Source: an uncultured Clostridia bacterium
Lineage (GTDB): Bacteria; Bacillota; Clostridia; Christensenellales; UBA1242
Direction of reading: 5' to 3'
Assembly: GCA_944377165.1 (NCBI GenBank)
Contig: CALWEJ010000006.1
Coordinates: forward strand, 1-64,000
Length of the DNA stretch: 64,000 bases
Below, piece by piece: positions 1 to 64,000 of this stretch. The position numbers and the translations under genes were made by a program. Below the pieces are notes generated by a model. It saw nothing but the letters and a program-made list of their open reading frames with translations, did no database searches and had not been told where the DNA came from. Each line of letters opens with the position of its first letter. Position 1 is the first letter of the stretch.

Positions 1-138
1 TTCGATTGGGACAAGCGAACAAACAAGCTTAAAACGATGTTCGCGCTGTGAAACAAGCGAACGAGTAAAAGTGCAGTTTGTGAGCGAAGATAGGTGGTAC
101 CACGAGCAATCTCGTCCTATCAAGTGGGGCGAGTTTTT
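1..138 (+). promoter_or_regulatory. T-box riboswitch leader of pheST (3' part)
   Basis: A T-box leader senses uncharged tRNA, here presumably tRNA-Phe, and allows readthrough into the synthetase genes. The conserved T-box element (AGGTGGTACCACG) is at 92-104. It is followed by a terminator whose 9-bp stem (CTCGTCCTA at 111-119, TGGGGCGAG at 125-133) runs into six T residues. Antiterminator and terminator would be mutually exclusive. The window begins inside the leader, so Stem I and the specifier loop are missing or incomplete and the Phe specificity is inferred from the downstream genes. Confidence 0.92.
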
Positions 139-179
139 TATTTATAAACAACAACCCAAAAATTAAAAAAGGAGCGATT

Positions 180-1202
180 ATGAAAGACAAAATTGAAGAA
201 ATCTTAAAATATGTTAAATCAGCGATTGAGACAGTACAAACAAGCGCTGAAGCGCAAGCTTTAAGAGTTGAAATCTTAGGTAAGAACGGAAAACTTACTG
301 AACTATTTCGTTTTATGAAGCAAGTCCCAGCCGAAGAAAGACAAGCAATGGGTCAACTATTGAACAATGCGAAAAATGAAGCAGATATGATTATTAGCGC
401 GAAAGAGACATTCTTATCAGACAGCGAATTAAACGAAAAATTAATGAAAGAAAAAATTGATGTCACTCTAGATTTAAACGAAGATGAAATCGGCGCTTTG
501 CACCCTGTCACTCTCGATTTTATGCGCATAGCTGAAATTCTAACCGGTATGGGCTTTAGCCAAATCGACGGACCAGAAATCGAATATGACAAATATAATT
601 TCGAACTTGTGAACGTGCCTAAAGACCACCCTAGCCGTGATATGCAAGACAGTTTGTACATTACACCTGAAATTCTTATGCGTACACAAACGAGCAACAC
701 ACAACCGCGCGCAATGGAAAATATACGTCCACCTTTCAAGGTATTTACGTTCGGACGCGTATTTAGGAAAGACGATATAGACGCGACTCATACCCCTGCT
801 TTCTACCAACTAGAAGGAATATATGTAGATAAAAAAGTCGGTCTAGCCGACCTAAAGCACGATTTGTCACTTATCTTAAAGAAATATTTAGGCGAAAGCA
901 CAAAGACAAAATTTAGAGCATCATATTTCCCATTCACTGAACCTAGCGTAGAAGTTGACGCGGAATGTAATATTTGTAAGGGTAAAGGATGCCCAGCTTG
1001 TAATGGTGCAGGACAATACGAAATTTTAGGCGCCGGAATGATACACCCACACGTACTTGAAATGAACGGAATTGACCCTAATATTTATAGCGGATATGCG
1101 TTTGGGTTCGGATTCGACCGCTTCCCTAAAATGCGCTATAAAATCCCTAACGCAAAAGTTATGTTCGAAAACGATATACGTTTTTTAAAGCAATTTAAGT
1201 AA
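180..1202 (+). CDS. pheS: Phenylalanine--tRNA ligase alpha subunit
   Basis: PheS is the catalytic subunit of the alpha2beta2 enzyme that charges tRNA-Phe. The 340 residues match the family length. An N-terminal coiled-coil region (about 1-85) precedes the class II catalytic core. Motif 2 is visible as FGRVFRKDDIDATHTPAFYQLEG-like sequence around residues 193-215, and motif 3 as GFGFDRFPKMRY near 316-327. The family's Cys cluster (CNICKGKGCPACNGAG) lies near residue 265. The ATG has a good ribosome site (AAGGAG) 6 nt upstream. It follows the T-box leader and precedes pheT by 175 bp. The 3' end of the gene is duplicated in that gap. Confidence 0.98.
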   Translation: MKDKIEEILKYVKSAIETVQTSAEAQALRVEILGKNGKLTELFRFMKQVPAEERQAMGQLLNNAKNEADMIISAKETFLSDSELNEKLMKEKIDVTLDLNEDEIGALHPVTLDFMRIAEILTGMGFSQIDGPEIEYDKYNFELVNVPKDHPSRDMQDSLYITPEILMRTQTSNTQPRAMENIRPPFKVFTFGRVFRKDDIDATHTPAFYQLEGIYVDKKVGLADLKHDLSLILKKYLGESTKTKFRASYFPFTEPSVEVDAECNICKGKGCPACNGAGQYEILGAGMIHPHVLEMNGIDPNIYSGYAFGFGFDRFPKMRYKIPNAKVMFENDIRFLKQFK

Positions 1203-1285
1203 TAAAATTGATTTAAAATTGTATGAGTTTCCTGACAACTTGCTTGGCAGTCAATGATATACGTTTTTTAAAGCAATTTAAGTAA
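1173..1285 (+). repeat. Direct repeat of the pheS 3' end
   Basis: The last 30 nt of pheS including its stop codon (1173-1202) recur exactly at 1256-1285 in the pheS-pheT gap. A weaker third echo (ACGTTTTTAAACT) follows at about 1296. Between the copies lies an imperfect stem-loop (CTGACAA / TTGGCAG) at about 1232-1250. This looks like a partial tandem duplication, and the second copy is not translated from pheS. Confidence 0.9.
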
Positions 1286-1377
1286 ATTTATTCAATACGT
1301 TTTTAAACTACTTATATGGCTTTACAAAAATACAATATTTTTAAACATCTATTTATCAAATAATAACAGGAGAAAAT

Positions 1378-3750
1378 ATGAAAATTTTATTATCGTGGAT
1401 AACTGATTATGTAGATTTATCTAATTTAACAACGCGTGAAATTGCAAAAGGTCTTACCGATGTCGGCTTTGAAGTGGAAGAAATAATCGATAAGTCGAAA
1501 GGGTTAGACAAAGTGGTAGTTGCGCGCATTACAAGTATAACGAAGCACCCAGATGCGGACAAACTAGTTGTTTGTCAAGCAGATTACGGCTTCGGTAAAA
1601 CTCAAATCGTCACACACGCGGACAATATGAAAGTAGGCGATAATGTACCGCTCGCACTTGACGGTGCTAATTTACCAAACGGCGCTAGCATAAAGAAAGG
1701 AATGCTCCGCGGTGTCGAATCAAACGGAATGTTCTGTTCGGGCGACGAACTTAATATTGACGACTCTATCTATCCGGGTGCAGAAGTTAATGGGTTGCTA
1801 ATTCTTGATAAAAATTTGAAAGAAGGTACTCCTATAGCAGAAGTCTTAGGTTTAAATGAAATCGTCTTAGACGTCAATGTACTACCTAACCGTGCGGACT
1901 GCAATTCAATATATGGAATAGCAAAAGAGTTGTCCGTTATATTTAATAGAAAATTAAACCCACTTGACTTAACATATACGACTAATAGCACTAAAAAAGT
2001 TAGTGTGTCAGTCGAAGATAGTGACCTTTGCCCTAGATATGAGTCAGTAGTAGTTGAAAATGTAAAAAACGGCGCTAGCCCTAGTTGGATGCAAAAGCGC
2101 TTAACTCTACTCGACCATACTCCACACTCACTTTATGTAGATATTACTAACTATGTTTTGCTCGAAGTGGGACAACCTATGCACGCATTCGACCTATCAA
2201 AAATAGCGGGCGAAAAAATAATTGTGCGCCGTGCTAAAGCGGGCGAAAAATTGTTTACTCTTGACGAAAAAGAACACGAGTTAAACGAAAACAATCTTAT
2301 CATTGCGAATGCAAACGAACCTATGGTTATCGCTGGAATTATGGGCGGTGCGGACTCTGGAACTTATGAAACAACAAAATCAGTTATGCTAGAGAGCGCT
2401 AATTTCCACTTTGCAAATATAAGAAGAAGTGCGCACGCACTCGGTATGAGTAGTGATTCTTCAATCCGATATTCGAAAGGAATAAACGTAGAAAATACGG
2501 ATATCGGTTTAAAACGTGCACTAAATATTATCTCTAATTTAAATGCCGGCGATATTTCTTCAAATATCATTGACATATGCGTAAAATTAGGCGAAAAGCG
2601 CGTTGTCACTTCACGCGTTGATAAAATTAATGAGCGATTAGGTCTTAACATTGATAGCGCCACTATGATAGATATACTTAATAGATTAGGCATTTCAACG
2701 AGCGAAAAAGACGGCATTTTAACTTCAATTATTCCGCCTGAGCGAACAGACATTTCACGCGATTGCGATATATGTGAAGAAGTTGGTCGTATTTACGGAT
2801 TAGATAAAATTGACATTACCAATAGTACCGCCACCGAATTTAGCCCTGTAGGCGAATTGACGGTAGAGCAAAAAAATATAAACCGAATAAAATTAGCTTG
2901 TACCTTAACCGGATTCAGCGAAATAATGACTTGGCAATTCGGTAGTCCAAAACTTATTGCAAACGCAGAGATGAATTTAGACGAACATATTGTTATCGCT
3001 AACCCTATCGGACAAGATTATAGCGTCGTTAGACGTTCGCTCATACCGGGAATGTTGAATACTATATCCTTCAATTTAAAGCAAGGGAACAAAAACTTAA
3101 ATCTATTCGAACTCGCGCGCGTATTCTTAGCAAAATCATTACCTTTAAAAGAGTTGCCAGACGAACATAATAATCTATGTATCGCAATGGCTGGCGATTA
3201 TGACTTCTACCGACTAAAAAATAAATTAAATACTATAATGGCGAGCATTGGTATTAAATTAGAATATCGTCAATCACAAAACAAAATCTTACACCCCGGA
3301 ATTTCAGCGGACATCTATTTATATAATAGAAAAATCGGTGAAATAGGTGCTGTACACCCTAAAATTTTAAATAACTTTGACATTAACTGCAAGGTATTTA
3401 TCGCTGAAATTAATCTATCAAATGTAATCACGCGCTTAAATGATAGACATACTGGAAATGCTCCGGATAAATTACCTAATATTTCGCGTGATTTAAGTAT
3501 TGTCGTTGATATGGACACACCGGCTAGCAAGATTATTGATGTTGCCCTAAAGGCTGATAGACAAAATATAGTTGATGCAAAAGTGTTCGACGTATATGTA
3601 TCTGATAGTTTAGGCGAAAATAAAAAGAGCATTGCTTTCACGTGCGTTATCCGACAAGGCGAAAAGACTTTAAATGAAAATGAAATATCCGCAATTATGA
3701 ATAATGTACTTAATGCGGAAATAAAAGAGTTTAACGCAAAACTTCGTTAA
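1378..3750 (+). CDS. pheT: Phenylalanine--tRNA ligase beta subunit
   Basis: PheT pairs with PheS and carries the editing and tRNA-binding domains. At 790 residues it has the full bacterial length. In order it shows an OB-fold tRNA-binding domain (about 40-150, with the HPDADKL motif), B3/B4 editing region (about 210-370), B5 domain (about 405-475), a class II-like core, and a C-terminal FDX-ACB anticodon-binding domain (about 695-790, starting near LPNISRDLSIVVD). The start follows AACAGGAG, a clear ribosome site. It is the second gene of the T-box-controlled pheST operon and ends just before a strong terminator. Confidence 0.98.
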   Translation: MKILLSWITDYVDLSNLTTREIAKGLTDVGFEVEEIIDKSKGLDKVVVARITSITKHPDADKLVVCQADYGFGKTQIVTHADNMKVGDNVPLALDGANLPNGASIKKGMLRGVESNGMFCSGDELNIDDSIYPGAEVNGLLILDKNLKEGTPIAEVLGLNEIVLDVNVLPNRADCNSIYGIAKELSVIFNRKLNPLDLTYTTNSTKKVSVSVEDSDLCPRYESVVVENVKNGASPSWMQKRLTLLDHTPHSLYVDITNYVLLEVGQPMHAFDLSKIAGEKIIVRRAKAGEKLFTLDEKEHELNENNLIIANANEPMVIAGIMGGADSGTYETTKSVMLESANFHFANIRRSAHALGMSSDSSIRYSKGINVENTDIGLKRALNIISNLNAGDISSNIIDICVKLGEKRVVTSRVDKINERLGLNIDSATMIDILNRLGISTSEKDGILTSIIPPERTDISRDCDICEEVGRIYGLDKIDITNSTATEFSPVGELTVEQKNINRIKLACTLTGFSEIMTWQFGSPKLIANAEMNLDEHIVIANPIGQDYSVVRRSLIPGMLNTISFNLKQGNKNLNLFELARVFLAKSLPLKELPDEHNNLCIAMAGDYDFYRLKNKLNTIMASIGIKLEYRQSQNKILHPGISADIYLYNRKIGEIGAVHPKILNNFDINCKVFIAEINLSNVITRLNDRHTGNAPDKLPNISRDLSIVVDMDTPASKIIDVALKADRQNIVDAKVFDVYVSDSLGENKKSIAFTCVIRQGEKTLNENEISAIMNNVLNAEIKEFNAKLR

Positions 3751-3755
3751 TATAG

Positions 3756-3787
3756 AAAAATTCAAGCATAAGTTTGCTTGAATTTTT
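3756..3787. terminator. Bidirectional terminator between pheT and gerAC
   Basis: A 13-bp perfect stem (AAAAATTCAAGCA / TGCTTGAATTTTT) with a 6-nt loop lies between two convergent genes. A-rich and T-rich flanks allow termination on both strands. Its right arm overlaps the gerAC stop. Confidence 0.9.
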
Positions 3788-5030
3788 AATATTCACTTCT
3801 AATATTTATTGTCGTTTCGAATCGCATACCGTCAAGATAGTTATCAATACCAACTCTTTCTAAATATTTCTTAAACTGTTTATGCTTCAAAGTGTTGAAC
3901 TGCATATAAGCGTCAATCGTGTCAACCTTATTAACCTTGCTAAACGTTTCGACTTCTTTCATATCTTCGCTAACTTTTTCTTTAATCTTTTTTATAAGTT
4001 CTGGAGTTATAAAATCTCTATTACGTTTAAGCATATTTACTTCTGGTGTATTATCTCCCACTTCTTCGACAAATACCATTAAATCTATTTCGGACTTATA
4101 TACCGGTGTATCTCCGTCGAATATCGGCTTTACCTTTATACTTTTCTTCACTATTGAAATTGTCACTTTCGCATTGTCATATAAGTGGTCGCTAACCCCT
4201 TCTACGACTATGCTACCTTCTTCCGATTCGTTTAAGAAAAAGTTAAGTTTATCTACCATATCAGAGTCAATTTCAAGGTATTTTTTACCCTTTTTGAATA
4301 CGCACATAGAGCCGTCATTTACTAGATATTTTTTCCCTTCACTAGATTCCCCACTCTCATTGTTTGATTGTGAGGTGCTCTGCGAAGATGATGCTGAAAC
4401 TTCAATCGCATTTTTTTCTTCAGTTGTACTAAGTTTAATAATCGGCATTATACCTAATGAAATATCCGAATAATAGCCTATATAAAACGTTTCAACATTA
4501 CTATCCGCCGCTGCAAAATAACGTTCGTCGTAGTTTATTATTTTCTCGATTTTCAGCGATTTATTCATAGCAAGAGTTGTGACTGCGTTTACGAAATCTA
4601 CACTATCCCCACTCGCGTTTATTAGTGTAGTGTTTCTACCCACCTTTTTAGTCCTCGTCATAAAATCTAGGACTTTCATAACTCCGCTTTCGCTCAAATT
4701 GTCCCCTATACCTAAAATCTCACACTGAGCAAAACCAATATCTTTACCCACCGCGAGTGCGATATTGCTTACCGCCTCTCCTAACGTGTCGCCCTCTCCG
4801 CTATACACATCATATTTAGCAGTTTTGCCGTCCGAAGGTGACAAGACAGACACAGCAACACCAATTTGTCCGCTATCCGTTTCGTCAACACACATCATTG
4901 TCACAATCGCAGATGTTTGACTCATAGCGGGCTTATTTGCGTTAGGCAATGTTAACACTAATAGTAGGATAAAGAGCCATAGCGCAATCTTCCTTGGACT
5001 AAATATTGTTTTTAACTTTTTCATCGCCAT
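3786..5030 (-). CDS. gerAC: Ger(x)C family spore germination protein
   Basis: GerAC-type proteins are the membrane-anchored, outward-facing C subunit of nutrient germinant receptors in the spore inner membrane. This 414-residue protein has an N-terminal hydrophobic segment (about 15-30), the usual Ger(x)C N-terminal domain and the C-terminal domain ending in ETTINIRSEY. It is third in an AA-AB-AC operon and overlaps gerAB by 32 nt. Most GerAC proteins are lipoproteins with a GCWD-type lipobox. Here no Cys occurs before residue about 47 and the corresponding region reads LPNANKPAMSQT, so anchoring is probably by an uncleaved signal segment. A ribosome site is not decisive because the start lies inside gerAB. 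Confidence 0.88.
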   Translation of the reverse strand: MAMKKLKTIFSPRKIALWLFILLLVLTLPNANKPAMSQTSAIVTMMCVDETDSGQIGVAVSVLSPSDGKTAKYDVYSGEGDTLGEAVSNIALAVGKDIGFAQCEILGIGDNLSESGVMKVLDFMTRTKKVGRNTTLINASGDSVDFVNAVTTLAMNKSLKIEKIINYDERYFAAADSNVETFYIGYYSDISLGIMPIIKLSTTEEKNAIEVSASSSQSTSQSNNESGESSEGKKYLVNDGSMCVFKKGKKYLEIDSDMVDKLNFFLNESEEGSIVVEGVSDHLYDNAKVTISIVKKSIKVKPIFDGDTPVYKSEIDLMVFVEEVGDNTPEVNMLKRNRDFITPELIKKIKEKVSEDMKEVETFSKVNKVDTIDAYMQFNTLKHKQFKKYLERVGIDNYLDGMRFETTINIRSEY

Positions 5031-6126
5031 TCACCCTTAATTTTTGTTTTTTTACTTTTCTATTATGCACAAGATAGCCTAAACATATGATAATCGGAAC
5101 AATATACGCGCCGGATATTGTTATTATTGAAGAAATTGGATTATAGAATATTTCTTCAAGTCGCACAGTTATCTTGCCTAAATAACTCCAAGTAAAGATA
5201 AATACCAAAACTAATAAGATAGGAACAATATCATTTTTTATATTAAACATATATTTAATCGCTTTTGTTAGAGCAAACGAATATAGTGCAAGTTGTACCG
5301 TCTGCGCGACTATCCAAAGCGAAACCACTAGCCAACTAAGTTCGCTAATGCTCGAATCCCCGCCTGAAAATTGACTTATGTCGCTTAAACAAAATGCGTG
5401 CGTAGGGCTAGTTATCTGGAATAAACCGTAAAAAATTAAATACATTAACTGGACAAGTAAAATAGCAAAGAACAGATGATTAAATATCGTGAATTTTTTC
5501 TTATCAGAAAAATCAACTTTACCGAACAGCATTAGTAAAAATGTCCCTGACCCAAACCACGAAACATATTTAAAAGCACTATCGAATATAGGTCGCGCAC
5601 CATATTCAAACATAGGCAAAAATGCGGATTGCAAATGTACGCCTGAAAATGCCTTAATCATAATATACACACACCCTAAAATAACTGGTATATACACAAG
5701 TTCGCCCACGCGCCCAATATTGCGAATACCTTTATACACCATAAACGCAACTAAAATTACTAGCGGTATTGAAAATATGAGCCAATGAAATTCTGAATAC
5801 AAGTTTTCTATTACAAAAATTTCCATACCTTTAGACACGTTCGCTACGACAAGCGCATATTTTAATATTAATATAAATAAAATTACGCGCGTTAGAAATC
5901 TACCAAGACAAGCGGTCATAAATTCATAAACATTTTTTTCTCCGCTCTTTTTCATAAGACCTACAATTATAAAAACATATATGCTATCAATAATCATTAA
6001 CATTAATGCGGTTAGCCAACTCATATTTCCGCTAACTGTATACATTAAAGAAGGAAGTGCAGAAAATTTTAGGGTTATAAATGCGAGCAATATGAGTACG
6101 GACATTTGTCTATAACTAATCTTCAT
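4999..6126 (-). CDS. gerAB: Spore germination permease GerAB
   Basis: GerAB is the B subunit of the germinant receptor, an amino-acid-permease-like membrane protein thought to bind the germinant. The 375 residues form about ten hydrophobic helices with short loops, as in the endospore germination permease family. It starts 11 nt inside the end of gerAA and its own end overlaps gerAC, which implies translational coupling and fixed stoichiometry. The ligand cannot be deduced from sequence alone. Confidence 0.93.
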   Translation of the reverse strand: MKISYRQMSVLILLAFITLKFSALPSLMYTVSGNMSWLTALMLMIIDSIYVFIIVGLMKKSGEKNVYEFMTACLGRFLTRVILFILILKYALVVANVSKGMEIFVIENLYSEFHWLIFSIPLVILVAFMVYKGIRNIGRVGELVYIPVILGCVYIMIKAFSGVHLQSAFLPMFEYGARPIFDSAFKYVSWFGSGTFLLMLFGKVDFSDKKKFTIFNHLFFAILLVQLMYLIFYGLFQITSPTHAFCLSDISQFSGGDSSISELSWLVVSLWIVAQTVQLALYSFALTKAIKYMFNIKNDIVPILLVLVFIFTWSYLGKITVRLEEIFYNPISSIITISGAYIVPIIICLGYLVHNRKVKKQKLRVNGDEKVKNNI

Positions 6127-7567
6127 CTTTGCCCCTCCTTACCCTATTCTTGCGATTATTAGCAATAGATTTAGGGCGCGTCTTCATTTCTTTAATTGTC
6201 TTTCTAACGAAAGTATCCTCTTGGTCACTCGCGATATATGGTGCAGTTGGCGCAAGATATGCACTCTTATAACTATCAAAACTCGATAAATATGACAACA
6301 CAAACAAGCAAAACAAAAGTATTCCATATAATCCAATGCACGCGCCAATAACGACAGCAACTAATCTAAGAATACTGAATTGAGCCGCTTGTGACGGTAT
6401 AATATAAAATATGATACCAGATAGCGCTACAATCATTACAGTGGGCGGGCTAACAAGTCCTGCACTTATCGCAGTATCTCCCAAAATTAGAGCTCCGACG
6501 ATTGACATCGCCATACCAAAATATTGTGGCATTCGCAAGTTTGCTTCGTACAAAATTTCAAATAGTAATATTACGAACAGTACTTCGATAAAAGGTGCAA
6601 ATGGTATTCCTTGCGTAGTATTCATTATTGTGACAAGGAATTCAGTGGGCAAAATTTTATAATGATAGCGCTCTAGTGCGACATACACTCCGGGCAATAA
6701 AACTGCCATAATTACACCTATAAAGCGCAATACTCGAATAAATCCAACGCGAATAGGTTGACTATAATAATCGTCGCTATTCTGTAAATCTTCTATAAGG
6801 ATAAATGGCACAGTTAAGACAATCGGACTACCGTCAACTAATATTCCTATTCGCCCTTCTAACATCTTGCCGACTAAAATATCTGGTTTTTCCGTATCTC
6901 CGACCTGTTTAAAAAGTGACTTAGGTTTATTCTGCAAATACGATACAAGATAATGACTGTCTAATACTCCGTCAATCTTTATCTCCTTTAATCGTTTAAG
7001 TACCATTTTTAAAACAGATTTATCAACAACTGAATCAATATAAACCACTCCGATTTGAGTTTTCGTTATTTCGCCGACCTCAAACATATTTACCACTAAA
7101 TCTTCCGTTTTTAATCGCTTTCGAATTAGCGCTAAATTAAACTTTAAACTCTCAGTAAACCCTTCACGCGGGCCTTTTATTACGACTGACGTAGGCGGTT
7201 CGGACACGGCGCGCACTGTAATTTTTTCTACGTCACAAGCAAGAATTTTATCTGCCTTGTTTACTAACACGAGTGTCTTTCCTGATAATAGCAAAGTTAT
7301 CGCTTCATCTATGCTATCACAATCTACTGTTTCAATGGTAGATATAGCATTTTTTAAGGTAGAATATACATCTTTGTTTTTTTGACCTACGTATGAACAA
7401 ATAGGATAGATGAGTCCGTTAGTTAAAAGTTCGTTGTCTGTAATCTCGGCAATGTAGCATATTTTCAATTCTGTGCCAAAAAACTGCACAACTCTTGACT
7501 TTAAGTCTTTACTGTTGTGCAGTTTCTCTTGAATTATTTTAAACGTTTCAACTGCATTAACTTTCAT
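6116..7567 (-). CDS. gerAA: Spore germination protein GerAA
   Basis: GerAA is the A subunit of the germinant receptor. The 483 residues show the soluble N-terminal region (about 1-270, with the conserved VVIKGPREGFTESL and EGRIGILVDGSPIVLTVPF stretches) and a C-terminal membrane domain of about five helices. The basic C-terminal tail (KTRPKSIANNRKNRVRRG) faces the core side. No ribosome site is visible before the ATG. The upstream lipoprotein gene ends only 35 bp away on the same strand, so the receptor may be co-transcribed with it. Confidence 0.93.
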   Translation of the reverse strand: MKVNAVETFKIIQEKLHNSKDLKSRVVQFFGTELKICYIAEITDNELLTNGLIYPICSYVGQKNKDVYSTLKNAISTIETVDCDSIDEAITLLLSGKTLVLVNKADKILACDVEKITVRAVSEPPTSVVIKGPREGFTESLKFNLALIRKRLKTEDLVVNMFEVGEITKTQIGVVYIDSVVDKSVLKMVLKRLKEIKIDGVLDSHYLVSYLQNKPKSLFKQVGDTEKPDILVGKMLEGRIGILVDGSPIVLTVPFILIEDLQNSDDYYSQPIRVGFIRVLRFIGVIMAVLLPGVYVALERYHYKILPTEFLVTIMNTTQGIPFAPFIEVLFVILLFEILYEANLRMPQYFGMAMSIVGALILGDTAISAGLVSPPTVMIVALSGIIFYIIPSQAAQFSILRLVAVVIGACIGLYGILLFCLFVLSYLSSFDSYKSAYLAPTAPYIASDQEDTFVRKTIKEMKTRPKSIANNRKNRVRRGKDED

Positions 7568-7602
7568 TAATGCTAGTTTAACTAATCAAAATAAATTTAT
7601 TC

Positions 7603-10600
7603 TTAATTTGTAAATTGCATTGTAAATATTATCATAGTGCTGTTTGTAGAACTGTCATAAACTTGATAACTATTAACGGCAAGGTTCGTTTCCGCTACAT
7701 TATCCACGTCGTTTGTCTGCCTAAAATAATTATTCATAGCATTGACAATGGTAGTGATATTGCTAATCGGCCAACTACCTGTACCGCCAATATCTTCATT
7801 ATTGAGCCTAATTTCGAATGACGCCATTTTATTTTCATTATTTATAAGATTAAATTTAGCATACGTGAGCGCATTAAACACAAATGCTTGAAGTTCTCCA
7901 TATCCGCCAATCATATTATATCTTTGATATGTATTACTGTTTATGAATTTTAGTGAGTATTTAAAGTCACCCGCTTCGCTAGTGACAAGACTCGGCCAAG
8001 GCTTATCATTTCGGTAATCCACATTCCTATTATATAATGTGGACAACAAATCATTTCTAGTCATACTGAACGTTGCATTTACATAATAGTCATACGAATT
8101 TGTTATGAAAGGTATTATCTCACTTGCGACTGGGTTAACATTCTCTTTAACTGAAACATTTATTGAGCCTGTCATACTATCGTTAGAATAACTAAATCGC
8201 ATATTGCTCGATAAGAATTCGTCACTAACCAAATAGAATAAATGTGATGCCATATTGTACGATGCGGACAAACTACCACTATTTACATTAATTATAGGGT
8301 GATAATCTGAATATGTAATATCAACATTGTACCAATTCTTACCTTGATTATCACTAGATGTATCCACATACACTTTATTCCAACTATGTGCAATAGTTAT
8401 AGGTTGGTCGTTTGATGTGTATGACAACGTTCCGTTTACTTTACGCGACTCTATTCCTTCGATAGAGCACAACAACACAAATGCTTTACTAAACGATTGT
8501 TCTGTGGCATTTTTATTGCCCAAATAGAACTCGCCGTCGAATCCGCCGTATGAGTTATCTCTTAGCCCTAAGAAAATCCCTTCTAGGTAAAATTCCTTTC
8601 TATTTCCATAGTCTAATAAACTCCCTTCGACTTCAACATTCGCTGAATTGAAAATATTCTTTGCATCTAAGTTATAGTTGTAAGCATATATTAGCCAATC
8701 ATATATTGCTTGTACTTTTTCTAAATCGCTCATACTGTCGCTAACACACGCTAGCAATACAGCCTTAGCATTATTATATACAAGTTCGCTTACTTCGCTG
8801 TCCCCTACAAATACCGGTTTTTTACCATATTGAACAGCCATTAATAGTTGTTCGGTAGTGCTGACTTCCATTTCTTGCTTCGAATCGATAGCAAAGATTA
8901 CATTGCCCGACCTACGCATATATTTATCTAAGTATTTATAGTCGTTAGCGTAATCGTTAGCGATAGTTATGAAAGCTTGATTCGTATCTTGTTTTTCAAC
9001 ATTTAATAAGTTTTCATAATAGAGTTCAAATTTATATCCGTCATATATTGCAGTCTGTTTGACGGTGAATGACTCGTTGTCTAAAATAGCCATTTCTGGA
9101 TAAAGATTAATCAACACTTTACACAAATAGCCGAACAAAACGGTATCGGTTGATTCTTCTAATAGAGTAGCCCATTCTTCGTCCGTAGCAAAGTTATAAA
9201 TTTCATTAGAATCCGCTTCGTTAGCAAGGCGAATTGTAGCATCTCTAATTGTTTCTTCTTCGTTCAATTCTAGGTACAAGTCAAGATTATATAAATTGTC
9301 TATTCCGAAAAGATAGTAATACCATAAAACGTTAGTCAATTCATATACATTCGCGATTGAATGTGAATATTCTTTTCCGTTCATAAATATGCTGTATCTA
9401 TCGAAATCGTACGAATACATATATAAATAATTGAAACTTACTTCGTCACTGAATGGACTAGAAATATAACTAGGATTGTCGCTTGCAATCATCGCTTTAA
9501 TAGAAACAGAATAGTCACCTTCTTCAGATATAATATCAGTTATGTCTAAAGTACGCGTAATTGAATCATACGTTCTTCGCTCATATATATGCCCAGAAGG
9601 GTCGGTGATGCGAACAATAAAGTATTCCGCATTATTATCTCCTGTCCACGTAATTGTAAGCCCACTTTCTCTATCGTTATAACTATCGAATACTGGTGTA
9701 GAAAGAGTATCAAGTTTATCTATAACGGCATAAGTTGAAGACTCAACAGATGAAACGTATAGACTTCCTTCACGCGCTAAAGCTGTCACATAAATTCTAT
9801 ATTCGCCCGCTTGCTCAACATAATCAGTAATTTCGCTTGAACCATAGACTTCGAAAACATTGCTTAATCCTAAACTTTCCAAATACTCTGCATAACCGCT
9901 GTCATTTAATTTTAAAATTCGTACTTGATAACTATATGCTTGGTCTTGCAAAGCGAAAGATAGTGTATATCTACCGTCGTTTTCGCTAACGGTAATATCG
10001 GTCACTTCAGATAATTGTAATGACTTTTCGTATATATAACTATTAATTTCACTTTCAAGTACTGTACCATTATTAGAACTTGGCAATGCTTGCAATGTAA
10101 TCGTATATCTATTTGCTCCCGGAATATATGCTGTAATATCAATATGATACATCTCGTCGCCTGTATCTTTGATTGGCAATAGATGTTGACCATTTATCGC
10201 TATATCATAACTAGACGCACCATTAACTCCGTAGAAATTCAAATAATATTTGTTCGTCACTATATCATACGTTATTGGAGTTATACCATTTTCTCCAGAA
10301 GCGAACTCAGGTTTATCAAGTGCTGGTGTATGTATAATGCTTAGTGAATTTGACAATGCACTATCGCGATAGATTGACAATGTGTCCGCTAGTGCTTGGA
10401 CTTGCACTTCATATTCTCTATATTCGCCCTTCCTTATTACATATAGGCTCAAATCAATCTGAGTTGAAGTAAATACGTTGCTGATTTCTGTTATTACACC
10501 TTGTCCGTCTTTTAAATATACCTTATATGCAAGCGCATTGTTCACTGGAGAGATTTGTAGTAAATATGGGTTTGATTGACTAGAAAAACTAATTGTTGGA

Positions 10601-12096
10601 GTTGCAAGTTTAATAGTATAATTAGAGATTGTAGCCGTCACACTCGTAGGTGCAAAACTATCGCTCACTGCCGTCACTTTTATGCTAGATATAGGATATT
10701 TTATTGTAGTAATATCAAAAGAATTTTCAGATTGAATATAAAATTCGTTTCCTATTTCAACAACATATTGTGCGTTAGGTACATTCGTCCAACTAATTAT
10801 CTGACCTAAAGTCGATATATCGAAATCATTAATTTCATTTGTATTATTAGATAGTAGTTCGGACATATCTGAGTCGAGATAATTGCCCGCACCTATTGCA
10901 CGTGCGCCCACTGCAATATAGTCGTTAGGAAGTACGAAATTACTAACTCCATTTAATATTTCGTATGTTTCAACTGTTTCTCTAAATACGTATAGGCGAA
11001 TACCTGTACTGAGTGAATTTAGATTTGTCCAATTAACTATTCCATTATTGATTTCTAAAGTAGGGCTATCTAATTTTGCAGTTTTTTCATAAATCGACGC
11101 GTTAGACACTTCAGAATCAGTATAATAATTAGTTCCTGAACTAATAGATATTGCCCTTGCTGTAAACGAATATTGAGTTAATTCATTGAAATCAATATCG
11201 CTAAATATCTCGGTTAAATTTAGGTCATACAAATTGCTAACCGAATTAACCGCCGTTAGAGTCGCTGTGTTTAAATTTAATAATATTTCTTGGTCGTTAG
11301 CGGTCAATTTTACTGCGTTTGCATTGTCGTCAATAACGGCAATCATATGTAAAGTATTATCGCTAGCTAATTGTACCGAACCTAATTTAGGGGTATCTAA
11401 TTTAACTATATGTTTATAACTAACTTTAGACGAGAAATCGCTCGAATTACGTGCGTTATCTGCGCTTATCGCTGACACATAAAATTTATATTCGCCCGCT
11501 ATACTTAATATCGAAGAAAAATCAAAACTATTTTTAGTAAATTGATAACTACTTAAATAGTCATTATTTTGCACACTTTCCGCGTCGTCTGCTGAAACAC
11601 TATCGCTTGGTGTTATTACCTTTACAACATATAATCCAGCATCTTCTACTGCGCTCCAAGTAAGAGTTGAACCTGTTATAGATAAATTTGAAGGAGTTGC
11701 CATAGCCGGAGAATATGTATATGAATATGGCGCAGTGTAATCGCTATCAACCTTATCTATTCCGCACGCTTTTAACTTAATAACATAACTTTCCCCTATG
11801 TTAAATAAACGTGAAGCATCGTATTCTAAATAATTCACGCCGTTTACAGTATAAAGCGATACATAATTATATTCGCTGTCCGCCGTCTTTTGGTTTGGGA
11901 ATATATTTAAATTAACACCGTCAATATTTAACACATAATAATCGTCGTTATCCACTCGTGCAAAACGGATAACTCCTGACGTTATCGTGAGTTCACTCGG
12001 CATAGCCATTTTGTCATCACTAGAATTAAAGCACCCAGTCATAACAAATGGAATAATTAATATTAAACTAAGCAAAAATGCTTTTAATTTTTTCAT
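7603..12096 (-). CDS. Large lipoprotein with FN3-like repeats and transglutaminase-like domain
   Basis: A 1497-residue exported lipoprotein. The signal peptide ends in a lipobox (MTGC, Cys about residue 22) and the ATG follows AAGGGG. About nine FN3-like repeats of roughly 90-110 residues follow. Most open with a LDTP or LATP-type motif, then a W or aromatic strand and a YVVxI strand. After residue about 1000 comes a transglutaminase-like domain. It retains the His of AHSWNKVYVD (about 1236) and the Asp of NWYNVDITYSD, but the position expected to hold the catalytic Cys reads EQSFSKAF, so an active peptidase or transglutaminase is unlikely. The gene lies 35 bp upstream of gerAA on the same strand. 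A role in surface or spore-coat assembly is only inference. Confidence 0.8.
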   Translation of the reverse strand: MKKLKAFLLSLILIIPFVMTGCFNSSDDKMAMPSELTITSGVIRFARVDNDDYYVLNIDGVNLNIFPNQKTADSEYNYVSLYTVNGVNYLEYDASRLFNIGESYVIKLKACGIDKVDSDYTAPYSYTYSPAMATPSNLSITGSTLTWSAVEDAGLYVVKVITPSDSVSADDAESVQNNDYLSSYQFTKNSFDFSSILSIAGEYKFYVSAISADNARNSSDFSSKVSYKHIVKLDTPKLGSVQLASDNTLHMIAVIDDNANAVKLTANDQEILLNLNTATLTAVNSVSNLYDLNLTEIFSDIDFNELTQYSFTARAISISSGTNYYTDSEVSNASIYEKTAKLDSPTLEINNGIVNWTNLNSLSTGIRLYVFRETVETYEILNGVSNFVLPNDYIAVGARAIGAGNYLDSDMSELLSNNTNEINDFDISTLGQIISWTNVPNAQYVVEIGNEFYIQSENSFDITTIKYPISSIKVTAVSDSFAPTSVTATISNYTIKLATPTISFSSQSNPYLLQISPVNNALAYKVYLKDGQGVITEISNVFTSTQIDLSLYVIRKGEYREYEVQVQALADTLSIYRDSALSNSLSIIHTPALDKPEFASGENGITPITYDIVTNKYYLNFYGVNGASSYDIAINGQHLLPIKDTGDEMYHIDITAYIPGANRYTITLQALPSSNNGTVLESEINSYIYEKSLQLSEVTDITVSENDGRYTLSFALQDQAYSYQVRILKLNDSGYAEYLESLGLSNVFEVYGSSEITDYVEQAGEYRIYVTALAREGSLYVSSVESSTYAVIDKLDTLSTPVFDSYNDRESGLTITWTGDNNAEYFIVRITDPSGHIYERRTYDSITRTLDITDIISEEGDYSVSIKAMIASDNPSYISSPFSDEVSFNYLYMYSYDFDRYSIFMNGKEYSHSIANVYELTNVLWYYYLFGIDNLYNLDLYLELNEEETIRDATIRLANEADSNEIYNFATDEEWATLLEESTDTVLFGYLCKVLINLYPEMAILDNESFTVKQTAIYDGYKFELYYENLLNVEKQDTNQAFITIANDYANDYKYLDKYMRRSGNVIFAIDSKQEMEVSTTEQLLMAVQYGKKPVFVGDSEVSELVYNNAKAVLLACVSDSMSDLEKVQAIYDWLIYAYNYNLDAKNIFNSANVEVEGSLLDYGNRKEFYLEGIFLGLRDNSYGGFDGEFYLGNKNATEQSFSKAFVLLCSIEGIESRKVNGTLSYTSNDQPITIAHSWNKVYVDTSSDNQGKNWYNVDITYSDYHPIINVNSGSLSASYNMASHLFYLVSDEFLSSNMRFSYSNDSMTGSINVSVKENVNPVASEIIPFITNSYDYYVNATFSMTRNDLLSTLYNRNVDYRNDKPWPSLVTSEAGDFKYSLKFINSNTYQRYNMIGGYGELQAFVFNALTYAKFNLINNENKMASFEIRLNNEDIGGTGSWPISNITTIVNAMNNYFRQTNDVDNVAETNLAVNSYQVYDSSTNSTMIIFTMQFTN

Positions 12097-12266
12097 ATTA
12101 CCCCTTATATCTCAAAATTAAACGCAAATTAATTTTTAATTAATTTTAATTTAAATTTATTATAACCAAAAATTCGCTATAAATCAAACATTTTAGATAA
12201 AAAATGCTACTACACAATTTATTCATAAATTAAAATATTTCGCATACATTTAATTAAGAGGTAAAT

Positions 12267-13007
12267 ATGTATTATTCTAACGATATTAAATCATTAAATG
12301 TACTATCATTATACGAAGGAGAATTATTAGGCAGTGTGGACAAACTCTATTTTGATAAAAAGATGAAGAAACTATTGTATTTAGAATTAATTTCTGAAAA
12401 CGATACACGTCTTTTATTGCCTACTAAAAATATCTACCATATCGGCAAGAACGCAATAACTGTTAAAAATAATCAAGCAGTTAGTTTAAAGGTAGAAGAA
12501 TTAGAATTTTCTATTTGCCCCGTTGGGTCAAAAGCATACACAATTAAAGGCGAATATTTAGGAATCATTACTGAAATGAGTATGAACGAAAAATTCTTGA
12601 CAGAGAAATTCTCGCTAGACAACAACACAACTTTGGACGTCAAGAATCTCGCTTCGTGCGGAAAAAATACCGTAATATTTTACGATAAAACTGAGCACGT
12701 AGATATTAGCAGATTTGTACCGAATAAATCACCTAAATTTTTTAAGACTAAGCGAACTCTACAAGCAGAAATTATGCCTATAGAAACGGACGACCCTAAG
12801 GTCGAGACGCAAGCAGTACCCGTTAACAATGAACAAAAAGCCCCTTCTCAAAATGCAGACTTCTTACTAGGCAGAGTATGTACAAAGGATATATTTAATT
12901 TTAATAACGAGATTCTAATTAAAGCACATACAATTATTAACAAAAAGAATTTAAAAGAAATTAATCGATTTGGAAAACTTAGAGAATTAATGCTCTTTAG
13001 TAAATAA
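12267..13007 (+). CDS. PRC-barrel domain protein
   Basis: A 246-residue cytoplasmic protein with two PRC-barrel-like units at about 7-75 and 82-150, each containing a G-E-x-L-G turn (YEGELLGSV, KGEYLGII). A linker leads to a C-terminal segment (FLLGRVCTKDIFNFNNEILIKAHT...FGKLRELMLFS) that is typical of clostridial PRC-barrel proteins. Family members are found near sporulation and RNA-metabolism genes, but no specific role is established. The ATG follows AAGAGG. It is transcribed alone and divergently from the large lipoprotein gene, and a terminator follows. Confidence 0.75.
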   Translation: MYYSNDIKSLNVLSLYEGELLGSVDKLYFDKKMKKLLYLELISENDTRLLLPTKNIYHIGKNAITVKNNQAVSLKVEELEFSICPVGSKAYTIKGEYLGIITEMSMNEKFLTEKFSLDNNTTLDVKNLASCGKNTVIFYDKTEHVDISRFVPNKSPKFFKTKRTLQAEIMPIETDDPKVETQAVPVNNEQKAPSQNADFLLGRVCTKDIFNFNNEILIKAHTIINKKNLKEINRFGKLRELMLFSK

Positions 13008-13013
13008 ATATTA

Positions 13014-13045
13014 AAAAAGGTTATAGATAAAACTATAATCTTTTT
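13014..13045 (+). terminator. Terminator after the PRC-barrel gene
   Basis: A stem of about 12 bp (AAAAGGTTATAG / CTATAATCTTTT) with a 6-nt loop, followed by a T-rich run just after the stop codon. Confidence 0.75.
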
Positions 13046-13204
13046 ATTAAAGAAATTTATTTTATAAATTGTTTTAATTTGTTATAAAATTGCAAAAAAT
13101 TAAATAAAAATGTAAAAATTTAAATATTTTTATAATTTTTGTTAAAATTTAATCAAATTCTTATTATTTTTTAATAATTTTTTATATTTTTAATACATTT
13201 TAAT

Positions 13205-13720
13205 TTATATTGACATAAATGTGACGTTATCTAAAATACATTTAAATGCTTTTATATGTAATTCTTCGTCTTTAATTATACGTGCAAAAAGTTGTTTTAA
13301 ACTCTCATTCTTAACGCGCGATATAGCCTGAGTATAACTATCTATTGCCATTTGTTCGCCACGTATGTTCCCGAGCAATATCTCTCTTAATTTCATAGTA
13401 TAATTAATATTTGTAGTCGCATATGGTACACCGCGACTGTCTTCATATTTTGGTACACCACCAAACTCCGTAATTGCGTGCATAAGCATTTCTAAATGCG
13501 TCATCTCTACTATACTTATTTCTTCTATAACTTTTGCTATATCTTCGGCAGTTTTATCTGAAATGACCGCTTGATAACCATATTGCAAAATTGCATTCAA
13601 TTCACTTTCGCGTGAAGTTGCTAAATTTTTTAAAACAGCGACAGTTGAAGGGTCATCAGTTGCACCGACTATCTCAGGATATGGCGCATCTAATCTTAAA
13701 ACTAAATCATCTAAATTCAT
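13205..13720 (-). CDS. Ferritin-like (rubrerythrin/CotJC-type) diiron protein
   Basis: A 171-residue all-helical protein with the ferritin-like pattern of metal ligands on four helices: Glu in ATSRESELNAIL (about 38-40), ExxH in IVEMTHLEML (about 73-76), Glu in NIRGEQMAI (about 120) and ExxH in KDEELHIKAF (about 152-155). This suggests a diiron or dimanganese site used in peroxide or superoxide defence, as in rubrerythrin-like and manganese-catalase-like clostridial proteins. No rubredoxin domain is present. It is monocistronic, and its start is preceded by GAGGTGAAAG. Confidence 0.75.
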   Translation of the reverse strand: MNLDDLVLRLDAPYPEIVGATDDPSTVAVLKNLATSRESELNAILQYGYQAVISDKTAEDIAKVIEEISIVEMTHLEMLMHAITEFGGVPKYEDSRGVPYATTNINYTMKLREILLGNIRGEQMAIDSYTQAISRVKNESLKQLFARIIKDEELHIKAFKCILDNVTFMSI

Positions 13721-14157
13721 CTTTCACCTCGCAAATATATATGCGAGTAAAACAAATTTTGCTAAAATTATATATAATCAAAAATCATTTAAATATATTT
13801 TTATTATTATCTATTTAAAAAATATTAATTTTTGCATTATTTGTTTAATTTTTTTTAAAAATTCGTCATTTTTTAATAAATTTTTAATATTTTTTTGATA
13901 TTTTTATTTTAATATTTATAATAGTAAAAAATAAATTTATAGTTCAAAATGTTAAATTATTTAATAATCTGCATATATTAAATACTCATAAATTTAATAT
14001 TAATATAATTAAATAAGTGTATTTATATAAACTAAATAAATATATGTATATATTAATTAAGTAAAAATATATTAAAAATTTATTTGTTAAAAATATAATA
14101 TTGTGTTAAAATAATATAGTAATTTATGTCACTACATTTTTATTATAAAGGAATGTT
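13721..14157. other. AT-rich gap between divergent genes
   Basis: These 437 bp are almost entirely A/T and separate the ferritin-like gene from the divergent P-type ATPase gene. They must hold both promoters. A TAAAAT-TATAGT-like cluster at about 14105-14120 is the best -10 candidate for the ATPase. I see no ORF with a ribosome site and no strong hairpin. Confidence 0.5.
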
Positions 14158-16566
14158 ATGAAGAAGAATAAACAGAAAGAAAAATCAAACGAGAAAATTA
14201 AGCGCTTTAATCCAGAGCCAACTGAAGGATTAAATGTTAAGCAGGTTCAAGAGCGCGTTGAGCAAAATCTAGTCAATATATCGAATATCAAAACGACTAA
14301 GAGCGTTTGGAGTATTTTATTTAAAAATATCTTTACATTCTTTAATATAGTTTGTTTTGTAGTTTCAGGTGCTTTAATCTGCGTAGGGGCTTTTACTGAC
14401 CTTATGTTCCTTATAATAGTTGTGCTAAACACTGCTATAGGTATTGTTCAAGAAATTCGCGCTAAGAAAACTATGGATAAATTATCACTAACTAACTCGA
14501 ATTTTACAAAGGTTGTCCGCGACGGCGAGGAAGAAGAAATATATAAAACTGAAGTCGTATTAGATGATGTCCTTGTGTTAAATCCGGGTATGCAAATAGC
14601 CTGTGATAGCATAGTCTTAGATAATGAAGTCGAGGTTAATGAAAGTTTACTTACAGGCGAAAGTCAACCTGTCAAAAAGAAAAAGGGCGACAGTCTGCTC
14701 GGCGGAAGTTTTATCTCGAGCGGAACTTGCCACGCAAAAGTAAATAAAGTCGGCGACGAAAATTATATCGCACAATTAAGCGAAAAGGCAAAAACATTTA
14801 AACAAGCTAAAAGTGAATTGTTGCGTTCGTTGCGTGCACTCATTAAATTCATTTCAATATTTATGATACCTATTGCGATAGTTATGTTATATAACAATTA
14901 CGCACACTATGTGGATAATCCTACAGGCAATTCACTTGCATACAACGTTATCACTAAGACGTCCGGCTGTATTATAGCTATGATTCCTGCCGGTATGTTC
15001 TTACTAACATCGGTCGCCCTAGCGGTAAGTGTCGTGCGCCTCGCAAAACAACGCACTTTAGTTCAAGAATTATATTGTATAGAAATGTTGGCGCGTACTG
15101 ATGTGCTATGTCTAGATAAGACTGGCACTTTAACTAATGGCTCTATGAGTGTAAAAAATGTTGTAATGCTGAATGAAAAGAAAACGACAAAAGATGTTGA
15201 TAAAATTGTTTCATCTATGGTCAATGCTTTCCACGACGCAAATCATACTGCACTTGCGCTAAAATCATATTTTGGTAAGCCTTGTTATTCTGCAGAAAAA
15301 TCTATACCTTTTTCTAGCGAAAGAAAATTTATGGCTTGTAAATTTAGACAAGTCGGCGTATACAAATTAGGTGCATACGAATTCGTATTAGATAAACCTA
15401 CTCAAGAGATTAAGAAGTTAGCAGAAGAATATTCAATGCAAGGTTATAGAGTGCTTTTACTCGCTGAGTGTGACGCATCATTCACAAATAAGGATAGTAA
15501 ACCTATTGCATTTATTCTACTACAAGACAACATTCGAAAGGACGCACCTAGAACTATCGAATGGTTTAAACAAAACGGTGTTGATATAAAAATCATTTCA
15601 GGTGACAACCCTGTGACAGTCAGCGAAGTTGCAAGGCGCGTAGGAGTCGAAAACTACGATAAATATATCAGCTTGTACGGGCTTAATGAAAACGAAGTTA
15701 TCGAATGTGCAGACAAATTCTCCATTTTCGGACGTGTTAGTCCTGAACAAAAAGCGATTTTAGTTAAAGCATTAAAATCACAAGGTAAGACTGTTGCAAT
15801 GACAGGCGACGGTGTGAACGATATTCTAGCACTGAAAGAAGCAGATTGCTCTATAGCAATCGCTGCGGGTAGCGATGCTGCACGTAGCGTCAGTCATTTA
15901 GTGCTGTTAGATAGCAATTTTGCGTCAATGCCTAGTGTCGTAGCGGAAGGTAGGCGCGTAGTAAACAATATTCAAAAATCTAGCTCACTTTTTCTTATGA
16001 AAACGATATTTGCGATTGCAATTTCTATTTTCGTTTTGATATGCGGAAAGACGTATCCGTTCAGCCCTATTCAATTTATGCTACTCGAAATGTTCGTAAT
16101 AGGCTTGCCTTCATTCTTCTTAGCACTGCAACCAAATACTAATAAGATAAAAGGAAAATTTTTATCGAACATCGCGCGAACCACTCTACCTGCTGGACTC
16201 TCGCTCGTCGCAGCTACAATAGCAATTTACGTATTTCAAATGTTTACAAATATAACTGATGAAACACTCGCGACTATGGCTTCGCTCGCTGTGCTCGCCG
16301 TAGGATTTATCGCATTATTTAGTATATGTAAACCATTTAATTGGTTCAAAACATTAATGTATATTGCGTGCTTAGCGATAGCGATAACGTGCGTGATAGT
16401 TCTTCCTATGTTGTTCAAATATGTCACACTTACGTACGAACAAATATTGTATTTGATTATCGTTTGTGAAAGTTCATACCCTATCTATATATCATTACGC
16501 GGACTAGCGAATTTATCTAAACCGCGCGAAAAAGAGGACGACGTTTCAGCTAAATCGACTAATTAA
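14158..16566 (+). CDS. Cation-translocating P-type ATPase (CtpE-like)
   Basis: An 802-residue P-type ATPase that would pump a cation across the cytoplasmic membrane. Visible motifs are LLTGESQPV (actuator, about 160), DKTGTLT (phosphorylation Asp about 320), FGRVSPEQK and MTGDGVNDILALKEADCSIA (about 550-575), with paired helices on both sides and a C-terminal helical bundle. The M4 segment reads MIPAGMFLLTSVALAVSVVRLAKQ, which resembles the CtpE-like subgroup and lacks the heavy-metal CPC motif. Ca2+ or another alkaline-earth ion is the likely substrate, but this is inference. The ribosome site is AAAGGA. Its end overlaps the convergent gene at 16559 by 8 bp. Confidence 0.9.
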   Translation: MKKNKQKEKSNEKIKRFNPEPTEGLNVKQVQERVEQNLVNISNIKTTKSVWSILFKNIFTFFNIVCFVVSGALICVGAFTDLMFLIIVVLNTAIGIVQEIRAKKTMDKLSLTNSNFTKVVRDGEEEEIYKTEVVLDDVLVLNPGMQIACDSIVLDNEVEVNESLLTGESQPVKKKKGDSLLGGSFISSGTCHAKVNKVGDENYIAQLSEKAKTFKQAKSELLRSLRALIKFISIFMIPIAIVMLYNNYAHYVDNPTGNSLAYNVITKTSGCIIAMIPAGMFLLTSVALAVSVVRLAKQRTLVQELYCIEMLARTDVLCLDKTGTLTNGSMSVKNVVMLNEKKTTKDVDKIVSSMVNAFHDANHTALALKSYFGKPCYSAEKSIPFSSERKFMACKFRQVGVYKLGAYEFVLDKPTQEIKKLAEEYSMQGYRVLLLAECDASFTNKDSKPIAFILLQDNIRKDAPRTIEWFKQNGVDIKIISGDNPVTVSEVARRVGVENYDKYISLYGLNENEVIECADKFSIFGRVSPEQKAILVKALKSQGKTVAMTGDGVNDILALKEADCSIAIAAGSDAARSVSHLVLLDSNFASMPSVVAEGRRVVNNIQKSSSLFLMKTIFAIAISIFVLICGKTYPFSPIQFMLLEMFVIGLPSFFLALQPNTNKIKGKFLSNIARTTLPAGLSLVAATIAIYVFQMFTNITDETLATMASLAVLAVGFIALFSICKPFNWFKTLMYIACLAIAITCVIVLPMLFKYVTLTYEQILYLIIVCESSYPIYISLRGLANLSKPREKEDDVSAKSTN

Positions 16567-17428
16567 TCTCTACAATATTTTTAACTGTTGCATTTTCAAT
16601 ATCAAATTTATAAATACCCGTAAGGGTATTTTTGTTTATTAACGCAACACCCGTATTGTCTAATACAAAATAGTTGTCAAAAGCTGGGAAGAATTTCGGA
16701 ATACTTTCAATTTCAACGTCCGATAAACTTTTATCCATTAATGCGTGTGCGTACTTATAATTTTTATTGAGTACACAATCTAAAAATACACAATGCGTAA
16801 AATCGTCTTTTAACTTTAATTCGTTGTCATCTAGATACACCAAATAGCTTTCCACATTTTTATCTTTAACGTGACACACTTTTCCGTGATTAAGCGAATC
16901 ATAACATCGCGACATAAAATATTTTTCGTTTTCGCCCTTATTAAACTCGTCGTAATATTCGCTGTATTTTAATTCTTTGTTATTGATAACTACCACATAA
17001 TTTCTTACACCAGAAAAATATATGATTAAAATATTTCCGTCAATCTCATAATTTGAATATTCTACGTTTCCAATATCTCGCGAAATAATCTTTTCCCCAT
17101 TAATCGTTATATTAAGTTCTTTAGATAGACTCAGCACTACGTCACTATTCAAATATTTAAAACTCGTCACAAAAAATGAATATTCTCTCGGCTGATATAA
17201 GTAAATATATGTATCTTTATTATAATCGATTTTTATTGCATACTTATTGCTACAATTTTTATATATAACCGAATGTAAATTTATTGAATAAAGCATTTCG
17301 CCTGATAGAGAAAAAACAAAGCAATTTTCGTCTTCAATATTTTCTAATATGTATTTCCCGAAAGAATTTAAAGTGAATTCGTCTTTGCCTTTTACAATAC
17401 AATCGAACGAAGAAATAAGGTAATTCAT
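16559..17428 (-). CDS. Hypothetical protein, 289 residues
   Basis: I do not recognise this protein. It is rich in beta-strand-like stretches with repeated aromatic and acidic residues (FDNYFVLDNTGVALINK near the end), has no signal peptide or membrane segment, and reads as a cytoplasmic protein. The frame stays open upstream to a TTG at 17464 (MKVFVLVY), but neither start has a ribosome site. I prefer the ATG at 17428 because the longer form would reach to 4 bp from the divergent neighbour. It is convergent with the ATPase gene and overlaps it by 8 bp. Confidence 0.6.
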   Translation of the reverse strand: MNYLISSFDCIVKGKDEFTLNSFGKYILENIEDENCFVFSLSGEMLYSINLHSVIYKNCSNKYAIKIDYNKDTYIYLYQPREYSFFVTSFKYLNSDVVLSLSKELNITINGEKIISRDIGNVEYSNYEIDGNILIIYFSGVRNYVVVINNKELKYSEYYDEFNKGENEKYFMSRCYDSLNHGKVCHVKDKNVESYLVYLDDNELKLKDDFTHCVFLDCVLNKNYKYAHALMDKSLSDVEIESIPKFFPAFDNYFVLDNTGVALINKNTLTGIYKFDIENATVKNIVEIN

Positions 17429-17467
17429 ATTAATATTTATGTAAACTAAAACAAAAACTTTCAAATA

Positions 17468-17824
17468 ATGATAAAATTTTCTTTATTCGACAATTCTCAC
17501 AATATAAAAAAATATACACTCGGACAAAATCTTTTTATGATAAAGAAACGCATCAAATTAAAAAATATATCATCAAAAGCAAGTTTAAATAGTTGTCGAA
17601 TACACGTTATGCCTACAAGTATAACAGATGAAGATATCTCTGTCCTTTTCAATAGTGTATTAAATATTTTAAGAAGAAGAATGGAATTAGAAACTAAACG
17701 AGAATTAATAAGTATGAATGTTCACCGCGATAAACTTCTTTCATTGCTAAAAGAAAAGCAAGCAGAAATTAACCGCTTAAAAAATGAAATTTTATATTTG
17801 AAAGCAAAACAATCACACGAATAA
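17468..17824 (+). CDS. Hypothetical protein with C-terminal coiled coil
   Basis: I do not recognise this 118-residue protein. The C-terminal half (about 68-115: RRRMELETKRELI...LLKEKQAEINRLKNEILYLKAK) has heptad-like leucines and is probably a coiled coil. The N-terminal half is basic. No ribosome site precedes the ATG, which lies about 40 bp from the start of the divergent gene, so the true start could be the internal Met near residue 24 (MIKKRIKL). A role as a scaffold or DNA-associated protein is possible but unsupported. Confidence 0.5.
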   Translation: MIKFSLFDNSHNIKKYTLGQNLFMIKKRIKLKNISSKASLNSCRIHVMPTSITDEDISVLFNSVLNILRRRMELETKRELISMNVHRDKLLSLLKEKQAEINRLKNEILYLKAKQSHE

Positions 17825-17987
17825 ATTAAAATGTATAGAGCATTAATTTAAAACTCGAAATAATAAACCTTATTTTTACACCAATTACGAAAAATCTAAA
17901 ATTTTAGTAAATTTTAATAAAAATATAGAAAAGTCAACTATTTTTCATTGAATTTTTAAAGTTTTTTAGAAAAGTTTGTTTTTTTAT

Positions 17988-18016
17988 TTGCATAAACTTT
18001 TTAAAATTGTTATATT
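17988..18016 (+). promoter_or_regulatory. SigA-type promoter for the DAC-like gene
   Basis: TTGCAT (17988-17993), 17-nt spacer, TATATT (18011-18016). The expected start of transcription is about 28 nt before the ATG of the next gene. Confidence 0.7.
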
Positions 18017-18050
18017 TTAAAAAAGATATTTTTTAGTTGGCGGTGAATAT

Positions 18051-19139
18051 ATGGAAGAAATTGTATTTTTTGATACAGCAAAGAATAGTGTATCTAACTT
18101 CTTTGAAAAGGAATTCGATTCTTTCCCTCCGCTTATTATGTCGCACTTTTTAAACCGCTTCAATGACATTATGAATTACAGCGAAGAAGGCTTAAAAATT
18201 AGACCTAAACTTATTTTTACAGACAGTATTGAAATAATCTCAAAAGCTCTATCAAAAACTACAACAATTACCGTTTTTGAAGACAGCGAACCTACTATGT
18301 TTAACTCTAGGCTAAAATCTCTACTCGCGATTGCTAAGCAAGATTGGTGCATTTTCATAGATATTAAAGAAGGAAAAATCTCTTACGGCTTAATTATGTC
18401 GTTTAGGTCTATTAAAGATAAAGGTGTAGTGCAACTTTTGGAAGAAAATACTACTCTACGTGAACGTGCAGTTAAAATTAATTGCATTATCGCGCGTCCG
18501 CTGAACTTTTACACAATGTATCTACATTCAATTTCAGGCAACGACTTGAAAGTGAACTTCTCATTAGATAAATCTAAAAGCAATGATATAGACTTAGCAA
18601 TAACGAATTTCGTAGATACAACATTCTCGAAATTAAGGACTACTCAAAGAAAGTTGCAAGATATGAAAAATATGTATCACAACATTTTTAATAGTGTACT
18701 TAACGACGTTAATGGTGCGATATGTGTAATCGTTGATAAAGATTACGTTGATAACGGATTTTTTGAAGACGGAATCTGGCTTAAAGAACCAATAAGTTTT
18801 AGTAAATTGTTTACTCAGACTAAGAGCTATAGCGAAGTAAAACTGCAAGCATATGCAAGTATGTTAATTAATATGCTTAACTTCGACGGAATTACTATTA
18901 TAGATAATCAAGGGAGATTGCGTGCATACAATGTGTTTGTTGAGCCAAATGCAAAAAAAGTTGGCTACGTAGTAGGCGGAGCAAGAAAGCGCGCTGCTTA
19001 TCATATATTGACATCTAGGCGCAAAGGTATTGTTGCTGTATATTTCCAGTCACACGAAGGTGAGGTCTTCTTCCAAGCACTAAAGCACAAAGAGAAAAAA
19101 GAAGTTAAAGTTGTTAATAAACAACAGACATTATTCTAG
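18051..19139 (+). CDS. DisA_N/DAC-like nucleotide-binding protein
   Basis: A 362-residue protein whose C-terminal part resembles the diadenylate cyclase (DAC) fold. Three landmarks occur in DAC order: FDGITIIDNQGRLRAYN (compare the DGA motif), GGARKRAAYHIL (compare G-T-R-H-R-x-A) and GIVAVYFQSHEGEVFF (compare the VSEERG strand). The RHR triad reads RKR, and spacing is like that of the sensor-DAC proteins of environmental genomes. Residues 1-200 form an unrecognised N-terminal region. If active it would make c-di-AMP or another dinucleotide, but a catalytically inactive nucleotide sensor is equally possible. The gene is monocistronic, with its own promoter and a terminator. Confidence 0.55.
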   Translation: MEEIVFFDTAKNSVSNFFEKEFDSFPPLIMSHFLNRFNDIMNYSEEGLKIRPKLIFTDSIEIISKALSKTTTITVFEDSEPTMFNSRLKSLLAIAKQDWCIFIDIKEGKISYGLIMSFRSIKDKGVVQLLEENTTLRERAVKINCIIARPLNFYTMYLHSISGNDLKVNFSLDKSKSNDIDLAITNFVDTTFSKLRTTQRKLQDMKNMYHNIFNSVLNDVNGAICVIVDKDYVDNGFFEDGIWLKEPISFSKLFTQTKSYSEVKLQAYASMLINMLNFDGITIIDNQGRLRAYNVFVEPNAKKVGYVVGGARKRAAYHILTSRRKGIVAVYFQSHEGEVFFQALKHKEKKEVKVVNKQQTLF

Positions 19140-19202
19140 ACTTTTCCACATTCTATTCACTTATACCCACAAAGCGCAATTAATCTAAATTTGTAAAAAT
19201 CA

Positions 19203-19234
19203 AAAAAGGAACTTAAGTTTTTAAGTTCCTTTTT
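19203..19234. terminator. Bidirectional terminator
   Basis: A perfect 14-bp stem (AAAAAGGAACTTAA / TTAAGTTCCTTTTT) with a 4-nt loop lies between the convergent DAC-like and thioesterase genes and serves both. Confidence 0.92.
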
Positions 19235-19259
19235 CTTTATTTCGATAGTTAAAATGGTT

Positions 19260-20009
19260 TTACTTTAAGCGCTCTTTTTTATTTGAAAATCGTATAACGA
19301 CTCTAAATATCGTTTTGTCTTTAATTCTACCCTCTATGTAATAATATTTACCTTGCTTCTTTTTATAAATATCGATTGAATCATTTTCGTGACTCTCATT
19401 TACATAGTAGATTTCATATTCCTTTACTTGCTTTTCTCTTAATTCTTCTACTGAAAAGCAATCCATAGCCATTACATTATATTTCAAATTATTAGTATGG
19501 TTATTGACGTCTATATCTGTACTGCGAACTATCTTTGTATAACAATAGTCGCTCGCATCTACGTCTAATTTTAGATTAGTAAATGGTGTCGTCTTACTTG
19601 TATCAAGTCGCACATCAAAATCTGGATAATTAATTGAAGACAATTTTCTAGGTTTTCTATTTTCTGCGTCTAAGCAACACCATTCACTACTTGCTTTTAC
19701 TTTCGTCTTTCGACTAGATTTGATTATAACATTTCTATTTACTCTAAGCATACTAGGTGGATTTGTCCAAGTTATCACCTTAACTTTTTCGTTTGGCAAT
19801 ATGTCGTCCGATATCTCCACTTTCATTTTCGTGACAATCCAAAAGGCGTTGCTTTTATTTAGCATACTGTCGTGGTCTAGTCCAGACATATCTGCGTGAA
19901 CGAAAGTCGCCATTTGTAAAAGTCGCATAATTTCATAAATAGGAACAGTCATATTAAAATCAATACTTGTGTCATCTATTTTGCATTTTTCAATATGATA
20001 GTTATTCAT
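19260..20009 (-). CDS. Acyl-ACP thioesterase
   Basis: A 249-residue double-hotdog protein of the FatA/FatB-like bacterial family that releases free fatty acids from acyl-ACP in the cytoplasm. Visible landmarks are the N-terminal MTVPIYEIMRLLQMA helix region, ITWTNPPSMLRVNR (compare the W-x-T-x-P motif, about 80-93) and the second hotdog STDIDVNNHTNNLKYNVMA (about 163-181) with the conserved Asp, Asn and His of the active-site region. The ATG overlaps the stop codon of the giant surface-protein gene (TAATG), so translation is probably coupled to it. A terminator lies 25 bp downstream. Confidence 0.85.
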   Translation of the reverse strand: MNNYHIEKCKIDDTSIDFNMTVPIYEIMRLLQMATFVHADMSGLDHDSMLNKSNAFWIVTKMKVEISDDILPNEKVKVITWTNPPSMLRVNRNVIIKSSRKTKVKASSEWCCLDAENRKPRKLSSINYPDFDVRLDTSKTTPFTNLKLDVDASDYCYTKIVRSTDIDVNNHTNNLKYNVMAMDCFSVEELREKQVKEYEIYYVNESHENDSIDIYKKKQGKYYYIEGRIKDKTIFRVVIRFSNKKERLK

Positions 20010-23000
20010 TATCTTATCCTCATTTTGTTTCTTAAAACAATTATTACAGTCACAACCGTCACTACGATAACGCTAACAACTACAATTATAATTATTGCCC
20101 AAACGTTTAGAGGTTCTTCTATCATCACTTTGAATGAACTAATGACATTGCCTGAAGAACTAACTAGACTAATATAATAATCGCCGTAGCCGTCATCTCT
20201 ATTACTGAATGTTCGTGTTGTGATTTCTGTTGCTGAATTTTCATCTATAGTTGCAACCAAAATGTTGTTTACATATAGATACGAATCTCCCACTTGACTA
20301 TAAATTATTCCAGCATTAAAACTAATCGTGAAACTGTCTTTAGTCGTTTCGCCTGCTGATAACGAACATTCGATATAAGGGTTATCGTTATTAAGTGTAA
20401 ATGCGAAAGTTATTTCTCGCTCTGGATAAATTCCGTCGTTAACAAGGTAGGTTATATTGAAAGTTTGTTTTCCAGACGTCACTTGGAACAAGTCCTTATT
20501 CTCTATTACTTGTTCGTATGTTAGTGACATACCGTTCGCTTTATTTATAATGCTGTTAAATTCTTTAGTTATATCTTTGTTAGAATTGTTGGTCACTTTT
20601 ATTATCTTATAATTAGCAAGATTTGTTAAATCAATTGAAGTGCGCGCTTCATTAGGATTAATTATTGTAAACACTATAGTCTTAGTTAATTCGTGCACTC
20701 CATTTTCATCACTAATCTCTGCTCTAAACTTAACTCGGAAAGTACCAAAACCGCTAAATGTATATGTGTTCTGTGCGCGAGTAGGGCTGTAAGATTCACC
20801 ATTTAATGTGCACGACTCTATAGATAACGTACCATTATAGACAATTGAATTGTAAGCAGATATAACAACGTCACCATTGAGATATGCATAGTCAACAATT
20901 TGCTCATTATTCATTGTCAAAACAACTTCACGAAGGACTGCAATATCAATACTATCTTTTAATAAATTAGTACCTGTAAATAGGTGTGTATTCCCTGCAA
21001 GGTCTAAGAATTTGAAAGAATAATATCCGTCGCCTTTTACAGTGTACGTCATAGGTGTGCCATTGTTTAATAGTTCTATAGTATCAACATAACTGTCGTT
21101 GTACCAAACTTCTAATAGTAAGCTATTTTTCCTTGTAATTAAGTTTTGACTATTTGATGCAATAATTTGATTAAATGATAATACAAACTTGCTACTTGGT
21201 TCGCCATAGAAAATATTTTCACCACTCACATTTAAACTTAAAACTTCTTCTATTTGCTGGTTAGTTTCTTGATTAGTATATGTCTTAGTTAATGTTAAGT
21301 CACTAATCAAACTGTTAGATAACATTTCGTCGTTAGGAGTCTTTAATGTCGCTATAAATTGTGAATATGTAGAAGTATATACCCTATATATTGTGAATTT
21401 GTATCCGTTATTGTAGTCACAACTTATGCTTAACTTTTTAGCGCCTTGGTCGGTAGCTTCCGACACAATTAAGTCTTTATTTGAGATATATAATTCATTC
21501 GAATAATTCAAATACACATTTAACTCTTCAACAGTCATATTCAATGCTGAAGATAGACTCTCTAAAGTTATACCTGTATTCGCATTAGGGTCAATGATTT
21601 CAGCGAATGTAAAACTTGAGTTCGGTCCAGCTATACCTTCAACATAATAAAGTTGTCCACTAACAATATGTATAGCAAAGGTGTAAACTTTATTACCCAA
21701 ATAATATCCATCCGCTGTGAAATACTTTAACTCTAATCTATATGTACCGCTCTCACTTAAAGTTATTCGCGTTGTGTTATTTAACTCGATAATGTCTATA
21801 ACTCCATTATCTAAGTAGCGATGCAATATATAACTATACTGATAATATTCGCGCTCGATAGGACGCAAAACTAATGTCATACTACCTACAAACGAATTTG
21901 TTATAACAGTATCTTCTACATTGCTATTAACTACCGGAACAATAGTTTGTGAATTGCTATTCATATCGCGGATAGCAACTGCTTCACTTTCGCTATCTAT
22001 GAAGATATTATAAACTACCGTTTCGCTATTGTCGGTCGCACTTATTGTGACTGTCGCTTGAATTATTGCTCCGCCATTTTCTTCTCCCCAATAAGGATAA
22101 ATTTTGATAATACCTGTATCGCGGAAGAAGTTTGCTACCACTTGACCATTATAACTAATTTCATTTGACATACCTATATTGATAGGTGCTCCGTTTATAG
22201 TAAGTGTAAGCATAGCATCATATAATGTATTATCGAAATTAACTATAGCTGTATTATAACTGTAATATGCCACTCCTGAGCCATAACTTGCTGTATAATA
22301 ATTTTTCTCGCTACTTCCCTCAAAGTCTATTGAATAGAAATCGCGTCCGCTAGTAGATAAATTCCTTATCTGCGTTCTGCCAAAGGCATCAACCATAGTT
22401 ATTCGGTAAGTCGAATTCTCGTCTAGCGCAATTGTAGTGTAGGTTATGTTAGTGTCGTTGCCCTGTAAATAATAGCTATAATTATTACTTGGGTCACAAA
22501 TATATGTAGCGCTATCCGTACCGTTTTCGATAGTTATGCTATCGGCATAATACACATATCCATTAACAGTCACATTAGCACCTGCAAGATTTATAACATA
22601 CGTACCGTCTGCACGTTCTTCAATAAGTTCTTCTATATTCAAATTAATAATCTGCTGGTCTGGATAATAATTTATGTAAGCAACATATGTGTTAGTACGC
22701 GTATAAATCGTCAACATATAGTTGCCTTGTCCTGCCGACTTAATCATATTCACAAGTTGAGTTCCTAAGCCCGCATTCGTGAACGAAGTTGTAGCATTTG
22801 TACTAATTACTTGCTTATCGCCCGTATTTATATTTTCGAACTCAAAGCGGAAGAATACATCTGAATTTTCATTCATAGTGAATACGTCATCGCTTTCTAA
22901 ACCTAAGTCTGCAATTGAGAATATCGTAAATCTGTCATTATTTGATTGTTTTGTATTAATAGTTAATGTTCCATTATTGTCTATTATTCCCTCGTCTGAT

Positions 23001-26000
23001 AGATTAGAAACTTTAAAGTTAAGTACCAAAGCCGTGTCATTATCATTATCTTCTACAAAGTAGTGAACTACGTACTGCGTCGCATTCCCTGCTCTGTCCA
23101 TTTCGACAATCACTGCATATTGTCCATTATAATCATTAGACAATATTGAGCCATATCTATTAATATTTGAACTTATACTTCCGCCGTTATAACCTGTATA
23201 ATACGGAAGTGACATACTTACTTCGTTAAGATTTCTTATTGGGTCGCTATAATACACATAAGCAACATCTTCTGTATCGAAAGCAGTATCAGCATTTACT
23301 CTAAACGCATACAAATCAGATTTTGATAGTCCATTATTATAATAAGCATTATACCTATTAACATAATATTTACCGCTTGCTTCATTAAGGGTGGCACTCT
23401 CAAACAATCCGTCTGTTTCGTTTTCGTCATTGAAATAATCAACTAAAATATCACTACGCTCTAATCTATTAATATTTGCGCTAGGTGGAACGCGATCAAC
23501 AACTACATTATAAGTTTTTTCATAATAATTTGTTGGTTGACTATTTTCACTATTAATAAACGAATAATATGCATTAATATACGCGTCATTTGCACTAGCA
23601 TTGCCTAAGTCATAGCGAATTGTTATAGTATAGACAATACTATCGCTAGGTGCAAAATTAGAGTGGTCAAGATAAAGTGTCCTTGAAACGATAACTCCAT
23701 TTTCTCTATTGTTTTTAACATACGCACTATTCGCTTCATCATCATTAATATTAATGTTGCCCGTAGTATACGGATAATTAATGTAGAATGTAGGAGTTCT
23801 GCCATTAATCGAACGTGATATAACTACATAATCAATATCAATACCTGCGCTTGTTGAATCTTTGTCATACTTTGGCAATTCTATTTTAACGTAATCCGCA
23901 CTAGTTGTTAGACTATCGTTAGTCAAAATTTGAGTTGCTTCATCAATTGAATCTTCTTTATCGTTAACTGCATAAATATCTACATTTGGAGTGGTAGGTT
24001 GTATGCTGAATCCGAATGTCCTACTATTGACTCTCGAACTACTACTTTCGACCATATCTGAAATAACTACCACATAATCGCCCGGCAAGCATAACCACGA
24101 ACCATCGTTATCTACTCGAACAAGTTTTGATAGTAGCACGCCAGCATACGCACTATTTTCTTCTAAATATTTTGTTAAATCAATTTTGTAATAAGTAGCA
24201 ACTCCATTTTCGAATACATAGTTATCTCTATCTGCGCTAGTCATTGAATCGATTTCGAATACGATGTGTGCTCTACCGTCTATTTGGTTCTGTCTATCGA
24301 CAAAGTATAAAGTAAATTTTAGCCTACCTGCGTCGTAATTCGAACCTTGACCATTATAGAAATACTTACCTATAGGTATATTTAATACTGCCGGCATTTT
24401 ATCCGTCGTTAAATAATTGTAATAGAAAACTTGTTGTCCATTATTTTCATTATCGATAAAGCTCGACTGCGTCATATTTATACCAGTGAAGGTATTGAAT
24501 GTCGTTTCGTTCTCTTTTAACCCTACGCTAATCATACTACCATTAATACGATTAGTAGTTAAATCTGAGTTTATAATTCCATTTCTGTCAACAATATAAT
24601 AATATTTTAAAGATTCGCCGTTTGAGTATGTCCTAGTGACAATGTATAATCCATCGCGCGTTTGATTAGATATAACATTTAAAAGCGCAAACCCACGTGT
24701 GCCATCTATGTTTAATTCGGCTGAGTTTTTAACCTCTCCGTTTTCGTACAAGTAAATTGCACTTTCCGCTAAATCATAATGATAATAGTCGCTAGTATAT
24801 GAGTTGCCACTCATATCAAGTTCATAGAAATCATAATAGACTGATTCTACTTCATAATCTCCGCTACCATTGTACCAAGTAAATGCAAGGTAATTATCGC
24901 TAGTAGCGTGCGTACCAATCATTCCATCACTTTTGTTCCCTGTCCCTTCGTAATAAAGGCGAACAATATTTCCACCGCTCACCACTGCATTAGGGTCAAA
25001 GTCATTAATACCGAAACTGTCATTGCTATAGAATGCCATACCGCGCGAATTGTCAGTATTTATTTCTATTGTCATAAATGAGTCCGACTCTCTAGCTTCC
25101 TTATCTCTTTGGTTGTTAGCGACAACATATATGTTTCTTAGAGTTGAAGCAGTGTTAGTATTTCCCGAAATAGTCACTGAACGATTATTAATAGAAATAT
25201 TTGTTATTTGTGAAACTAGCCCTGTATTGCTATAAACAGATAAACTTTCGTTCTTCACCGTTAGATAAATATCATTACCTACAAGTGAAAATAGAGAGTT
25301 TATCGCATTAATATTATTGCTTGTACCTATATAATATCCTGCTTGTTCATAACTTGAAATTCCAGCATTAGTTGAAGCGAAATTAACAAGAGTCAATAAA
25401 TCTGAATTTAATGAGCTTATATCAGTATTATTGTATAGCGAAATAACCTTATGTGTACCCACTGTTAAGCGAACATCATCCGCGAAAATTAGAGATTGAC
25501 GCGTACGCATAGAACTATCGCCGTTTGCGTCCTGCACATTAAAATAGTTTTCACTATCGTCATATACAAATAGATATTTACAACTATTACCTGCTTCATC
25601 TGTTAATGTAAATATATATATTCCAGCACGTTGCAAGATACTACTATAATTAATATCTGCACCCAAAGCGCTCGCTCTATTGTACTTAAACGGCCCAACT
25701 GTCGTACCCAATTTATAGTTAGTTGAATACCATTCTTCGCTAGCAGTGGTACGAACCACACTTGGAGCAATATTATTATCAACTACAAATGGAGTTAAAG
25801 TATATGTAGCTGTTATCTTTGCACCGCTTGGCTTATCATTCCAAAATAATGCTGAAAGACTATCTGAGATTGAATTATCAATCGTGTTATATCTTCCGTT
25901 GCTAGAAGCAAAGCCGTATGTAATAGTAGTGCTAGTGAGCGATGTGTTCATTTCGACTTCATATGCGTTTACGCCTGTGATAGGTTGTCTATCTATAGTG

Positions 26001-28240
26001 AATAAATGATAACTTCTACCTTCTCCTTCACTAATAATTTCGATTAAGAAATTAGCACCTTCTCCTATACTGATATTCCCGCCTAACGTTTGTCCGTTAG
26101 TTAAAGGATAAGCGGTTGTATTCATTAATTCATTTGTAGAATAGAATTGATTTTTAACTGAGTAGTAGCGCGCACTAATTGTTCGCTCAAAAACTCCTTC
26201 TTTTGCCCAACTTACAGTCACGTCGTCGCCTGTAAATCCGTTATCTCCTAAAAGGTTTTGATTTTCAAGACGTAAATCTACTTGCACCGTTTCGCTCACG
26301 AATCTGAATGCATACACTTGATAATAATCGTCTATTTTATTAGAATTCAAACTGTCATTTAAATCAACTTTAATGAACACAAGATAATATCCTGTCCTAT
26401 TAAATGAAGTTTGATTTGAATATTTGTTGTAAGTGACTACGTTAGCAAACTTTTCAGAAAATGAAATCTCTCCAGTTGCATCTTGAATTGTTATATCGCT
26501 TGCAGAATCAAACTTAATTATAGATTGTGAATAGAAGTAAAAACTACCTAATTCATTCCCGCCTGTAGGAGTATATGCGTCTGTAGTTGATAACCACAAT
26601 GAACCTTGATTTGTCTTTACATAATCTTCGGTAGAAATTGCGTTTGTAATGTTATAAATATTACTTTTGTTTTCGCTGTCTATTGTAAAAGATAAGTAAT
26701 CTTTTACTTTGTTATTAACGTTTGCATCAAGTGTTCTATTGTTATTTTCAAGCGCGTCCGTGCTTTCCACAGTCGTGCCCACTTTCGCTGCATTATTGAC
26801 TAGAGTATAAGCTACTCCGAGCGCAGATTCTGTTGGATTGCTACCATAAACATATCCATTCGGAACAATTACGTCAACTTCATCTCCGTTGCCTTTAGAT
26901 ATTAATAAGTAGCGCATTTGAGCTTCCACATAATTTGCTTTTGAGTACTTCAACTCAAAGCCGTGAATATCCAAATTAATATTAGGTATTGTTAAGTTCA
27001 TTTCTGGCGCATTCTCTGAATTATATCCGGCATATATATAGTCAAAACTAAAATTATAACTACCTATCTCAGTAAACACTAACGTTAAAATATTCCTTGC
27101 ACCATTAGTGTGCTTATAATGTGATAATGTGCCATAATCTTTTGTACTAGTCTGACCAGAAGTTGTAATATCACAGCGCAGTGTAGCACTAGTCCCGCTT
27201 AGATTTGTAGTTGTAGCAATGTAATATCTGTATGTGGTCACACGTCCATTTAGTGTATGTGTATAACTCATACTGTATTTCGTGTAATCATACGTAAGCA
27301 TAGGATAGTTAGTGCTTGTCGAACCTAGCATATATTGATTTGTAGCACCGACTATAGGTAAATTATCATTCCCTGCCCTAAGCGAAGGATTTACACTATA
27401 TATATTAGCCCCATATGTGACCGAATCATTATATGAACTTGCAAAAATTAAATAGAAATTAAATGACTGATTGCAAATGACACCATTATAAAAATATTCA
27501 AAATCAAGTGTATAATAACCTTCATATCCGCTCTTTTGAGGAATTATATAAGATATATCAACATAACTATTGCTTGAGCCATAATTCCTTATACCAAATT
27601 CGCTAGATATATCTTCGCCATTACGCGTTGCTCTGACGTTTACATAAGTTAGTTGACTACCTTCATTCCCTTCAGATTCAGAAACTGTCAATGAATTATT
27701 GTTATTATTATCTTCGAAGTAATATGTACCGAAAGTAATCATTATTGCTTCCGCCATATTGACATCTCTATTTCCTTCACTTTCTACAATAGAACCTGAC
27801 ATTGAAGTGTTTCTATAATATGTTGTGTCGTTTTGAGTATATGTTGTGTTATTGAGCATTACAAACGAGCCACTTTCTACGACATATTTATTGCTAGTGC
27901 CGTTTGCTATATTTTGGTAATAATAATCACCACCTAACGTAGGCATTTTTTTAATTGAATTAGAGGTATTAGTTAATTCCGATTGAAAAACGTCATCAGA
28001 AGTATAATCTTCGCCTGTAGAGATAACTCCGACTTTCTCAACCGATAATATGATATTATTTTCGTCCCTTTGGCTATAATCTTCCCCCGCATATGTCACA
28101 GCATAAATTTTACTATCCGTTCGATTAAGGTTTATCCCAACACAAAAGACTGCAGTTATCAAACTGAGCGCTACGACAATAATTCTAAATAAATTTTTTG
28201 TTTTCCCCTTCAAAATACTTCCCCTTATTATTGTCTTCAT
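20009..28240 (-). CDS. Giant cell-surface protein with Ig-like repeats
   Basis: A 2743-residue membrane-anchored surface protein. It has an N-terminal signal peptide (hydrophobic core about 20-38) and one C-terminal transmembrane helix (about 2708-2735) with a short basic tail, RNKMRIR, so nearly the whole protein lies outside. The ectodomain is rich in Asn, Ser, Thr and Tyr and contains many Ig/bacterial-adhesin-like units. Each ends in a variant of G-x-Y-x-x-x-x-x-D-x-A-G-N followed by a Y-x-F strand (for example YIFTLTDEAGNSCKYLFVYDDS and YSFKFLDLAGNTHLF). No sortase motif is seen. A TTG nine codons in (28213) has a better ribosome site (AAGGGG) than the ATG and may be the true start. It probably acts in adhesion or envelope structure, and its partner is unknown. 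Confidence 0.85.
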   Translation of the reverse strand: MKTIIRGSILKGKTKNLFRIIVVALSLITAVFCVGINLNRTDSKIYAVTYAGEDYSQRDENNIILSVEKVGVISTGEDYTSDDVFQSELTNTSNSIKKMPTLGGDYYYQNIANGTSNKYVVESGSFVMLNNTTYTQNDTTYYRNTSMSGSIVESEGNRDVNMAEAIMITFGTYYFEDNNNNNSLTVSESEGNEGSQLTYVNVRATRNGEDISSEFGIRNYGSSNSYVDISYIIPQKSGYEGYYTLDFEYFYNGVICNQSFNFYLIFASSYNDSVTYGANIYSVNPSLRAGNDNLPIVGATNQYMLGSTSTNYPMLTYDYTKYSMSYTHTLNGRVTTYRYYIATTTNLSGTSATLRCDITTSGQTSTKDYGTLSHYKHTNGARNILTLVFTEIGSYNFSFDYIYAGYNSENAPEMNLTIPNINLDIHGFELKYSKANYVEAQMRYLLISKGNGDEVDVIVPNGYVYGSNPTESALGVAYTLVNNAAKVGTTVESTDALENNNRTLDANVNNKVKDYLSFTIDSENKSNIYNITNAISTEDYVKTNQGSLWLSTTDAYTPTGGNELGSFYFYSQSIIKFDSASDITIQDATGEISFSEKFANVVTYNKYSNQTSFNRTGYYLVFIKVDLNDSLNSNKIDDYYQVYAFRFVSETVQVDLRLENQNLLGDNGFTGDDVTVSWAKEGVFERTISARYYSVKNQFYSTNELMNTTAYPLTNGQTLGGNISIGEGANFLIEIISEGEGRSYHLFTIDRQPITGVNAYEVEMNTSLTSTTITYGFASSNGRYNTIDNSISDSLSALFWNDKPSGAKITATYTLTPFVVDNNIAPSVVRTTASEEWYSTNYKLGTTVGPFKYNRASALGADINYSSILQRAGIYIFTLTDEAGNSCKYLFVYDDSENYFNVQDANGDSSMRTRQSLIFADDVRLTVGTHKVISLYNNTDISSLNSDLLTLVNFASTNAGISSYEQAGYYIGTSNNINAINSLFSLVGNDIYLTVKNESLSVYSNTGLVSQITNISINNRSVTISGNTNTASTLRNIYVVANNQRDKEARESDSFMTIEINTDNSRGMAFYSNDSFGINDFDPNAVVSGGNIVRLYYEGTGNKSDGMIGTHATSDNYLAFTWYNGSGDYEVESVYYDFYELDMSGNSYTSDYYHYDLAESAIYLYENGEVKNSAELNIDGTRGFALLNVISNQTRDGLYIVTRTYSNGESLKYYYIVDRNGIINSDLTTNRINGSMISVGLKENETTFNTFTGINMTQSSFIDNENNGQQVFYYNYLTTDKMPAVLNIPIGKYFYNGQGSNYDAGRLKFTLYFVDRQNQIDGRAHIVFEIDSMTSADRDNYVFENGVATYYKIDLTKYLEENSAYAGVLLSKLVRVDNDGSWLCLPGDYVVVISDMVESSSSRVNSRTFGFSIQPTTPNVDIYAVNDKEDSIDEATQILTNDSLTTSADYVKIELPKYDKDSTSAGIDIDYVVISRSINGRTPTFYINYPYTTGNININDDEANSAYVKNNRENGVIVSRTLYLDHSNFAPSDSIVYTITIRYDLGNASANDAYINAYYSFINSENSQPTNYYEKTYNVVVDRVPPSANINRLERSDILVDYFNDENETDGLFESATLNEASGKYYVNRYNAYYNNGLSKSDLYAFRVNADTAFDTEDVAYVYYSDPIRNLNEVSMSLPYYTGYNGGSISSNINRYGSILSNDYNGQYAVIVEMDRAGNATQYVVHYFVEDNDNDTALVLNFKVSNLSDEGIIDNNGTLTINTKQSNNDRFTIFSIADLGLESDDVFTMNENSDVFFRFEFENINTGDKQVISTNATTSFTNAGLGTQLVNMIKSAGQGNYMLTIYTRTNTYVAYINYYPDQQIINLNIEELIEERADGTYVINLAGANVTVNGYVYYADSITIENGTDSATYICDPSNNYSYYLQGNDTNITYTTIALDENSTYRITMVDAFGRTQIRNLSTSGRDFYSIDFEGSSEKNYYTASYGSGVAYYSYNTAIVNFDNTLYDAMLTLTINGAPINIGMSNEISYNGQVVANFFRDTGIIKIYPYWGEENGGAIIQATVTISATDNSETVVYNIFIDSESEAVAIRDMNSNSQTIVPVVNSNVEDTVITNSFVGSMTLVLRPIEREYYQYSYILHRYLDNGVIDIIELNNTTRITLSESGTYRLELKYFTADGYYLGNKVYTFAIHIVSGQLYYVEGIAGPNSSFTFAEIIDPNANTGITLESLSSALNMTVEELNVYLNYSNELYISNKDLIVSEATDQGAKKLSISCDYNNGYKFTIYRVYTSTYSQFIATLKTPNDEMLSNSLISDLTLTKTYTNQETNQQIEEVLSLNVSGENIFYGEPSSKFVLSFNQIIASNSQNLITRKNSLLLEVWYNDSYVDTIELLNNGTPMTYTVKGDGYYSFKFLDLAGNTHLFTGTNLLKDSIDIAVLREVVLTMNNEQIVDYAYLNGDVVISAYNSIVYNGTLSIESCTLNGESYSPTRAQNTYTFSGFGTFRVKFRAEISDENGVHELTKTIVFTIINPNEARTSIDLTNLANYKIIKVTNNSNKDITKEFNSIINKANGMSLTYEQVIENKDLFQVTSGKQTFNITYLVNDGIYPEREITFAFTLNNDNPYIECSLSAGETTKDSFTISFNAGIIYSQVGDSYLYVNNILVATIDENSATEITTRTFSNRDDGYGDYYISLVSSSGNVISSFKVMIEEPLNVWAIIIIVVVSVIVVTVVTVIIVLRNKMRIR

Positions 28241-28690
28241 TTTCAGACAAAATTATTAGTTTAATGCAGTAGAAAATTAAAATTAAATATTTAAAAATAT
28301 TTTACTGCATTTATAATTAAAATAATTATAACATAGAATTATTTTTATTTCAAACATATTAATGTAATTTAATACAATTTCTGACAAATTAAATATTTAA
28401 TATATTTACCAGTATTTTTAAGGAATTTTATTTATTTAAATATAGTATAAATTAGTTTTCCTTTTTAATACGATTTAAAATAATGTAATTAAATACTGAA
28501 TAAAAATAAATAATATAAAATTTTTCTTTTTATTTTAAACAATGATAAATAAATTTTCTTATTGTATTATCTGATAAATAAATTTAATTAAATTAAAAAA
28601 TTTAAAAATTTATGAAAAATTAATAAAAAATACGCAAATTTTATTATTTTTTGCGTATTTTTATCAAATTTTTATATTTTTATTTAATTT
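28241..28690. other. AT-rich gap upstream of the giant gene
   Basis: These 450 bp separate ypeB from the giant surface-protein gene on the same strand. They are nearly pure A/T. An A/T-only palindromic stretch at 28620-28665 (ATACGCAAATTTTATTATTTTTTGCGTAT-like, arms ATACGCAAA / TTTGCGTAT) can form a 9-bp hairpin and probably terminates the sleB-ypeB transcript. I see no coding frame. Confidence 0.55.
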
Positions 28691-30106
28691 TTAAATTAAT
28701 TTTTGAACACCATTGCTAGAAACTAATTTCATAGTTTTCGCAATTTCATTAGTGTTAGCATTAATATAATAGAAATAGATTCCATCTATTCTCTCCACAA
28801 AGAATTCCCAAGTCGAAATTTCGTTTCCGCTATCAAGTCGAATAACTGCTTTGCTTGTCTTTATGATTTCATAGTCAAAGCCGAGTAAACTCTCCGCTTC
28901 GTTCTCTAAGAAATTAAATTCAGGATTTCTATCTACGTGATTGAGCGCATAGTTAACAGCTTCAAACCCGATAATCTCTTGAGCTGTTAAATCTACTTTT
29001 ACTTTAACGAGGTCTGGATAATATATTACATTGTTTACTATAGGTGCAAGATTCACATACGCAACATTATCGTGTATTTCGAGCCAAACCGTTTCCATAT
29101 TTTCAAATCCGATATTATTAGCAAAGGTTGAAGCCATTTCGCACGCATATTCGTTAGACAAAATCGCGTCCCCGCTCTCCGCATATCCTGAAAGTGTAAT
29201 TAGCAGTCCGCCACGTTTGCTTACTTGCGCCATAAAATGCTTGCCGTCTATAGTCACATTATAGTCAAATGTTGATATATCTCCGTTAGTTTCTTTATTA
29301 AATTCAATTTTTACATCTCTATTAGCATACACTGTATTTACAAGATAATCATAAGCTGAATGCTCGTCAATTTCGTTTTTTGGAAGACCTTTAACTTCTT
29401 TTGTTTCAAGCGCGGTAGAGAATGGTCCGTCAAATATCATCGCTGGATAATCAATATTATCAGTCGTTAAATCTCCAAGTCCACTAGACAGCTCATTCAT
29501 TCCTACATTGTCGAAAACTCCCGCGTCAACAAAATTAAAATTTGAGTCATACATTCCTTCATTTTGAGTATTAAGATTTGATTTGATTTTCCCTACGACA
29601 AGCGCTATTTTATCGAAAATAAGTTCTTGTTCTTGAGATAAATTTCCGCCTGTACTTAAAGTCTTAATATATGCTTCGCATAGACCGCTTACTTGATTAA
29701 AAAATTTGGTGACACTTGTGACATTCGCTTCATCAATAGGTAAAACACTTAAGCCAGAAACAATATAATTGCAATCTTGTACCATATCTTGCATAGTTGA
29801 CATCTTAGATTCATTCGTCGTTAAATTTCCGTACTTTGCGACATCAACCGCTAAGTTATTCACATTATCCACCATAGAATAATAACTCGAAGCATATATA
29901 CCTTCTAAGGTATTTGAATTTTGTTTACTTGAATTATATATTTGATAGTAAGCGATTAAAACGCAAGTTAGTATTATTATTAAACTAACGATAGCCACAA
30001 TAAGCCAAGGTAATGCCTTTTGTGCATTACTTTTCTTTTTTGTTTGTCTATCCATTTCAACATTCGATTTATCGAAATTTTCACTGGTTATTTTATTTTT
30101 ATCCAT
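28691..30106 (-). CDS. ypeB: Germination protein YpeB
   Basis: YpeB is required for stable incorporation of the cortex lytic enzyme SleB into spores. The 471 residues have a cytoplasmic N-terminus, one transmembrane helix (about 31-53) and a long extracytoplasmic region ending in PepSY-type repeats (about 270-471, including GYAESGDAILSNEYACEMASTFA and SKAVIRLDSGNEISTWEFFVERIDG). The start follows AGGGG. It lies downstream of sleB on the same strand, the usual partner order, although the gap of 384 bp is long. Confidence 0.92.
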   Translation of the reverse strand: MDKNKITSENFDKSNVEMDRQTKKKSNAQKALPWLIVAIVSLIIILTCVLIAYYQIYNSSKQNSNTLEGIYASSYYSMVDNVNNLAVDVAKYGNLTTNESKMSTMQDMVQDCNYIVSGLSVLPIDEANVTSVTKFFNQVSGLCEAYIKTLSTGGNLSQEQELIFDKIALVVGKIKSNLNTQNEGMYDSNFNFVDAGVFDNVGMNELSSGLGDLTTDNIDYPAMIFDGPFSTALETKEVKGLPKNEIDEHSAYDYLVNTVYANRDVKIEFNKETNGDISTFDYNVTIDGKHFMAQVSKRGGLLITLSGYAESGDAILSNEYACEMASTFANNIGFENMETVWLEIHDNVAYVNLAPIVNNVIYYPDLVKVKVDLTAQEIIGFEAVNYALNHVDRNPEFNFLENEAESLLGFDYEIIKTSKAVIRLDSGNEISTWEFFVERIDGIYFYYINANTNEIAKTMKLVSSNGVQKLI

Positions 30107-30490
30107 TTTTAACCCCTATTTAATATTAATTTGTTATTAATTTTTATTTTTTATTTAATTTTTTATTAAATTTTAATTTTTATTTTTATTAATTTCCTTT
30201 GATTAACTAAAATTTATATTTTATCTAAATTCTTTTAATATTTTAATTAGTGAATTTTATTTATATTTACGAAATTTAAGATTGTTTAAAGATTAGATTA
30301 TAATTTAATTAAAATAACAATGAATTTATCTTTTATTAAATTTATGTATTCTCATATTTTTGTTATTTTTATATTTTTTATTTGATTTTATTGAATTTTT
30401 ATTAATTTTTAGCTGTATCGGTTTATTTTTTATTATTTTTTTTATTTAATTATAGTGTTTTTTTAATAAATTATAAATTTTTTCTATTTA
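30107..30490. other. AT-rich gap between sleB and ypeB
   Basis: This 384-bp spacer is almost pure A/T with no ORF carrying a ribosome site. Its length suggests that ypeB may have its own forespore promoter, but I cannot point to a convincing one. Confidence 0.4.
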
Positions 30491-31192
30491 TTAAACGGCG
30501 AATATATGATTTCCGATTTGAGTCACATAAGTTGTAGTGTAAATCCAACTACTTGTCGCTGTTTTAGGATTATAATAATACACTGAGCCGTATGTTGGGT
30601 CCCAACCATTTAGTGCGTCGTCCGCTGCTTGATATGCTGTGTTATTAGGTTCAAGATTTATTTGCCCATCGTTTACCGCCGTAAATGCCCACGGTTGATA
30701 GATAACCCCTGCTATTGTGTTCGGAAATCTACTATCTTTTACCCTATTTAATACAACAGCACCGATAGCAACTTGTCCGGTATAACTTTCCCCACGTGCT
30801 TCTGCGTAAATTACTTTTGCTAGCAAGTGTCTGTCATTACTATTGTAGCTTGACGAACTCGTACTAGAAGAAAGTGATATTCCCATTTTAGCCGCCGTTA
30901 GTGGGCCAACAATCCCGTCTTGAACTAAGCCGTATTTCTTCTGGAATTTTTTAACTGCCGCGATAGTCTTTGGCCCATTTATTCCATCTACTGAGCCGGT
31001 ATAATATCCCCATTTCTTTAATCTAGTTTGTACTTCTCTTGTGTCCGCAGTCACTGCGTAAACGTTATCAATTTGCGCAACTGTTTCTTTCGCATCAACC
31101 GATTTTAGCGTCATTGTTGATAGTGCTAAACTACCAGTAAGAGCAAATATTCCTACTAAAAGTATCAGCAACGATATTGTAAGTTTTTTCAT
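30491..31192 (-). CDS. sleB: Spore cortex-lytic enzyme SleB
   Basis: SleB is a lytic transglycosylase that degrades spore cortex peptidoglycan during germination. I place the start at 31192, where AGGGGG lies 5 nt before the ATG and a signal peptide begins (MKKLTISLLILLVGIFALTG). The frame remains open further upstream, but that extension has no ribosome site. The 233 residues contain a signal peptide, a peptidoglycan-binding domain (about 48-100, VQTRLKKWGYYTGSVDGINGP-type repeat) and the C-terminal SleB/hydrolase_2 domain with the catalytic-region motif LLAKVIYAEARGESYTGQVAIG. It is 25 bp downstream of spoIIR. Confidence 0.93.
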   Translation of the reverse strand: MKKLTISLLILLVGIFALTGSLALSTMTLKSVDAKETVAQIDNVYAVTADTREVQTRLKKWGYYTGSVDGINGPKTIAAVKKFQKKYGLVQDGIVGPLTAAKMGISLSSSTSSSSYNSNDRHLLAKVIYAEARGESYTGQVAIGAVVLNRVKDSRFPNTIAGVIYQPWAFTAVNDGQINLEPNNTAYQAADDALNGWDPTYGSVYYYNPKTATSSWIYTTTYVTQIGNHIFAV

Positions 31193-31217
31193 AATACCCC
31201 CTATAAGTCGATGGTTA

Positions 31218-31739
31218 TTACTTAAAAATAGTCTTAAACCACTCGACAATTTTAGATTTGTAATTAATTTGAGTATTGTTTTCAAAATTATTCACAAAAC
31301 ATAGCGGAGGATACATAACGCACCACCAATTATCTCCAATTGCGTCGCCAAGTTCCACAATAACGGCATCATAGTACCCTGATTCTAGTGTTGTATTAGA
31401 GTATGTTCGCGTTGGAAAATATTCGTTATCTATCTTTACGTTTACAGAATAATTAAATCCTTTTTCTCTTAAAATGTTTTGACAGATGTTTTCCATATTG
31501 TATTTTAATTTTTCTACGATATTAATCGCTTGAGTTTTACTCTCTACGTCACAAAAATACGGAGTTAAATAGTTCACTAGCTCGTCTTTTATCTCATATT
31601 TCACATTTTGGTCGATAGCAGAATTGCTGTTTGCTCTAATATGTAATCTTAGATAATCATAATCTTCTTGTTTAGGTAAAAATAATGCCCCTACAACAAT
31701 CAATATAAACACTGATAAAATACAAATAAATTTTTTCAT
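31218..31739 (-). CDS. spoIIR: Stage II sporulation protein R
   Basis: SpoIIR is the forespore-secreted signal that activates the SpoIIGA protease to process pro-sigma-E in the mother cell. The 173 residues show an N-terminal signal/anchor helix (about 3-22), the LRLHIRANSNSAIDQNVKYEIKDELV block and the diagnostic GDNWWCVMYPPLCFV motif (about 139-153). No ribosome site precedes the ATG. An upstream terminator lies only about 25 bp away, so its promoter must be very close or overlap the end of the amidase gene. Co-transcription with sleB is likely because the gap is 25 bp. Confidence 0.95.
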   Translation of the reverse strand: MKKFICILSVFILIVVGALFLPKQEDYDYLRLHIRANSNSAIDQNVKYEIKDELVNYLTPYFCDVESKTQAINIVEKLKYNMENICQNILREKGFNYSVNVKIDNEYFPTRTYSNTTLESGYYDAVIVELGDAIGDNWWCVMYPPLCFVNNFENNTQINYKSKIVEWFKTIFK

Positions 31740-31764
31740 AAACGAATTGTTGACCGTAATAAAT

Positions 31765-31789
31765 AAAAATTACGCAATAAAATGCGTAA
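31765..31789 (-). terminator. Terminator after the amidase gene
   Basis: A 7-bp core stem (TTACGCA / TGCGTAA) with a 6-nt loop, followed on the minus strand by TTTTTATTTATT. It separates the amidase gene from spoIIR. Confidence 0.7.
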
Positions 31790-31818
31790 AATTTAATGTT
31801 TTTTAAAGATTTTGTCTT

Positions 31819-32877
31819 TTACGTCGTGTTAGGTCTGCCACTACTAGACAAAAGTTTTGCCCAAGTGTTCTTGCCAACTATTCCGTCCGCTACAAGCCCA
31901 TTCTCCGCCTGAAAAGCCTGAACGGCGCGCTCAGTTTCAGCTCCAAAAATTCCGTCCAGCATTGTTATAGGGTATAGATAGGAAAGCAATAATTTTTGTA
32001 AATACAGTACAGCACTTTTTCTACTACCGCGCCTTAATGTATTAGTTGTAGGGTTAAGATTTAAAAGCGCAGTCCACGTATTTCTACCGACTATTCCGTC
32101 TTGCGTTAAATTGTTGTTTTTCTGGAAATTCAACACAGCTGTATATGTCTTACCGCCGAAAATTCCGTCGGTAGATAAATCATACCCATATTCGTTAAGA
32201 AGATATTGAAGCATTTTTACGCTATTGCCTCTATCACCTTGCCTTAATGTAGGATAATTTTGTATCTCACGCGGAACATATTGTACATTTAAAAATTCAC
32301 ATACTCCTGCGCACGCACCTTCACCTACTTCGAGTACATAGTTAGGATTAAGCATAAGTTTTGCTTCTTCAAAGTTAGTCATAAATCCCGCTTCTATAAG
32401 CGTCGCCGGACAGTCTACACTAGAAAGCATACCCACTGAAAGAGTACCAACAAATCGTCCCCTTCCGCCAGTAAACTCTAAAATATTATTATAAACATCT
32501 TGACTTAGTGTCCTACTTTGCGCAACTTGCGGATTATATAGACTATAATAAACTTCTAACCCATTAGCATTATTAAAAGTGACACCGTCGCCTGACGCAT
32601 TATAAGCAAAGGTGACCACTAAATTTACATTTGCCCGGTTCGTCCTAACTACGCGAGTAGAAATACTAATATCTGAAAGTTCTGGGTGAACATCATAGAC
32701 ATTAAATCCGCACCTTAGACAAGCCAACATAAAATCAATTTTTGCTTGCCTATTAAATTCATTTTCATAAAAACTTCTGCCGATATATGGCATTATAGGA
32801 GTTCGCTTGCCAACGGTCGGCGGATTAATTCCGTGCTCATCATTCGCTCCAATTAAAAAATTACTTGCTACTGCCAT
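31819..32877 (-). CDS. Divergent N-acetylmuramoyl-L-alanine amidase with two PG-binding domains
   Basis: A 352-residue cell-wall hydrolase of the Amidase_3 type. There is no signal peptide, as in mother-cell autolysins such as CwlC. The N-terminal domain (about 1-200) keeps Asp-Glu-His in GANDEHG in place of the usual DxGHGG, Glu in YENEFN, and the catalytic Glu of TLIEAGFMTN. The usual S-x-H-x-N motif with a zinc-ligand His reads TFAYNA, so metal binding may differ or activity may be lost. Two peptidoglycan-binding_1 repeats follow (about 212-270 and 283-345, each with DGIFG and DGIVG). The ribosome site is GAGGT. A late-sporulation role is inferred from type and neighbours. Confidence 0.82.
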   Translation of the reverse strand: MAVASNFLIGANDEHGINPPTVGKRTPIMPYIGRSFYENEFNRQAKIDFMLACLRCGFNVYDVHPELSDISISTRVVRTNRANVNLVVTFAYNASGDGVTFNNANGLEVYYSLYNPQVAQSRTLSQDVYNNILEFTGGRGRFVGTLSVGMLSSVDCPATLIEAGFMTNFEEAKLMLNPNYVLEVGEGACAGVCEFLNVQYVPREIQNYPTLRQGDRGNSVKMLQYLLNEYGYDLSTDGIFGGKTYTAVLNFQKNNNLTQDGIVGRNTWTALLNLNPTTNTLRRGSRKSAVLYLQKLLLSYLYPITMLDGIFGAETERAVQAFQAENGLVADGIVGKNTWAKLLSSSGRPNTT

Positions 32878-33186
32878 TTTTACCTCAATAATTTTTATGA
32901 TTATAAGAAAATAAATGTTAAATTAATTCGAAAATTTTATAAATAACTAAAATTTTAACAATTTGATAAAAATTATTTAAAATTTTTAATATAATGATGT
33001 TTTTATATTTAACTTAAATATATTGAAGCATTTTAATTAAATTTCGTTTTAACTACAAAGATTTTTGTCTAGAAAAAAACGAAGAGTTATTTTAAATATT
33101 TGTATATAACTCAATCGTATTAATTTTATAATTTATTTTCGAAAACATTGTAAATTTTTTAACAAAATATAAATTAAATTAGTACA
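32878..33186. other. AT-rich gap holding a terminator
   Basis: Of these 309 bp the only structure seen is a hairpin at 33084-33112 (GAGTTAT / ATAACTC, 15-nt loop), followed on the minus strand by TTCGTTTTTTT. It probably terminates the orphan gene at 33187. The promoter of the amidase gene is not expected here because that gene lies downstream on the same strand with its own ribosome site close to the gap. Confidence 0.5.
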
Positions 33187-33771
33187 TTATAGATTGTTTG
33201 TATTATTTTTCAGTTGTTTTTGCACTGTTGGAACTGATAAAAATGCTTGTTTAATAAAACCGATAGATTTCTTTCTCAAATCATTTATATCCCCTTCAAA
33301 GTTTTTCCTTGAAATGCTATCCCACAATTTTATAATTTCATCTAAGTTCGCGCTATTATTTTTTTCACTTTTATCAATATACTTTAATAAAAATTCTATC
33401 TTTTTATCAAGAGAACTTTTTGTTAAACCCTCAAGCGTTTCCTTGCTAAATTTAGGAAAAACATTTAGATTTAATTTTGGAAGAATTAAAGAATGATCTT
33501 GATTAAATTTGTTAATTGAATCTAACATTTGTCTAAAATCTCGTGAAACTTTCATTAAATCAGTTTTTGACTCATTAAATTTTTCTAATATATGTTGAAT
33601 ATCAACGTTATAAAAGTTTTCTATGTTTATAATATAATCAGGATATTCCTTTCTAAAATTAGAAATCATAAAATGAATAAAATTTATATCTTTAATATTG
33701 CTTTCAAAAAGTAGACTAGCATTTTGTATCAATCTTTTTCCATTTTTTATTCCATTACCTACTTTATACAT
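33187..33771 (-). CDS. Hypothetical protein, 194 residues
   Basis: I do not recognise this protein. It is predicted mostly helical, strongly charged and Lys/Asn/Ile-rich, with no signal peptide and no membrane segment. Its base composition is clearly more AT-rich than that of the flanking core genes, as in the island genes at 47-54 kb, which hints at acquisition. The ATG follows AAGGAG, so the gene is probably real. It is monocistronic, between an amidase and the hisS-hydrogenase-HD operon, with a likely terminator at 33084-33112. Confidence 0.6.
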   Translation of the reverse strand: MYKVGNGIKNGKRLIQNASLLFESNIKDINFIHFMISNFRKEYPDYIINIENFYNVDIQHILEKFNESKTDLMKVSRDFRQMLDSINKFNQDHSLILPKLNLNVFPKFSKETLEGLTKSSLDKKIEFLLKYIDKSEKNNSANLDEIIKLWDSISRKNFEGDINDLRKKSIGFIKQAFLSVPTVQKQLKNNTNNL

Positions 33772-33887
33772 ACAAATTCTCCTTAAAATAAAATAATTGT
33801 AAAAATATATTAATACAAATATCGCAAAAAGTCAATATACAATCTAATGCTCCCTGTTTATCATATTTGTATATATCATTACACTTT

Positions 33888-34484
33888 TTAGCTTTTCTTT
33901 TCATCAATAAAAGTCGCTTGCAAATCCGCAATGTGTAATAAAGTCACAAGCGGATACATATACATTGCATCGTTTAAGTCGCTCGCGAATAGATTTCGTG
34001 GGTCACTATGTCCCATATGCCAATTAATAGCCATTGCTTCTTCACGCGTTAGACGCATAAATCCACTTATTATATAAACGGACTTTTCACCGTGACCATA
34101 AGGCAAAAGATTGTTATATGCATAATATGGAACTTGTTCCCATTTTCCGTCAATTTTTTGATTCCTGTAATCAACTGTATATGTATTTACTTTGCACAAA
34201 TCGTGCAATAGTGCGCATATTGCTATTGTTTCATCTGACACAATTTCGCCATAATTTTCGCCGTACTCAGACAATACTAACCTTTTAAGCCTATTGTACA
34301 CATTTAGCGAATGAAGGCAAAGTCCACCAGCAAAAGACGAATGTCTTCTTCCTGAGGCAGGGCCTAAGAAAAAGTCACTCGAATTAATTAAATAATCGAG
34401 CAATTTTTCGCTTCCTTCTCGCTTAATATTCGTTTTAAATATATCGATAAATTCTTGTTTATTCTTCTCTAAATCAATTTCCAT
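33888..34484 (-). CDS. HD-domain phosphohydrolase
   Basis: A 198-residue cytoplasmic HD-superfamily protein. The metal-binding His is in GGLCLHSLNVYNRL (about 54) and the HD pair is in ICALLHDLCKVNTY (about 94-95), with later His residues in NWHMGHSDPRN (about 158-162) completing the site. The substrate is unknown. Related small HD proteins hydrolyse nucleotides or RNA. It is last in the operon hisS-hydrogenase-HD (gaps 22 and 17 bp), which does not clarify the substrate. Confidence 0.82.
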   Translation of the reverse strand: MEIDLEKNKQEFIDIFKTNIKREGSEKLLDYLINSSDFFLGPASGRRHSSFAGGLCLHSLNVYNRLKRLVLSEYGENYGEIVSDETIAICALLHDLCKVNTYTVDYRNQKIDGKWEQVPYYAYNNLLPYGHGEKSVYIISGFMRLTREEAMAINWHMGHSDPRNLFASDLNDAMYMYPLVTLLHIADLQATFIDEKKS

Positions 34485-34501
34485 ATATCTTCTTAACTCA
34501 G

Positions 34502-35827
34502 TTATTTTATTATTTTTGTCTTTCTATTTATATAAGTCGTATGTAAATATTTTTTTGCTTTATCCGAAAGTGGTGAAATTAAGAATTCGTCATAAACGGC
34601 TTTTATAACAGAATTTTCATAACTTGATTTTATCTTCATTATTTCGTCTTGCTTAAATAGACCTTGTGCGCGCTTAATTACTGCGTCGTCATTGTTGAAC
34701 TGTTTAGGCTGTCCACCACCGCCAACGCAACCATTAGGGCAAGCCATAACTTCCAACATATCAATTTTACGTGCTTTTAGACGTGATAAAATCTCTCTAG
34801 CACGTGCCGTTCCGAACACTACACATAATTTTAATTTTCTATTAAGAAGGATCACTTCTGCCGTCTTAACGTCCGTATATCCGCGCAACTTTTTGAAATT
34901 CAATAAGTCAGCTGGTGGATTTTCGTGCGTCGTTAGATAATATGCCGTGCGGATAGCTGCTTCCATAACACCACCGCTAGCACCGAATATTACACCTGCG
35001 CCACTTCCAGTAGGGAACGCGGAATCAAAGTTAGATTCTTTGATAGTCTTAAAATTAATTTTTTGCTTTTTAATTAGTCTGCTTACCTCACGCACGGTGA
35101 CAACTAAATCGGTATTTTTACCATACATATCGGCAAGCTCTGGACGTTTAATTTCAAACTTTTTAGCTACACAAGGCGTAATTGCAACAAGGAAAATATT
35201 CTTAGGGTCAATATTCTCTTTCATCGCGAAATATGATTTTATTATGCTCGCCTGCATTGAAATAGGGCTCTTACAACTAGACAAATTAGGTATATATTGC
35301 GGATAAAATGTTTCAACAAATTTAACCCACGCAGGACAGCAACTCGTAAATTGAGGTAATGTCTTATTATTCGTTATTCGGTCAATAATTTCGCTTGCTT
35401 CTTCCATAATCGTTAAATCCGCGCCAAAAGTGACATCGAAAACATAATCCGCGCCCAACTTCTTAAGGCAAGCAACCATTTTGCCGGCAACAAATTCTCC
35501 TGCAGGCAGACCAAACATTTCGCCTAGTGAAACGCGCACTGCTGGGCTAGTGATGAATATAACTTTCTTATCTTTATCATTAATCGCTTGCATAAGAATA
35601 TCTGTGTCGTCGCGCTCAGTAATAGAATCAACCGGACAAACATTTGCACATTGTCCACAATTTATACACACAATATCTTCGCTATCATATTTCCAATAGC
35701 CCGCAACACCAATTTTCTTAGCGCAAACGTCTTTACATTTTCCACATTTTACGCACTTACTTTCTTTCCTTCGTATGCTAGGGTTATCGTTCGCGATAGG
35801 TACACGAATCTCCGCAAATTTATCCAT
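34502..35827 (-). CDS. [FeFe] hydrogenase
   Basis: A 441-residue monomeric [FeFe] hydrogenase. Two N-terminal 4Fe-4S clusters are ligated by CVKCGKCKDVC (about 24-34) and CINCGQCANVC (about 54-64). All H-cluster motifs are kept: TSCCPAW (L1), TPCVAKKFE (L2) and EVMACPNGCVGGGGQP (L3). The Cys of the proton path in TSCC is retained, so it should be catalytically competent for H2 production or uptake. The short N-terminus, without the 2Fe-2S domain, suggests a smaller group (M2/group B-like), which is inference. The ribosome site is AAGGAG. It sits between hisS and an HD-protein gene in one operon. Maturases HydEFG are not in the window. Confidence 0.9.
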   Translation of the reverse strand: MDKFAEIRVPIANDNPSIRRKESKCVKCGKCKDVCAKKIGVAGYWKYDSEDIVCINCGQCANVCPVDSITERDDTDILMQAINDKDKKVIFITSPAVRVSLGEMFGLPAGEFVAGKMVACLKKLGADYVFDVTFGADLTIMEEASEIIDRITNNKTLPQFTSCCPAWVKFVETFYPQYIPNLSSCKSPISMQASIIKSYFAMKENIDPKNIFLVAITPCVAKKFEIKRPELADMYGKNTDLVVTVREVSRLIKKQKINFKTIKESNFDSAFPTGSGAGVIFGASGGVMEAAIRTAYYLTTHENPPADLLNFKKLRGYTDVKTAEVILLNRKLKLCVVFGTARAREILSRLKARKIDMLEVMACPNGCVGGGGQPKQFNNDDAVIKRAQGLFKQDEIMKIKSSYENSVIKAVYDEFLISPLSDKAKKYLHTTYINRKTKIIK

Positions 35828-35849
35828 AATTTCTCCTTTGTAAATAAAT

Positions 35850-37097
35850 CTATTTTAAATTCTTAATTTCTTTCCCTTGCAAGTAATCTTTAACACTCGT
35901 CACGTTTGATGCGACTTCAATAACTTTGTCGTAAAAATTCTTCATATTTTTAGGACGCGCGAAAATAGATACATTGTATTTTTTCTTTAACTCGCTTTTG
36001 ACTTTGTAAACGGTTAAGATGTCGTCATCTGGGTCGTAGAGTAAAACTAAATTTGTTTTATCCCCGTACTCCAACTCCCTTTCCTTAACAAGCATTGTCA
36101 CCGGCTCGAAACCGATACTGCAACCAACGGCAGGGGCAGAAATTCCAGTTATTTTCTCAATCATATTGTCGTATCTTCCACCGCCTACAATAGCACCTGC
36201 AAATCCTTCGGTATAAATTTCGTAAACTGTGCCAGTATAATACCCTTGTCCGCGCACAATTGAAATGTCAAATTTTATATCAAATTTATTAAGGGTTAAT
36301 GTATTTAGATTATCTATCAAATATTTTACGCGCTCAATAACTGTTTCTTCTACACCATATTTTTTTGTCGCTTCAATTCCGTTTAAAATAACGTCGTCCA
36401 ATATCTCTATTAATTTATTAATGTTCGCAGTATCAAAACCCTTTTCAATAAGTTCCATTGTGACGCCAGTAAGCGAAATCTTGTCGATTTTATCAAGAGT
36501 GACTGAAACGGTAGAAATATCTTCTTTTTTGAATCCAGCAAACAAAATTATGCTATTCAATATCGCGCGGTCATTAATCTTTACCACTAAATTATTAAAT
36601 CCTATGCGAGTAAGTGTTTCAATACAAGTCGAAAGAAGGTCAAGCTCTGCATTAATAGTATTGTCGCCAAATATATCAATATCGCACTGTGTGAATTGTC
36701 TATTTCTTCCCTTTTGTGGACGCTCAGCGCGGAATGCTTGACCTATTTGAATTGCTTTAAAAGGTGAAGGCAATTTATCTCTATTATTAGCATAGAATCT
36801 AGCAAGCGGAACGGTTAAATCATATCTTAACCCTTCTTCAACGATATCATTTTCAGTCAAATTAGGTTTAGTTAAATCTAATTTATCTCCACGTTTAATA
36901 GTCTTAAACATAAGTCGAAGATTATCTCCGCCGTCACTTGAATTAAGATATTCCAAATTTTCTAATATAGGTGTATCAATAAGGTTATATCCATTTTCGG
37001 TATAACAATTTAAAATAATTCTTCTAACAGTTTCGCGCACTTTCGCGTCAGCAGGTGCATAATCGTATGTTCCACGCACCGGATTAAAGTTTTTCAT
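35850..37097 (-). CDS. hisS: Histidine--tRNA ligase
   Basis: HisRS charges tRNA-His. The 415 residues match the family. Class II motifs are visible: RYDLTVPLARF (about 85), FRAERPQKGRNRQFTQCDIDIFG (motif 2, about 113-135), RGQGYYTGTVYEIY (about 264) and GGGRYDNM (about 287), followed by the anticodon-binding domain. The ATG follows TTAGGAG. It leads an operon with the hydrogenase and HD genes. No T-box is present upstream. Confidence 0.97.
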   Translation of the reverse strand: MKNFNPVRGTYDYAPADAKVRETVRRIILNCYTENGYNLIDTPILENLEYLNSSDGGDNLRLMFKTIKRGDKLDLTKPNLTENDIVEEGLRYDLTVPLARFYANNRDKLPSPFKAIQIGQAFRAERPQKGRNRQFTQCDIDIFGDNTINAELDLLSTCIETLTRIGFNNLVVKINDRAILNSIILFAGFKKEDISTVSVTLDKIDKISLTGVTMELIEKGFDTANINKLIEILDDVILNGIEATKKYGVEETVIERVKYLIDNLNTLTLNKFDIKFDISIVRGQGYYTGTVYEIYTEGFAGAIVGGGRYDNMIEKITGISAPAVGCSIGFEPVTMLVKERELEYGDKTNLVLLYDPDDDILTVYKVKSELKKKYNVSIFARPKNMKNFYDKVIEVASNVTSVKDYLQGKEIKNLK

Positions 37098-37173
37098 ACA
37101 TTCTCCTAAGATAATTCGTTATTATTATAAATTAATTGCGGTTAATATGTCAAATATATGGCAAATCTAAAAT

Positions 37174-37197
37174 TAAAAAAGACCGCTATCGGTCTTA
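37174..37197 (-). terminator. Terminator at the end of veg
   Basis: The stem AAGACCG / CGGTCTT with a CTAT-type 4-nt loop overlaps the veg stop codon and is followed on the minus strand by TTTTTTAATTTT. Confidence 0.88.
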
Positions 37198-37431
37198 ATC
37201 GTTAGAGATTTTTACTTCTCCGCAAAGAATATCGTTGTATGAATAAGTATTAATAACACTTTCTAGCGCGCAATTTTTAACAGTGAAAACACTTTGATAT
37301 ACGTCTTCAATCCGCGCCCTATAACTAGAAACTTTTCTTCTACCGCGATTAATGTATAGATTTACTTCTTTGCCTTTCAAATCTATTATCTTTTGCTTAA
37401 TATCATCTATGGTCAAAGGCATCTTTTTCAT
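37195..37431 (-). CDS. veg: Veg family protein
   Basis: Veg is a small conserved Firmicutes protein linked in Bacillus subtilis to biofilm regulation and spore outgrowth. The start at 37431 has AAGGGG 6 nt upstream. An open extension upstream to 37479 lacks a ribosome site and family similarity. The 78 residues show the family pattern: TIDDIKQKIIDLKGKEV, then NRGRRK, then IEDVYQSVFTVK. It follows the zinc-ribbon/Asp-tail gene by 71 bp and is closed by a terminator that overlaps its stop codon. Confidence 0.9.
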   Translation of the reverse strand: MKKMPLTIDDIKQKIIDLKGKEVNLYINRGRRKVSSYRARIEDVYQSVFTVKNCALESVINTYSYNDILCGEVKISND

Positions 37432-37502
37432 ATAGTTCCCCTTTAATATTTTTAGCAAGTGAACTATATTTAATCGCACACGACAAAATTAGACAAAATT
37501 AG

Positions 37503-38030
37503 TTAGTCGTCCTCATCATCGTCGTCATCGTCTTCGTCGTCTTCATCATCGTCATCTTCGTCGTCATCATCGTCATCGTCGTAATCGTCGTCGTCAATAT
37601 CTTCCATATCTAAATCTTCGTCTTCGTCGTCCAAATCCTTACCTAAATCGTCATCAAAGTCGAAATCGTCGTCTATAGTTGTATCGTCTTCGTCGTCATC
37701 ACGATTGTCGTAGTCGTCTTCGTCGTCGTCATCGTCGCCGTCATCGTCGTCTGCAATATATTTGTGCCAATCGTCAATATCTTTTTGTGCACTCTCCTCG
37801 TCTGTGTTCATTCCTAACTCGGCGCGACAAGAATCGCACATCTCTTGGTCACTTTGAATAAAATTGATTTTACAATATGGGCACAACTCAAGATCGCCTA
37901 TATCATCTTCAGACGATTTAATGAGTTTCATTTCCTTCTTACATACATCACAATATTGGTCTGCCTTATTAATATAATTAATTTCACAACGTGGACATAA
38001 AATCCAAACAGGTTTTGTTGACTTAGCCAT
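37503..38030 (-). CDS. Zinc-ribbon protein with long Asp-rich tail
   Basis: A 175-residue protein with two parts. Residues 1-75 hold two CxxC...CxxC zinc-ribbon units (CPRCEINYINKADQYCDVC and CPYCKINFIQSDQEMCDSC). Residues about 90-175 are almost only Asp and Glu, encoded by a low-complexity GAC/GAT/GAA tract. Such a tail could mimic nucleic acid, like the acidic tail of the RNA-polymerase delta subunit, but no homology to delta is seen. A role in transcription or RNA binding is inference. The ribosome site is AAGGAG. Confidence 0.75.
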   Translation of the reverse strand: MAKSTKPVWILCPRCEINYINKADQYCDVCKKEMKLIKSSEDDIGDLELCPYCKINFIQSDQEMCDSCRAELGMNTDEESAQKDIDDWHKYIADDDDGDDDDDEDDYDNRDDDEDDTTIDDDFDFDDDLGKDLDDEDEDLDMEDIDDDDYDDDDDDDEDDDDEDDEDDDDDDEDD

Positions 38031-38177
38031 ACGTACTCCTTTTTAAATTCTACAATAGTATACTTATAGAAAAAATTTTTGTCTACTATTTTTCAAAATT
38101 TTTTCAAAAAAAATCTAATAATTATTTCCTTAATAAAAGAACTAAAATTTATAAATATAGAGCACAATATCAATGCA

Positions 38178-38208
38178 AAAATATAGGTTTAAAGACAAAC
38201 CTAAATTT
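38178..38208 (-). terminator. Hairpin between spo0A and the zinc-ribbon gene
   Basis: The core stem TAGGTTT / AAACCTA with a 6-nt loop extends through mismatches to GCAAAA / TTTTGC. On the minus strand it lies about 40 bp after the spo0A stop and probably ends that transcript. Confidence 0.7.
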
Positions 38209-38246
38209 TGCTTAAGAAAAAAGGGCGTATCATTATTGGGTATAAT

Positions 38247-38996
38247 TTAAGCCCCTTCGATTAACATTTTGTCTGCAACTAAGGCGATAAATTCTCCGTT
38301 AGTTGGTTTCTCATTGCTCGAATAAACTTTTATACCAAATAAATTATTTATATTTTCAATTTTGCCTCTATTCCACGCGACCTCTATTGCGTGACGTATT
38401 GCGCGCTCAACCTTGCTCGCACTCGTATCATACTTTTCTGCAATAGTCGGATACAACTTCTTAGTTATAGAATTGATTATCTCTGGGTTTGCGATTGCAA
38501 GTTTTATTGCTTCGCGCAAGAATTGATAGCCTTTGATATGTGCGGGTATTCCTACCGTTATAAATATGTTCGTAATTTTTTCTTCAATGTGGTTAGGTGT
38601 CTTTGCATTAAAAAATACTTTAGTGTTCCCGTTATCAACATTTAATACATCGTTTACTCTGTCTTTAAGTGTGTTGACATCGAACGGTTTTATACAATAA
38701 TATTTAGCACCTAAATTAATCGCTTTATTAATAAATCCGTCCATTGATAAAGCGGACTGAACAATGATTTTTGACTTCTCTTTACCCACTGCTTCGAGGA
38801 CCTTAAAACCGTCTAACCCTTGCAAAATCATATCCATTATTACGACGTCTGGTTTCTTATCTAAAATAATTTTAATTAATTCCTCGCCGTTATTTGTACT
38901 AGCGATAACTTCAAAATTATCGTCATTAAAATTCTTTTGTAATTCATTCAAAATTGTTTGATCTTCATCTGCAAGTGCTATCGTTATTTTATTCAT
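38247..38996 (-). CDS. spo0A: Sporulation master regulator Spo0A
   Basis: Spo0A is the phosphorelay response regulator that starts sporulation. The 249-residue protein has a receiver domain (about 1-120) with acidic pocket ADED and phosphorylation Asp in DVVIMDM (about 55), and the Lys of QSALS...KYYCIKPF. The C-terminal Spo0A DNA-binding domain (about 140-249) contains the recognition region SKVERAIRHAIEVAWNRG. The ATG follows AAAGGGG. A 0A-box-like site about 127 bp upstream suggests autoregulation. Confidence 0.97.
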   Translation of the reverse strand: MNKITIALADEDQTILNELQKNFNDDNFEVIASTNNGEELIKIILDKKPDVVIMDMILQGLDGFKVLEAVGKEKSKIIVQSALSMDGFINKAINLGAKYYCIKPFDVNTLKDRVNDVLNVDNGNTKVFFNAKTPNHIEEKITNIFITVGIPAHIKGYQFLREAIKLAIANPEIINSITKKLYPTIAEKYDTSASKVERAIRHAIEVAWNRGKIENINNLFGIKVYSSNEKPTNGEFIALVADKMLIEGA

Positions 38997-39334
38997 ATTT
39001 TCCCCTTTTTTAGTGTAATTTTAACACATAGATATAATAACAAATTTTACTTAAAATTAATTATAAAAATAATCTATTATTTTAAATATATTTGCTGTTT
39101 TATCTCTTAAAAATAGGTAAAATGTCGAATTTATAAATTAACTAAAATTATAATTAATTTTTTTGATTTTTAAATAAAAAAACAATCTAATTTATCGATT
39201 TTTGACTTAATAATTTTTATTAATTTTTTGTAATCTAGAATATATTTTTAATTCGATTAATATAATTTTTTGAAATTAATTTTGATTTTGGCATAAAGTC
39301 ATAAATCGGATTATATCATATTTTAGGGGGTTAT
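38997..39334. other. Divergent AT-rich promoter region of spo0A and the SPOCS gene
   Basis: These 338 bp separate spo0A from the divergent SPOCS/LysM gene. A TAAAAT -10-like box lies about 20 bp before the spo0A ribosome site. A 0A-box core is present at 39121-39129. The rest is A/T-rich with no coding frame. Confidence 0.55.
39121..39129 (+). promoter_or_regulatory. Putative Spo0A box upstream of spo0A
   Basis: AATGTCGAA matches the TGTCGAA core of the 0A-box consensus TTTGTCRAA (7 of 9). It lies in the shared promoter region of spo0A and the SPOCS gene and could serve either. Confidence 0.4.
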
Positions 39335-40843
39335 ATGGCAAATAACGAAAGTGTAAAAATTACATATGTTAAAAATTTAAATAAACTTAATTTTAATTCT
39401 ACTATAAGTGTTGCGATTGATTCTAACGTCAACATAAAAACTGTTTTAAATGTTGATAGTTATATCTATGATACTAAAGTGGAAACGGGTTCAAGCAAAG
39501 CGGTCATCAGCGGAAAAATTGGTGTCAACGTATTGTACATTGATACGGACAATATGACTAACACAATTTCAGATTCACAAAATTTTAGCGAAACATACGT
39601 GGATAATTCAATTAGTTCGGATTGCTTTATAAGTATTATTAATTCTAGTGTTATGTCAAACGTGCTTTCTAGCGACGGTATATTAAAGATAAATTGCGAT
39701 ATATCTATCGAGCCAGTCGAGTATCTAAATTTAAGTATGCCTAATAACCTTATTAACTTCGAAAATATGATTACTAAAAAGGAAGAAATTACTACTAGCA
39801 CCATTTCTAATACGGTAAACTCGAATTTTGAATATACTACAAATCTTGAAACCAACTTGGCAGTTAGTAAAATTCTATACTGCAACTCGTCTTTCACTGT
39901 TGAAAACGTGACTCCATATCAAGACTATGCACTTGTTGAAGGAAAACTCAATTCAAAATTGATTTTCGAAACAATGAACGGCGACGAGGTCGAAATTAAA
40001 GAAATATCTAAAAATAAAACTATAAAGAATGAGATTAGTATTCAAAATTTAACTAGTGACTCAGTATGCGACTTAAATTTCTCAGTAGATAAATCAAAAA
40101 CGAATATATCTACCGAAGTCGAAGATAATACTAATATAATTACAGTCCAAAACACTGTTTGTGTGAGCGGAGTAGTCTTAAAAGAAATTTCGTTAGACGT
40201 CATTGACGACTTATATAGCGCAGAAAATGAAATAGAAATAGTTAAAACAAATCGGGAATTTAATAAATCTATGGACTGCACGCGTTTTAGCGACGTCGTG
40301 AATGGAGAAATAACTCTCTTAGACGACGAAACTGCTATTGACGATATTGTGTCAAACTTAAACGCACAAGCAGAGATAACTAACAGTTATGTAAAAGAGG
40401 GTCAATATTTCGTCGAAGGCGTCGTCACTTCACACCTAATATATGTGGATGAAAATAAAGAGTTAAAGCAAAAACAACTTGAACTTCCTTTCGTTATTAA
40501 TACGAAAATTGCGCTCGACAAAACCGACTGCACACACTCTAGCGCTACAATTCTAGACTGCCGTACACGTGTAAAGCGCGGAACAATAATTGAACTTGAA
40601 TATAGTTTATGTTTAACTGTATGCTCATACAAAAAAGAAGAAATGGAAATGATAGACAACGTGACTATAGGTAAAAGTTTAGATTTCGGCGCGGTCGATT
40701 TCCAAATCTTCATTGCAAAACCGAACGAAACAATGTGGGATTTATGTAAACGAATTAAAGCGCGCCTCGAAGATGTATCGCGCTACAATAAAGACCTACC
40801 GCTCGTTATGGAAGGCGGAGAAAAGGTAATTATAAAAAGATAA
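39335..40843 (+). CDS. SPOCS-domain/LysM protein (SipL-like)
   Basis: A 502-residue protein with repeated SPOCS (DUF3794) domains (about 20-140, 175-285 and 320-430) and a C-terminal LysM-like domain (about 455-502: KPNETMWDLCKRIKARLEDVSRYNKDLP). This architecture matches SipL, which binds the morphogenetic ATPase SpoIVA and is needed to encase the forespore with coat in Clostridioides. There is no signal peptide, consistent with mother-cell cytoplasmic location. A strong ribosome site (AGGGGG) precedes the ATG. It is divergent from spo0A. Confidence 0.85.
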   Translation: MANNESVKITYVKNLNKLNFNSTISVAIDSNVNIKTVLNVDSYIYDTKVETGSSKAVISGKIGVNVLYIDTDNMTNTISDSQNFSETYVDNSISSDCFISIINSSVMSNVLSSDGILKINCDISIEPVEYLNLSMPNNLINFENMITKKEEITTSTISNTVNSNFEYTTNLETNLAVSKILYCNSSFTVENVTPYQDYALVEGKLNSKLIFETMNGDEVEIKEISKNKTIKNEISIQNLTSDSVCDLNFSVDKSKTNISTEVEDNTNIITVQNTVCVSGVVLKEISLDVIDDLYSAENEIEIVKTNREFNKSMDCTRFSDVVNGEITLLDDETAIDDIVSNLNAQAEITNSYVKEGQYFVEGVVTSHLIYVDENKELKQKQLELPFVINTKIALDKTDCTHSSATILDCRTRVKRGTIIELEYSLCLTVCSYKKEEMEMIDNVTIGKSLDFGAVDFQIFIAKPNETMWDLCKRIKARLEDVSRYNKDLPLVMEGGEKVIIKR

Positions 40844-40941
40844 TTATTAGTTATCTAGTAAATACTTTAATTATTGATATATGTTTAAATGGTTCTAAAA
40901 ATGTATATGATAAAATCAAACTAAACTAATAAAATACAAAC

Positions 40942-40975
40942 AAAAAGGGCTCTTATATTAGAGTCCTTATTTTTA
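40942..40975. terminator. Bidirectional terminator
   Basis: The 9-bp stem AAGGGCTCT / AGAGTCCTT (one G-T pair) with a 6-nt loop and A/T runs on both sides lies between the convergent SPOCS and gpsA genes. Confidence 0.85.
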
Positions 40976-40981
40976 TTTATT

Positions 40982-42007
40982 TTATAAATGTAGTGCGTCG
41001 GTGATTTTCTCAGATATGTAGTCGCCTGCTTCTTTTAGCTTAACCCTGCCTTTTACAATATCGTCAACTGCACTTGTGATAGGCATATGAACGGCGCGCT
41101 CTAAGTTTACTCTCGAGTTATACTGATTTTTTAATTTCAAAAGCGCTTCAGCTGTCTTAATACCCTCGACTGAACTCACGTCTATGAATGGCTTTAATTT
41201 TTTTTCATCAAGTGTATTCTTTTCTACAATTAATCGTCCATACGTTAGGTTCTTACTTTGCTTATCAAAGAGAGTCGCTTGAAAGTCACCTAAAAATGCT
41301 AGTCCGGTCGCGCTATTAGGGTCGCCACCTAGCGCGTCTATAAAATTACCTATTTCTTTGACCGATGCCGGCATAAGCGGACCTTTTTTCTGCTCATATC
41401 CGCTTCCTTCTAAAATTCCCGCTGCAATACCGATAACGTTTTTTGCCGCTGAGCCAAATTCTGTACCAATAATATCATCGCTATGCGACAAATCAACAAA
41501 GTTTGCACTTGTAAAACTCTCTATTAGTCGATTCGCGTAAATGTTATTGTATGCAGAGATAAGCATATTTGTAGGTTGTCCGCTTAAAAATGACTTAACG
41601 TGACCGGGGCCGACCCAGACTGCTATATTGCACGTTTTTACACCATTATCAATCAATATTTCGCTAAGGCGCCTTCCGCTAGAAGCCTCAACACCTTTCA
41701 TAGCAATACAATAATGCTTCTTTTCATAACCTTTGACTTGTTTTACTTGTTGCATAAGGTTATCTAATTGCTGACTTAATATTGAAATGATAATCACATC
41801 GCCGTAATTAATTGCTTTTCCTAAATCGTGCGTAAAATTGACGCGATTAGAAAGTTCTACATAATCATTTTTATGTGTTGAAAAGAGCGGACTTTCGCGC
41901 CCGTCTGAATGTTCTCTCTCCCACATTAAAACGTTAAACTTTTTCTTATCCATACAAAAGGCAATGCACGAAGCCCATCTGCCAATGCCTAAAATACTAA
42001 TCTTCAT
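40982..42007 (-). CDS. gpsA: Glycerol-3-phosphate dehydrogenase [NAD(P)+]
   Basis: GpsA reduces dihydroxyacetone phosphate to sn-glycerol-3-phosphate for phospholipid synthesis. The 341 residues have a Rossmann nucleotide site (ISILGIGRWA, where GpsA usually has GxGxWG), the AMKGVE block (about 113), the substrate region VGPGHVKSFL and the catalytic Lys in EFGSAAKNVIGIAAG (about 190). The gene overlaps the end of lysS by 11 nt, so the pair is probably translationally coupled. In many Firmicutes gpsA lies elsewhere, next to der and spoIVA. Confidence 0.9.
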   Translation of the reverse strand: MKISILGIGRWASCIAFCMDKKKFNVLMWEREHSDGRESPLFSTHKNDYVELSNRVNFTHDLGKAINYGDVIIISILSQQLDNLMQQVKQVKGYEKKHYCIAMKGVEASSGRRLSEILIDNGVKTCNIAVWVGPGHVKSFLSGQPTNMLISAYNNIYANRLIESFTSANFVDLSHSDDIIGTEFGSAAKNVIGIAAGILEGSGYEQKKGPLMPASVKEIGNFIDALGGDPNSATGLAFLGDFQATLFDKQSKNLTYGRLIVEKNTLDEKKLKPFIDVSSVEGIKTAEALLKLKNQYNSRVNLERAVHMPITSAVDDIVKGRVKLKEAGDYISEKITDALHL

Positions 42008-43532
42008 CTTTATCTTCTTTGTCCTTTTCGATAGGTTTTGTCATAGGGAATAAAATTGTATCTCTAAGGTTAGGTAAGTCGAATATCATCATAATGAATC
42101 TATCAATACCGAATCCTAATCCAGACATAGGTGGCATACCGTGTTCCATAGCGAGTAAGAAGTCTTCGTCCACGTCCATAGTTTCGTCGTCGCCCATCTC
42201 TTTGTCTTTTAATTGCGCCATAAGCGCTTTTCTTTGCTCAATAGGGTCAACCAATTCGCTATACGCATTTAAAATTTCTGCGCCGTTAACTACAATTTGG
42301 AATACGTCCGTAATGCGCGCGTCATTGTCGTTCCTTCTAGCGAGTGGCTTTAAGAAAGCTGGATAGTTATATAAAATTGTTGGTCCTACAATGTTCTTCC
42401 TTATTAATTTTTTATAAGCATAATCAATTATTGCACGTAGCGAATTGTAGCCGTCGAGTTCACTTGCGCTCAATACACCCTTACTTACGATTTTATCTTT
42501 CAACTCTTTATAGTCCGTTATATCCATAAAATCGAAGCCAAAGATTTCTTTTAATCTAGCAATATAGTCGATTCTCTCCCAATCTTCTTTACCGAAATCA
42601 ATTTCGTTGCCTGCAACTGTGATTTTTGTTGTACCGATAGTGTACATCATTAATGCTTTAATAAACTTTTTAAAGAACTTAATATTGTCTTCGAAATCCC
42701 AATATGAAGCATACCATTCTACTTGAGTAAACTCTTGAAGGTGAGTTGGGTCCATACCTTCATTACGGAAATCTTTACCCAATTCAAATACTTTGTCAAA
42801 TCCACCAGCTGCCGCCATTTTTAGCCACGTTTCAGTAGCGATTCTTAGATTACAATCTAAGTCAAGTGCATTGTGATGAGTGAAGAAAGGTTTTGCGCTC
42901 GCACCACTGACTGCCGTCTGCAAAACAGGGGTTTCCACTTCAATAAATCCGTTATCTTCCAAAAATCTTCTAACGAACGATACCGCTCTACTGCGCGCGA
43001 TAAATACATTCCTACTGCTCTCGTTTGAAATTATGTCTAAATAACGTTGACGATATCTAGACTCAGTATCAGTAAGTCCGTGGAATTTCTCAGGAAGTCC
43101 GCGCAAAGCCTTAGATAAAAGTTCGAATTTCTCTACTTGAACAGTCAATTCACCCGTCTGAGTGCGGACAAGTTCACCTTCCGCGCCTATAAAGTCGCCG
43201 ATATCACAAAACTCTTTAAAGAATTTTAATCTATCTTCGCCGACAATATTCATAGAAAGACTTATTTGAACACTTGTCCTACTTGCCTTAGAAAAATCTA
43301 CTTCGTGATTATCTCCAATAGCATATAAGCGCGCAAAAATAAGTTTTCCGAATGTACGCTTGAAAATCATTCTACCAGCAATGCTTACGTGCGTACCTAA
43401 TTCATAATTTTCTAGGTCGTGGATTTCGTGCGTTTTATTATATTTCGCCTTATAAGCCTTTTCGCCCATTTCGTTTAATTTATTAACTTTAGCGACTTTT
43501 ACTTCAAATTCGCTCATTTCATTTTGTTCCAT
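41997..43532 (-). CDS. lysS: Lysine--tRNA ligase (class II)
   Basis: LysRS charges tRNA-Lys. The start at 43532 (MEQNEMSEF) has AAGAGG 6 nt upstream. A longer frame to 43559 lacks a ribosome site. The 511 residues carry an N-terminal OB-fold anticodon-binding domain (about 55-160) and a class II core with motif 1 (RSRAVSFVRRFL...EVETPVLQ), motif 2 (FRNEGMDPTHLQEFTQVEWY) and motif 3 (GLGFGIDRFIMM). It overlaps gpsA. No T-box is found upstream. Confidence 0.97.
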   Translation of the reverse strand: MEQNEMSEFEVKVAKVNKLNEMGEKAYKAKYNKTHEIHDLENYELGTHVSIAGRMIFKRTFGKLIFARLYAIGDNHEVDFSKASRTSVQISLSMNIVGEDRLKFFKEFCDIGDFIGAEGELVRTQTGELTVQVEKFELLSKALRGLPEKFHGLTDTESRYRQRYLDIISNESSRNVFIARSRAVSFVRRFLEDNGFIEVETPVLQTAVSGASAKPFFTHHNALDLDCNLRIATETWLKMAAAGGFDKVFELGKDFRNEGMDPTHLQEFTQVEWYASYWDFEDNIKFFKKFIKALMMYTIGTTKITVAGNEIDFGKEDWERIDYIARLKEIFGFDFMDITDYKELKDKIVSKGVLSASELDGYNSLRAIIDYAYKKLIRKNIVGPTILYNYPAFLKPLARRNDNDARITDVFQIVVNGAEILNAYSELVDPIEQRKALMAQLKDKEMGDDETMDVDEDFLLAMEHGMPPMSGLGFGIDRFIMMIFDLPNLRDTILFPMTKPIEKDKEDKDED

Positions 43533-43644
43533 AAAATACCTCTTATGTGAGTATAACAAAATGACGTCTACTTGTCAATTAATTGTTTAAAGTTAACGAT
43601 TATGTTATATCATATATCTTACCTTAAATTACTATATTTCTTTA

Positions 43645-43683
43645 TAAAAAACAGATAGTGAATTAAACAACATACACTATCTG
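43645..43683 (-). terminator. Terminator after the desulfoferrodoxin gene
   Basis: A 9-bp perfect stem (CAGATAGTG / CACTATCTG) with a 14-nt loop, followed on the minus strand by TTTTTTATAAAG. Confidence 0.78.
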
Positions 43684-43799
43684 AAATTTTTAAAATTTTG
43701 TTTACTAAAAACATAGAATTATTTACTAAAGAAATAAAATATATTTTATTTTAAGTATTATGTATATCTCTTGTTTTCAGCATACTCATTCAAATAAAT

Positions 43800-44174
43800 T
43801 TATTTCCAAAGTCCGTGAAGATTGCAATATGAGTAAACAGAGATAACTTTTTCATTTTTTGCTAAAGTAAAAGTTGCAGTTGGTTTTTCATTAGGGTAAA
43901 GATATTTTACACTAAATCCCTTATCCGTCTCAAGAATAATCATTGAAATATAATGATTATCAAGCATTGGATGTTCTACTTCGCCGACCGTTATTATTAC
44001 TTCGTTGCTATTTACTTTAACTACAGGTTTATGCTTTTCGCTAGCAGCATCTACAGTGTTTGGTTTAATCTCTGTCATTGGTTGACCACAGCAAAATACA
44101 GGGACCCCTGAATCAACTAGTTTAACGACAATATTTCCACACACTTCACATTTATAGATAACTAATTTTTTCAT
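43800..44174 (-). CDS. Desulfoferrodoxin (superoxide reductase)
   Basis: This 124-residue enzyme reduces superoxide to peroxide without making O2, as in anaerobes. An N-terminal desulforedoxin-type Fe site is formed by C9, C12, C28 and C29. The neelaredoxin-like centre follows, with its His and Cys ligands in SEKHKPVV, EVEHPML, DNHYIS and YCNLHG. So this is the two-centre class. The ATG follows AGAGGTGAGA and a TATAAT-like -10 lies about 27 nt upstream. It is monocistronic with its own terminator. Confidence 0.93.
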   Translation of the reverse strand: MKKLVIYKCEVCGNIVVKLVDSGVPVFCCGQPMTEIKPNTVDAASEKHKPVVKVNSNEVIITVGEVEHPMLDNHYISMIILETDKGFSVKYLYPNEKPTATFTLAKNEKVISVYSYCNLHGLWK

Positions 44175-44491
44175 ATTCTCACCTCTGAATTAATTATAAT
44201 ACATTTTTTCAAAAAACAACAGCATTTGTAAAAACAAATTTTTAATAATTTAATGAATAGTTGGTAAAAAATAAAAATATCATAAAGTTTTTGTATTGAC
44301 TAAAAATAAAGTAAATATTTCAGCACAATGATAACTGATTACTAACTTCTTTTGCCGTAATGAATATTAAATTAAATATTATATTTATTTAAAACAATTT
44401 AAAATTTTTCTACTAAACCCATTACTAAAATATTGTATTAAAAAACTATCAAATAACTGATAGTTTTCTACTTTACTTTACATTAAAATGT
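44175..44491. other. Gap between jag and desulfoferrodoxin genes, with jag-operon terminator
   Basis: The gap is AT-rich and non-coding. It contains the promoter of the desulfoferrodoxin gene (TATAAT near 44195) and, at 44442-44467, a 10-bp stem (AAAACTATCA / TGATAGTTTT) with a 6-nt loop that ends the rpmH-to-jag operon on the minus strand. Confidence 0.75.
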
Positions 44492-45253
44492 TTATTTCTT
44501 AAATGTTGGTTTTACTACGACGTGACGTTTCTCGCCTTCACCTGTTGATTCGGTAGTGACGTCGTCGCGGTCTTGTAGTGTTATATGAACAATACGTCTA
44601 TCGTACGCACTCATTGGGTCTAAGTGAATATTACGTTCGATTTTAATTGCTTGCTCAGCAACTTTGTTGGCAAGGTCGATTATAGATTGATTGCGGTTTT
44701 GTTTATAGCCGTCGATATCAATATACATACGAATAGGACCTTCTCCGCGCGTCTTGATACCGCTTAAAATCAATTGTATAGCTTGCAAATTTTCGCCGTG
44801 ATAGCCGATTAATTTTCCTACATTGTCACCTTTTATTGAGAACAACAACTCGTTGTCGCGTGCTTCACAGCTAACCGTCGCGCTAGAGTCAACCAACTTT
44901 GCTAGTCCAAGTAAGAATTCGCTACCGCGCGCTTGCAGTCTAGTTGAATCGACTATTCGCTTAGGCTTTTGCTGAACTTGTTTTTCTTCGTTAAGTTTTT
45001 CTTCGTTTTCTTCACTTTCTGTAAGCTCAACGTTTTCTTTATTCTCTGTTTCTTGAACTTCTTTCTCATTATCTAAGGTAGAAGAATTATCTTCTTCTTT
45101 TGTTTCTCCCCAAGTTAAAATGACTTTTGCTTTCTTAAAAAGTCCACCATTGTCAACAACTTGGACATCAACATCTTCGCGTTTTAAACCACATTCCAAA
45201 AGTCCGTTTTGAATAGCAATTTCGACATTTTTCCCTGTTGCTTCTAATTTCAT
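44492..45253 (-). CDS. jag: RNA-binding protein Jag/KhpB
   Basis: Jag (KhpB) is an RNA-binding protein encoded next to yidC and linked to cell elongation. The 253 residues show a Jag_N domain (1-55), a Glu-rich linker (about 55-105), a KH domain (about 115-185, with KLIGYHGENLQAIQLILSG) and an R3H domain (about 190-250, with RNIHLDPMSAYDRRIVHITLQ). The ribosome site is AGGAGG. It is the last gene of the rpmH-rnpA-yidD-yidC-jag operon and is followed by a terminator. In the usual order mnmE follows here, but in this genome mnmE lies 18 kb away across the origin. Confidence 0.95.
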   Translation of the reverse strand: MKLEATGKNVEIAIQNGLLECGLKREDVDVQVVDNGGLFKKAKVILTWGETKEEDNSSTLDNEKEVQETENKENVELTESEENEEKLNEEKQVQQKPKRIVDSTRLQARGSEFLLGLAKLVDSSATVSCEARDNELLFSIKGDNVGKLIGYHGENLQAIQLILSGIKTRGEGPIRMYIDIDGYKQNRNQSIIDLANKVAEQAIKIERNIHLDPMSAYDRRIVHITLQDRDDVTTESTGEGEKRHVVVKPTFKK

Positions 45254-45268
45254 ACCTTCCTCCTAATG

Positions 45269-46303
45269 TTATTTTTTGTAATTTCTACTATACTCGACAA
45301 CCTGAATATCGCGTGATTTTTTCAATATTTCGCTGTCCGATAAATTCTTAGTTCGATTACGCATAATAAGTGAAAGAATAGTCGAAATAATAGCGGACAT
45401 TATCGAGTTAGTAATGATATAAAGTGTGAACACAACGTTAGAAGTAGCAGCAAATATAATCATAGACAGAGGAATAACCCCCATCATAATTTTATTTGTT
45501 ATATTTAACTTTTGACCCTTAGGTTGCATAATCTTAGCTGTAAGGAATTGAGTTAAAAACGATACTAATGCTGCGAATATAATAAGAATATAATATCCGT
45601 TTTGGTCTTTGTTATCTCCGATGATTGTAGAAGTGATGATATCATAACGCGCCTTAGCGCTCTCTCTATCTTCGCCCTCTAATTTCATATAATTAGCATA
45701 ATCATCGAATGAAACAAATTGACTTGTTGTAGTATCTGACTTCCAAACGTTTTTAATCCATAGCCAACTATTTTTTTCTTTCAATTCTTCATACTTATCG
45801 ACAACGACGTTTAAGACATATTCATTTTGCTCTTGCTCAGTTAGGGTTGTATCGACTTCCGCTTGTGCGGTCTCGTAAGCGACGTCTAACTCTTGATAAG
45901 AAGCATAAAGATTCTTTTCTCCATAATCACGAATACTACTAAACAAAGTGAAGAACACAACTAGTGTGATTCCGAGTGTGATTAACATAGTTAAACACAT
46001 ACCGCCCACATTTACTTTGTATTTTTTATATATTTTGTTAGTTTCTTGATTAAGTTTTTCTTTATCGTTAGCATACTTTTGATTAATTGCATTTAGTTCA
46101 GGTTGCATTGCAGACATAATGCGTTGCTGTTTACCTGAAGCAATACGTTGAAAAATATCTACCGGACTTAATACTAATTTCAAGCAAATAGTAAAAACTA
46201 TTATCGTCCAACCATAGTTCACGATACCTTTTGCAAATCCATTAATAATAGTTGTCCAGAGGTTGCCACTAAGTAGCATACTTGCACAATTTAACATTTC
46301 CAT
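45269..46303 (-). CDS. yidC: Membrane protein insertase YidC
   Basis: YidC (SpoIIIJ/OxaA type) inserts proteins into the cytoplasmic membrane. The 344 residues have about five membrane helices and the 60KD_IMP core (GWTIIVFTICLKLVLSPVDIFQRIASGKQQRIMSAMQPELNAINQKY). A large soluble loop of about 90 residues (about 140-235) between helices is longer than in Bacillus SpoIIIJ. The start overlaps the end of yidD by 13 nt. No lipobox is clear at the N-terminus. Confidence 0.95.
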   Translation of the reverse strand: MEMLNCASMLLSGNLWTTIINGFAKGIVNYGWTIIVFTICLKLVLSPVDIFQRIASGKQQRIMSAMQPELNAINQKYANDKEKLNQETNKIYKKYKVNVGGMCLTMLITLGITLVVFFTLFSSIRDYGEKNLYASYQELDVAYETAQAEVDTTLTEQEQNEYVLNVVVDKYEELKEKNSWLWIKNVWKSDTTTSQFVSFDDYANYMKLEGEDRESAKARYDIITSTIIGDNKDQNGYYILIIFAALVSFLTQFLTAKIMQPKGQKLNITNKIMMGVIPLSMIIFAATSNVVFTLYIITNSIMSAIISTILSLIMRNRTKNLSDSEILKKSRDIQVVEYSRNYKK

Positions 46304-46572
46304 TTATAATTTCCTAATAAATTTAATTTAGGCATATCAATGCCTGATTTGTGATTCGGTCTGCAACGGACAATGCGCTTTAAGGCTAAAACTCCGCCGT
46401 AAATTGCACCGAATTCACGTATAGAATCCCACGCGTACTTGCTACACGTAGGAATAAAGTTGCAACTTCGCCCACCTTTTACGTGTGTAAGCAGTTTGCG
46501 GTATATTCCGATTAATGCTAGACAAACGAGTGTAAGTGGATAAGTAATAATGTAATAAAATTTAAACATCAT
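46291..46572 (-). CDS. yidD: Membrane protein insertion efficiency factor YidD
   Basis: YidD is a small amphipathic membrane-associated protein that assists YidC-dependent insertion. The 93 residues carry the family signature of conserved Cys residues in GRSCNFIPTCSKYAWDSI and in KRIVRCRPNHKSGID. It overlaps rnpA by 11 nt and yidC by 13 nt. Confidence 0.95.
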   Translation of the reverse strand: MMFKFYYIITYPLTLVCLALIGIYRKLLTHVKGGRSCNFIPTCSKYAWDSIREFGAIYGGVLALKRIVRCRPNHKSGIDMPKLNLLGNYKWKC

Positions 46573-46909
46573 TTTCTCTATTTAGTTTATACTTTTTAAG
46601 TAGTCTAAGTAATTGTTTCTCTATATCTAAACTAGTCTTGTCCTTAGCGCTCTCTTTGGCAGTTATAACATAGTTTTTTACTGCAAATTTATCTATGTTT
46701 AACCTACAAGCCTCACTAATAATTCGCTTTACACGGCTACGAATAACCGAATTGCCTACCTGCTTTGAAACTGAAATGCCTATTTGCGGATACGGTTTAA
46801 AAGCGCGTACATAGTGCACGAAAAAATCATCGGCGTGCGCAATTTGACCTTTTTTATAGATATAATTAAACTCTTTACGTTTTTTAAGACGATTTAATCT
46901 CTGCAACAT
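46562..46909 (-). CDS. rnpA: Ribonuclease P protein component
   Basis: RnpA is the protein subunit of RNase P, which trims tRNA 5' ends. The 115-residue protein has the family landmarks LNRLKKRKEFNYIYKKG and the basic RNR-like block SVSKQVGNSVIRSRVKRIISEACR (about 48-70). It starts 1 nt after the rpmH stop, so translation is presumably coupled. Confidence 0.95.
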   Translation of the reverse strand: MLQRLNRLKKRKEFNYIYKKGQIAHADDFFVHYVRAFKPYPQIGISVSKQVGNSVIRSRVKRIISEACRLNIDKFAVKNYVITAKESAKDKTSLDIEKQLLRLLKKYKLNRENDV

Positions 46910-46910
46910 A

Positions 46911-47045
46911 TTATTTAGTTAATTCTTTTTTACCTTTGTTTCTACGACGCTTTAAAACTTTACGTCCAGAAATAGTTTTCATTCTAGCTCTGAAACCGTG
47001 AACTTTACTGCGTTGTCTTTTCTTTGGTTGATAAGTTTGTTTCAT
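46911..47045 (-). CDS. rpmH: 50S ribosomal protein L34
   Basis: The 44-residue protein has the canonical sequence pattern [20 protein letters not shown] followed by [13 protein letters not shown]. The ATG at 47045 has AAGGAG 8 nt upstream. An open extension to 47105 has no support. It leads the rpmH-rnpA-yidD-yidC-jag operon, with a leader of about 120 nt from the promoter at 47171-47199. Confidence 0.98.
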
Positions 47046-47147
47046 ACCTTTTCTCCTTTTATTGTTATTACATAGGTTGCTTAAAGGATTATTGCAAAAA
47101 TGCAATTAGGGAGTGCAATAAGGCATTATTTTTTTGTAAAAAAAATA

Positions 47148-47190
47148 GCCCAATTCCTTATGTTAAATTCATTTTAACAAGAATTAGGCA
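47148..47190 (-). terminator. Long hairpin ending the 47252 gene and overlapping the rpmH promoter
   Basis: A long imperfect stem (GCCTAATTC-TTGTTAAA / TTTAAC-ATAAGGAATTGGGC on the minus strand) is followed by eight T residues. It probably ends the upstream orphan's transcript. Its left arm overlaps the spacer and -10 region of the rpmH promoter. Confidence 0.7.
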
Positions 47191-47199
47191 TATTGTCAA
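47171..47199 (-). promoter_or_regulatory. Strong SigA-type promoter of the rpmH operon
   Basis: TTGACA (47194-47199), 17-nt spacer, TAAAAT (47171-47176) on the minus strand. The expected start is near 47164, giving a leader of about 120 nt with a small hairpin (ATTGCA / TGCAAT at about 47087-47102). Confidence 0.85.
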
Positions 47200-47251
47200 G
47201 TTTATATTCAATTTTTTATTTAGATTTTATTTACAAATTTCTACAATTAAT

Positions 47252-47836
47252 TTAGTTATGCATTTTTTGATTATTAACTATATTATCTTGTATATTTGTT
47301 TGAAGATATGACATAAGTCCATTTTTTATTTCATCAATGTGCGTTTGTAAATATTTCTTTGGTCGAATTGTTTTTAGTGCTTTCGGAGACTTTTCAATCA
47401 ATTCAAAACTATGTTTATAGTAAGGGTCTAACTCAAAATTCATTAAAATATTTTGCTTATAAAGCGAGAGAACTATCATTAATCTATCATCAACTAATTT
47501 ATCATAAATTCTATTATACGTGTTTGTACTTAGTTTAAGTCCTTCAACCGCCTTTCCTTGCTCTTTAACTCCATTTTGAAGACCTAAAAGTGTGAAGAAT
47601 TGTTTTAAATCGGAATAACTAATAGTCCTAATTAATCTTATATCTTGTTCATCGTCAATATTGTGTTTCTCGTAAATTAGAATAGTGATTTTATTCCCAT
47701 CAATTGAATTTAATCGTGGTCTAATTTCGAATTTAACTAGCGAATCACTATCTATCAATTCATTTAATGTTGGGTCGTCAAAATTCTGTTTAAGCAAGTT
47801 AAAATACGCTCTTTTGACTAAATTTTCTTTTGTCAT
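47252..47836 (-). CDS. Hypothetical protein behind a leader ORF
   Basis: I do not recognise this 194-residue cytoplasmic protein. Residues 1-95 alternate charged strands and helices (VKFEIRPRLNSIDGNKITILIYEKHN), and the C-terminal half is helical. A strong ribosome site (AAGGAGGG) supports the start. It is the leftmost gene of the accessory island. It is separated from a consensus promoter by a 24-codon ORF and a terminator-like hairpin, so its expression is probably controlled by attenuation. Nothing in the sequence identifies its function. Confidence 0.65.
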   Translation of the reverse strand: MTKENLVKRAYFNLLKQNFDDPTLNELIDSDSLVKFEIRPRLNSIDGNKITILIYEKHNIDDEQDIRLIRTISYSDLKQFFTLLGLQNGVKEQGKAVEGLKLSTNTYNRIYDKLVDDRLMIVLSLYKQNILMNFELDPYYKHSFELIEKSPKALKTIRPKKYLQTHIDEIKNGLMSYLQTNIQDNIVNNQKMHN

Positions 47837-47862
47837 ATTCCCTCCTTAGCATATAAAAAAAT

Positions 47863-47891
47863 AAAAACTCAGCTAATTAAACTGAGTTTTT
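47863..47891 (-). terminator. Attenuator-like terminator upstream of the 47252 gene
   Basis: A perfect 10-bp stem (AAAAACTCAG / CTGAGTTTTT) with a 9-nt loop lies between a consensus promoter and the gene starting at 47836. The stop codon of the 24-codon leader ORF falls in its loop. Confidence 0.75.
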
Positions 47892-47947
47892 AAAAATAAA
47901 TAAAAGAAAGGATAATTTTTTTGAATTGTTGCAAAATTTCCTTTCAT
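47873..47947 (-). CDS. Leader peptide ORF, 24 codons
   Basis: ATG at 47947 with a strong ribosome site (AAGGAG, 6 nt spacing) placed directly after a consensus promoter. The peptide begins MKGNFATIQKNYPFFYLFL and ends at a TAG inside the loop of the downstream terminator. The arrangement is that of translation-controlled attenuation leaders. A small hydrophobic toxin is an alternative. The ORF is too short to judge by coding statistics. Confidence 0.6.
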   Translation of the reverse strand: MKGNFATIQKNYPFFYLFLKTQFN

Positions 47948-47965
47948 ATCGTACTCCTTATTTTG

Positions 47966-47994
47966 ATTTTACCATAACCTAAAATTACTGTCAA
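47966..47994 (-). promoter_or_regulatory. Consensus SigA-type promoter of the leader ORF
   Basis: TTGACA (47989-47994), 17-nt spacer, TAAAAT (47966-47971). The predicted transcript starts only a few nucleotides before the ribosome site of the leader ORF. Confidence 0.85.
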
Positions 47995-48034
47995 GAGTTT
48001 TTAACAATAAAGTAGATGAAAATACACCTATTTA

Positions 48035-48589
48035 CTAAATACTTGAGTTAAGTTCTAAATGTTTATCTACACCTAGCATTTTGTATATATCATTAATAAT
48101 TTCAATATGTACATCTCTTAGTTCTCTATTTGCTGATACATAGTCTAAGATTTCAATAGTCTCGGCAACTAGTTTCTTCCTTTTTCCGATTGGAAAATTG
48201 TACATATCGGTTAAGTTTGCCATTCTGTCGCAAAGTTTTACAAGTAGCGCATAAGTTGACATAATTGCCATACGCGTCTTTAGATAATTCGCCTTGCCCA
48301 TAAAGTGCGACAAAGAGTCTGCCGTAGTTAACTCTATAACTATACTTGCGACCATCTCTCCGAAATTGTCACATAATTCGCGATATGAAGTATATGTGTC
48401 TTCAAGTGTGTCGTGTAATAGTGCTGCAGCTACAAGCTCATCTATGTTTTTTGAATACGGCTTATACTGTTTTACTAACTTAGCAACCAAAATAGGATGA
48501 ACAATATACGGAGTCATTCCGTCCGCGCGAAATTGTCCTGCGTGTTTTTTTGTTGCGAATTCTAGCACATTATCATAGTCTAAATTCAT
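48035..48589 (-). CDS. HD-domain protein, RelA/SpoT hydrolase-like
   Basis: A 184-residue stand-alone HD protein like the hydrolase half of RSH enzymes and Mesh1-type ppGpp hydrolases. Key residues are HAGQFRADGMTPYIVHPILVA (His about 15 and 31), LLHDTLEDT (HD about 57-58, then ED) and KLCDRMANL (Asp about 118), all in family order. It may degrade (p)ppGpp or a related nucleotide. It lies 3 bp after the FakA-type small gene and probably shares its transcript. The ribosome site is AAAGG. Confidence 0.82.
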   Translation of the reverse strand: MNLDYDNVLEFATKKHAGQFRADGMTPYIVHPILVAKLVKQYKPYSKNIDELVAAALLHDTLEDTYTSYRELCDNFGEMVASIVIELTTADSLSHFMGKANYLKTRMAIMSTYALLVKLCDRMANLTDMYNFPIGKRKKLVAETIEILDYVSANRELRDVHIEIINDIYKMLGVDKHLELNSSI

Positions 48590-48592
48590 AGG

Positions 48593-48844
48593 CTAACCTT
48601 TAAGTCCGCGTGATTGCCTGTCCATATCTTCAACCACTATATCGCAAATTTCGCCTAGACTAGCGCAATATTTAAGTACGTCCCACGGTTCGTTAGTATG
48701 GAAATGGATTTTAATAAGTTCACTGTCGCCAACAGCAATTAAGCAGTCCCCTTTAAAATTCTTTAAAAAGTAATCTCTAATCTTGTCCTCATCTAGACCT
48801 TTACCTTCAATAAGTAGTTGTGTATCATAACGAAATTCAATCAT
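48593..48844 (-). CDS. Solo FakA/DAK-type domain protein
   Basis: An 83-residue protein that corresponds to the middle/C-terminal domain of the fatty-acid kinase subunit FakA (YloV). It has the pattern YDTQLLIEGKG...DCLIAVGDSELIKIHFHTNEPWDVLKYCASLGEI and a final IVVEDMDRQS. The kinase DAK2 domain is absent. The ATG follows GGGAG. It may be a small sensor or partner, but no function is established. It immediately precedes the ppGpp-hydrolase-like gene. Confidence 0.75.
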   Translation of the reverse strand: MIEFRYDTQLLIEGKGLDEDKIRDYFLKNFKGDCLIAVGDSELIKIHFHTNEPWDVLKYCASLGEICDIVVEDMDRQSRGLKG

Positions 48845-48915
48845 AATTTTCTCCCTTTGTGCTATATTATGCCAGAAAAATTTTAAAATGTAAAGTTTTT
48901 AAAGCTAAATTGTAT

Positions 48916-49746
48916 TTAAAGACCTAATCTGTTTATTCCAAAAGTTATATCTTCTTCGTTTACTTCAGGTAATTCAAAGTTATCTACTCCATATCTTTGT
49001 ATATTTCTTGCTAAAGTATCAATGTCAATAGGTTTAGGCACTATTTTATTATCGTCTTCACCTGTTGAATAATATCCATTTTTTATATTAACATCAACTA
49101 TTCCTAGTGTCCTTGATTTTTTCTTAACAAATTTTCGAGTTGTTGGATTATAAAATCCTTTATCGTCTTTTATATCAAAGATAAAGTCTTTGCCATTTCC
49201 TGTAAGAAGGGTACAATTATCCACTGTAGATTCAGCCATAATATAACAATCATTAGTAGGTACATAGGTTTGTAAATGTTCTAAATATTCAACTTTCATA
49301 GGCGGATTGCACGCCATTAATTCGCCTTTATATCTCACAGTTTGCGGAGAAGTATAATCATTTACCAAGTCTGAAACTTTTTTATAGAATTTTTCTTTTT
49401 CACTTTCGGTCATTATCTTGTGCATAAAGCAGTTATCTCTTATAAAATCACAACAGTTTTTAGAATGTTTGTTTTCATTATAAACGGCTTCAGTCACATA
49501 CATTCTTATTTTGTCCTTTTTAAACAAAAGATATAAATAACACATACCTCTTGTGTGCAAACGCAAAAGTGGGTCATTGCAATTCTTAAGGTCCAAAAAT
49601 TTTGTGAAATTAAAATTATCAGGCAATTCTTTATAAGTAAATTCTATTCCATTATTTTTTACATAACTTTTTAGCATAACGTCTAAATACAAAAATGCAC
49701 GTAAAATATTAGAGTCTATTGAAATATATTTTTTATTATTTGCCAT
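48916..49746 (-). CDS. PIN-domain protein, possible toxin
   Basis: A 276-residue protein with PIN-nuclease landmarks: D11 in ISIDSNILRAFL, Glu in VTEAVYNENKHS (about 105-110) and the Asp-rich C-terminal part of the site in TNDCYIMAESTVDNCTLLTGNGKDF (about 167-190). PIN proteins are Mg-dependent ribonucleases, often toxins. A C-terminal extension of about 85 residues is not recognised. The ATG overlaps the end of a 65-residue charged protein by 11 nt, the spacing of toxin-antitoxin pairs. At 276 residues it is twice the length of a VapC, so a housekeeping or defence RNase is also possible. Confidence 0.65.
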   Translation of the reverse strand: MANNKKYISIDSNILRAFLYLDVMLKSYVKNNGIEFTYKELPDNFNFTKFLDLKNCNDPLLRLHTRGMCYLYLLFKKDKIRMYVTEAVYNENKHSKNCCDFIRDNCFMHKIMTESEKEKFYKKVSDLVNDYTSPQTVRYKGELMACNPPMKVEYLEHLQTYVPTNDCYIMAESTVDNCTLLTGNGKDFIFDIKDDKGFYNPTTRKFVKKKSRTLGIVDVNIKNGYYSTGEDDNKIVPKPIDIDTLARNIQRYGVDNFELPEVNEEDITFGINRLGL

Positions 49747-49933
49747 TTTTGCCTCCGCGCGTTTTGCATTTGTTTTTAATGATAAAATTTTGATAGTCTT
49801 CTATTAGTTCTTTTCTATCTTTCTTTATTAATTCTTCTTTAACTGCTTTATCGTTTTCTTTAAATTCTTCCACTAATTCACTGTATATTTTGTCCATATC
49901 TTCTTTTGACATCTTAACCAATTTCTTTTCCAT
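49736..49933 (-). CDS. Small charged protein overlapping the PIN gene (antitoxin candidate)
   Basis: A 65-residue, highly charged, helical protein (KMSKEDMDKIYSELVEEFKEN, then EELIKKDRKELIEDYQNFI). It has a strong ribosome site (AGGAGGG). The 11-nt overlap with the PIN gene implies coupled translation. No DNA-binding motif is obvious and no family is recognised. The antitoxin role rests on gene order only. Confidence 0.55.
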   Translation of the reverse strand: MEKKLVKMSKEDMDKIYSELVEEFKENDKAVKEELIKKDRKELIEDYQNFIIKNKCKTRGGKNGK

Positions 49934-50014
49934 TTTCCCTCCTATTTTTCTTTTACATCTATATATTTTAATAAATTAGAATGTTTGATTCAATATTTAA
50001 TTTTAATTATTTAG

Positions 50015-50608
50015 TTATATTTGTTGCTCGACATAATCATTCGCTATCTCTAAAAATTTTGCTTGTTTTTCACTATTAGTTATTATTCTAACTTTTCCGT
50101 AATCATAAGCTTTTAAATTATTTATAATACCTTTTATAATTTCTTCATCTTGAACAGCTAAGTAAATTGACAATTCAATATTATGTTTTTTTAATATCTC
50201 GCTAAGTACTTCTACTGCTCTAAATTCGGTATATACTTTTGCCCCTGAGTAATTAACATTCTCAAAAGTATGTATTCCTGCTTTGATTAAGTCAAAAGTG
50301 ACTTCTTTATGATTTTCGTCGAATTTCTTTATCTTAACCTTATCCAAAATCTTCTTAATGATTTTAGAAGCTAAATATGTATCTATCATATTTTGTCTTA
50401 CATCTTGCGTCTTTGAGTGTTTTATAGTTCGAGATATTCTATCTACATTTTTTTGAGTAATTAAAAGGTCACAATATACCGTCTTACTATCCGTATTAGC
50501 TATTAAATCATTTGATTTTACCTTCTCTAAATCTTCTCTACTTGTTATAGAAATAAAATCAATAACATTGTTCCCCAGCAACAACACTTTCTTATTATTC
50601 TTTTCCAT
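50015..50608 (-). CDS. Unknown-family protein, copy 1 (leaderless)
   Basis: A 197-residue protein of a family I do not recognise. It looks alpha/beta: an N-terminal strand (KKVLLLGNNVIDFISI), a central helix block (ASKIIKKILDKVKIKKFDE), a strand (IELSIYLAVQ) and a C-terminal strand-helix (KVRIITNSEKQAKFLEIANDYV). The protein encoded at 53439-54107 aligns along this whole architecture. The ATG has no ribosome site and lies 6 nt after a TAAAAT -10 box, so the mRNA is probably leaderless. It precedes the 65-residue and PIN genes on the same strand by 81 bp. Confidence 0.65.
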   Translation of the reverse strand: MEKNNKKVLLLGNNVIDFISITSREDLEKVKSNDLIANTDSKTVYCDLLITQKNVDRISRTIKHSKTQDVRQNMIDTYLASKIIKKILDKVKIKKFDENHKEVTFDLIKAGIHTFENVNYSGAKVYTEFRAVEVLSEILKKHNIELSIYLAVQDEEIIKGIINNLKAYDYGKVRIITNSEKQAKFLEIANDYVEQQI

Positions 50609-50614
50609 AATCTT

Positions 50615-50643
50615 ATTTTAACACTAAACAACATTTTTTGCAA
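50615..50643 (-). promoter_or_regulatory. Leaderless promoter of the copy-1 gene
   Basis: TTGCAA (50638-50643), 17-nt spacer, TAAAAT (50615-50620). Only 6 nt separate the -10 box from the ATG. Confidence 0.75.
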
Positions 50644-50792
50644 TAGCAAAATATTAATTCCTTGACAATATTAATCAATAACTTTAAAATTATTTTTGTT
50701 ATATCTTTTAATGGATTAAAAATTCATTTAGATAAAAAGTGGGAATCTTGTCACAATTTTATTCTTTTAGCACTTTACTAATCGCAAAGATT

Positions 50793-50848
50793 GCTTTTAC
50801 GAATAATTGTTCCTCTCCCTACAATATGATGCCATATTGCAGGGTTAA
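50793..50848 (+). repeat. Hairpin element, copy A
   Basis: A GCTTTTACGAATAATTG-TTCCT segment leads into a hairpin at 50817-50844 with arms CCCT...CAATATG and CATATTG...AGGG. It is similar to the element at 50931-50985 in both the leading segment and the CCCTAC...TGCAGGG frame. Confidence 0.6.
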
Positions 50849-50850
50849 AA

Positions 50851-50887
50851 GTTGCGACGTGCGGGTATGGCGAAACGGCAAACGCGC
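50851..50887 (+). pseudogene. Truncated tRNA-Leu(CAG) copy, 5' half
   Basis: 27 nt (50861-50887) are identical to the 5' half of the intact tRNA-Leu at 51144-51170. The preceding 10 nt also match with one mismatch. The similarity stops before the anticodon arm, so no functional tRNA can form. Confidence 0.88.
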
Positions 50888-50930
50888 GCGTCATAATGCG
50901 TCTTTATGTCAATTTGCTTAACGCAAATTT

Positions 50931-50985
50931 GACCTTTTAGGCGATTATTCCTTCACCCTACTTCGACTTCGTCTTGCAGGGAACC
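50931..50985 (+). repeat. Hairpin element, copy B
   Basis: A CCTTTTAGGCGATTATTCCTT segment is followed by a CCCTAC...GCAGGG frame at 50956-50981. The inner loop differs from copy A (GAC-TTC-GTC hairpin), so the sequence varies while the outer pairing is kept. Confidence 0.55.
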
Positions 50986-51143
50986 CATTAGTGAATCTAG
51001 CGCTTACTTTACTTTGTTTTATCTTAATATATAAAATCTATCTCACGAAAACTTGTTTGAGTGAGAATAAGGAGCAACCGATTACAAGGCATTAATTTAC
51101 AAATATACCTTTGTAAATTATGCTATAAAGCGAGTTGCAACGT

Positions 51144-51229
51144 GCGGGTATGGCGAAACGGCAAACGCGCTAGATTCAGGTTCTAGTGAGAGTACTCTCG
51201 TGCAGGTTCAAATCCTGTTATCCGCACCA
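51144..51229 (+). tRNA. tRNA-Leu (CAG)
   Basis: The acceptor stem is GCGGGTA / TATCCGC with discriminator A and an encoded CCA (51227-51229). The anticodon stem CTAGA / TCTAG holds loop TTCAGGT, with anticodon CAG at 51177-51179. A long class II variable arm (GAGAGTACTCTC) and a TPsiC arm with GGTTCAAATCC confirm Leu type. Its 5' half is duplicated 283 bp upstream. Confidence 0.95.
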
Positions 51230-51472
51230 ACATATTATTTTAATTGATATATTCATTTTAATATTATGTAAATTTCATTGTTCGAGTTTACACACATAAT
51301 TAAAACATCTTCCATTAGTTTATATCTAAAAAATTTGTAAATATTCTAAATTTATTGAACATTTTCTATAAACTATAATTAAATAAAAAAATAATACTAC
51401 TTTTATTATTTACAAATAAAAATTTTTATGCTATTATATCTTGGTTGATTACAGTTAACAATCTAATAATAT

Positions 51473-51560
51473 GGAGAGTTGTCAGAGAGGTCGATTGTGC
51501 CGCTCTCGAAAAGCGGTAAGGTGAAAGCCTTCGGCGGTTCGAATCCGCCACTCTCCGCCA
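51473..51560 (+). tRNA. tRNA-Ser (CGA)
   Basis: The acceptor stem is GGAGAGT / ACTCTCC with discriminator G and an encoded CCA (51558-51560). The anticodon stem CCGCT / AGCGG holds loop CTCGAAA, with anticodon CGA at 51507-51509. A long variable arm is present and the TPsiC arm reads GGTTCGAATCC. Confidence 0.96.
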
Positions 51561-51615
51561 TTGATTTTTAAAGTAGCAAATGTCTTTTAGTACATTTTCG
51601 TAATGGGAGAAAAAT

Positions 51616-52413
51616 ATGTTAAACATAACATTTAACGTAGATGATGATATTATGGCAAAAAGTATGATATCAAAAAGTATTATGCCAAAAGAATTTGCTC
51701 ATTATTTATGGGATAAATATAAAACTTCTTATTCTCTATTGATAAATAATATAAATTCTAATGAAATTAATAAAGATATAATTTACGAATTACAGCAACA
51801 GAGTTTTTTTAAACATAATCGTGAAATTGCTAAAGAAAACTTAAAAAGGATAAAAAGTAATTGGTACAAAAATTGTAATAGAATAAACTCTTTTCTGAAT
51901 AAAATATTAAAGAAAGAAATTCATCTTGATTTGACCGCTTTCATAGTTCCTCCATCGCTAAATATGGGAAGAAATATTTGGGAAAATCAATTTATTTGGG
52001 GTCACGAAAACGGATTACTTGATGAGAGCTATGATTTAGTGTATCTTGTTCACGAATCTCTACATTCATATTTCAAAAAGAATTCACTAACACATACAAT
52101 TATTGAAAACATAGCAGACATTGAATTGGCACAATATTTAAACAATACACATTATGAGGTGCACTCTGATTTAAAGTCGATTCATATTAAAATTTTACCT
52201 TTTTGGAATATATACTTGAACAAAAATGAAGAAGATATCGTAAGAGAAAATAAAATTAATAACATAACTTATAATCTAAAAGATTTTGACAAATATAAAA
52301 CCAAAATAAAAGATTTGAATATAGATGATTTCGTTAGTTTTTTGAATAAATTAAATTTAGACGATTTAATAAATATAAATTGTTTATATTCAATTCATTT
52401 AAAAAATATATAG
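51616..52413 (+). CDS. Putative zinc metallopeptidase (HESLH)
   Basis: A 265-residue protein with a zincin motif, H146-E147-S-L-H150 in VYLVHESLHSYF, and a candidate third ligand E164 in IIENIADIELA. The motif sits on a hydrophobic helix, as in gluzincin-like enzymes. There is no signal peptide, so it would act in the cytoplasm. The family is not recognised. The N-terminal 100 residues are helical and charged. The start has GGGAG 7 nt upstream. The gene is much more AT-rich than core genes and begins 56 bp after tRNA-Ser, a common site for acquired genes. A toxin or stress peptidase is possible. Confidence 0.62.
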   Translation: MLNITFNVDDDIMAKSMISKSIMPKEFAHYLWDKYKTSYSLLINNINSNEINKDIIYELQQQSFFKHNREIAKENLKRIKSNWYKNCNRINSFLNKILKKEIHLDLTAFIVPPSLNMGRNIWENQFIWGHENGLLDESYDLVYLVHESLHSYFKKNSLTHTIIENIADIELAQYLNNTHYEVHSDLKSIHIKILPFWNIYLNKNEEDIVRENKINNITYNLKDFDKYKTKIKDLNIDDFVSFLNKLNLDDLININCLYSIHLKNI

Positions 52414-52478
52414 GAATATTTAAATATTTCAACTCCACCAATATTAAAAATGCTTTATATTGTATATATTTCATTGTT

Positions 52479-52502
52479 AAAATACAATATAATGTATTTT
52501 TT
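52479..52502 (+). terminator. Weak terminator after the metallopeptidase gene
   Basis: The 7-bp stem AAAATAC / GTATTTT with an 8-nt loop is followed by TT. It is purely A/T-rich apart from one pair. Confidence 0.45.
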
Positions 52503-52589
52503 ATAGTTATTATTATTTTAAATTAAATGTTTTTACCTAATATTGACTTTTGTTATTAAGTATTATATAATTCAAATATGGAGGAAAAA

Positions 52590-52943
52590 ATGAAAGAAAG
52601 TTTTGTCAAAAGTCTTACAAAAGATCAAGTAAGTAAAATATTTAATGACATATTCCCTAATCAAATTTATGTTGGAACAGAAAATTCTTCTAACGATTTT
52701 ATTGCTAAATATGATGAATCAACCGATTGTTTAACTGTTGAAGCTTGGGATTTTCCTTGTTTTTGGAACATTCAAGTAAAATTATATAATGAACATTTTG
52801 AAATACCGAAGTACAAAAATGGAAAATCTGACATTCAAGGCGAAAATCAACAAGATCGTTATAGAAAAAGTATGTATGAAATTTACGGTGAAGAATACTC
52901 AGATCTAGTTGATGTAAGTTCAGATAACATCTTTACAAAATAA
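52590..52943 (+). CDS. Hypothetical protein, 117 residues
   Basis: I do not recognise this protein. I place the start at 52590 (MKESFV) because GGAGG lies 5 nt before that ATG. The frame is open from 52578, but there the ribosome site would be inside the gene. The protein is acidic and small with several Trp and aromatic residues (LTVEAWDFPCFWNIQVKLYN), which suggests a compact alpha/beta fold, possibly an immunity-like protein. It follows the metallopeptidase gene by about 175 bp on the same strand. Confidence 0.55.
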   Translation: MKESFVKSLTKDQVSKIFNDIFPNQIYVGTENSSNDFIAKYDESTDCLTVEAWDFPCFWNIQVKLYNEHFEIPKYKNGKSDIQGENQQDRYRKSMYEIYGEEYSDLVDVSSDNIFTK

Positions 52944-53078
52944 TAATATTATAATAAAATTGTTGAAGGTCTATTGACTGAATTAAATAAATAAGTACTT
53001 TTTCTTCAACTGATATTTTAAAATTTAAATAGTTTAATACTCTACTATAAATTCTTTTAAAAATAAATTTGTTTATAT

Positions 53079-53121
53079 ACTTATTGTCTTAAAGATTATA
53101 CCTTGACAATAAGTTTTTTTT
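53079..53121 (+). terminator. Terminator on the plus strand
   Basis: A perfect 10-bp stem (ACTTATTGTC / GACAATAAGT) with a 16-nt loop is followed by eight T residues. It ends the metallopeptidase/117-residue protein transcript. Confidence 0.8.
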
Positions 53122-53295
53122 ATGTCCAATACTCTTCTCCACAAATGCAAACACATTATACCAATACTCATTAAACTTTAATAAACACAATAGACAATCA
53201 TTTTTTATTTTACTTATATAATTTGATTGTACTACTTTTATTAGAAGTAATTTTAGATTTAGTTTTTTTTAGAAAACATTATAAAATTCCTTATA

Positions 53296-53326
53296 AAAAA
53301 ATGATACTACTATCGTATCATTTTTT
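53296..53326. terminator. Bidirectional terminator
   Basis: A 12-bp stem (AAAAAATGATAC-type arms with GTATCATTTTTT) and a 7-nt loop. On the minus strand it lies about 110 bp after the copy-2 gene. Confidence 0.78.
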
Positions 53327-53438
53327 ATGAATTTATATAATATTATTAATATAAAAATTTACATAATAACCATATAAATAATAAGTATTACTAAATACTA
53401 ATTATATATTTTTTTACTTATAAATTAAACTTAATATG

Positions 53439-54107
53439 TTATTCAATTATTTTACCTTTTTCTAAATTGATTTTATTATAGTCAATATAAGAATAATCGT
53501 GCGGGCTTTCTATTAGATTATTTGACGTATCTAAATAAGTAGATATACTATCCAACGAAGATATTATTCGTACTAAGTACGGTTCTCTTGAACCAATAAA
53601 ATTATTGATATTTTTTTGTGTATATTCATTAAGGTCAGTTGTAATAAGAAAATTAATTTCAACGCTTTTATCTTTATATCTTCTAGCAATCTTTTCGATT
53701 ATATCAGGGAAAGGAATAATCTTATAAAAGTCTATAATTTTTTCTTTATCTAAACTACAAAAACTATTCATACCTTTATTAATTTCTTCTATGGTGCAAC
53801 AGTCTTCAAACTCAGTTATTTTTAATTTTTTATATATCTCTTTTAAAATTTTTGCAACAACAAAAGCTCGTATAATTGATAACTTTTTCCAATCTTCTTC
53901 AAACAAATCGGACACTTTTTTTGTTATTTCGTTATCACTATTATTAAATTCTAAAACACAATATATTGTACTATATTTATTATCTATAATACTATATTTA
54001 TTGATATCGTTAATTAGATTATTATCTGCGTTTACAATTAAAACATTATCCGAAGACGGTCTAAAATTAGGTTTTATAATACTACCTATAATATAATTAT
54101 TTTCCAT
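53439..54107 (-). CDS. Unknown-family protein, copy 2 (leaderless)
   Basis: A 222-residue protein distantly related to the 197-residue island protein at 50015-50608. Aligned blocks include NVLIVNADN / KVLLLGNNV, STIYCVLEF / KTVYCDLLI, VAKILKEIYKKLKITEFE / ASKIIKKILDKVKIKKFD, INKGMNSF / IKAGIHTF and YLVRIISS / GKVRIITN. It has a C-terminal extension of about 25 residues. Its gene lacks a ribosome site, and the ATG is 6 nt after a TAAAAT box, exactly as in copy 1. It has no PIN neighbour. The function is unknown. Confidence 0.65.
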   Translation of the reverse strand: MENNYIIGSIIKPNFRPSSDNVLIVNADNNLINDINKYSIIDNKYSTIYCVLEFNNSDNEITKKVSDLFEEDWKKLSIIRAFVVAKILKEIYKKLKITEFEDCCTIEEINKGMNSFCSLDKEKIIDFYKIIPFPDIIEKIARRYKDKSVEINFLITTDLNEYTQKNINNFIGSREPYLVRIISSLDSISTYLDTSNNLIESPHDYSYIDYNKINLEKGKIIE

Positions 54108-54113
54108 AAAAAT

Positions 54114-54142
54114 ATTTTAACATATTAGTTTACACATATCAA
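54114..54142 (-). promoter_or_regulatory. Leaderless promoter of the copy-2 gene
   Basis: TTGATA (54137-54142), 17-nt spacer, TAAAAT (54114-54119). There are 6 nt between the -10 box and the ATG. Confidence 0.78.
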
Positions 54143-54162
54143 GTTATTTCTAAAAATTACAT

Positions 54163-54195
54163 AAAAAAAACTACTTGCATTTAACGTACAAGTAG
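54163..54195 (-). terminator. Terminator after the small membrane-protein gene
   Basis: The stem CTACTTG / CAAGTAG with an 11-nt loop is followed on the minus strand by eight T residues. Confidence 0.8.
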
Positions 54196-54203
54196 CCTTT
54201 AGA

Positions 54204-54416
54204 TTACTCTTTTACAACGTAGTCTGAATCTTTTGAGCAAAGAAGTAAAATTCCGCCGATAAAATTGCAGAAAAGCAAAACACATATACTGATACCGATT
54301 GAAGGTTTACCATTCTTCATTTGGCTAAGTGCAATTCCGCCAAAAATAAGTGGTAAAATTAACCAACACCCTGAAATCATACCTAGTATAATAAAAATCT
54401 GTGCAGCAATCTTCAT
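54204..54416 (-). CDS. Small membrane protein with two helices
   Basis: A 70-residue protein with two transmembrane helices (about 4-29 and 40-61) and a short polar turn (SQMKNGKPSIG), ending in a charged tail (CSKDSDYVVKE). The pattern resembles small DUF4190/TM2-like proteins of Firmicutes, without certainty. A clear ribosome site (GGGAGG) precedes the ATG and a terminator follows. An exact Spo0A-box match lies 89 bp upstream of the start. Confidence 0.7.
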   Translation of the reverse strand: MKIAAQIFIILGMISGCWLILPLIFGGIALSQMKNGKPSIGISICVLLFCNFIGGILLLCSKDSDYVVKE

Positions 54417-54504
54417 TACAACCTCCCTAAAAATTTAAAACATAAGTTTTATAACTAACATTATAATGTAGAGATTTATTTATTGTCAATAAAATAATAC
54501 TCGT

Positions 54505-54513
54505 TTCGACAAA
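54505..54513 (-). promoter_or_regulatory. Putative Spo0A box
   Basis: TTTGTCGAA on the minus strand is an exact match to the 0A-box consensus TTTGTCRAA, 89 bp upstream of the small membrane-protein gene. It also lies between two pairing arms (ACTCGT near 54499 and ACGAGT near 54556). Confidence 0.5.
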
Positions 54514-54667
54514 TTTATAATAAAAATCTTAAATTATTATATTATTTGCCTAACGAGTATATGACAAAGGTTGTAAAATATTATATTTTGTTTTAAATTG
54601 TTTAGTGTTTAATTATTTATCCGTTTTCTTTAAAAACAATTACAAAACAATAGATTATATCTATCTA

Positions 54668-55771
54668 TTATCTAGCCTTAACTGGAAGAATTAAAAATTC
54701 AAAGTCATTACCTTCGCACGGAGTTATTACACAAGGCATTATAGGACTATTGAAATTAATCTTAACGTAAGGGTTATCAATTACGCGTAAACAATCGCTA
54801 AAATACTTAGAGTTAAACGAAATAATTAAGTCATTACCCTTAACTCCGACCGTGATATTTTCCTTAGTATTACCAACTTCGCTATTAGAAGTAAGCATTA
54901 AATTCTTTTCTTTAATATCGAATTTTACAAGGTTGTTTTTATCAATTTTTGATAGTACACTTGCCCTATCGATAGCATCTTCTAATTGCTCTTTATTAAT
55001 TGTAATTGTAGTTGAAAAATCTTTTGGAACAATCTGTCTATAATTAATAAACTGACCGTCAATTAAACGATTAATGATAATTGTATCACCGAAATCAACC
55101 ATAATGTTGTTAGAGTGAATGTAAACTTTAATAGTTCCTTCACTATCTAACATACGCGCAATTTCATTAAGGTTCTTGCCCGGAACAATAATTTTAAAGT
55201 CGGCTGTAGTCATTGTAAGCGGTTTATTAGCAATGCTAAGTCTGCAACCATCTACTGCAACGGCACGAATTGAATTGTTATTCATACTAGTTTCAAGCAA
55301 AATACCTTTCAAAATAGGCCTGCTATCGTCCTGAGCAACGGCATAGAAAACGTCGTTAATAAGGGTTTTGAAGTCCTCTTTTGATATTTCAAAATAATTA
55401 TTTTTCTCTATCTCTTTAAGTTTAGGGAATTCGCTAATTTCCATACATTGCAAAGTACCTTCACTATCAGTGTATGAAATTTTAAGTTGATTTTTCTCGT
55501 TTAATTCACATTCAATCTGTTCATTAGTTAATTTCTTAATATAATCGCCGAACAATCTGCCCGGAACAACTGTTTCTCCCGAGCTGTAAACCTCGGCGCG
55601 AATAGTCTTTTCAATACTAATTTCTAAGTCAGTAGCAGTCAAAATAAGTTTATCGTCTTCGCAAACCATCTTAATACCTTCAAGAATTTGAGAGGTTGTC
55701 CTATTACCGATAGCTTTAGAAACGACTGTTATTGCTTCACTTAATTCTAGTCCATCACATCTAAATTTCAT
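54668..55771 (-). CDS. dnaN: DNA polymerase III sliding clamp (beta)
   Basis: DnaN encircles DNA and tethers the replicative polymerase. The start at 55771 (MKFRCDGLELSEAI) has AAGGAG 6 nt upstream. An open extension to 55804 is not supported. The 367 residues form the three clamp domains, with landmarks TATDLEISIEKTI, YAVAQDDSRPILKGI and the C-terminal ending FLILPVKAR. It is transcribed leftward from oriC, away from dnaA. In most Firmicutes dnaN follows dnaA on the same strand. Confidence 0.97.
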   Translation of the reverse strand: MKFRCDGLELSEAITVVSKAIGNRTTSQILEGIKMVCEDDKLILTATDLEISIEKTIRAEVYSSGETVVPGRLFGDYIKKLTNEQIECELNEKNQLKISYTDSEGTLQCMEISEFPKLKEIEKNNYFEISKEDFKTLINDVFYAVAQDDSRPILKGILLETSMNNNSIRAVAVDGCRLSIANKPLTMTTADFKIIVPGKNLNEIARMLDSEGTIKVYIHSNNIMVDFGDTIIINRLIDGQFINYRQIVPKDFSTTITINKEQLEDAIDRASVLSKIDKNNLVKFDIKEKNLMLTSNSEVGNTKENITVGVKGNDLIISFNSKYFSDCLRVIDNPYVKINFNSPIMPCVITPCEGNDFEFLILPVKAR

Positions 55772-55868
55772 AGTTCTCCTTTTCGACTTTACTACCCCTG
55801 ACACGCAAAATCATATTACAACACTATATTAGCAAAGTGTCTAATATATGTCAAACAAATTTTCGCAT

Positions 55869-55877
55869 TTTGTCGAA
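55869..55877 (+). promoter_or_regulatory. Putative Spo0A box at oriC, left
   Basis: TTTGTCGAA, an exact match to the 0A-box consensus TTTGTCRAA, lies at the dnaN side of the AT-rich unwinding region. Confidence 0.6.
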
Positions 55878-56147
55878 AAATTTTTTACGCAAAATATAAT
55901 CAAAAATATAATAAATAATTATTATATATTAATCAAAAAAATTGCTTAAAAATTAAGAAAAAATTAATCAAAAAATTAACTAAAAAATTAAGTTAAAAAC
56001 TATCAAAAATGCCTATAAAATAGTATAAAACGCGCATTGCACGCACTATTATTTTTTTATTTAAATTTAATTTTTTTGGTAGTGATTTTTTTATTATAGT
56101 TTGTGGAAAAGTGGATAACTTTTTATTTTACAATATATAGTGGTATT

Positions 56148-56156
56148 TTCGACAAA
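56148..56156 (-). promoter_or_regulatory. Putative Spo0A box at oriC, right
   Basis: TTTGTCGAA on the minus strand (TTCGACAAA on plus), an exact 0A-box match, lies inside the DnaA-box cluster between the boxes at 56110-56118 and 56180-56188. Confidence 0.62.
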
Positions 56157-56275
56157 ATTCGTGCAAATTCACACAATTTTTATACACATTTTATGTTGAT
56201 AACTTTGTTGAAAATTGTGTTGATAACTATATCTAACTTGTGGAAAACTTAAAAAATTTAATTTTCACGTTAGGA

Positions 56276-56304
56276 TTGACAATTCTCTACTTATGATATA
56301 TAAT
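56276..56304 (+). promoter_or_regulatory. Consensus promoter of dnaA
   Basis: TTGACA (56276-56281), 17-nt spacer, TATAAT (56299-56304), followed by an AGGAG ribosome site. The DnaA boxes lie just upstream, so DnaA autorepression is plausible. Confidence 0.92.
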
Positions 56305-56324
56305 AATAAAAGTAGGAGAAAGAT

Positions 56325-57674
56325 ATGTTTTTACTTGATCAATGGAAGAAAGTGTTGAATAAGTTAGAGAATGAAGTCACTGCTGTCACATTTGATTTGT
56401 GGATTAATACCCTAACACCTATTCAATATGCAAATGATGAACTTATTCTTATGGCACCTAGTGTCACCGCAAAGAATCAAGTAAACCAGCCCGGCATATT
56501 CGAAAAAATAACGAAATGCGTAAGGCAAGAGTTTACTCCGTATACATACGTTCGCGTGACAGAAAAACAAGAATATGAAGAAGATATTAGAAAACAAGAT
56601 GCAGAACTTGAAAAAATAATGTCTGAAACACCGCAGATAAAATCAAAGTTTAATAAGAAATATACCTTTGAGAACTTTGTTGTAGGTAAATCTAATCAGG
56701 TTGTGTGTGCTGCAATGCAGAGTGTCGCGCAACACCCTAGCGAAAAATTTAATCCATTATTCATATATGGAGGAGTTGGACTAGGGAAAACACACTTGCT
56801 ACACGCGGTCGGAAATTATTTAAATGACCATAGACCAGATTTAAATGTACTTTATGTCACTTGTGAAAAGTTTACGAACGACTATGTAGAGTCAATTAGA
56901 AACGGAAAAGATAAAACAAATGGCGATTTTAGAGATAAGTACAGGAATGTAGATGTCTTAATGATTGATGATATTCAGTTTATCAGTAATAAAATGGGGA
57001 TTCAGGAAGAATTCTTTCACACATTCAATGACTTATACCAAAATAATAAACAAATTATTATAGCTTCTGACCGTTCGCCTAAAGATATGAGTGCACTTGA
57101 AGAGCGACTAAGAAGCAGATTCTCTAGCGGACTCATACAAGATATTCAAGAACCAGATTATGAAACGAAAGTTGCTATTATTAAAAAGAAATGTAGTCAA
57201 GAAGGTTATCTTGTTGATGAAGATGTTGTAGATTTTATTGCTCAAAAGGCAAGCACAAACGTGCGTGAAATGGAAGGAATACTGTCAAAGATAGTTTTCT
57301 ACTCAAGTTTGATAGGAAAATCACACGCAAGTATGGAAGACGCGCACGAAGCACTTAAAGATTATGGTGAAACAGAGCGCACAAATCTTGATGCAGAGAA
57401 GATAATGAATACTGTTTGTGATTTCTTCAAAGTTAGTAGGGAAGATTTGATAGGTAAGAAGAAAAATAAAGAGATAGTTGAACCAAGACAATTATGCGTT
57501 TACCTAATAAACGATATGTTGAATATACCACTTACAGCAATAGGAGATATATTTGGCGGACGTGACCACACGACGATTATGCACGCAAGAGATAAAATCA
57601 GTAATCAAATTAAGGTTAATCCACACATTAAAACTCTAGTGAACGATATAAAATCAAGGCTTCTAAAATATTAA
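56325..57674 (+). CDS. dnaA: Chromosomal replication initiator DnaA
   Basis: DnaA binds the origin and opens it. The 449-residue protein has domain I (1-80, with TFDLWINTLTPI), a short linker, the AAA+ domain (about 105-335) with Walker A GGVGLGKTH, Walker B MIDDIQF and the sensor region, and the C-terminal DNA-binding domain with FGGRDHTTIMHA (about 405-420). The ATG follows AGGAG. It is transcribed alone toward the right, and recF is convergent to it, so the common dnaA-dnaN-recF operon is not present. Confidence 0.98.
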   Translation: MFLLDQWKKVLNKLENEVTAVTFDLWINTLTPIQYANDELILMAPSVTAKNQVNQPGIFEKITKCVRQEFTPYTYVRVTEKQEYEEDIRKQDAELEKIMSETPQIKSKFNKKYTFENFVVGKSNQVVCAAMQSVAQHPSEKFNPLFIYGGVGLGKTHLLHAVGNYLNDHRPDLNVLYVTCEKFTNDYVESIRNGKDKTNGDFRDKYRNVDVLMIDDIQFISNKMGIQEEFFHTFNDLYQNNKQIIIASDRSPKDMSALEERLRSRFSSGLIQDIQEPDYETKVAIIKKKCSQEGYLVDEDVVDFIAQKASTNVREMEGILSKIVFYSSLIGKSHASMEDAHEALKDYGETERTNLDAEKIMNTVCDFFKVSREDLIGKKKNKEIVEPRQLCVYLINDMLNIPLTAIGDIFGGRDHTTIMHARDKISNQIKVNPHIKTLVNDIKSRLLKY

Positions 57675-57690
57675 AATATAAATAAAAAAT

Positions 57691-57719
57691 AAAAAATTCA
57701 CTGTTTTGGTGAGTTTTTT
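57691..57719. terminator. Terminator between dnaA and recF
   Basis: A stem of about 11 bp (AAAAAATTCAC / GTGAGTTTTTT) with a 7-nt loop lies between the convergent genes. T-rich flanks are on both sides. Confidence 0.85.
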
Positions 57720-57757
57720 ATTGATTTTTAATTAAAATTTAATTAATTTTTGAAATT

Positions 57758-58840
57758 TTAGTTATTTACAATCTTTCCATTTTTAATATTAATGACATTA
57801 TAATTAAAGTCCAATTTAGGAATTTGTGTGCAAGTTATTATAGTTTGATACTTGTTTGTCATATTTAGAAGTCTAAACTGTCTATTTTCATCAAGCTCGC
57901 TAAGAACATCATCTAATAAAAGTATAGGATATTCATTTATCTCGTTTTTAATAATTTCCATTAATGACAATTTAACTACAAGAGCAACAGTACGTTGTTG
58001 CCCTTGACTAGCATAAAATTTACAATCTAAATCATTAATATAAAATATCAAGTCATCTCTATGCGGACCGATAGTTGTATAACCGAGCTCAATCTCTTTA
58101 TCAACTGATTTATCAAAAAGAGATGTCAAATCATCGTGTATAGTTATATTTTCTTTTTTCTTATAACTATACGAAATTGATAAATTTTCACTAGAAGTAA
58201 TAAATTTATGAATATTTGGGGCTATTTTATTTAATTTTTCAATAAAATTTAATCTTTTTTCAATAATTTTTTCTGCAGTATCAATTAGTTGGGGAGTAAA
58301 TAACTTTAATTGCTCTTTTTTTGATTCTAGCGAATCTGAAGATTTTAGTATAGCATTACGTTGTTTTAGAATCTTTTCATATTTAAGTAAATTATATAAA
58401 TAGTTTTTGTCAAATTGACTAATTGAGATATCTAAAAACTTTCTTCTATCTTCAGGAACTTCTTTTATAAGTTTAAGTTCATCAGGACTAAAGTAAACTA
58501 TAGATAGTGTACCAACCAATTCAGTTAACTTCAAAATATTTAATTCATTTATTTTAATTGACTTTTTGTTAGATTTATCTAAATACATTTTAATATTCTT
58601 TTTACCGACACGTGTATCAAAGTTAATATTAATCAACGATTTTTCTTTACTAAAATTTATCATTTGTTTTTCTTTGCTATTTTTAGGGCTTTTACCAACA
58701 CTGATTAAATATATGCTTTCTAACATATTTGTTTTGCCTTGAGCATTAGCGCCAACTATAAAATTAAGACCATCATTAAAACTGATTGTCTCATTGTCAT
58801 AATTTCTAAAGTTAGTTAAAGTTAGGTTAGTTATTTTCAT
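57758..58840 (-). CDS. recF: DNA replication and repair protein RecF
   Basis: RecF is an SMC-like ATPase that helps load RecA at gapped DNA. The 360 residues contain Walker A (GANAQGKTNMLESI, about 30-43), the ABC-type signature ASQGQQRTVALVVKLSLME (about 278-296) and Walker B LLLDDVLSELD (about 312-322). The ATG has no ribosome site but lies 7 nt after a perfect TATAAT box, so translation is probably leaderless. Its orientation is convergent to dnaA and, if the origin is at 56 kb, against the direction of the rightward fork. Confidence 0.96.
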   Translation of the reverse strand: MKITNLTLTNFRNYDNETISFNDGLNFIVGANAQGKTNMLESIYLISVGKSPKNSKEKQMINFSKEKSLININFDTRVGKKNIKMYLDKSNKKSIKINELNILKLTELVGTLSIVYFSPDELKLIKEVPEDRRKFLDISISQFDKNYLYNLLKYEKILKQRNAILKSSDSLESKKEQLKLFTPQLIDTAEKIIEKRLNFIEKLNKIAPNIHKFITSSENLSISYSYKKKENITIHDDLTSLFDKSVDKEIELGYTTIGPHRDDLIFYINDLDCKFYASQGQQRTVALVVKLSLMEIIKNEINEYPILLLDDVLSELDENRQFRLLNMTNKYQTIITCTQIPKLDFNYNVINIKNGKIVNN

Positions 58841-58847
58841 TTCAAAT

Positions 58848-58876
58848 ATTATAATAAAATTTTAAAAATTTGTCAA
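58848..58876 (-). promoter_or_regulatory. Perfect-consensus leaderless promoter of recF
   Basis: TTGACA (58871-58876), 17-nt spacer, TATAAT (58848-58853). There are 7 nt to the ATG. Confidence 0.9.
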
Positions 58877-59343
58877 ATTTATAATAAAATTATTAATTTT
58901 TATTGTTAAATTAAACTAATTATAAAAATTTAATAAAAAATAGAATATTAAAATTTTAATTTTATCATTAATTATTTTATTATTTTTAATAATATGTTTT
59001 GCATTATTATTAAATAATAAACAATAATAATAAATAATTATTTAATTTAAATTATATATTTTATTTTCTCGCGCGCGCGTGCGCGCGTACACGCGTACGC
59101 GTATATATAAGGATAAGAGATATAATTTAACATTTAATATTATTTATTTTATAATTGATTCTATAATAAAAAAAATAATATAATAAAAATTAAATTTAAA
59201 TAATTAATGTGATAAAATTAAATTAAAAGAATAATTTAATAAAAAATAATTAAAAATTATAAAATTTTTAATCAATTATAAATAAAAAATTATTAATTAA
59301 TAAAATAACTAATAATTTTTTTATTTTTTATTTAAATTGAATT
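58877..59343. other. AT-only gap between rsmG and recF with a GC-alternating tract
   Basis: This gap is nearly pure A/T with no gene. It is interrupted by the 40-bp alternating pyrimidine-purine tract at 59070-59109. I find no DnaA boxes here. Confidence 0.6.
59070..59109. repeat. 40-bp perfect alternating pyrimidine-purine tract (Z-DNA candidate)
   Basis: From C59070 to A59109 every pyrimidine is followed by a purine, mostly CG steps, then TA/CA/TG steps, ending in TATATATA. It contains the 12-bp palindrome ACGCGTACGCGT. It is the only GC-rich patch in about 500 bp of A/T DNA. Confidence 0.9.
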
Positions 59344-60024
59344 TTAATTTAATGGATTTGTTTTAGGTTTATTTTGTGAACGTGGATAAATTAATGGAGT
59401 ATTCTTTACCTTTTTAATAATTATTATATTTCTTTCACCTATATCGTTAGGTAATTTGAATTTCAAACTATCTATATATTCTCCGCCTAAAACAGATATT
59501 GCATTTTTTGCTTCGATTAGTTCTGAGTCTGCATTAGTTGCTTTATATGCTAATACATATCCGCCAACTTTTACTAAAGGAAGAAGGTATTCTAAAAGTG
59601 TGTTTAATTTAGCAACCGCTCTAGCAACTGCAACATCGAAATATTCACGATTATTTTTAGCAAAATCTTCTGCTCTAGAATGTTCACAACTATAATTAAG
59701 ATTAAGTTTATTTTTTAAGTTTTGTAAAAATGTTATTCTTTTATTTAAACTATCAACAAGTGTAAGTTCAATGTCATTGCGGACAATTTTTATCGGAAGA
59801 CCCGGGAAGCCTGCACCTGTTCCTACATCAACCAATTTTGCATTTGCTGGGATATAATCTATAGGTAAAATACTATCTAGAAAATGTTTAGTGTAAACAT
59901 CATTTTTTTCGACAATGGCTGTTAAATTGACCTTTTCATTGTATGAAATAAGATTTTGATAATATATATCAAATAATTTTTGATTTTTAAATATTAATTG
60001 TTCACATTTATCGATAATATTCAT
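59344..60024 (-). CDS. rsmG: 16S rRNA (guanine527-N7)-methyltransferase
   Basis: RsmG methylates G527 of 16S rRNA using S-adenosylmethionine. The 226 residues show the RsmG N-terminal helix region (YNEKVNLTAIVEKNDVYTKHFLDSI), the SAM site LVDVGTGAGFPGLPIKI (about 64-80) and DVAVARAVAKLNTLLEYLLPLVKVGG. It follows mnmG by 60 bp on the same strand. No ribosome site is visible. The AT-rich non-coding gap begins just after its stop codon. Confidence 0.95.
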   Translation of the reverse strand: MNIIDKCEQLIFKNQKLFDIYYQNLISYNEKVNLTAIVEKNDVYTKHFLDSILPIDYIPANAKLVDVGTGAGFPGLPIKIVRNDIELTLVDSLNKRITFLQNLKNKLNLNYSCEHSRAEDFAKNNREYFDVAVARAVAKLNTLLEYLLPLVKVGGYVLAYKATNADSELIEAKNAISVLGGEYIDSLKFKLPNDIGERNIIIIKKVKNTPLIYPRSQNKPKTNPLN

Positions 60025-60084
60025 ATTAAATTTTGTTTTAAATTGTTTTTTACATAATTACTTATAGATTTAAGTATTATTTTA

Positions 60085-61947
60085 TTAAATTTTGCCTTTT
60101 AACTTTAAATAGACTAACAATACATTTATATCACTCGGACTAACTCCGTCTATACGTTTAGCTTGACCTAAAGTTGAAGGCTTAAATTTATTTAATTTTT
60201 GTCGAGCTTCCAGCCTTAAACCTGAGATTGTAGAGTAATCGATGTCAGGCAAACGGATATTTTCTGTTCGCTTTTGTTTTTCAATCAATTCGAGTTCGTT
60301 TTTAATATAGCCTTCATATTTTATTTCAGTATTGACGTATTCTAACACATTGTTTGGTATATCTTTAAATAAATCAAAGTACTTTTGTATATCAAATATG
60401 GTTATATTATTTCTTTTTATTGCATCTTTTAGTGTTAAACCTGACTTTGGCATTGACTCATTTTTGTCCGTAAATAATTTTTGTAATTGTGAAGGATTTT
60501 TCATACAATTTAATTCAGATTTAACGTACTCAATTTGTTTAAGTTTTTTCTTAAAAATAGAATAGCGTTTATTGTCAACTAATCCTATTTCACGGCCGAT
60601 TTCAGTTAAGCGAATATCACAATTATCTTGACGTAAAATCAATCTATATTCTGCTCGGCTAGTCATCATTCTATACGGTTCTACAATATCTTTAGTGACA
60701 AGGTCATCAATTAATACACCAATATATGCTTGATCACGCGAAAGAATAAAAGGAGATTTATTATCAATATAACGTTCTGCATTAATTCCCGCCATAATGC
60801 CTTGTGCAGCTGCTTCTTCATAACCGCTAGTACCATTAATTTGACCGGCAAAGAATAAGCCGTTTATCTTCTTTGATTCTAGATTGTTTTTTAATTCGGT
60901 AGCATTTATGCAGTCATATTCTATTGCGTACGCAAAGCGCATAATTTTAACATTTTCAAAACCGGGTATTAGTCTATACATAGCGCGCTGAACATCGCTA
61001 GGCATACTGCTAGAGATACCTTGAACATAAACTTCGTCAGTAAAAGCACTTTCCGGCTCTAAGAAAAGCTGATGACGTTCTTTGTCACTAAAACGCATTA
61101 TTTTATCTTCAATACTTGGACAATATCGTGGGCCAATTCCGTTAATTTTTCCTGAATATAGTGGTGCACGTGAAATATTATTTAGTATTAAGTCGTGCAT
61201 AGCGGTAGAAGTGTAGCCAAGGAAACAAACTTTTTTATTTTTTATTTTCTTAGTTTTAGCAGAAAATCCGTTTAATAATTCGTCGCCCGGTTGTACTTCA
61301 AATTTTGAATAATCTATTGATTTACCGTCAACACGTGCTGGAGTACCTGTTTTAAACCTACGAATTTCTATTCCTAAATCCATAAGTGATTTAGTTAAAT
61401 GTGTACTAGCCTCATAGCCGTTAGGCCCTGTATATTTTGTATAGTCACCTATAATAATTCGCGAATTAAGGTAAACACCGGTAGCCACAACCACTGCACG
61501 GCAAGAAAATATCTCACCCATACTAGTCTTGACACCCACGACGTGTGAATCTTCAACTAAGATTTCTGCCACTTCGCATTGTAAAATGTCTAGATTCTTT
61601 GTTCGTTCGATAGTGTGTTTCATTTCGTTATGATATATAACCTTATCTACCTGCGCGCGCAAAGAGTGAACGGCAGGGCCTTTACCTGAATTCAACATTC
61701 TAAGTTGCAACATAGATTTGTCCGCATTTACACCCATCTCACCGCCTAAAGCATCAACTTCGCCTGCAAGTTGACCTTTTGCTGTTCCACCTATTGATGG
61801 ATTACAAGCAAGGAAAGCAATACTGTCTAGATTTAAAGTTGTTAAAAGTGTACGCTTGTTAAGGCGTGCCAAAGCAAGACACGCTTCACTACCTGCGTGC
61901 CCACTACCAATTACTATTGCATCATAATCTGCTACTGCGTTTATCAT
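60085..61947 (-). CDS. mnmG: tRNA uridine-5-carboxymethylaminomethyl modification enzyme MnmG
   Basis: MnmG (GidA) uses FAD and works with MnmE to modify wobble uridines of certain tRNAs. At 620 residues it matches the family. The FAD-binding motif is AIVIGSGHAGSEACLALAR (about 9-27), followed by LACNPSIGGTAKGQL, the conserved Cys-containing region around RYCPSIEDKI, and GLFFAGQINGTSGYEEAAAQG. The ATG lies 7 nt after an extended -10 box (TGGTATAAT) with no ribosome site, indicating a leaderless mRNA separate from mnmE. Confidence 0.97.
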   Translation of the reverse strand: MINAVADYDAIVIGSGHAGSEACLALARLNKRTLLTTLNLDSIAFLACNPSIGGTAKGQLAGEVDALGGEMGVNADKSMLQLRMLNSGKGPAVHSLRAQVDKVIYHNEMKHTIERTKNLDILQCEVAEILVEDSHVVGVKTSMGEIFSCRAVVVATGVYLNSRIIIGDYTKYTGPNGYEASTHLTKSLMDLGIEIRRFKTGTPARVDGKSIDYSKFEVQPGDELLNGFSAKTKKIKNKKVCFLGYTSTAMHDLILNNISRAPLYSGKINGIGPRYCPSIEDKIMRFSDKERHQLFLEPESAFTDEVYVQGISSSMPSDVQRAMYRLIPGFENVKIMRFAYAIEYDCINATELKNNLESKKINGLFFAGQINGTSGYEEAAAQGIMAGINAERYIDNKSPFILSRDQAYIGVLIDDLVTKDIVEPYRMMTSRAEYRLILRQDNCDIRLTEIGREIGLVDNKRYSIFKKKLKQIEYVKSELNCMKNPSQLQKLFTDKNESMPKSGLTLKDAIKRNNITIFDIQKYFDLFKDIPNNVLEYVNTEIKYEGYIKNELELIEKQKRTENIRLPDIDYSTISGLRLEARQKLNKFKPSTLGQAKRIDGVSPSDINVLLVYLKLKGKI

Positions 61948-61954
61948 TTTGTTT

Positions 61955-61963
61955 ATTATACCA
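61955..61963 (-). promoter_or_regulatory. Extended -10 leaderless promoter of mnmG
   Basis: TGG-TATAAT (61955-61963) without a clear -35 box. The ATG begins 7 nt after the -10 box. Confidence 0.7.
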
Positions 61964-62136
61964 TAATTTTAAAAATTTGAATAGTTGTTTTTTAATATTT
62001 ATAGATAAGAATAGTTAATATTATTGCATTGATAAATATTAATTGTAATATTTGTGTATTAATCAGTGTATTACTAACTCATTAATCAAGAATGTTAAGC
62101 TTTAAATTATTAAGAAAAATATTAATGATTTTAATT

Positions 62137-63435
62137 TTATTTTCCTAAGCAAAACTTAGAGAAAATTTTATCAATAATTGCTTCGTCACTAGTTATTCCT
62201 GTAATTTCGCCCAAAATTGACCAAGCAAATTTTAGTTCAGCACTAATTATATCTAAAGTAGTTGTATTAAAAGCATCTTTTGCTGACTTTAATGCCTCAC
62301 AGGCGCGCTTTATACAATCAATATGTCGCGTATTTGTAAGGTAAAATTTATCTGAGCGAATATCCGATTTTACTGTTCTATCAAAAATTAATTGTTTTAA
62401 TTTGTCTAAATTTTCACCTGATTTTGCACTGACAAAAATATCAAAATTTTGATTTTTATTTTTTGATATATCGGATTTATTAAAAATTGATATATGAGGT
62501 TTTGATGTTTTAATATCACAAATGTTATTTTCGTCCGAAACAAGCAGAACTAAGTCGCTATCTTCAAGTGTTTTTTTTGCTCTGTCAATGCCGATTTTCT
62601 CAACTATATCATCACTTTCGTGAATCCCTGCCGTATCAAATAATTTAAAAATGATTCCATTATATTCATATTGAGCTTCAACAACGTCGCGTGTTGTTCC
62701 TGCTATTTCTGTGACGATTGCCTTGTTAGATTTTGTTAGTGCATTTAATATGCTAGATTTACCTACGTTTGGCGCGCCAACAATAGCGATATTTACTCCG
62801 TTTTTAATAATCAAACCGCTTTTACTGTCACTAATTAATGAAGTTAAATTGTCAATTAAATTATTAATTTTATCGATTGTATTAGACGATTCTTCCGCGC
62901 TAAAATCATATTCAGGATAATCTAATTTAGCTTCTATTTCAGCGAGCATATCGGTTAAATCTGTTTGATATGAATTAATCATTTCAAACAATTTACCATT
63001 CACAAGTGAACTACTCATTTTCGCTTGCATTTCACTTTCAGAATTAATTAAATCCATTATACCTTCTGCTTGGTCTATGGACATTTTCCCATTAATAAAT
63101 GCGCGTTTACTGAATTCTCCAGCGGTAGCCATACTTGCGCCAAGATTGATACATTCTTCAATAATCTTTTGTGATAAAAAATATCCGCCGTGCGATTGTA
63201 TTTCAGCGACATCTTCCCCTGTATAACTATTTGGAGAAGCAAAAAATACAACCAAACATTTATCAACAATATCCCCAACAAAGACATCTTTTAGATACAT
63301 ATGTCGTGGCGTAAAATTTATGTTTGAGTGCGTAATTTTTTGTAAAATTTCTTTTGAATTTTCTCCGCTGATTCTTACTACAGCAACACCACTATTTCCC
63401 GGTGGAGTTGCTAGCGCTACTATTGTTTTTTCCAT
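62137..63435 (-). CDS. mnmE: tRNA modification GTPase MnmE
   Basis: MnmE (TrmE) is the GTPase partner of MnmG. The start at 63435 (MEKTIVALATPPG) aligns with the family start. The frame is open to 63471, but that extension covers the promoter. The 432 residues have an N-terminal folate-binding domain (about 1-118), a helical domain with the GTPase inserted (about 210-365: GAPNVGKSS, DTAGIHESDD, NKSD) and the terminal C-[ILV]-G-K motif (FCLGK). The ATG lies 7 nt after a TATAAT box and has no ribosome site. Confidence 0.96.
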   Translation of the reverse strand: MEKTIVALATPPGNSGVAVVRISGENSKEILQKITHSNINFTPRHMYLKDVFVGDIVDKCLVVFFASPNSYTGEDVAEIQSHGGYFLSQKIIEECINLGASMATAGEFSKRAFINGKMSIDQAEGIMDLINSESEMQAKMSSSLVNGKLFEMINSYQTDLTDMLAEIEAKLDYPEYDFSAEESSNTIDKINNLIDNLTSLISDSKSGLIIKNGVNIAIVGAPNVGKSSILNALTKSNKAIVTEIAGTTRDVVEAQYEYNGIIFKLFDTAGIHESDDIVEKIGIDRAKKTLEDSDLVLLVSDENNICDIKTSKPHISIFNKSDISKNKNQNFDIFVSAKSGENLDKLKQLIFDRTVKSDIRSDKFYLTNTRHIDCIKRACEALKSAKDAFNTTTLDIISAELKFAWSILGEITGITSDEAIIDKIFSKFCLGK

Positions 63436-63442
63436 AACTTTT

Positions 63443-63471
63443 ATTATATCACATAATAACAAAATTTTCAA
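63443..63471 (-). promoter_or_regulatory. Leaderless promoter of mnmE
   Basis: TTGAAA (63466-63471), 17-nt spacer, extended TGA-TATAAT (-10 at 63443-63448). There are 7 nt to the ATG at 63435. Confidence 0.85.
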
Positions 63472-63559
63472 GTGTACAATAAAATTTATAAAAATTTGAG
63501 TGTAAAAACAGATGCTATCTTTATAGACAATCCTTGCTTTAAGTAATAAAATTTTATGA

Positions 63560-64000
63560 TTATTTGATTTTTAATATATCAATGACTTGATTTAGATTTT
63601 CTTCACTCGTTGCGGTGACTAACCAATTTCTATATTTTTTAGTGATACAACCAGCTTCGTTTGAAAGAAGAATTCCCGGCATTATATCCCATAAATTGCA
63701 TTTTCTATAATCTAATTTTAAACCTAACGAGCCTTCGGCAAGCGATACATAAATTTTGCAAGATGCTCCGCAATCACGTACTTCCAAAATTGAATTTATA
63801 AAAGTTGTTTTAGCGTTTTTATTTAAAGAATCGAGATTGAAATGATTTACTTCTGCAAGAGTATATTTTAGCTTTCTAGAAACGGTAAACATACGTTTTC
63901 CATTTTTATATGCACCACAACCTTTGCCGGCTATGTATGAGCCAAAGAACGGCATAAATATTGCACAAGCAACAGGTTCACTGTCTTCGATTAATGCAAT
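63560..64000 (-). CDS. Inositol monophosphatase family protein (partial)
   Basis: The reading frame runs off the right edge of the window, so the N-terminal part is missing. The visible 146 residues start IALIEDSEPVACAIFMPFFGSYIAGKGCGAYKNGKR, which is the central region of inositol-phosphatase-like enzymes. They continue with DCGASCKIYVSLAEGSLGLKL and the C-terminal LWDIMPGILLSNEAG, where the Asp is a metal ligand of the family. The substrate could be inositol phosphate, 3'-phosphoadenosine phosphate or a sugar phosphate. The Mg-binding D-P-I-D-G-T motif would lie beyond the edge. Confidence 0.85.
   Translation of the reverse strand: MALIEDSEPVACAIFMPFFGSYIAGKGCGAYKNGKRMFTVSRKLKYTLAEVNHFNLDSLNKNAKTTFINSILEVRDCGASCKIYVSLAEGSLGLKLDYRKCNLWDIMPGILLSNEAGCITKKYRNWLVTATSEENLNQVIDILKIK

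Follow-up and report, generated by a model that had tools for sequence, protein, structure and literature searches.

Z-DNA requires strict alternation of pyrimidines and purines. Peck and Wang reportedly showed in 1985 (a reference listed in PMC4770202) that negative supercoiling turns an alternating CG tract into a block to transcription, and to our knowledge it is still an open question whether Z-DNA plays a natural regulatory role in bacteria. Surveys of alternating tracts in prokaryotes have dealt with genome-wide frequencies and have mostly described suppression (PMC4060949, PMC2728739). The activation of gyrase promoters by relaxation has been described as unexplained: the discriminator model fails to account for relaxation-activated gyrA–gyrB promoters, and competing structural transitions nearby are one option (PMC8422995). 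An open-access literature search found nothing on Z-prone tracts at gyrB. Here we describe a natural alternating tract upstream of recF in a 64-kb stretch of DNA (hereafter the window) from a member of the Christensenellales, and compare it with similar tracts at recF in its genus and at gyrB and other genes in its order.

A 40-bp alternating tract upstream of recF

Positions 59070–59109 of the window read CGCGCGCGCGTGCGCGCGTACACGCGTACGCGTATATATA, 40 bp of unbroken pyrimidine–purine (Y–R) alternation as the initial annotation had noted, with 12 CG, 2 CA/TG and 6 TA steps, a GC content of 65% and no strand assigned. The tract lies in the recF–rsmG intergenic region (58841–59343, unstranded), which is 503 bp long and, by base count, very AT-rich: outside the tract, 25 of 463 bases are G or C (5.4%). 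The flanks had been described as about 500 bp of A/T-only DNA; the size holds, the strict absence of G and C does not. The longest palindrome in the tract is the 12-bp ACGCGTACGCGT at 59091–59102, which had also been recognized. On the TA side, the tract is bordered by TATATATAAGGATAAG (59102–59117, + strand), and a similar, TATATA(T)AA[GT]GATA-like border adjoins the CG tract in most relatives.

The tract had been called exceptional, and it is. The second-longest Y–R run in the window is 14 bp, and a pattern search of the 1.02-Mb assembly found no other run of at least 24 bp; the whole-genome run statistics are pattern searches that miss interrupted tracts. At the window's alternation rate of 0.497 per step, runs of at least 40 bp are expected about 5 × 10^-8 times per 64 kb and 8 × 10^-7 times per genome, which rules out a chance origin. 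Assembly error is an unlikely source, because similar but non-identical tracts are found at this position in relatives that were assembled separately (metagenome bins from several projects). Nor is this a simple dinucleotide microsatellite, the steps being mixed (CG, TG, CA and TA). With no intrinsic terminator at the tract and no Rfam match, a terminator or a known RNA family is ruled out as its identity. The exact tract sequence is absent from IMG/VR, which says little on viral origin.

The origin region

The genes near the tract are dnaN, dnaA, recF, rsmG and mnmG. GC skew is negative on the left and positive on the right, turning between approximately 55 and 65 kb of the window, and it turns at the same genes in the relative G033. 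Six near-consensus DnaA boxes found by box search cluster between dnaN and dnaA (56102–56247, unstranded) and mark the likely oriC; the proposed proximity to the origin is thereby borne out. Because these boxes lie 2.9 kb from the tract and none occurs in its own intergenic region (58841–59343), the tract is part of the origin region, with oriC proper elsewhere. Over the whole window, 51 near-consensus boxes are dispersed, against 18 expected from shuffles. A search for parS (TGTTTCACGTGAAACA-like 16-mers) returned only three matches in the window, each with three mismatches and none within 2 kb of the tract. A parS centromere and a DnaA-box element are thus both ruled out by the absence of matches in the intergenic region, so that the suggested role as a site for segregation proteins is not supported.

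Gene call and recF search place recF at 57758–58840 (− strand), and within the genus it is constantly the gene downstream of the tract. A promoter scan identified TTGACA-17-TATAAT (58848–58876, − strand; 12 of 12 matches) near the recF ATG; the tract lies about 190 bp upstream of it, and most members of the genus share the GTCAA of this −35 box. The end of the −10 box and the ATG are 7 bases apart, which suggests a leaderless or near-leaderless recF mRNA. On the other side of the tract is rsmG (gidB; 59344–60024, − strand). Between 54668 and 58840, dnaA (+) is opposite in strand to both dnaN and recF (−), and gyrB is found on another contig (G000:C7), unlike the usual dnaA–dnaN–recF–gyrB order.

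Calculated energetics of Z-DNA formation

Z onset was obtained from a two-state calculation for a 5-kb domain with published dinucleotide B–Z energies (PMC3024258), considering single-phase Z runs and ignoring competing melting of AT-rich flanks. With melting ignored, the window tract has a calculated onset at a superhelix density σ of about −0.037, compared with −0.045 for the next-best site, and ranks as the most readily converted site of the window. The tracts of relatives and those at gyrB give values of −0.036 to −0.045. The window tract thus combines the long strict alternation, rich in CG/CA steps, of Z-DNA-forming sequences with a calculated onset within physiological superhelix density. 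Of the two transitions originally predicted, a propensity to flip to Z-DNA is supported by this calculation, whereas cruciform extrusion would be weak, because the longest palindrome is only 12 bp.

Tracts at recF across the genus

We located recF in 30 of 34 genomes of the genus. Eight of the 30 (G000, G012, G018, G002, G033, G029, G016 and G003) carry a CG-rich, strictly alternating tract of 25–57 bp upstream of recF. These tracts vary in letters, in length and in distance to recF (approximately 50–370 bp), whereas alternation is constant. The far-side neighbour also varies, being rsmG in some genomes and other genes in G033, G029 and G003. Tract presence needs four changes on the recF tree, which means repeated gain or loss, and the tract is dispensable at recF because 22 of the 30 genomes lack it (in a few, the upstream region is shortened by a contig end).

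Searching all 34 genomes with one pattern returned 13 strict tracts, nine of them within approximately 3 kb of dnaA: eight upstream of recF and one between dnaA and dnaN. Within the genus, the tracts are therefore not scattered without positional preference, the pattern that the initial annotation had named as counting against it. Of the other four, one precedes the S10 ribosomal operon, one precedes a 23S rRNA gene and two are at the starts of other genes. A 30-bp alternating tract in G029:C6 (L071 1054–1083) is located about 530 bp upstream of the 23S rRNA gene. Second, shorter tracts occur between dnaA and dnaN in G029 and G002; in the dnaN–dnaA region of the window, ACGCGCATTGCACGCAC (56030–56046, unstranded) is a broken Y–R stretch of 8 + 9 bp, at a place where G005, G029 and G002 have intact tracts of 18–25 bp. 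The gyrB leaders of the genus contain no long tract.

Tracts in the order Christensenellales

A wider search used a 28-bp alternating pattern with a central CG. It matched 51 of 396 genomes of the order, the window's own included (50 of 395 without it), 8 of 391 in a class sample, again including the window's own (7 of 372 with the order left out), and 11 of 398 in a phylum sample that also includes it. Long alternating tracts thus form a recurrent class enriched in Christensenellales. The element is not universal there, since the majority of genomes in the order lack long tracts. In 200-kb chunks from two members of the order, no clear general excess of 16–20-bp runs was seen; the excess is confined to a few long tracts.

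Matches inside the order are mostly intergenic and directly upstream of genes. The gene most often concerned is gyrB; others are pheS, mnmA, a cysK-like gene, several genes of lipoprotein-like products and the S10 operon. Gene names beyond the dnaN, dnaA, recF, rsmG and mnmG set of the window were read from protein sequence, and gene starts are mechanical calls. The matches inspected outside the order all come from the phylum sample. Their locations are diverse; several fall within open reading frames of GC-rich genomes or overlap these, and none is at gyrB. Among 67 distinct tracts of the order, 54 had an assignable start; a promoter with at least 10 of 12 matches was found on the gene side in 12 cases, four of which are gyrB of a single genus (g81) and so not independent, and on the other side in 1. 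This order-wide class at gene starts and gyrB was not foreseen in the initial annotation.

Several further features of these tracts were seen. Tracts near the S10 operon in two families (L072 2973–2992 and L153 2008–2042) resemble recF tracts in their border, which is TATATAAGGA-like or TATATAATAGGA-like. In L195, L202, L208 and L115, the tract reads as an open frame and yields spurious N-terminal extensions (MRTHTRAYAH-like) in the mechanical calls. Paired alternating tracts lie close together in other members of the order (L198 1463–1530 and L203 1470–1528).

Conservation of alternation at gyrB

Of the 51 genomes of the order with a tract, at least 14 have one at gyrB. Among 78 gyrB leaders taken without selection, 16 contain a CG-containing run of at least 16 bp, against 0.5 expected, and most of these 16 begin within approximately 18 bases after a −10-like box. 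The gyrB tracts are spread over families f6 (g81 and other genera), f17, f10, f25 and f3. In two f3 species, the tract is the exact 17-bp spacer between TTGCCA or TTGCTA and TATAAT (read by eye). In all 11 sampled species of g81 (family f6), it directly follows a strongly conserved gyrB promoter ending in TATAATATTATAAT. This promoter, TGATATAATAATTTTATTATAATATTATAAT, has tandem −10 boxes, with 31 of 34 columns invariant over the 11 species (L216–L226, L233 and L339).

The tract itself is conserved in another manner. Of the 19 tract columns aligned for g81 gyrB, 12 are variable, but the exchange is always C/T or A/G: over the 11 species, we counted 276 transition pairs and 0 transversion pairs in the tract, compared with 227 and 788, respectively, in the 36 columns upstream of the promoter. 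The comparison of letters thus shows that alternation, rather than base sequence, is conserved in these tracts. Since all sampled g81 genomes carry the tract, this conservation does not come from a choice of genomes that have it. Some of the g81 changes could stem from slippage by two bases at a time, but this too would preserve alternation.

Alternative explanations

One alternative is an element acting at the RNA level: transcribed Y–R RNA, self-complementary in many registers, could fold into a 5′ hairpin with a protective or regulatory effect on the mRNA, with alternation as a by-product. Many tracts do sit in 5′ leaders, every g81 gyrB leader tract that was folded reaches −12 kcal/mol or lower on the mRNA strand, and TG steps exceed CA steps on that strand (138 versus 57), permitting G–U pairs. 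However, a hairpin requires inverted repeats rather than alternation, and folding is no more stable than that of Y–R-preserving shuffles (mean z of 0.04 and −0.17). In addition, two gyrB tracts occupy the untranscribed −35/−10 spacer, and the one at recF precedes the promoter of that gene. We regard this explanation as unlikely; selection for an especially stable RNA hairpin is not supported.

A purely mutational origin, in which dinucleotide slippage yields functionless mixed CG/CA/TA repeats at promoters, is in our view distinctly improbable. Two-base units would preserve alternation, tract length differs between species (25–57 bp), and TRF detects a weak 8-bp period inside the tract, the only one found (85% match). 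Against this, the steps are mixed and without long periodicity, and the window tract stays at 65% GC within DNA of 5% GC. At gyrB and recF, tracts hold the same position in different species and families, and transversions are absent from the g81 tracts while frequent in their flanks. Moreover, Z-promoting patterns are generally suppressed in prokaryotes (PMC4060949). Finally, an origin site recognized through its sequence or shape by a nucleoid, segregation or replication protein would fit the position and the recurrent TATATAAGGATA-like border but is very unlikely, as the letters vary between species, similar tracts at gyrB, pheS, mnmA and S10 are distant from any site in common, and the recF–rsmG region has no parS-like or DnaA-box match.

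Proposed function of the tracts

The reading that we put forward is that the tract is a supercoil-responsive DNA element, in which the selected property would be the strict Y–R alternation that enables a flip to Z-DNA; we consider the case for it evenly balanced. A broader proposal, which we advance more tentatively, is that Christensenellales might use Z-DNA switches in core promoters, mainly that of gyrB, as supercoiling sensors, the origin-linked recF tract included. Under negative supercoiling, the alternating tract would flip to the left-handed form. The placement is clearest at gyrB, where the tracts occupy the core promoter, either as the −35/−10 spacer or from the −10 box to about +40. 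On an over-supercoiled chromosome, the flipped tract would block RNA polymerase and less gyrase would be made; on a relaxed chromosome, the tract would return to B-form and gyrB would be transcribed. The gyrB tract is thus plausibly a feedback switch for gyrase. We infer both the formation of Z-DNA in the cell and the direction of the regulation.

The window tract is not itself a gyr core-promoter element, as it adjoins recF and gyrB is on another contig. By analogy with the gyrB copies, we infer the same mode of action for the recF copy: because it lies upstream of the TTGACA-17-TATAAT promoter, in the negatively supercoiled wake of transcription, it may be a supercoil sink or tuner. Its flip would absorb the negative supercoils that transcription of recF and the firing of replication leave behind, and might tune recF or neighbouring promoters. 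Several points stand against a Z-DNA switch. The genus of the window has no long gyrB tract, the window's recF tract is some way from the recF promoter, and 22 of the 30 recF-bearing genomes lack one there; the excess of TG over CA steps on the mRNA strand is not predicted by Z-DNA alone; and the very AT-rich flanks could melt first, absorbing the same supercoils.

If a Z-DNA switch does operate, bacteria would possess a cis-regulatory code written in Y–R alternation and not in base sequence. The tract present at the gyrB core promoter throughout g81, with alternation kept and letters free, offers a concrete, testable answer to how gyrase promoters may be activated by relaxation, and likewise to the role of Z-DNA in bacteria. 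The recF tract would show the same element also marking the replication origin region in relatives with reduced genomes.

Comparison with known systems

The engineered (CG)n and (CA)n inserts placed in plasmids (Peck and Wang 1985; PMC3024258) resemble the present tracts in Y–R alternation, in length and in calculated B–Z onset. They block transcription in a supercoil-dependent manner, as proposed here for the gyrB tracts. Those inserts are artificial; the tracts described here occur naturally, reappear at the same genes and stay alternating as the sequence changes.

The relaxation-stimulated gyrA and gyrB promoters of Escherichia coli and mycobacteria share with the gyrB tracts the same gene and the same core-promoter region, and there too supercoiling is assumed to be sensed by an element intrinsic to the DNA, as we propose here. 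They differ in the element implicated, which is the −10 region in E. coli and distal or overlapping promoters in mycobacteria (PMC4770202); the gyr-promoter literature surveyed reports no Z-prone tract in either. In eukaryotes, Z-prone sequences near transcription start sites (PMC3024258) likewise concentrate Z potential beside the start. That concentration is a statistical excess over many genes, whereas the tracts of Christensenellales are long, perfect and found at few genes, with their alternation conserved column by column.
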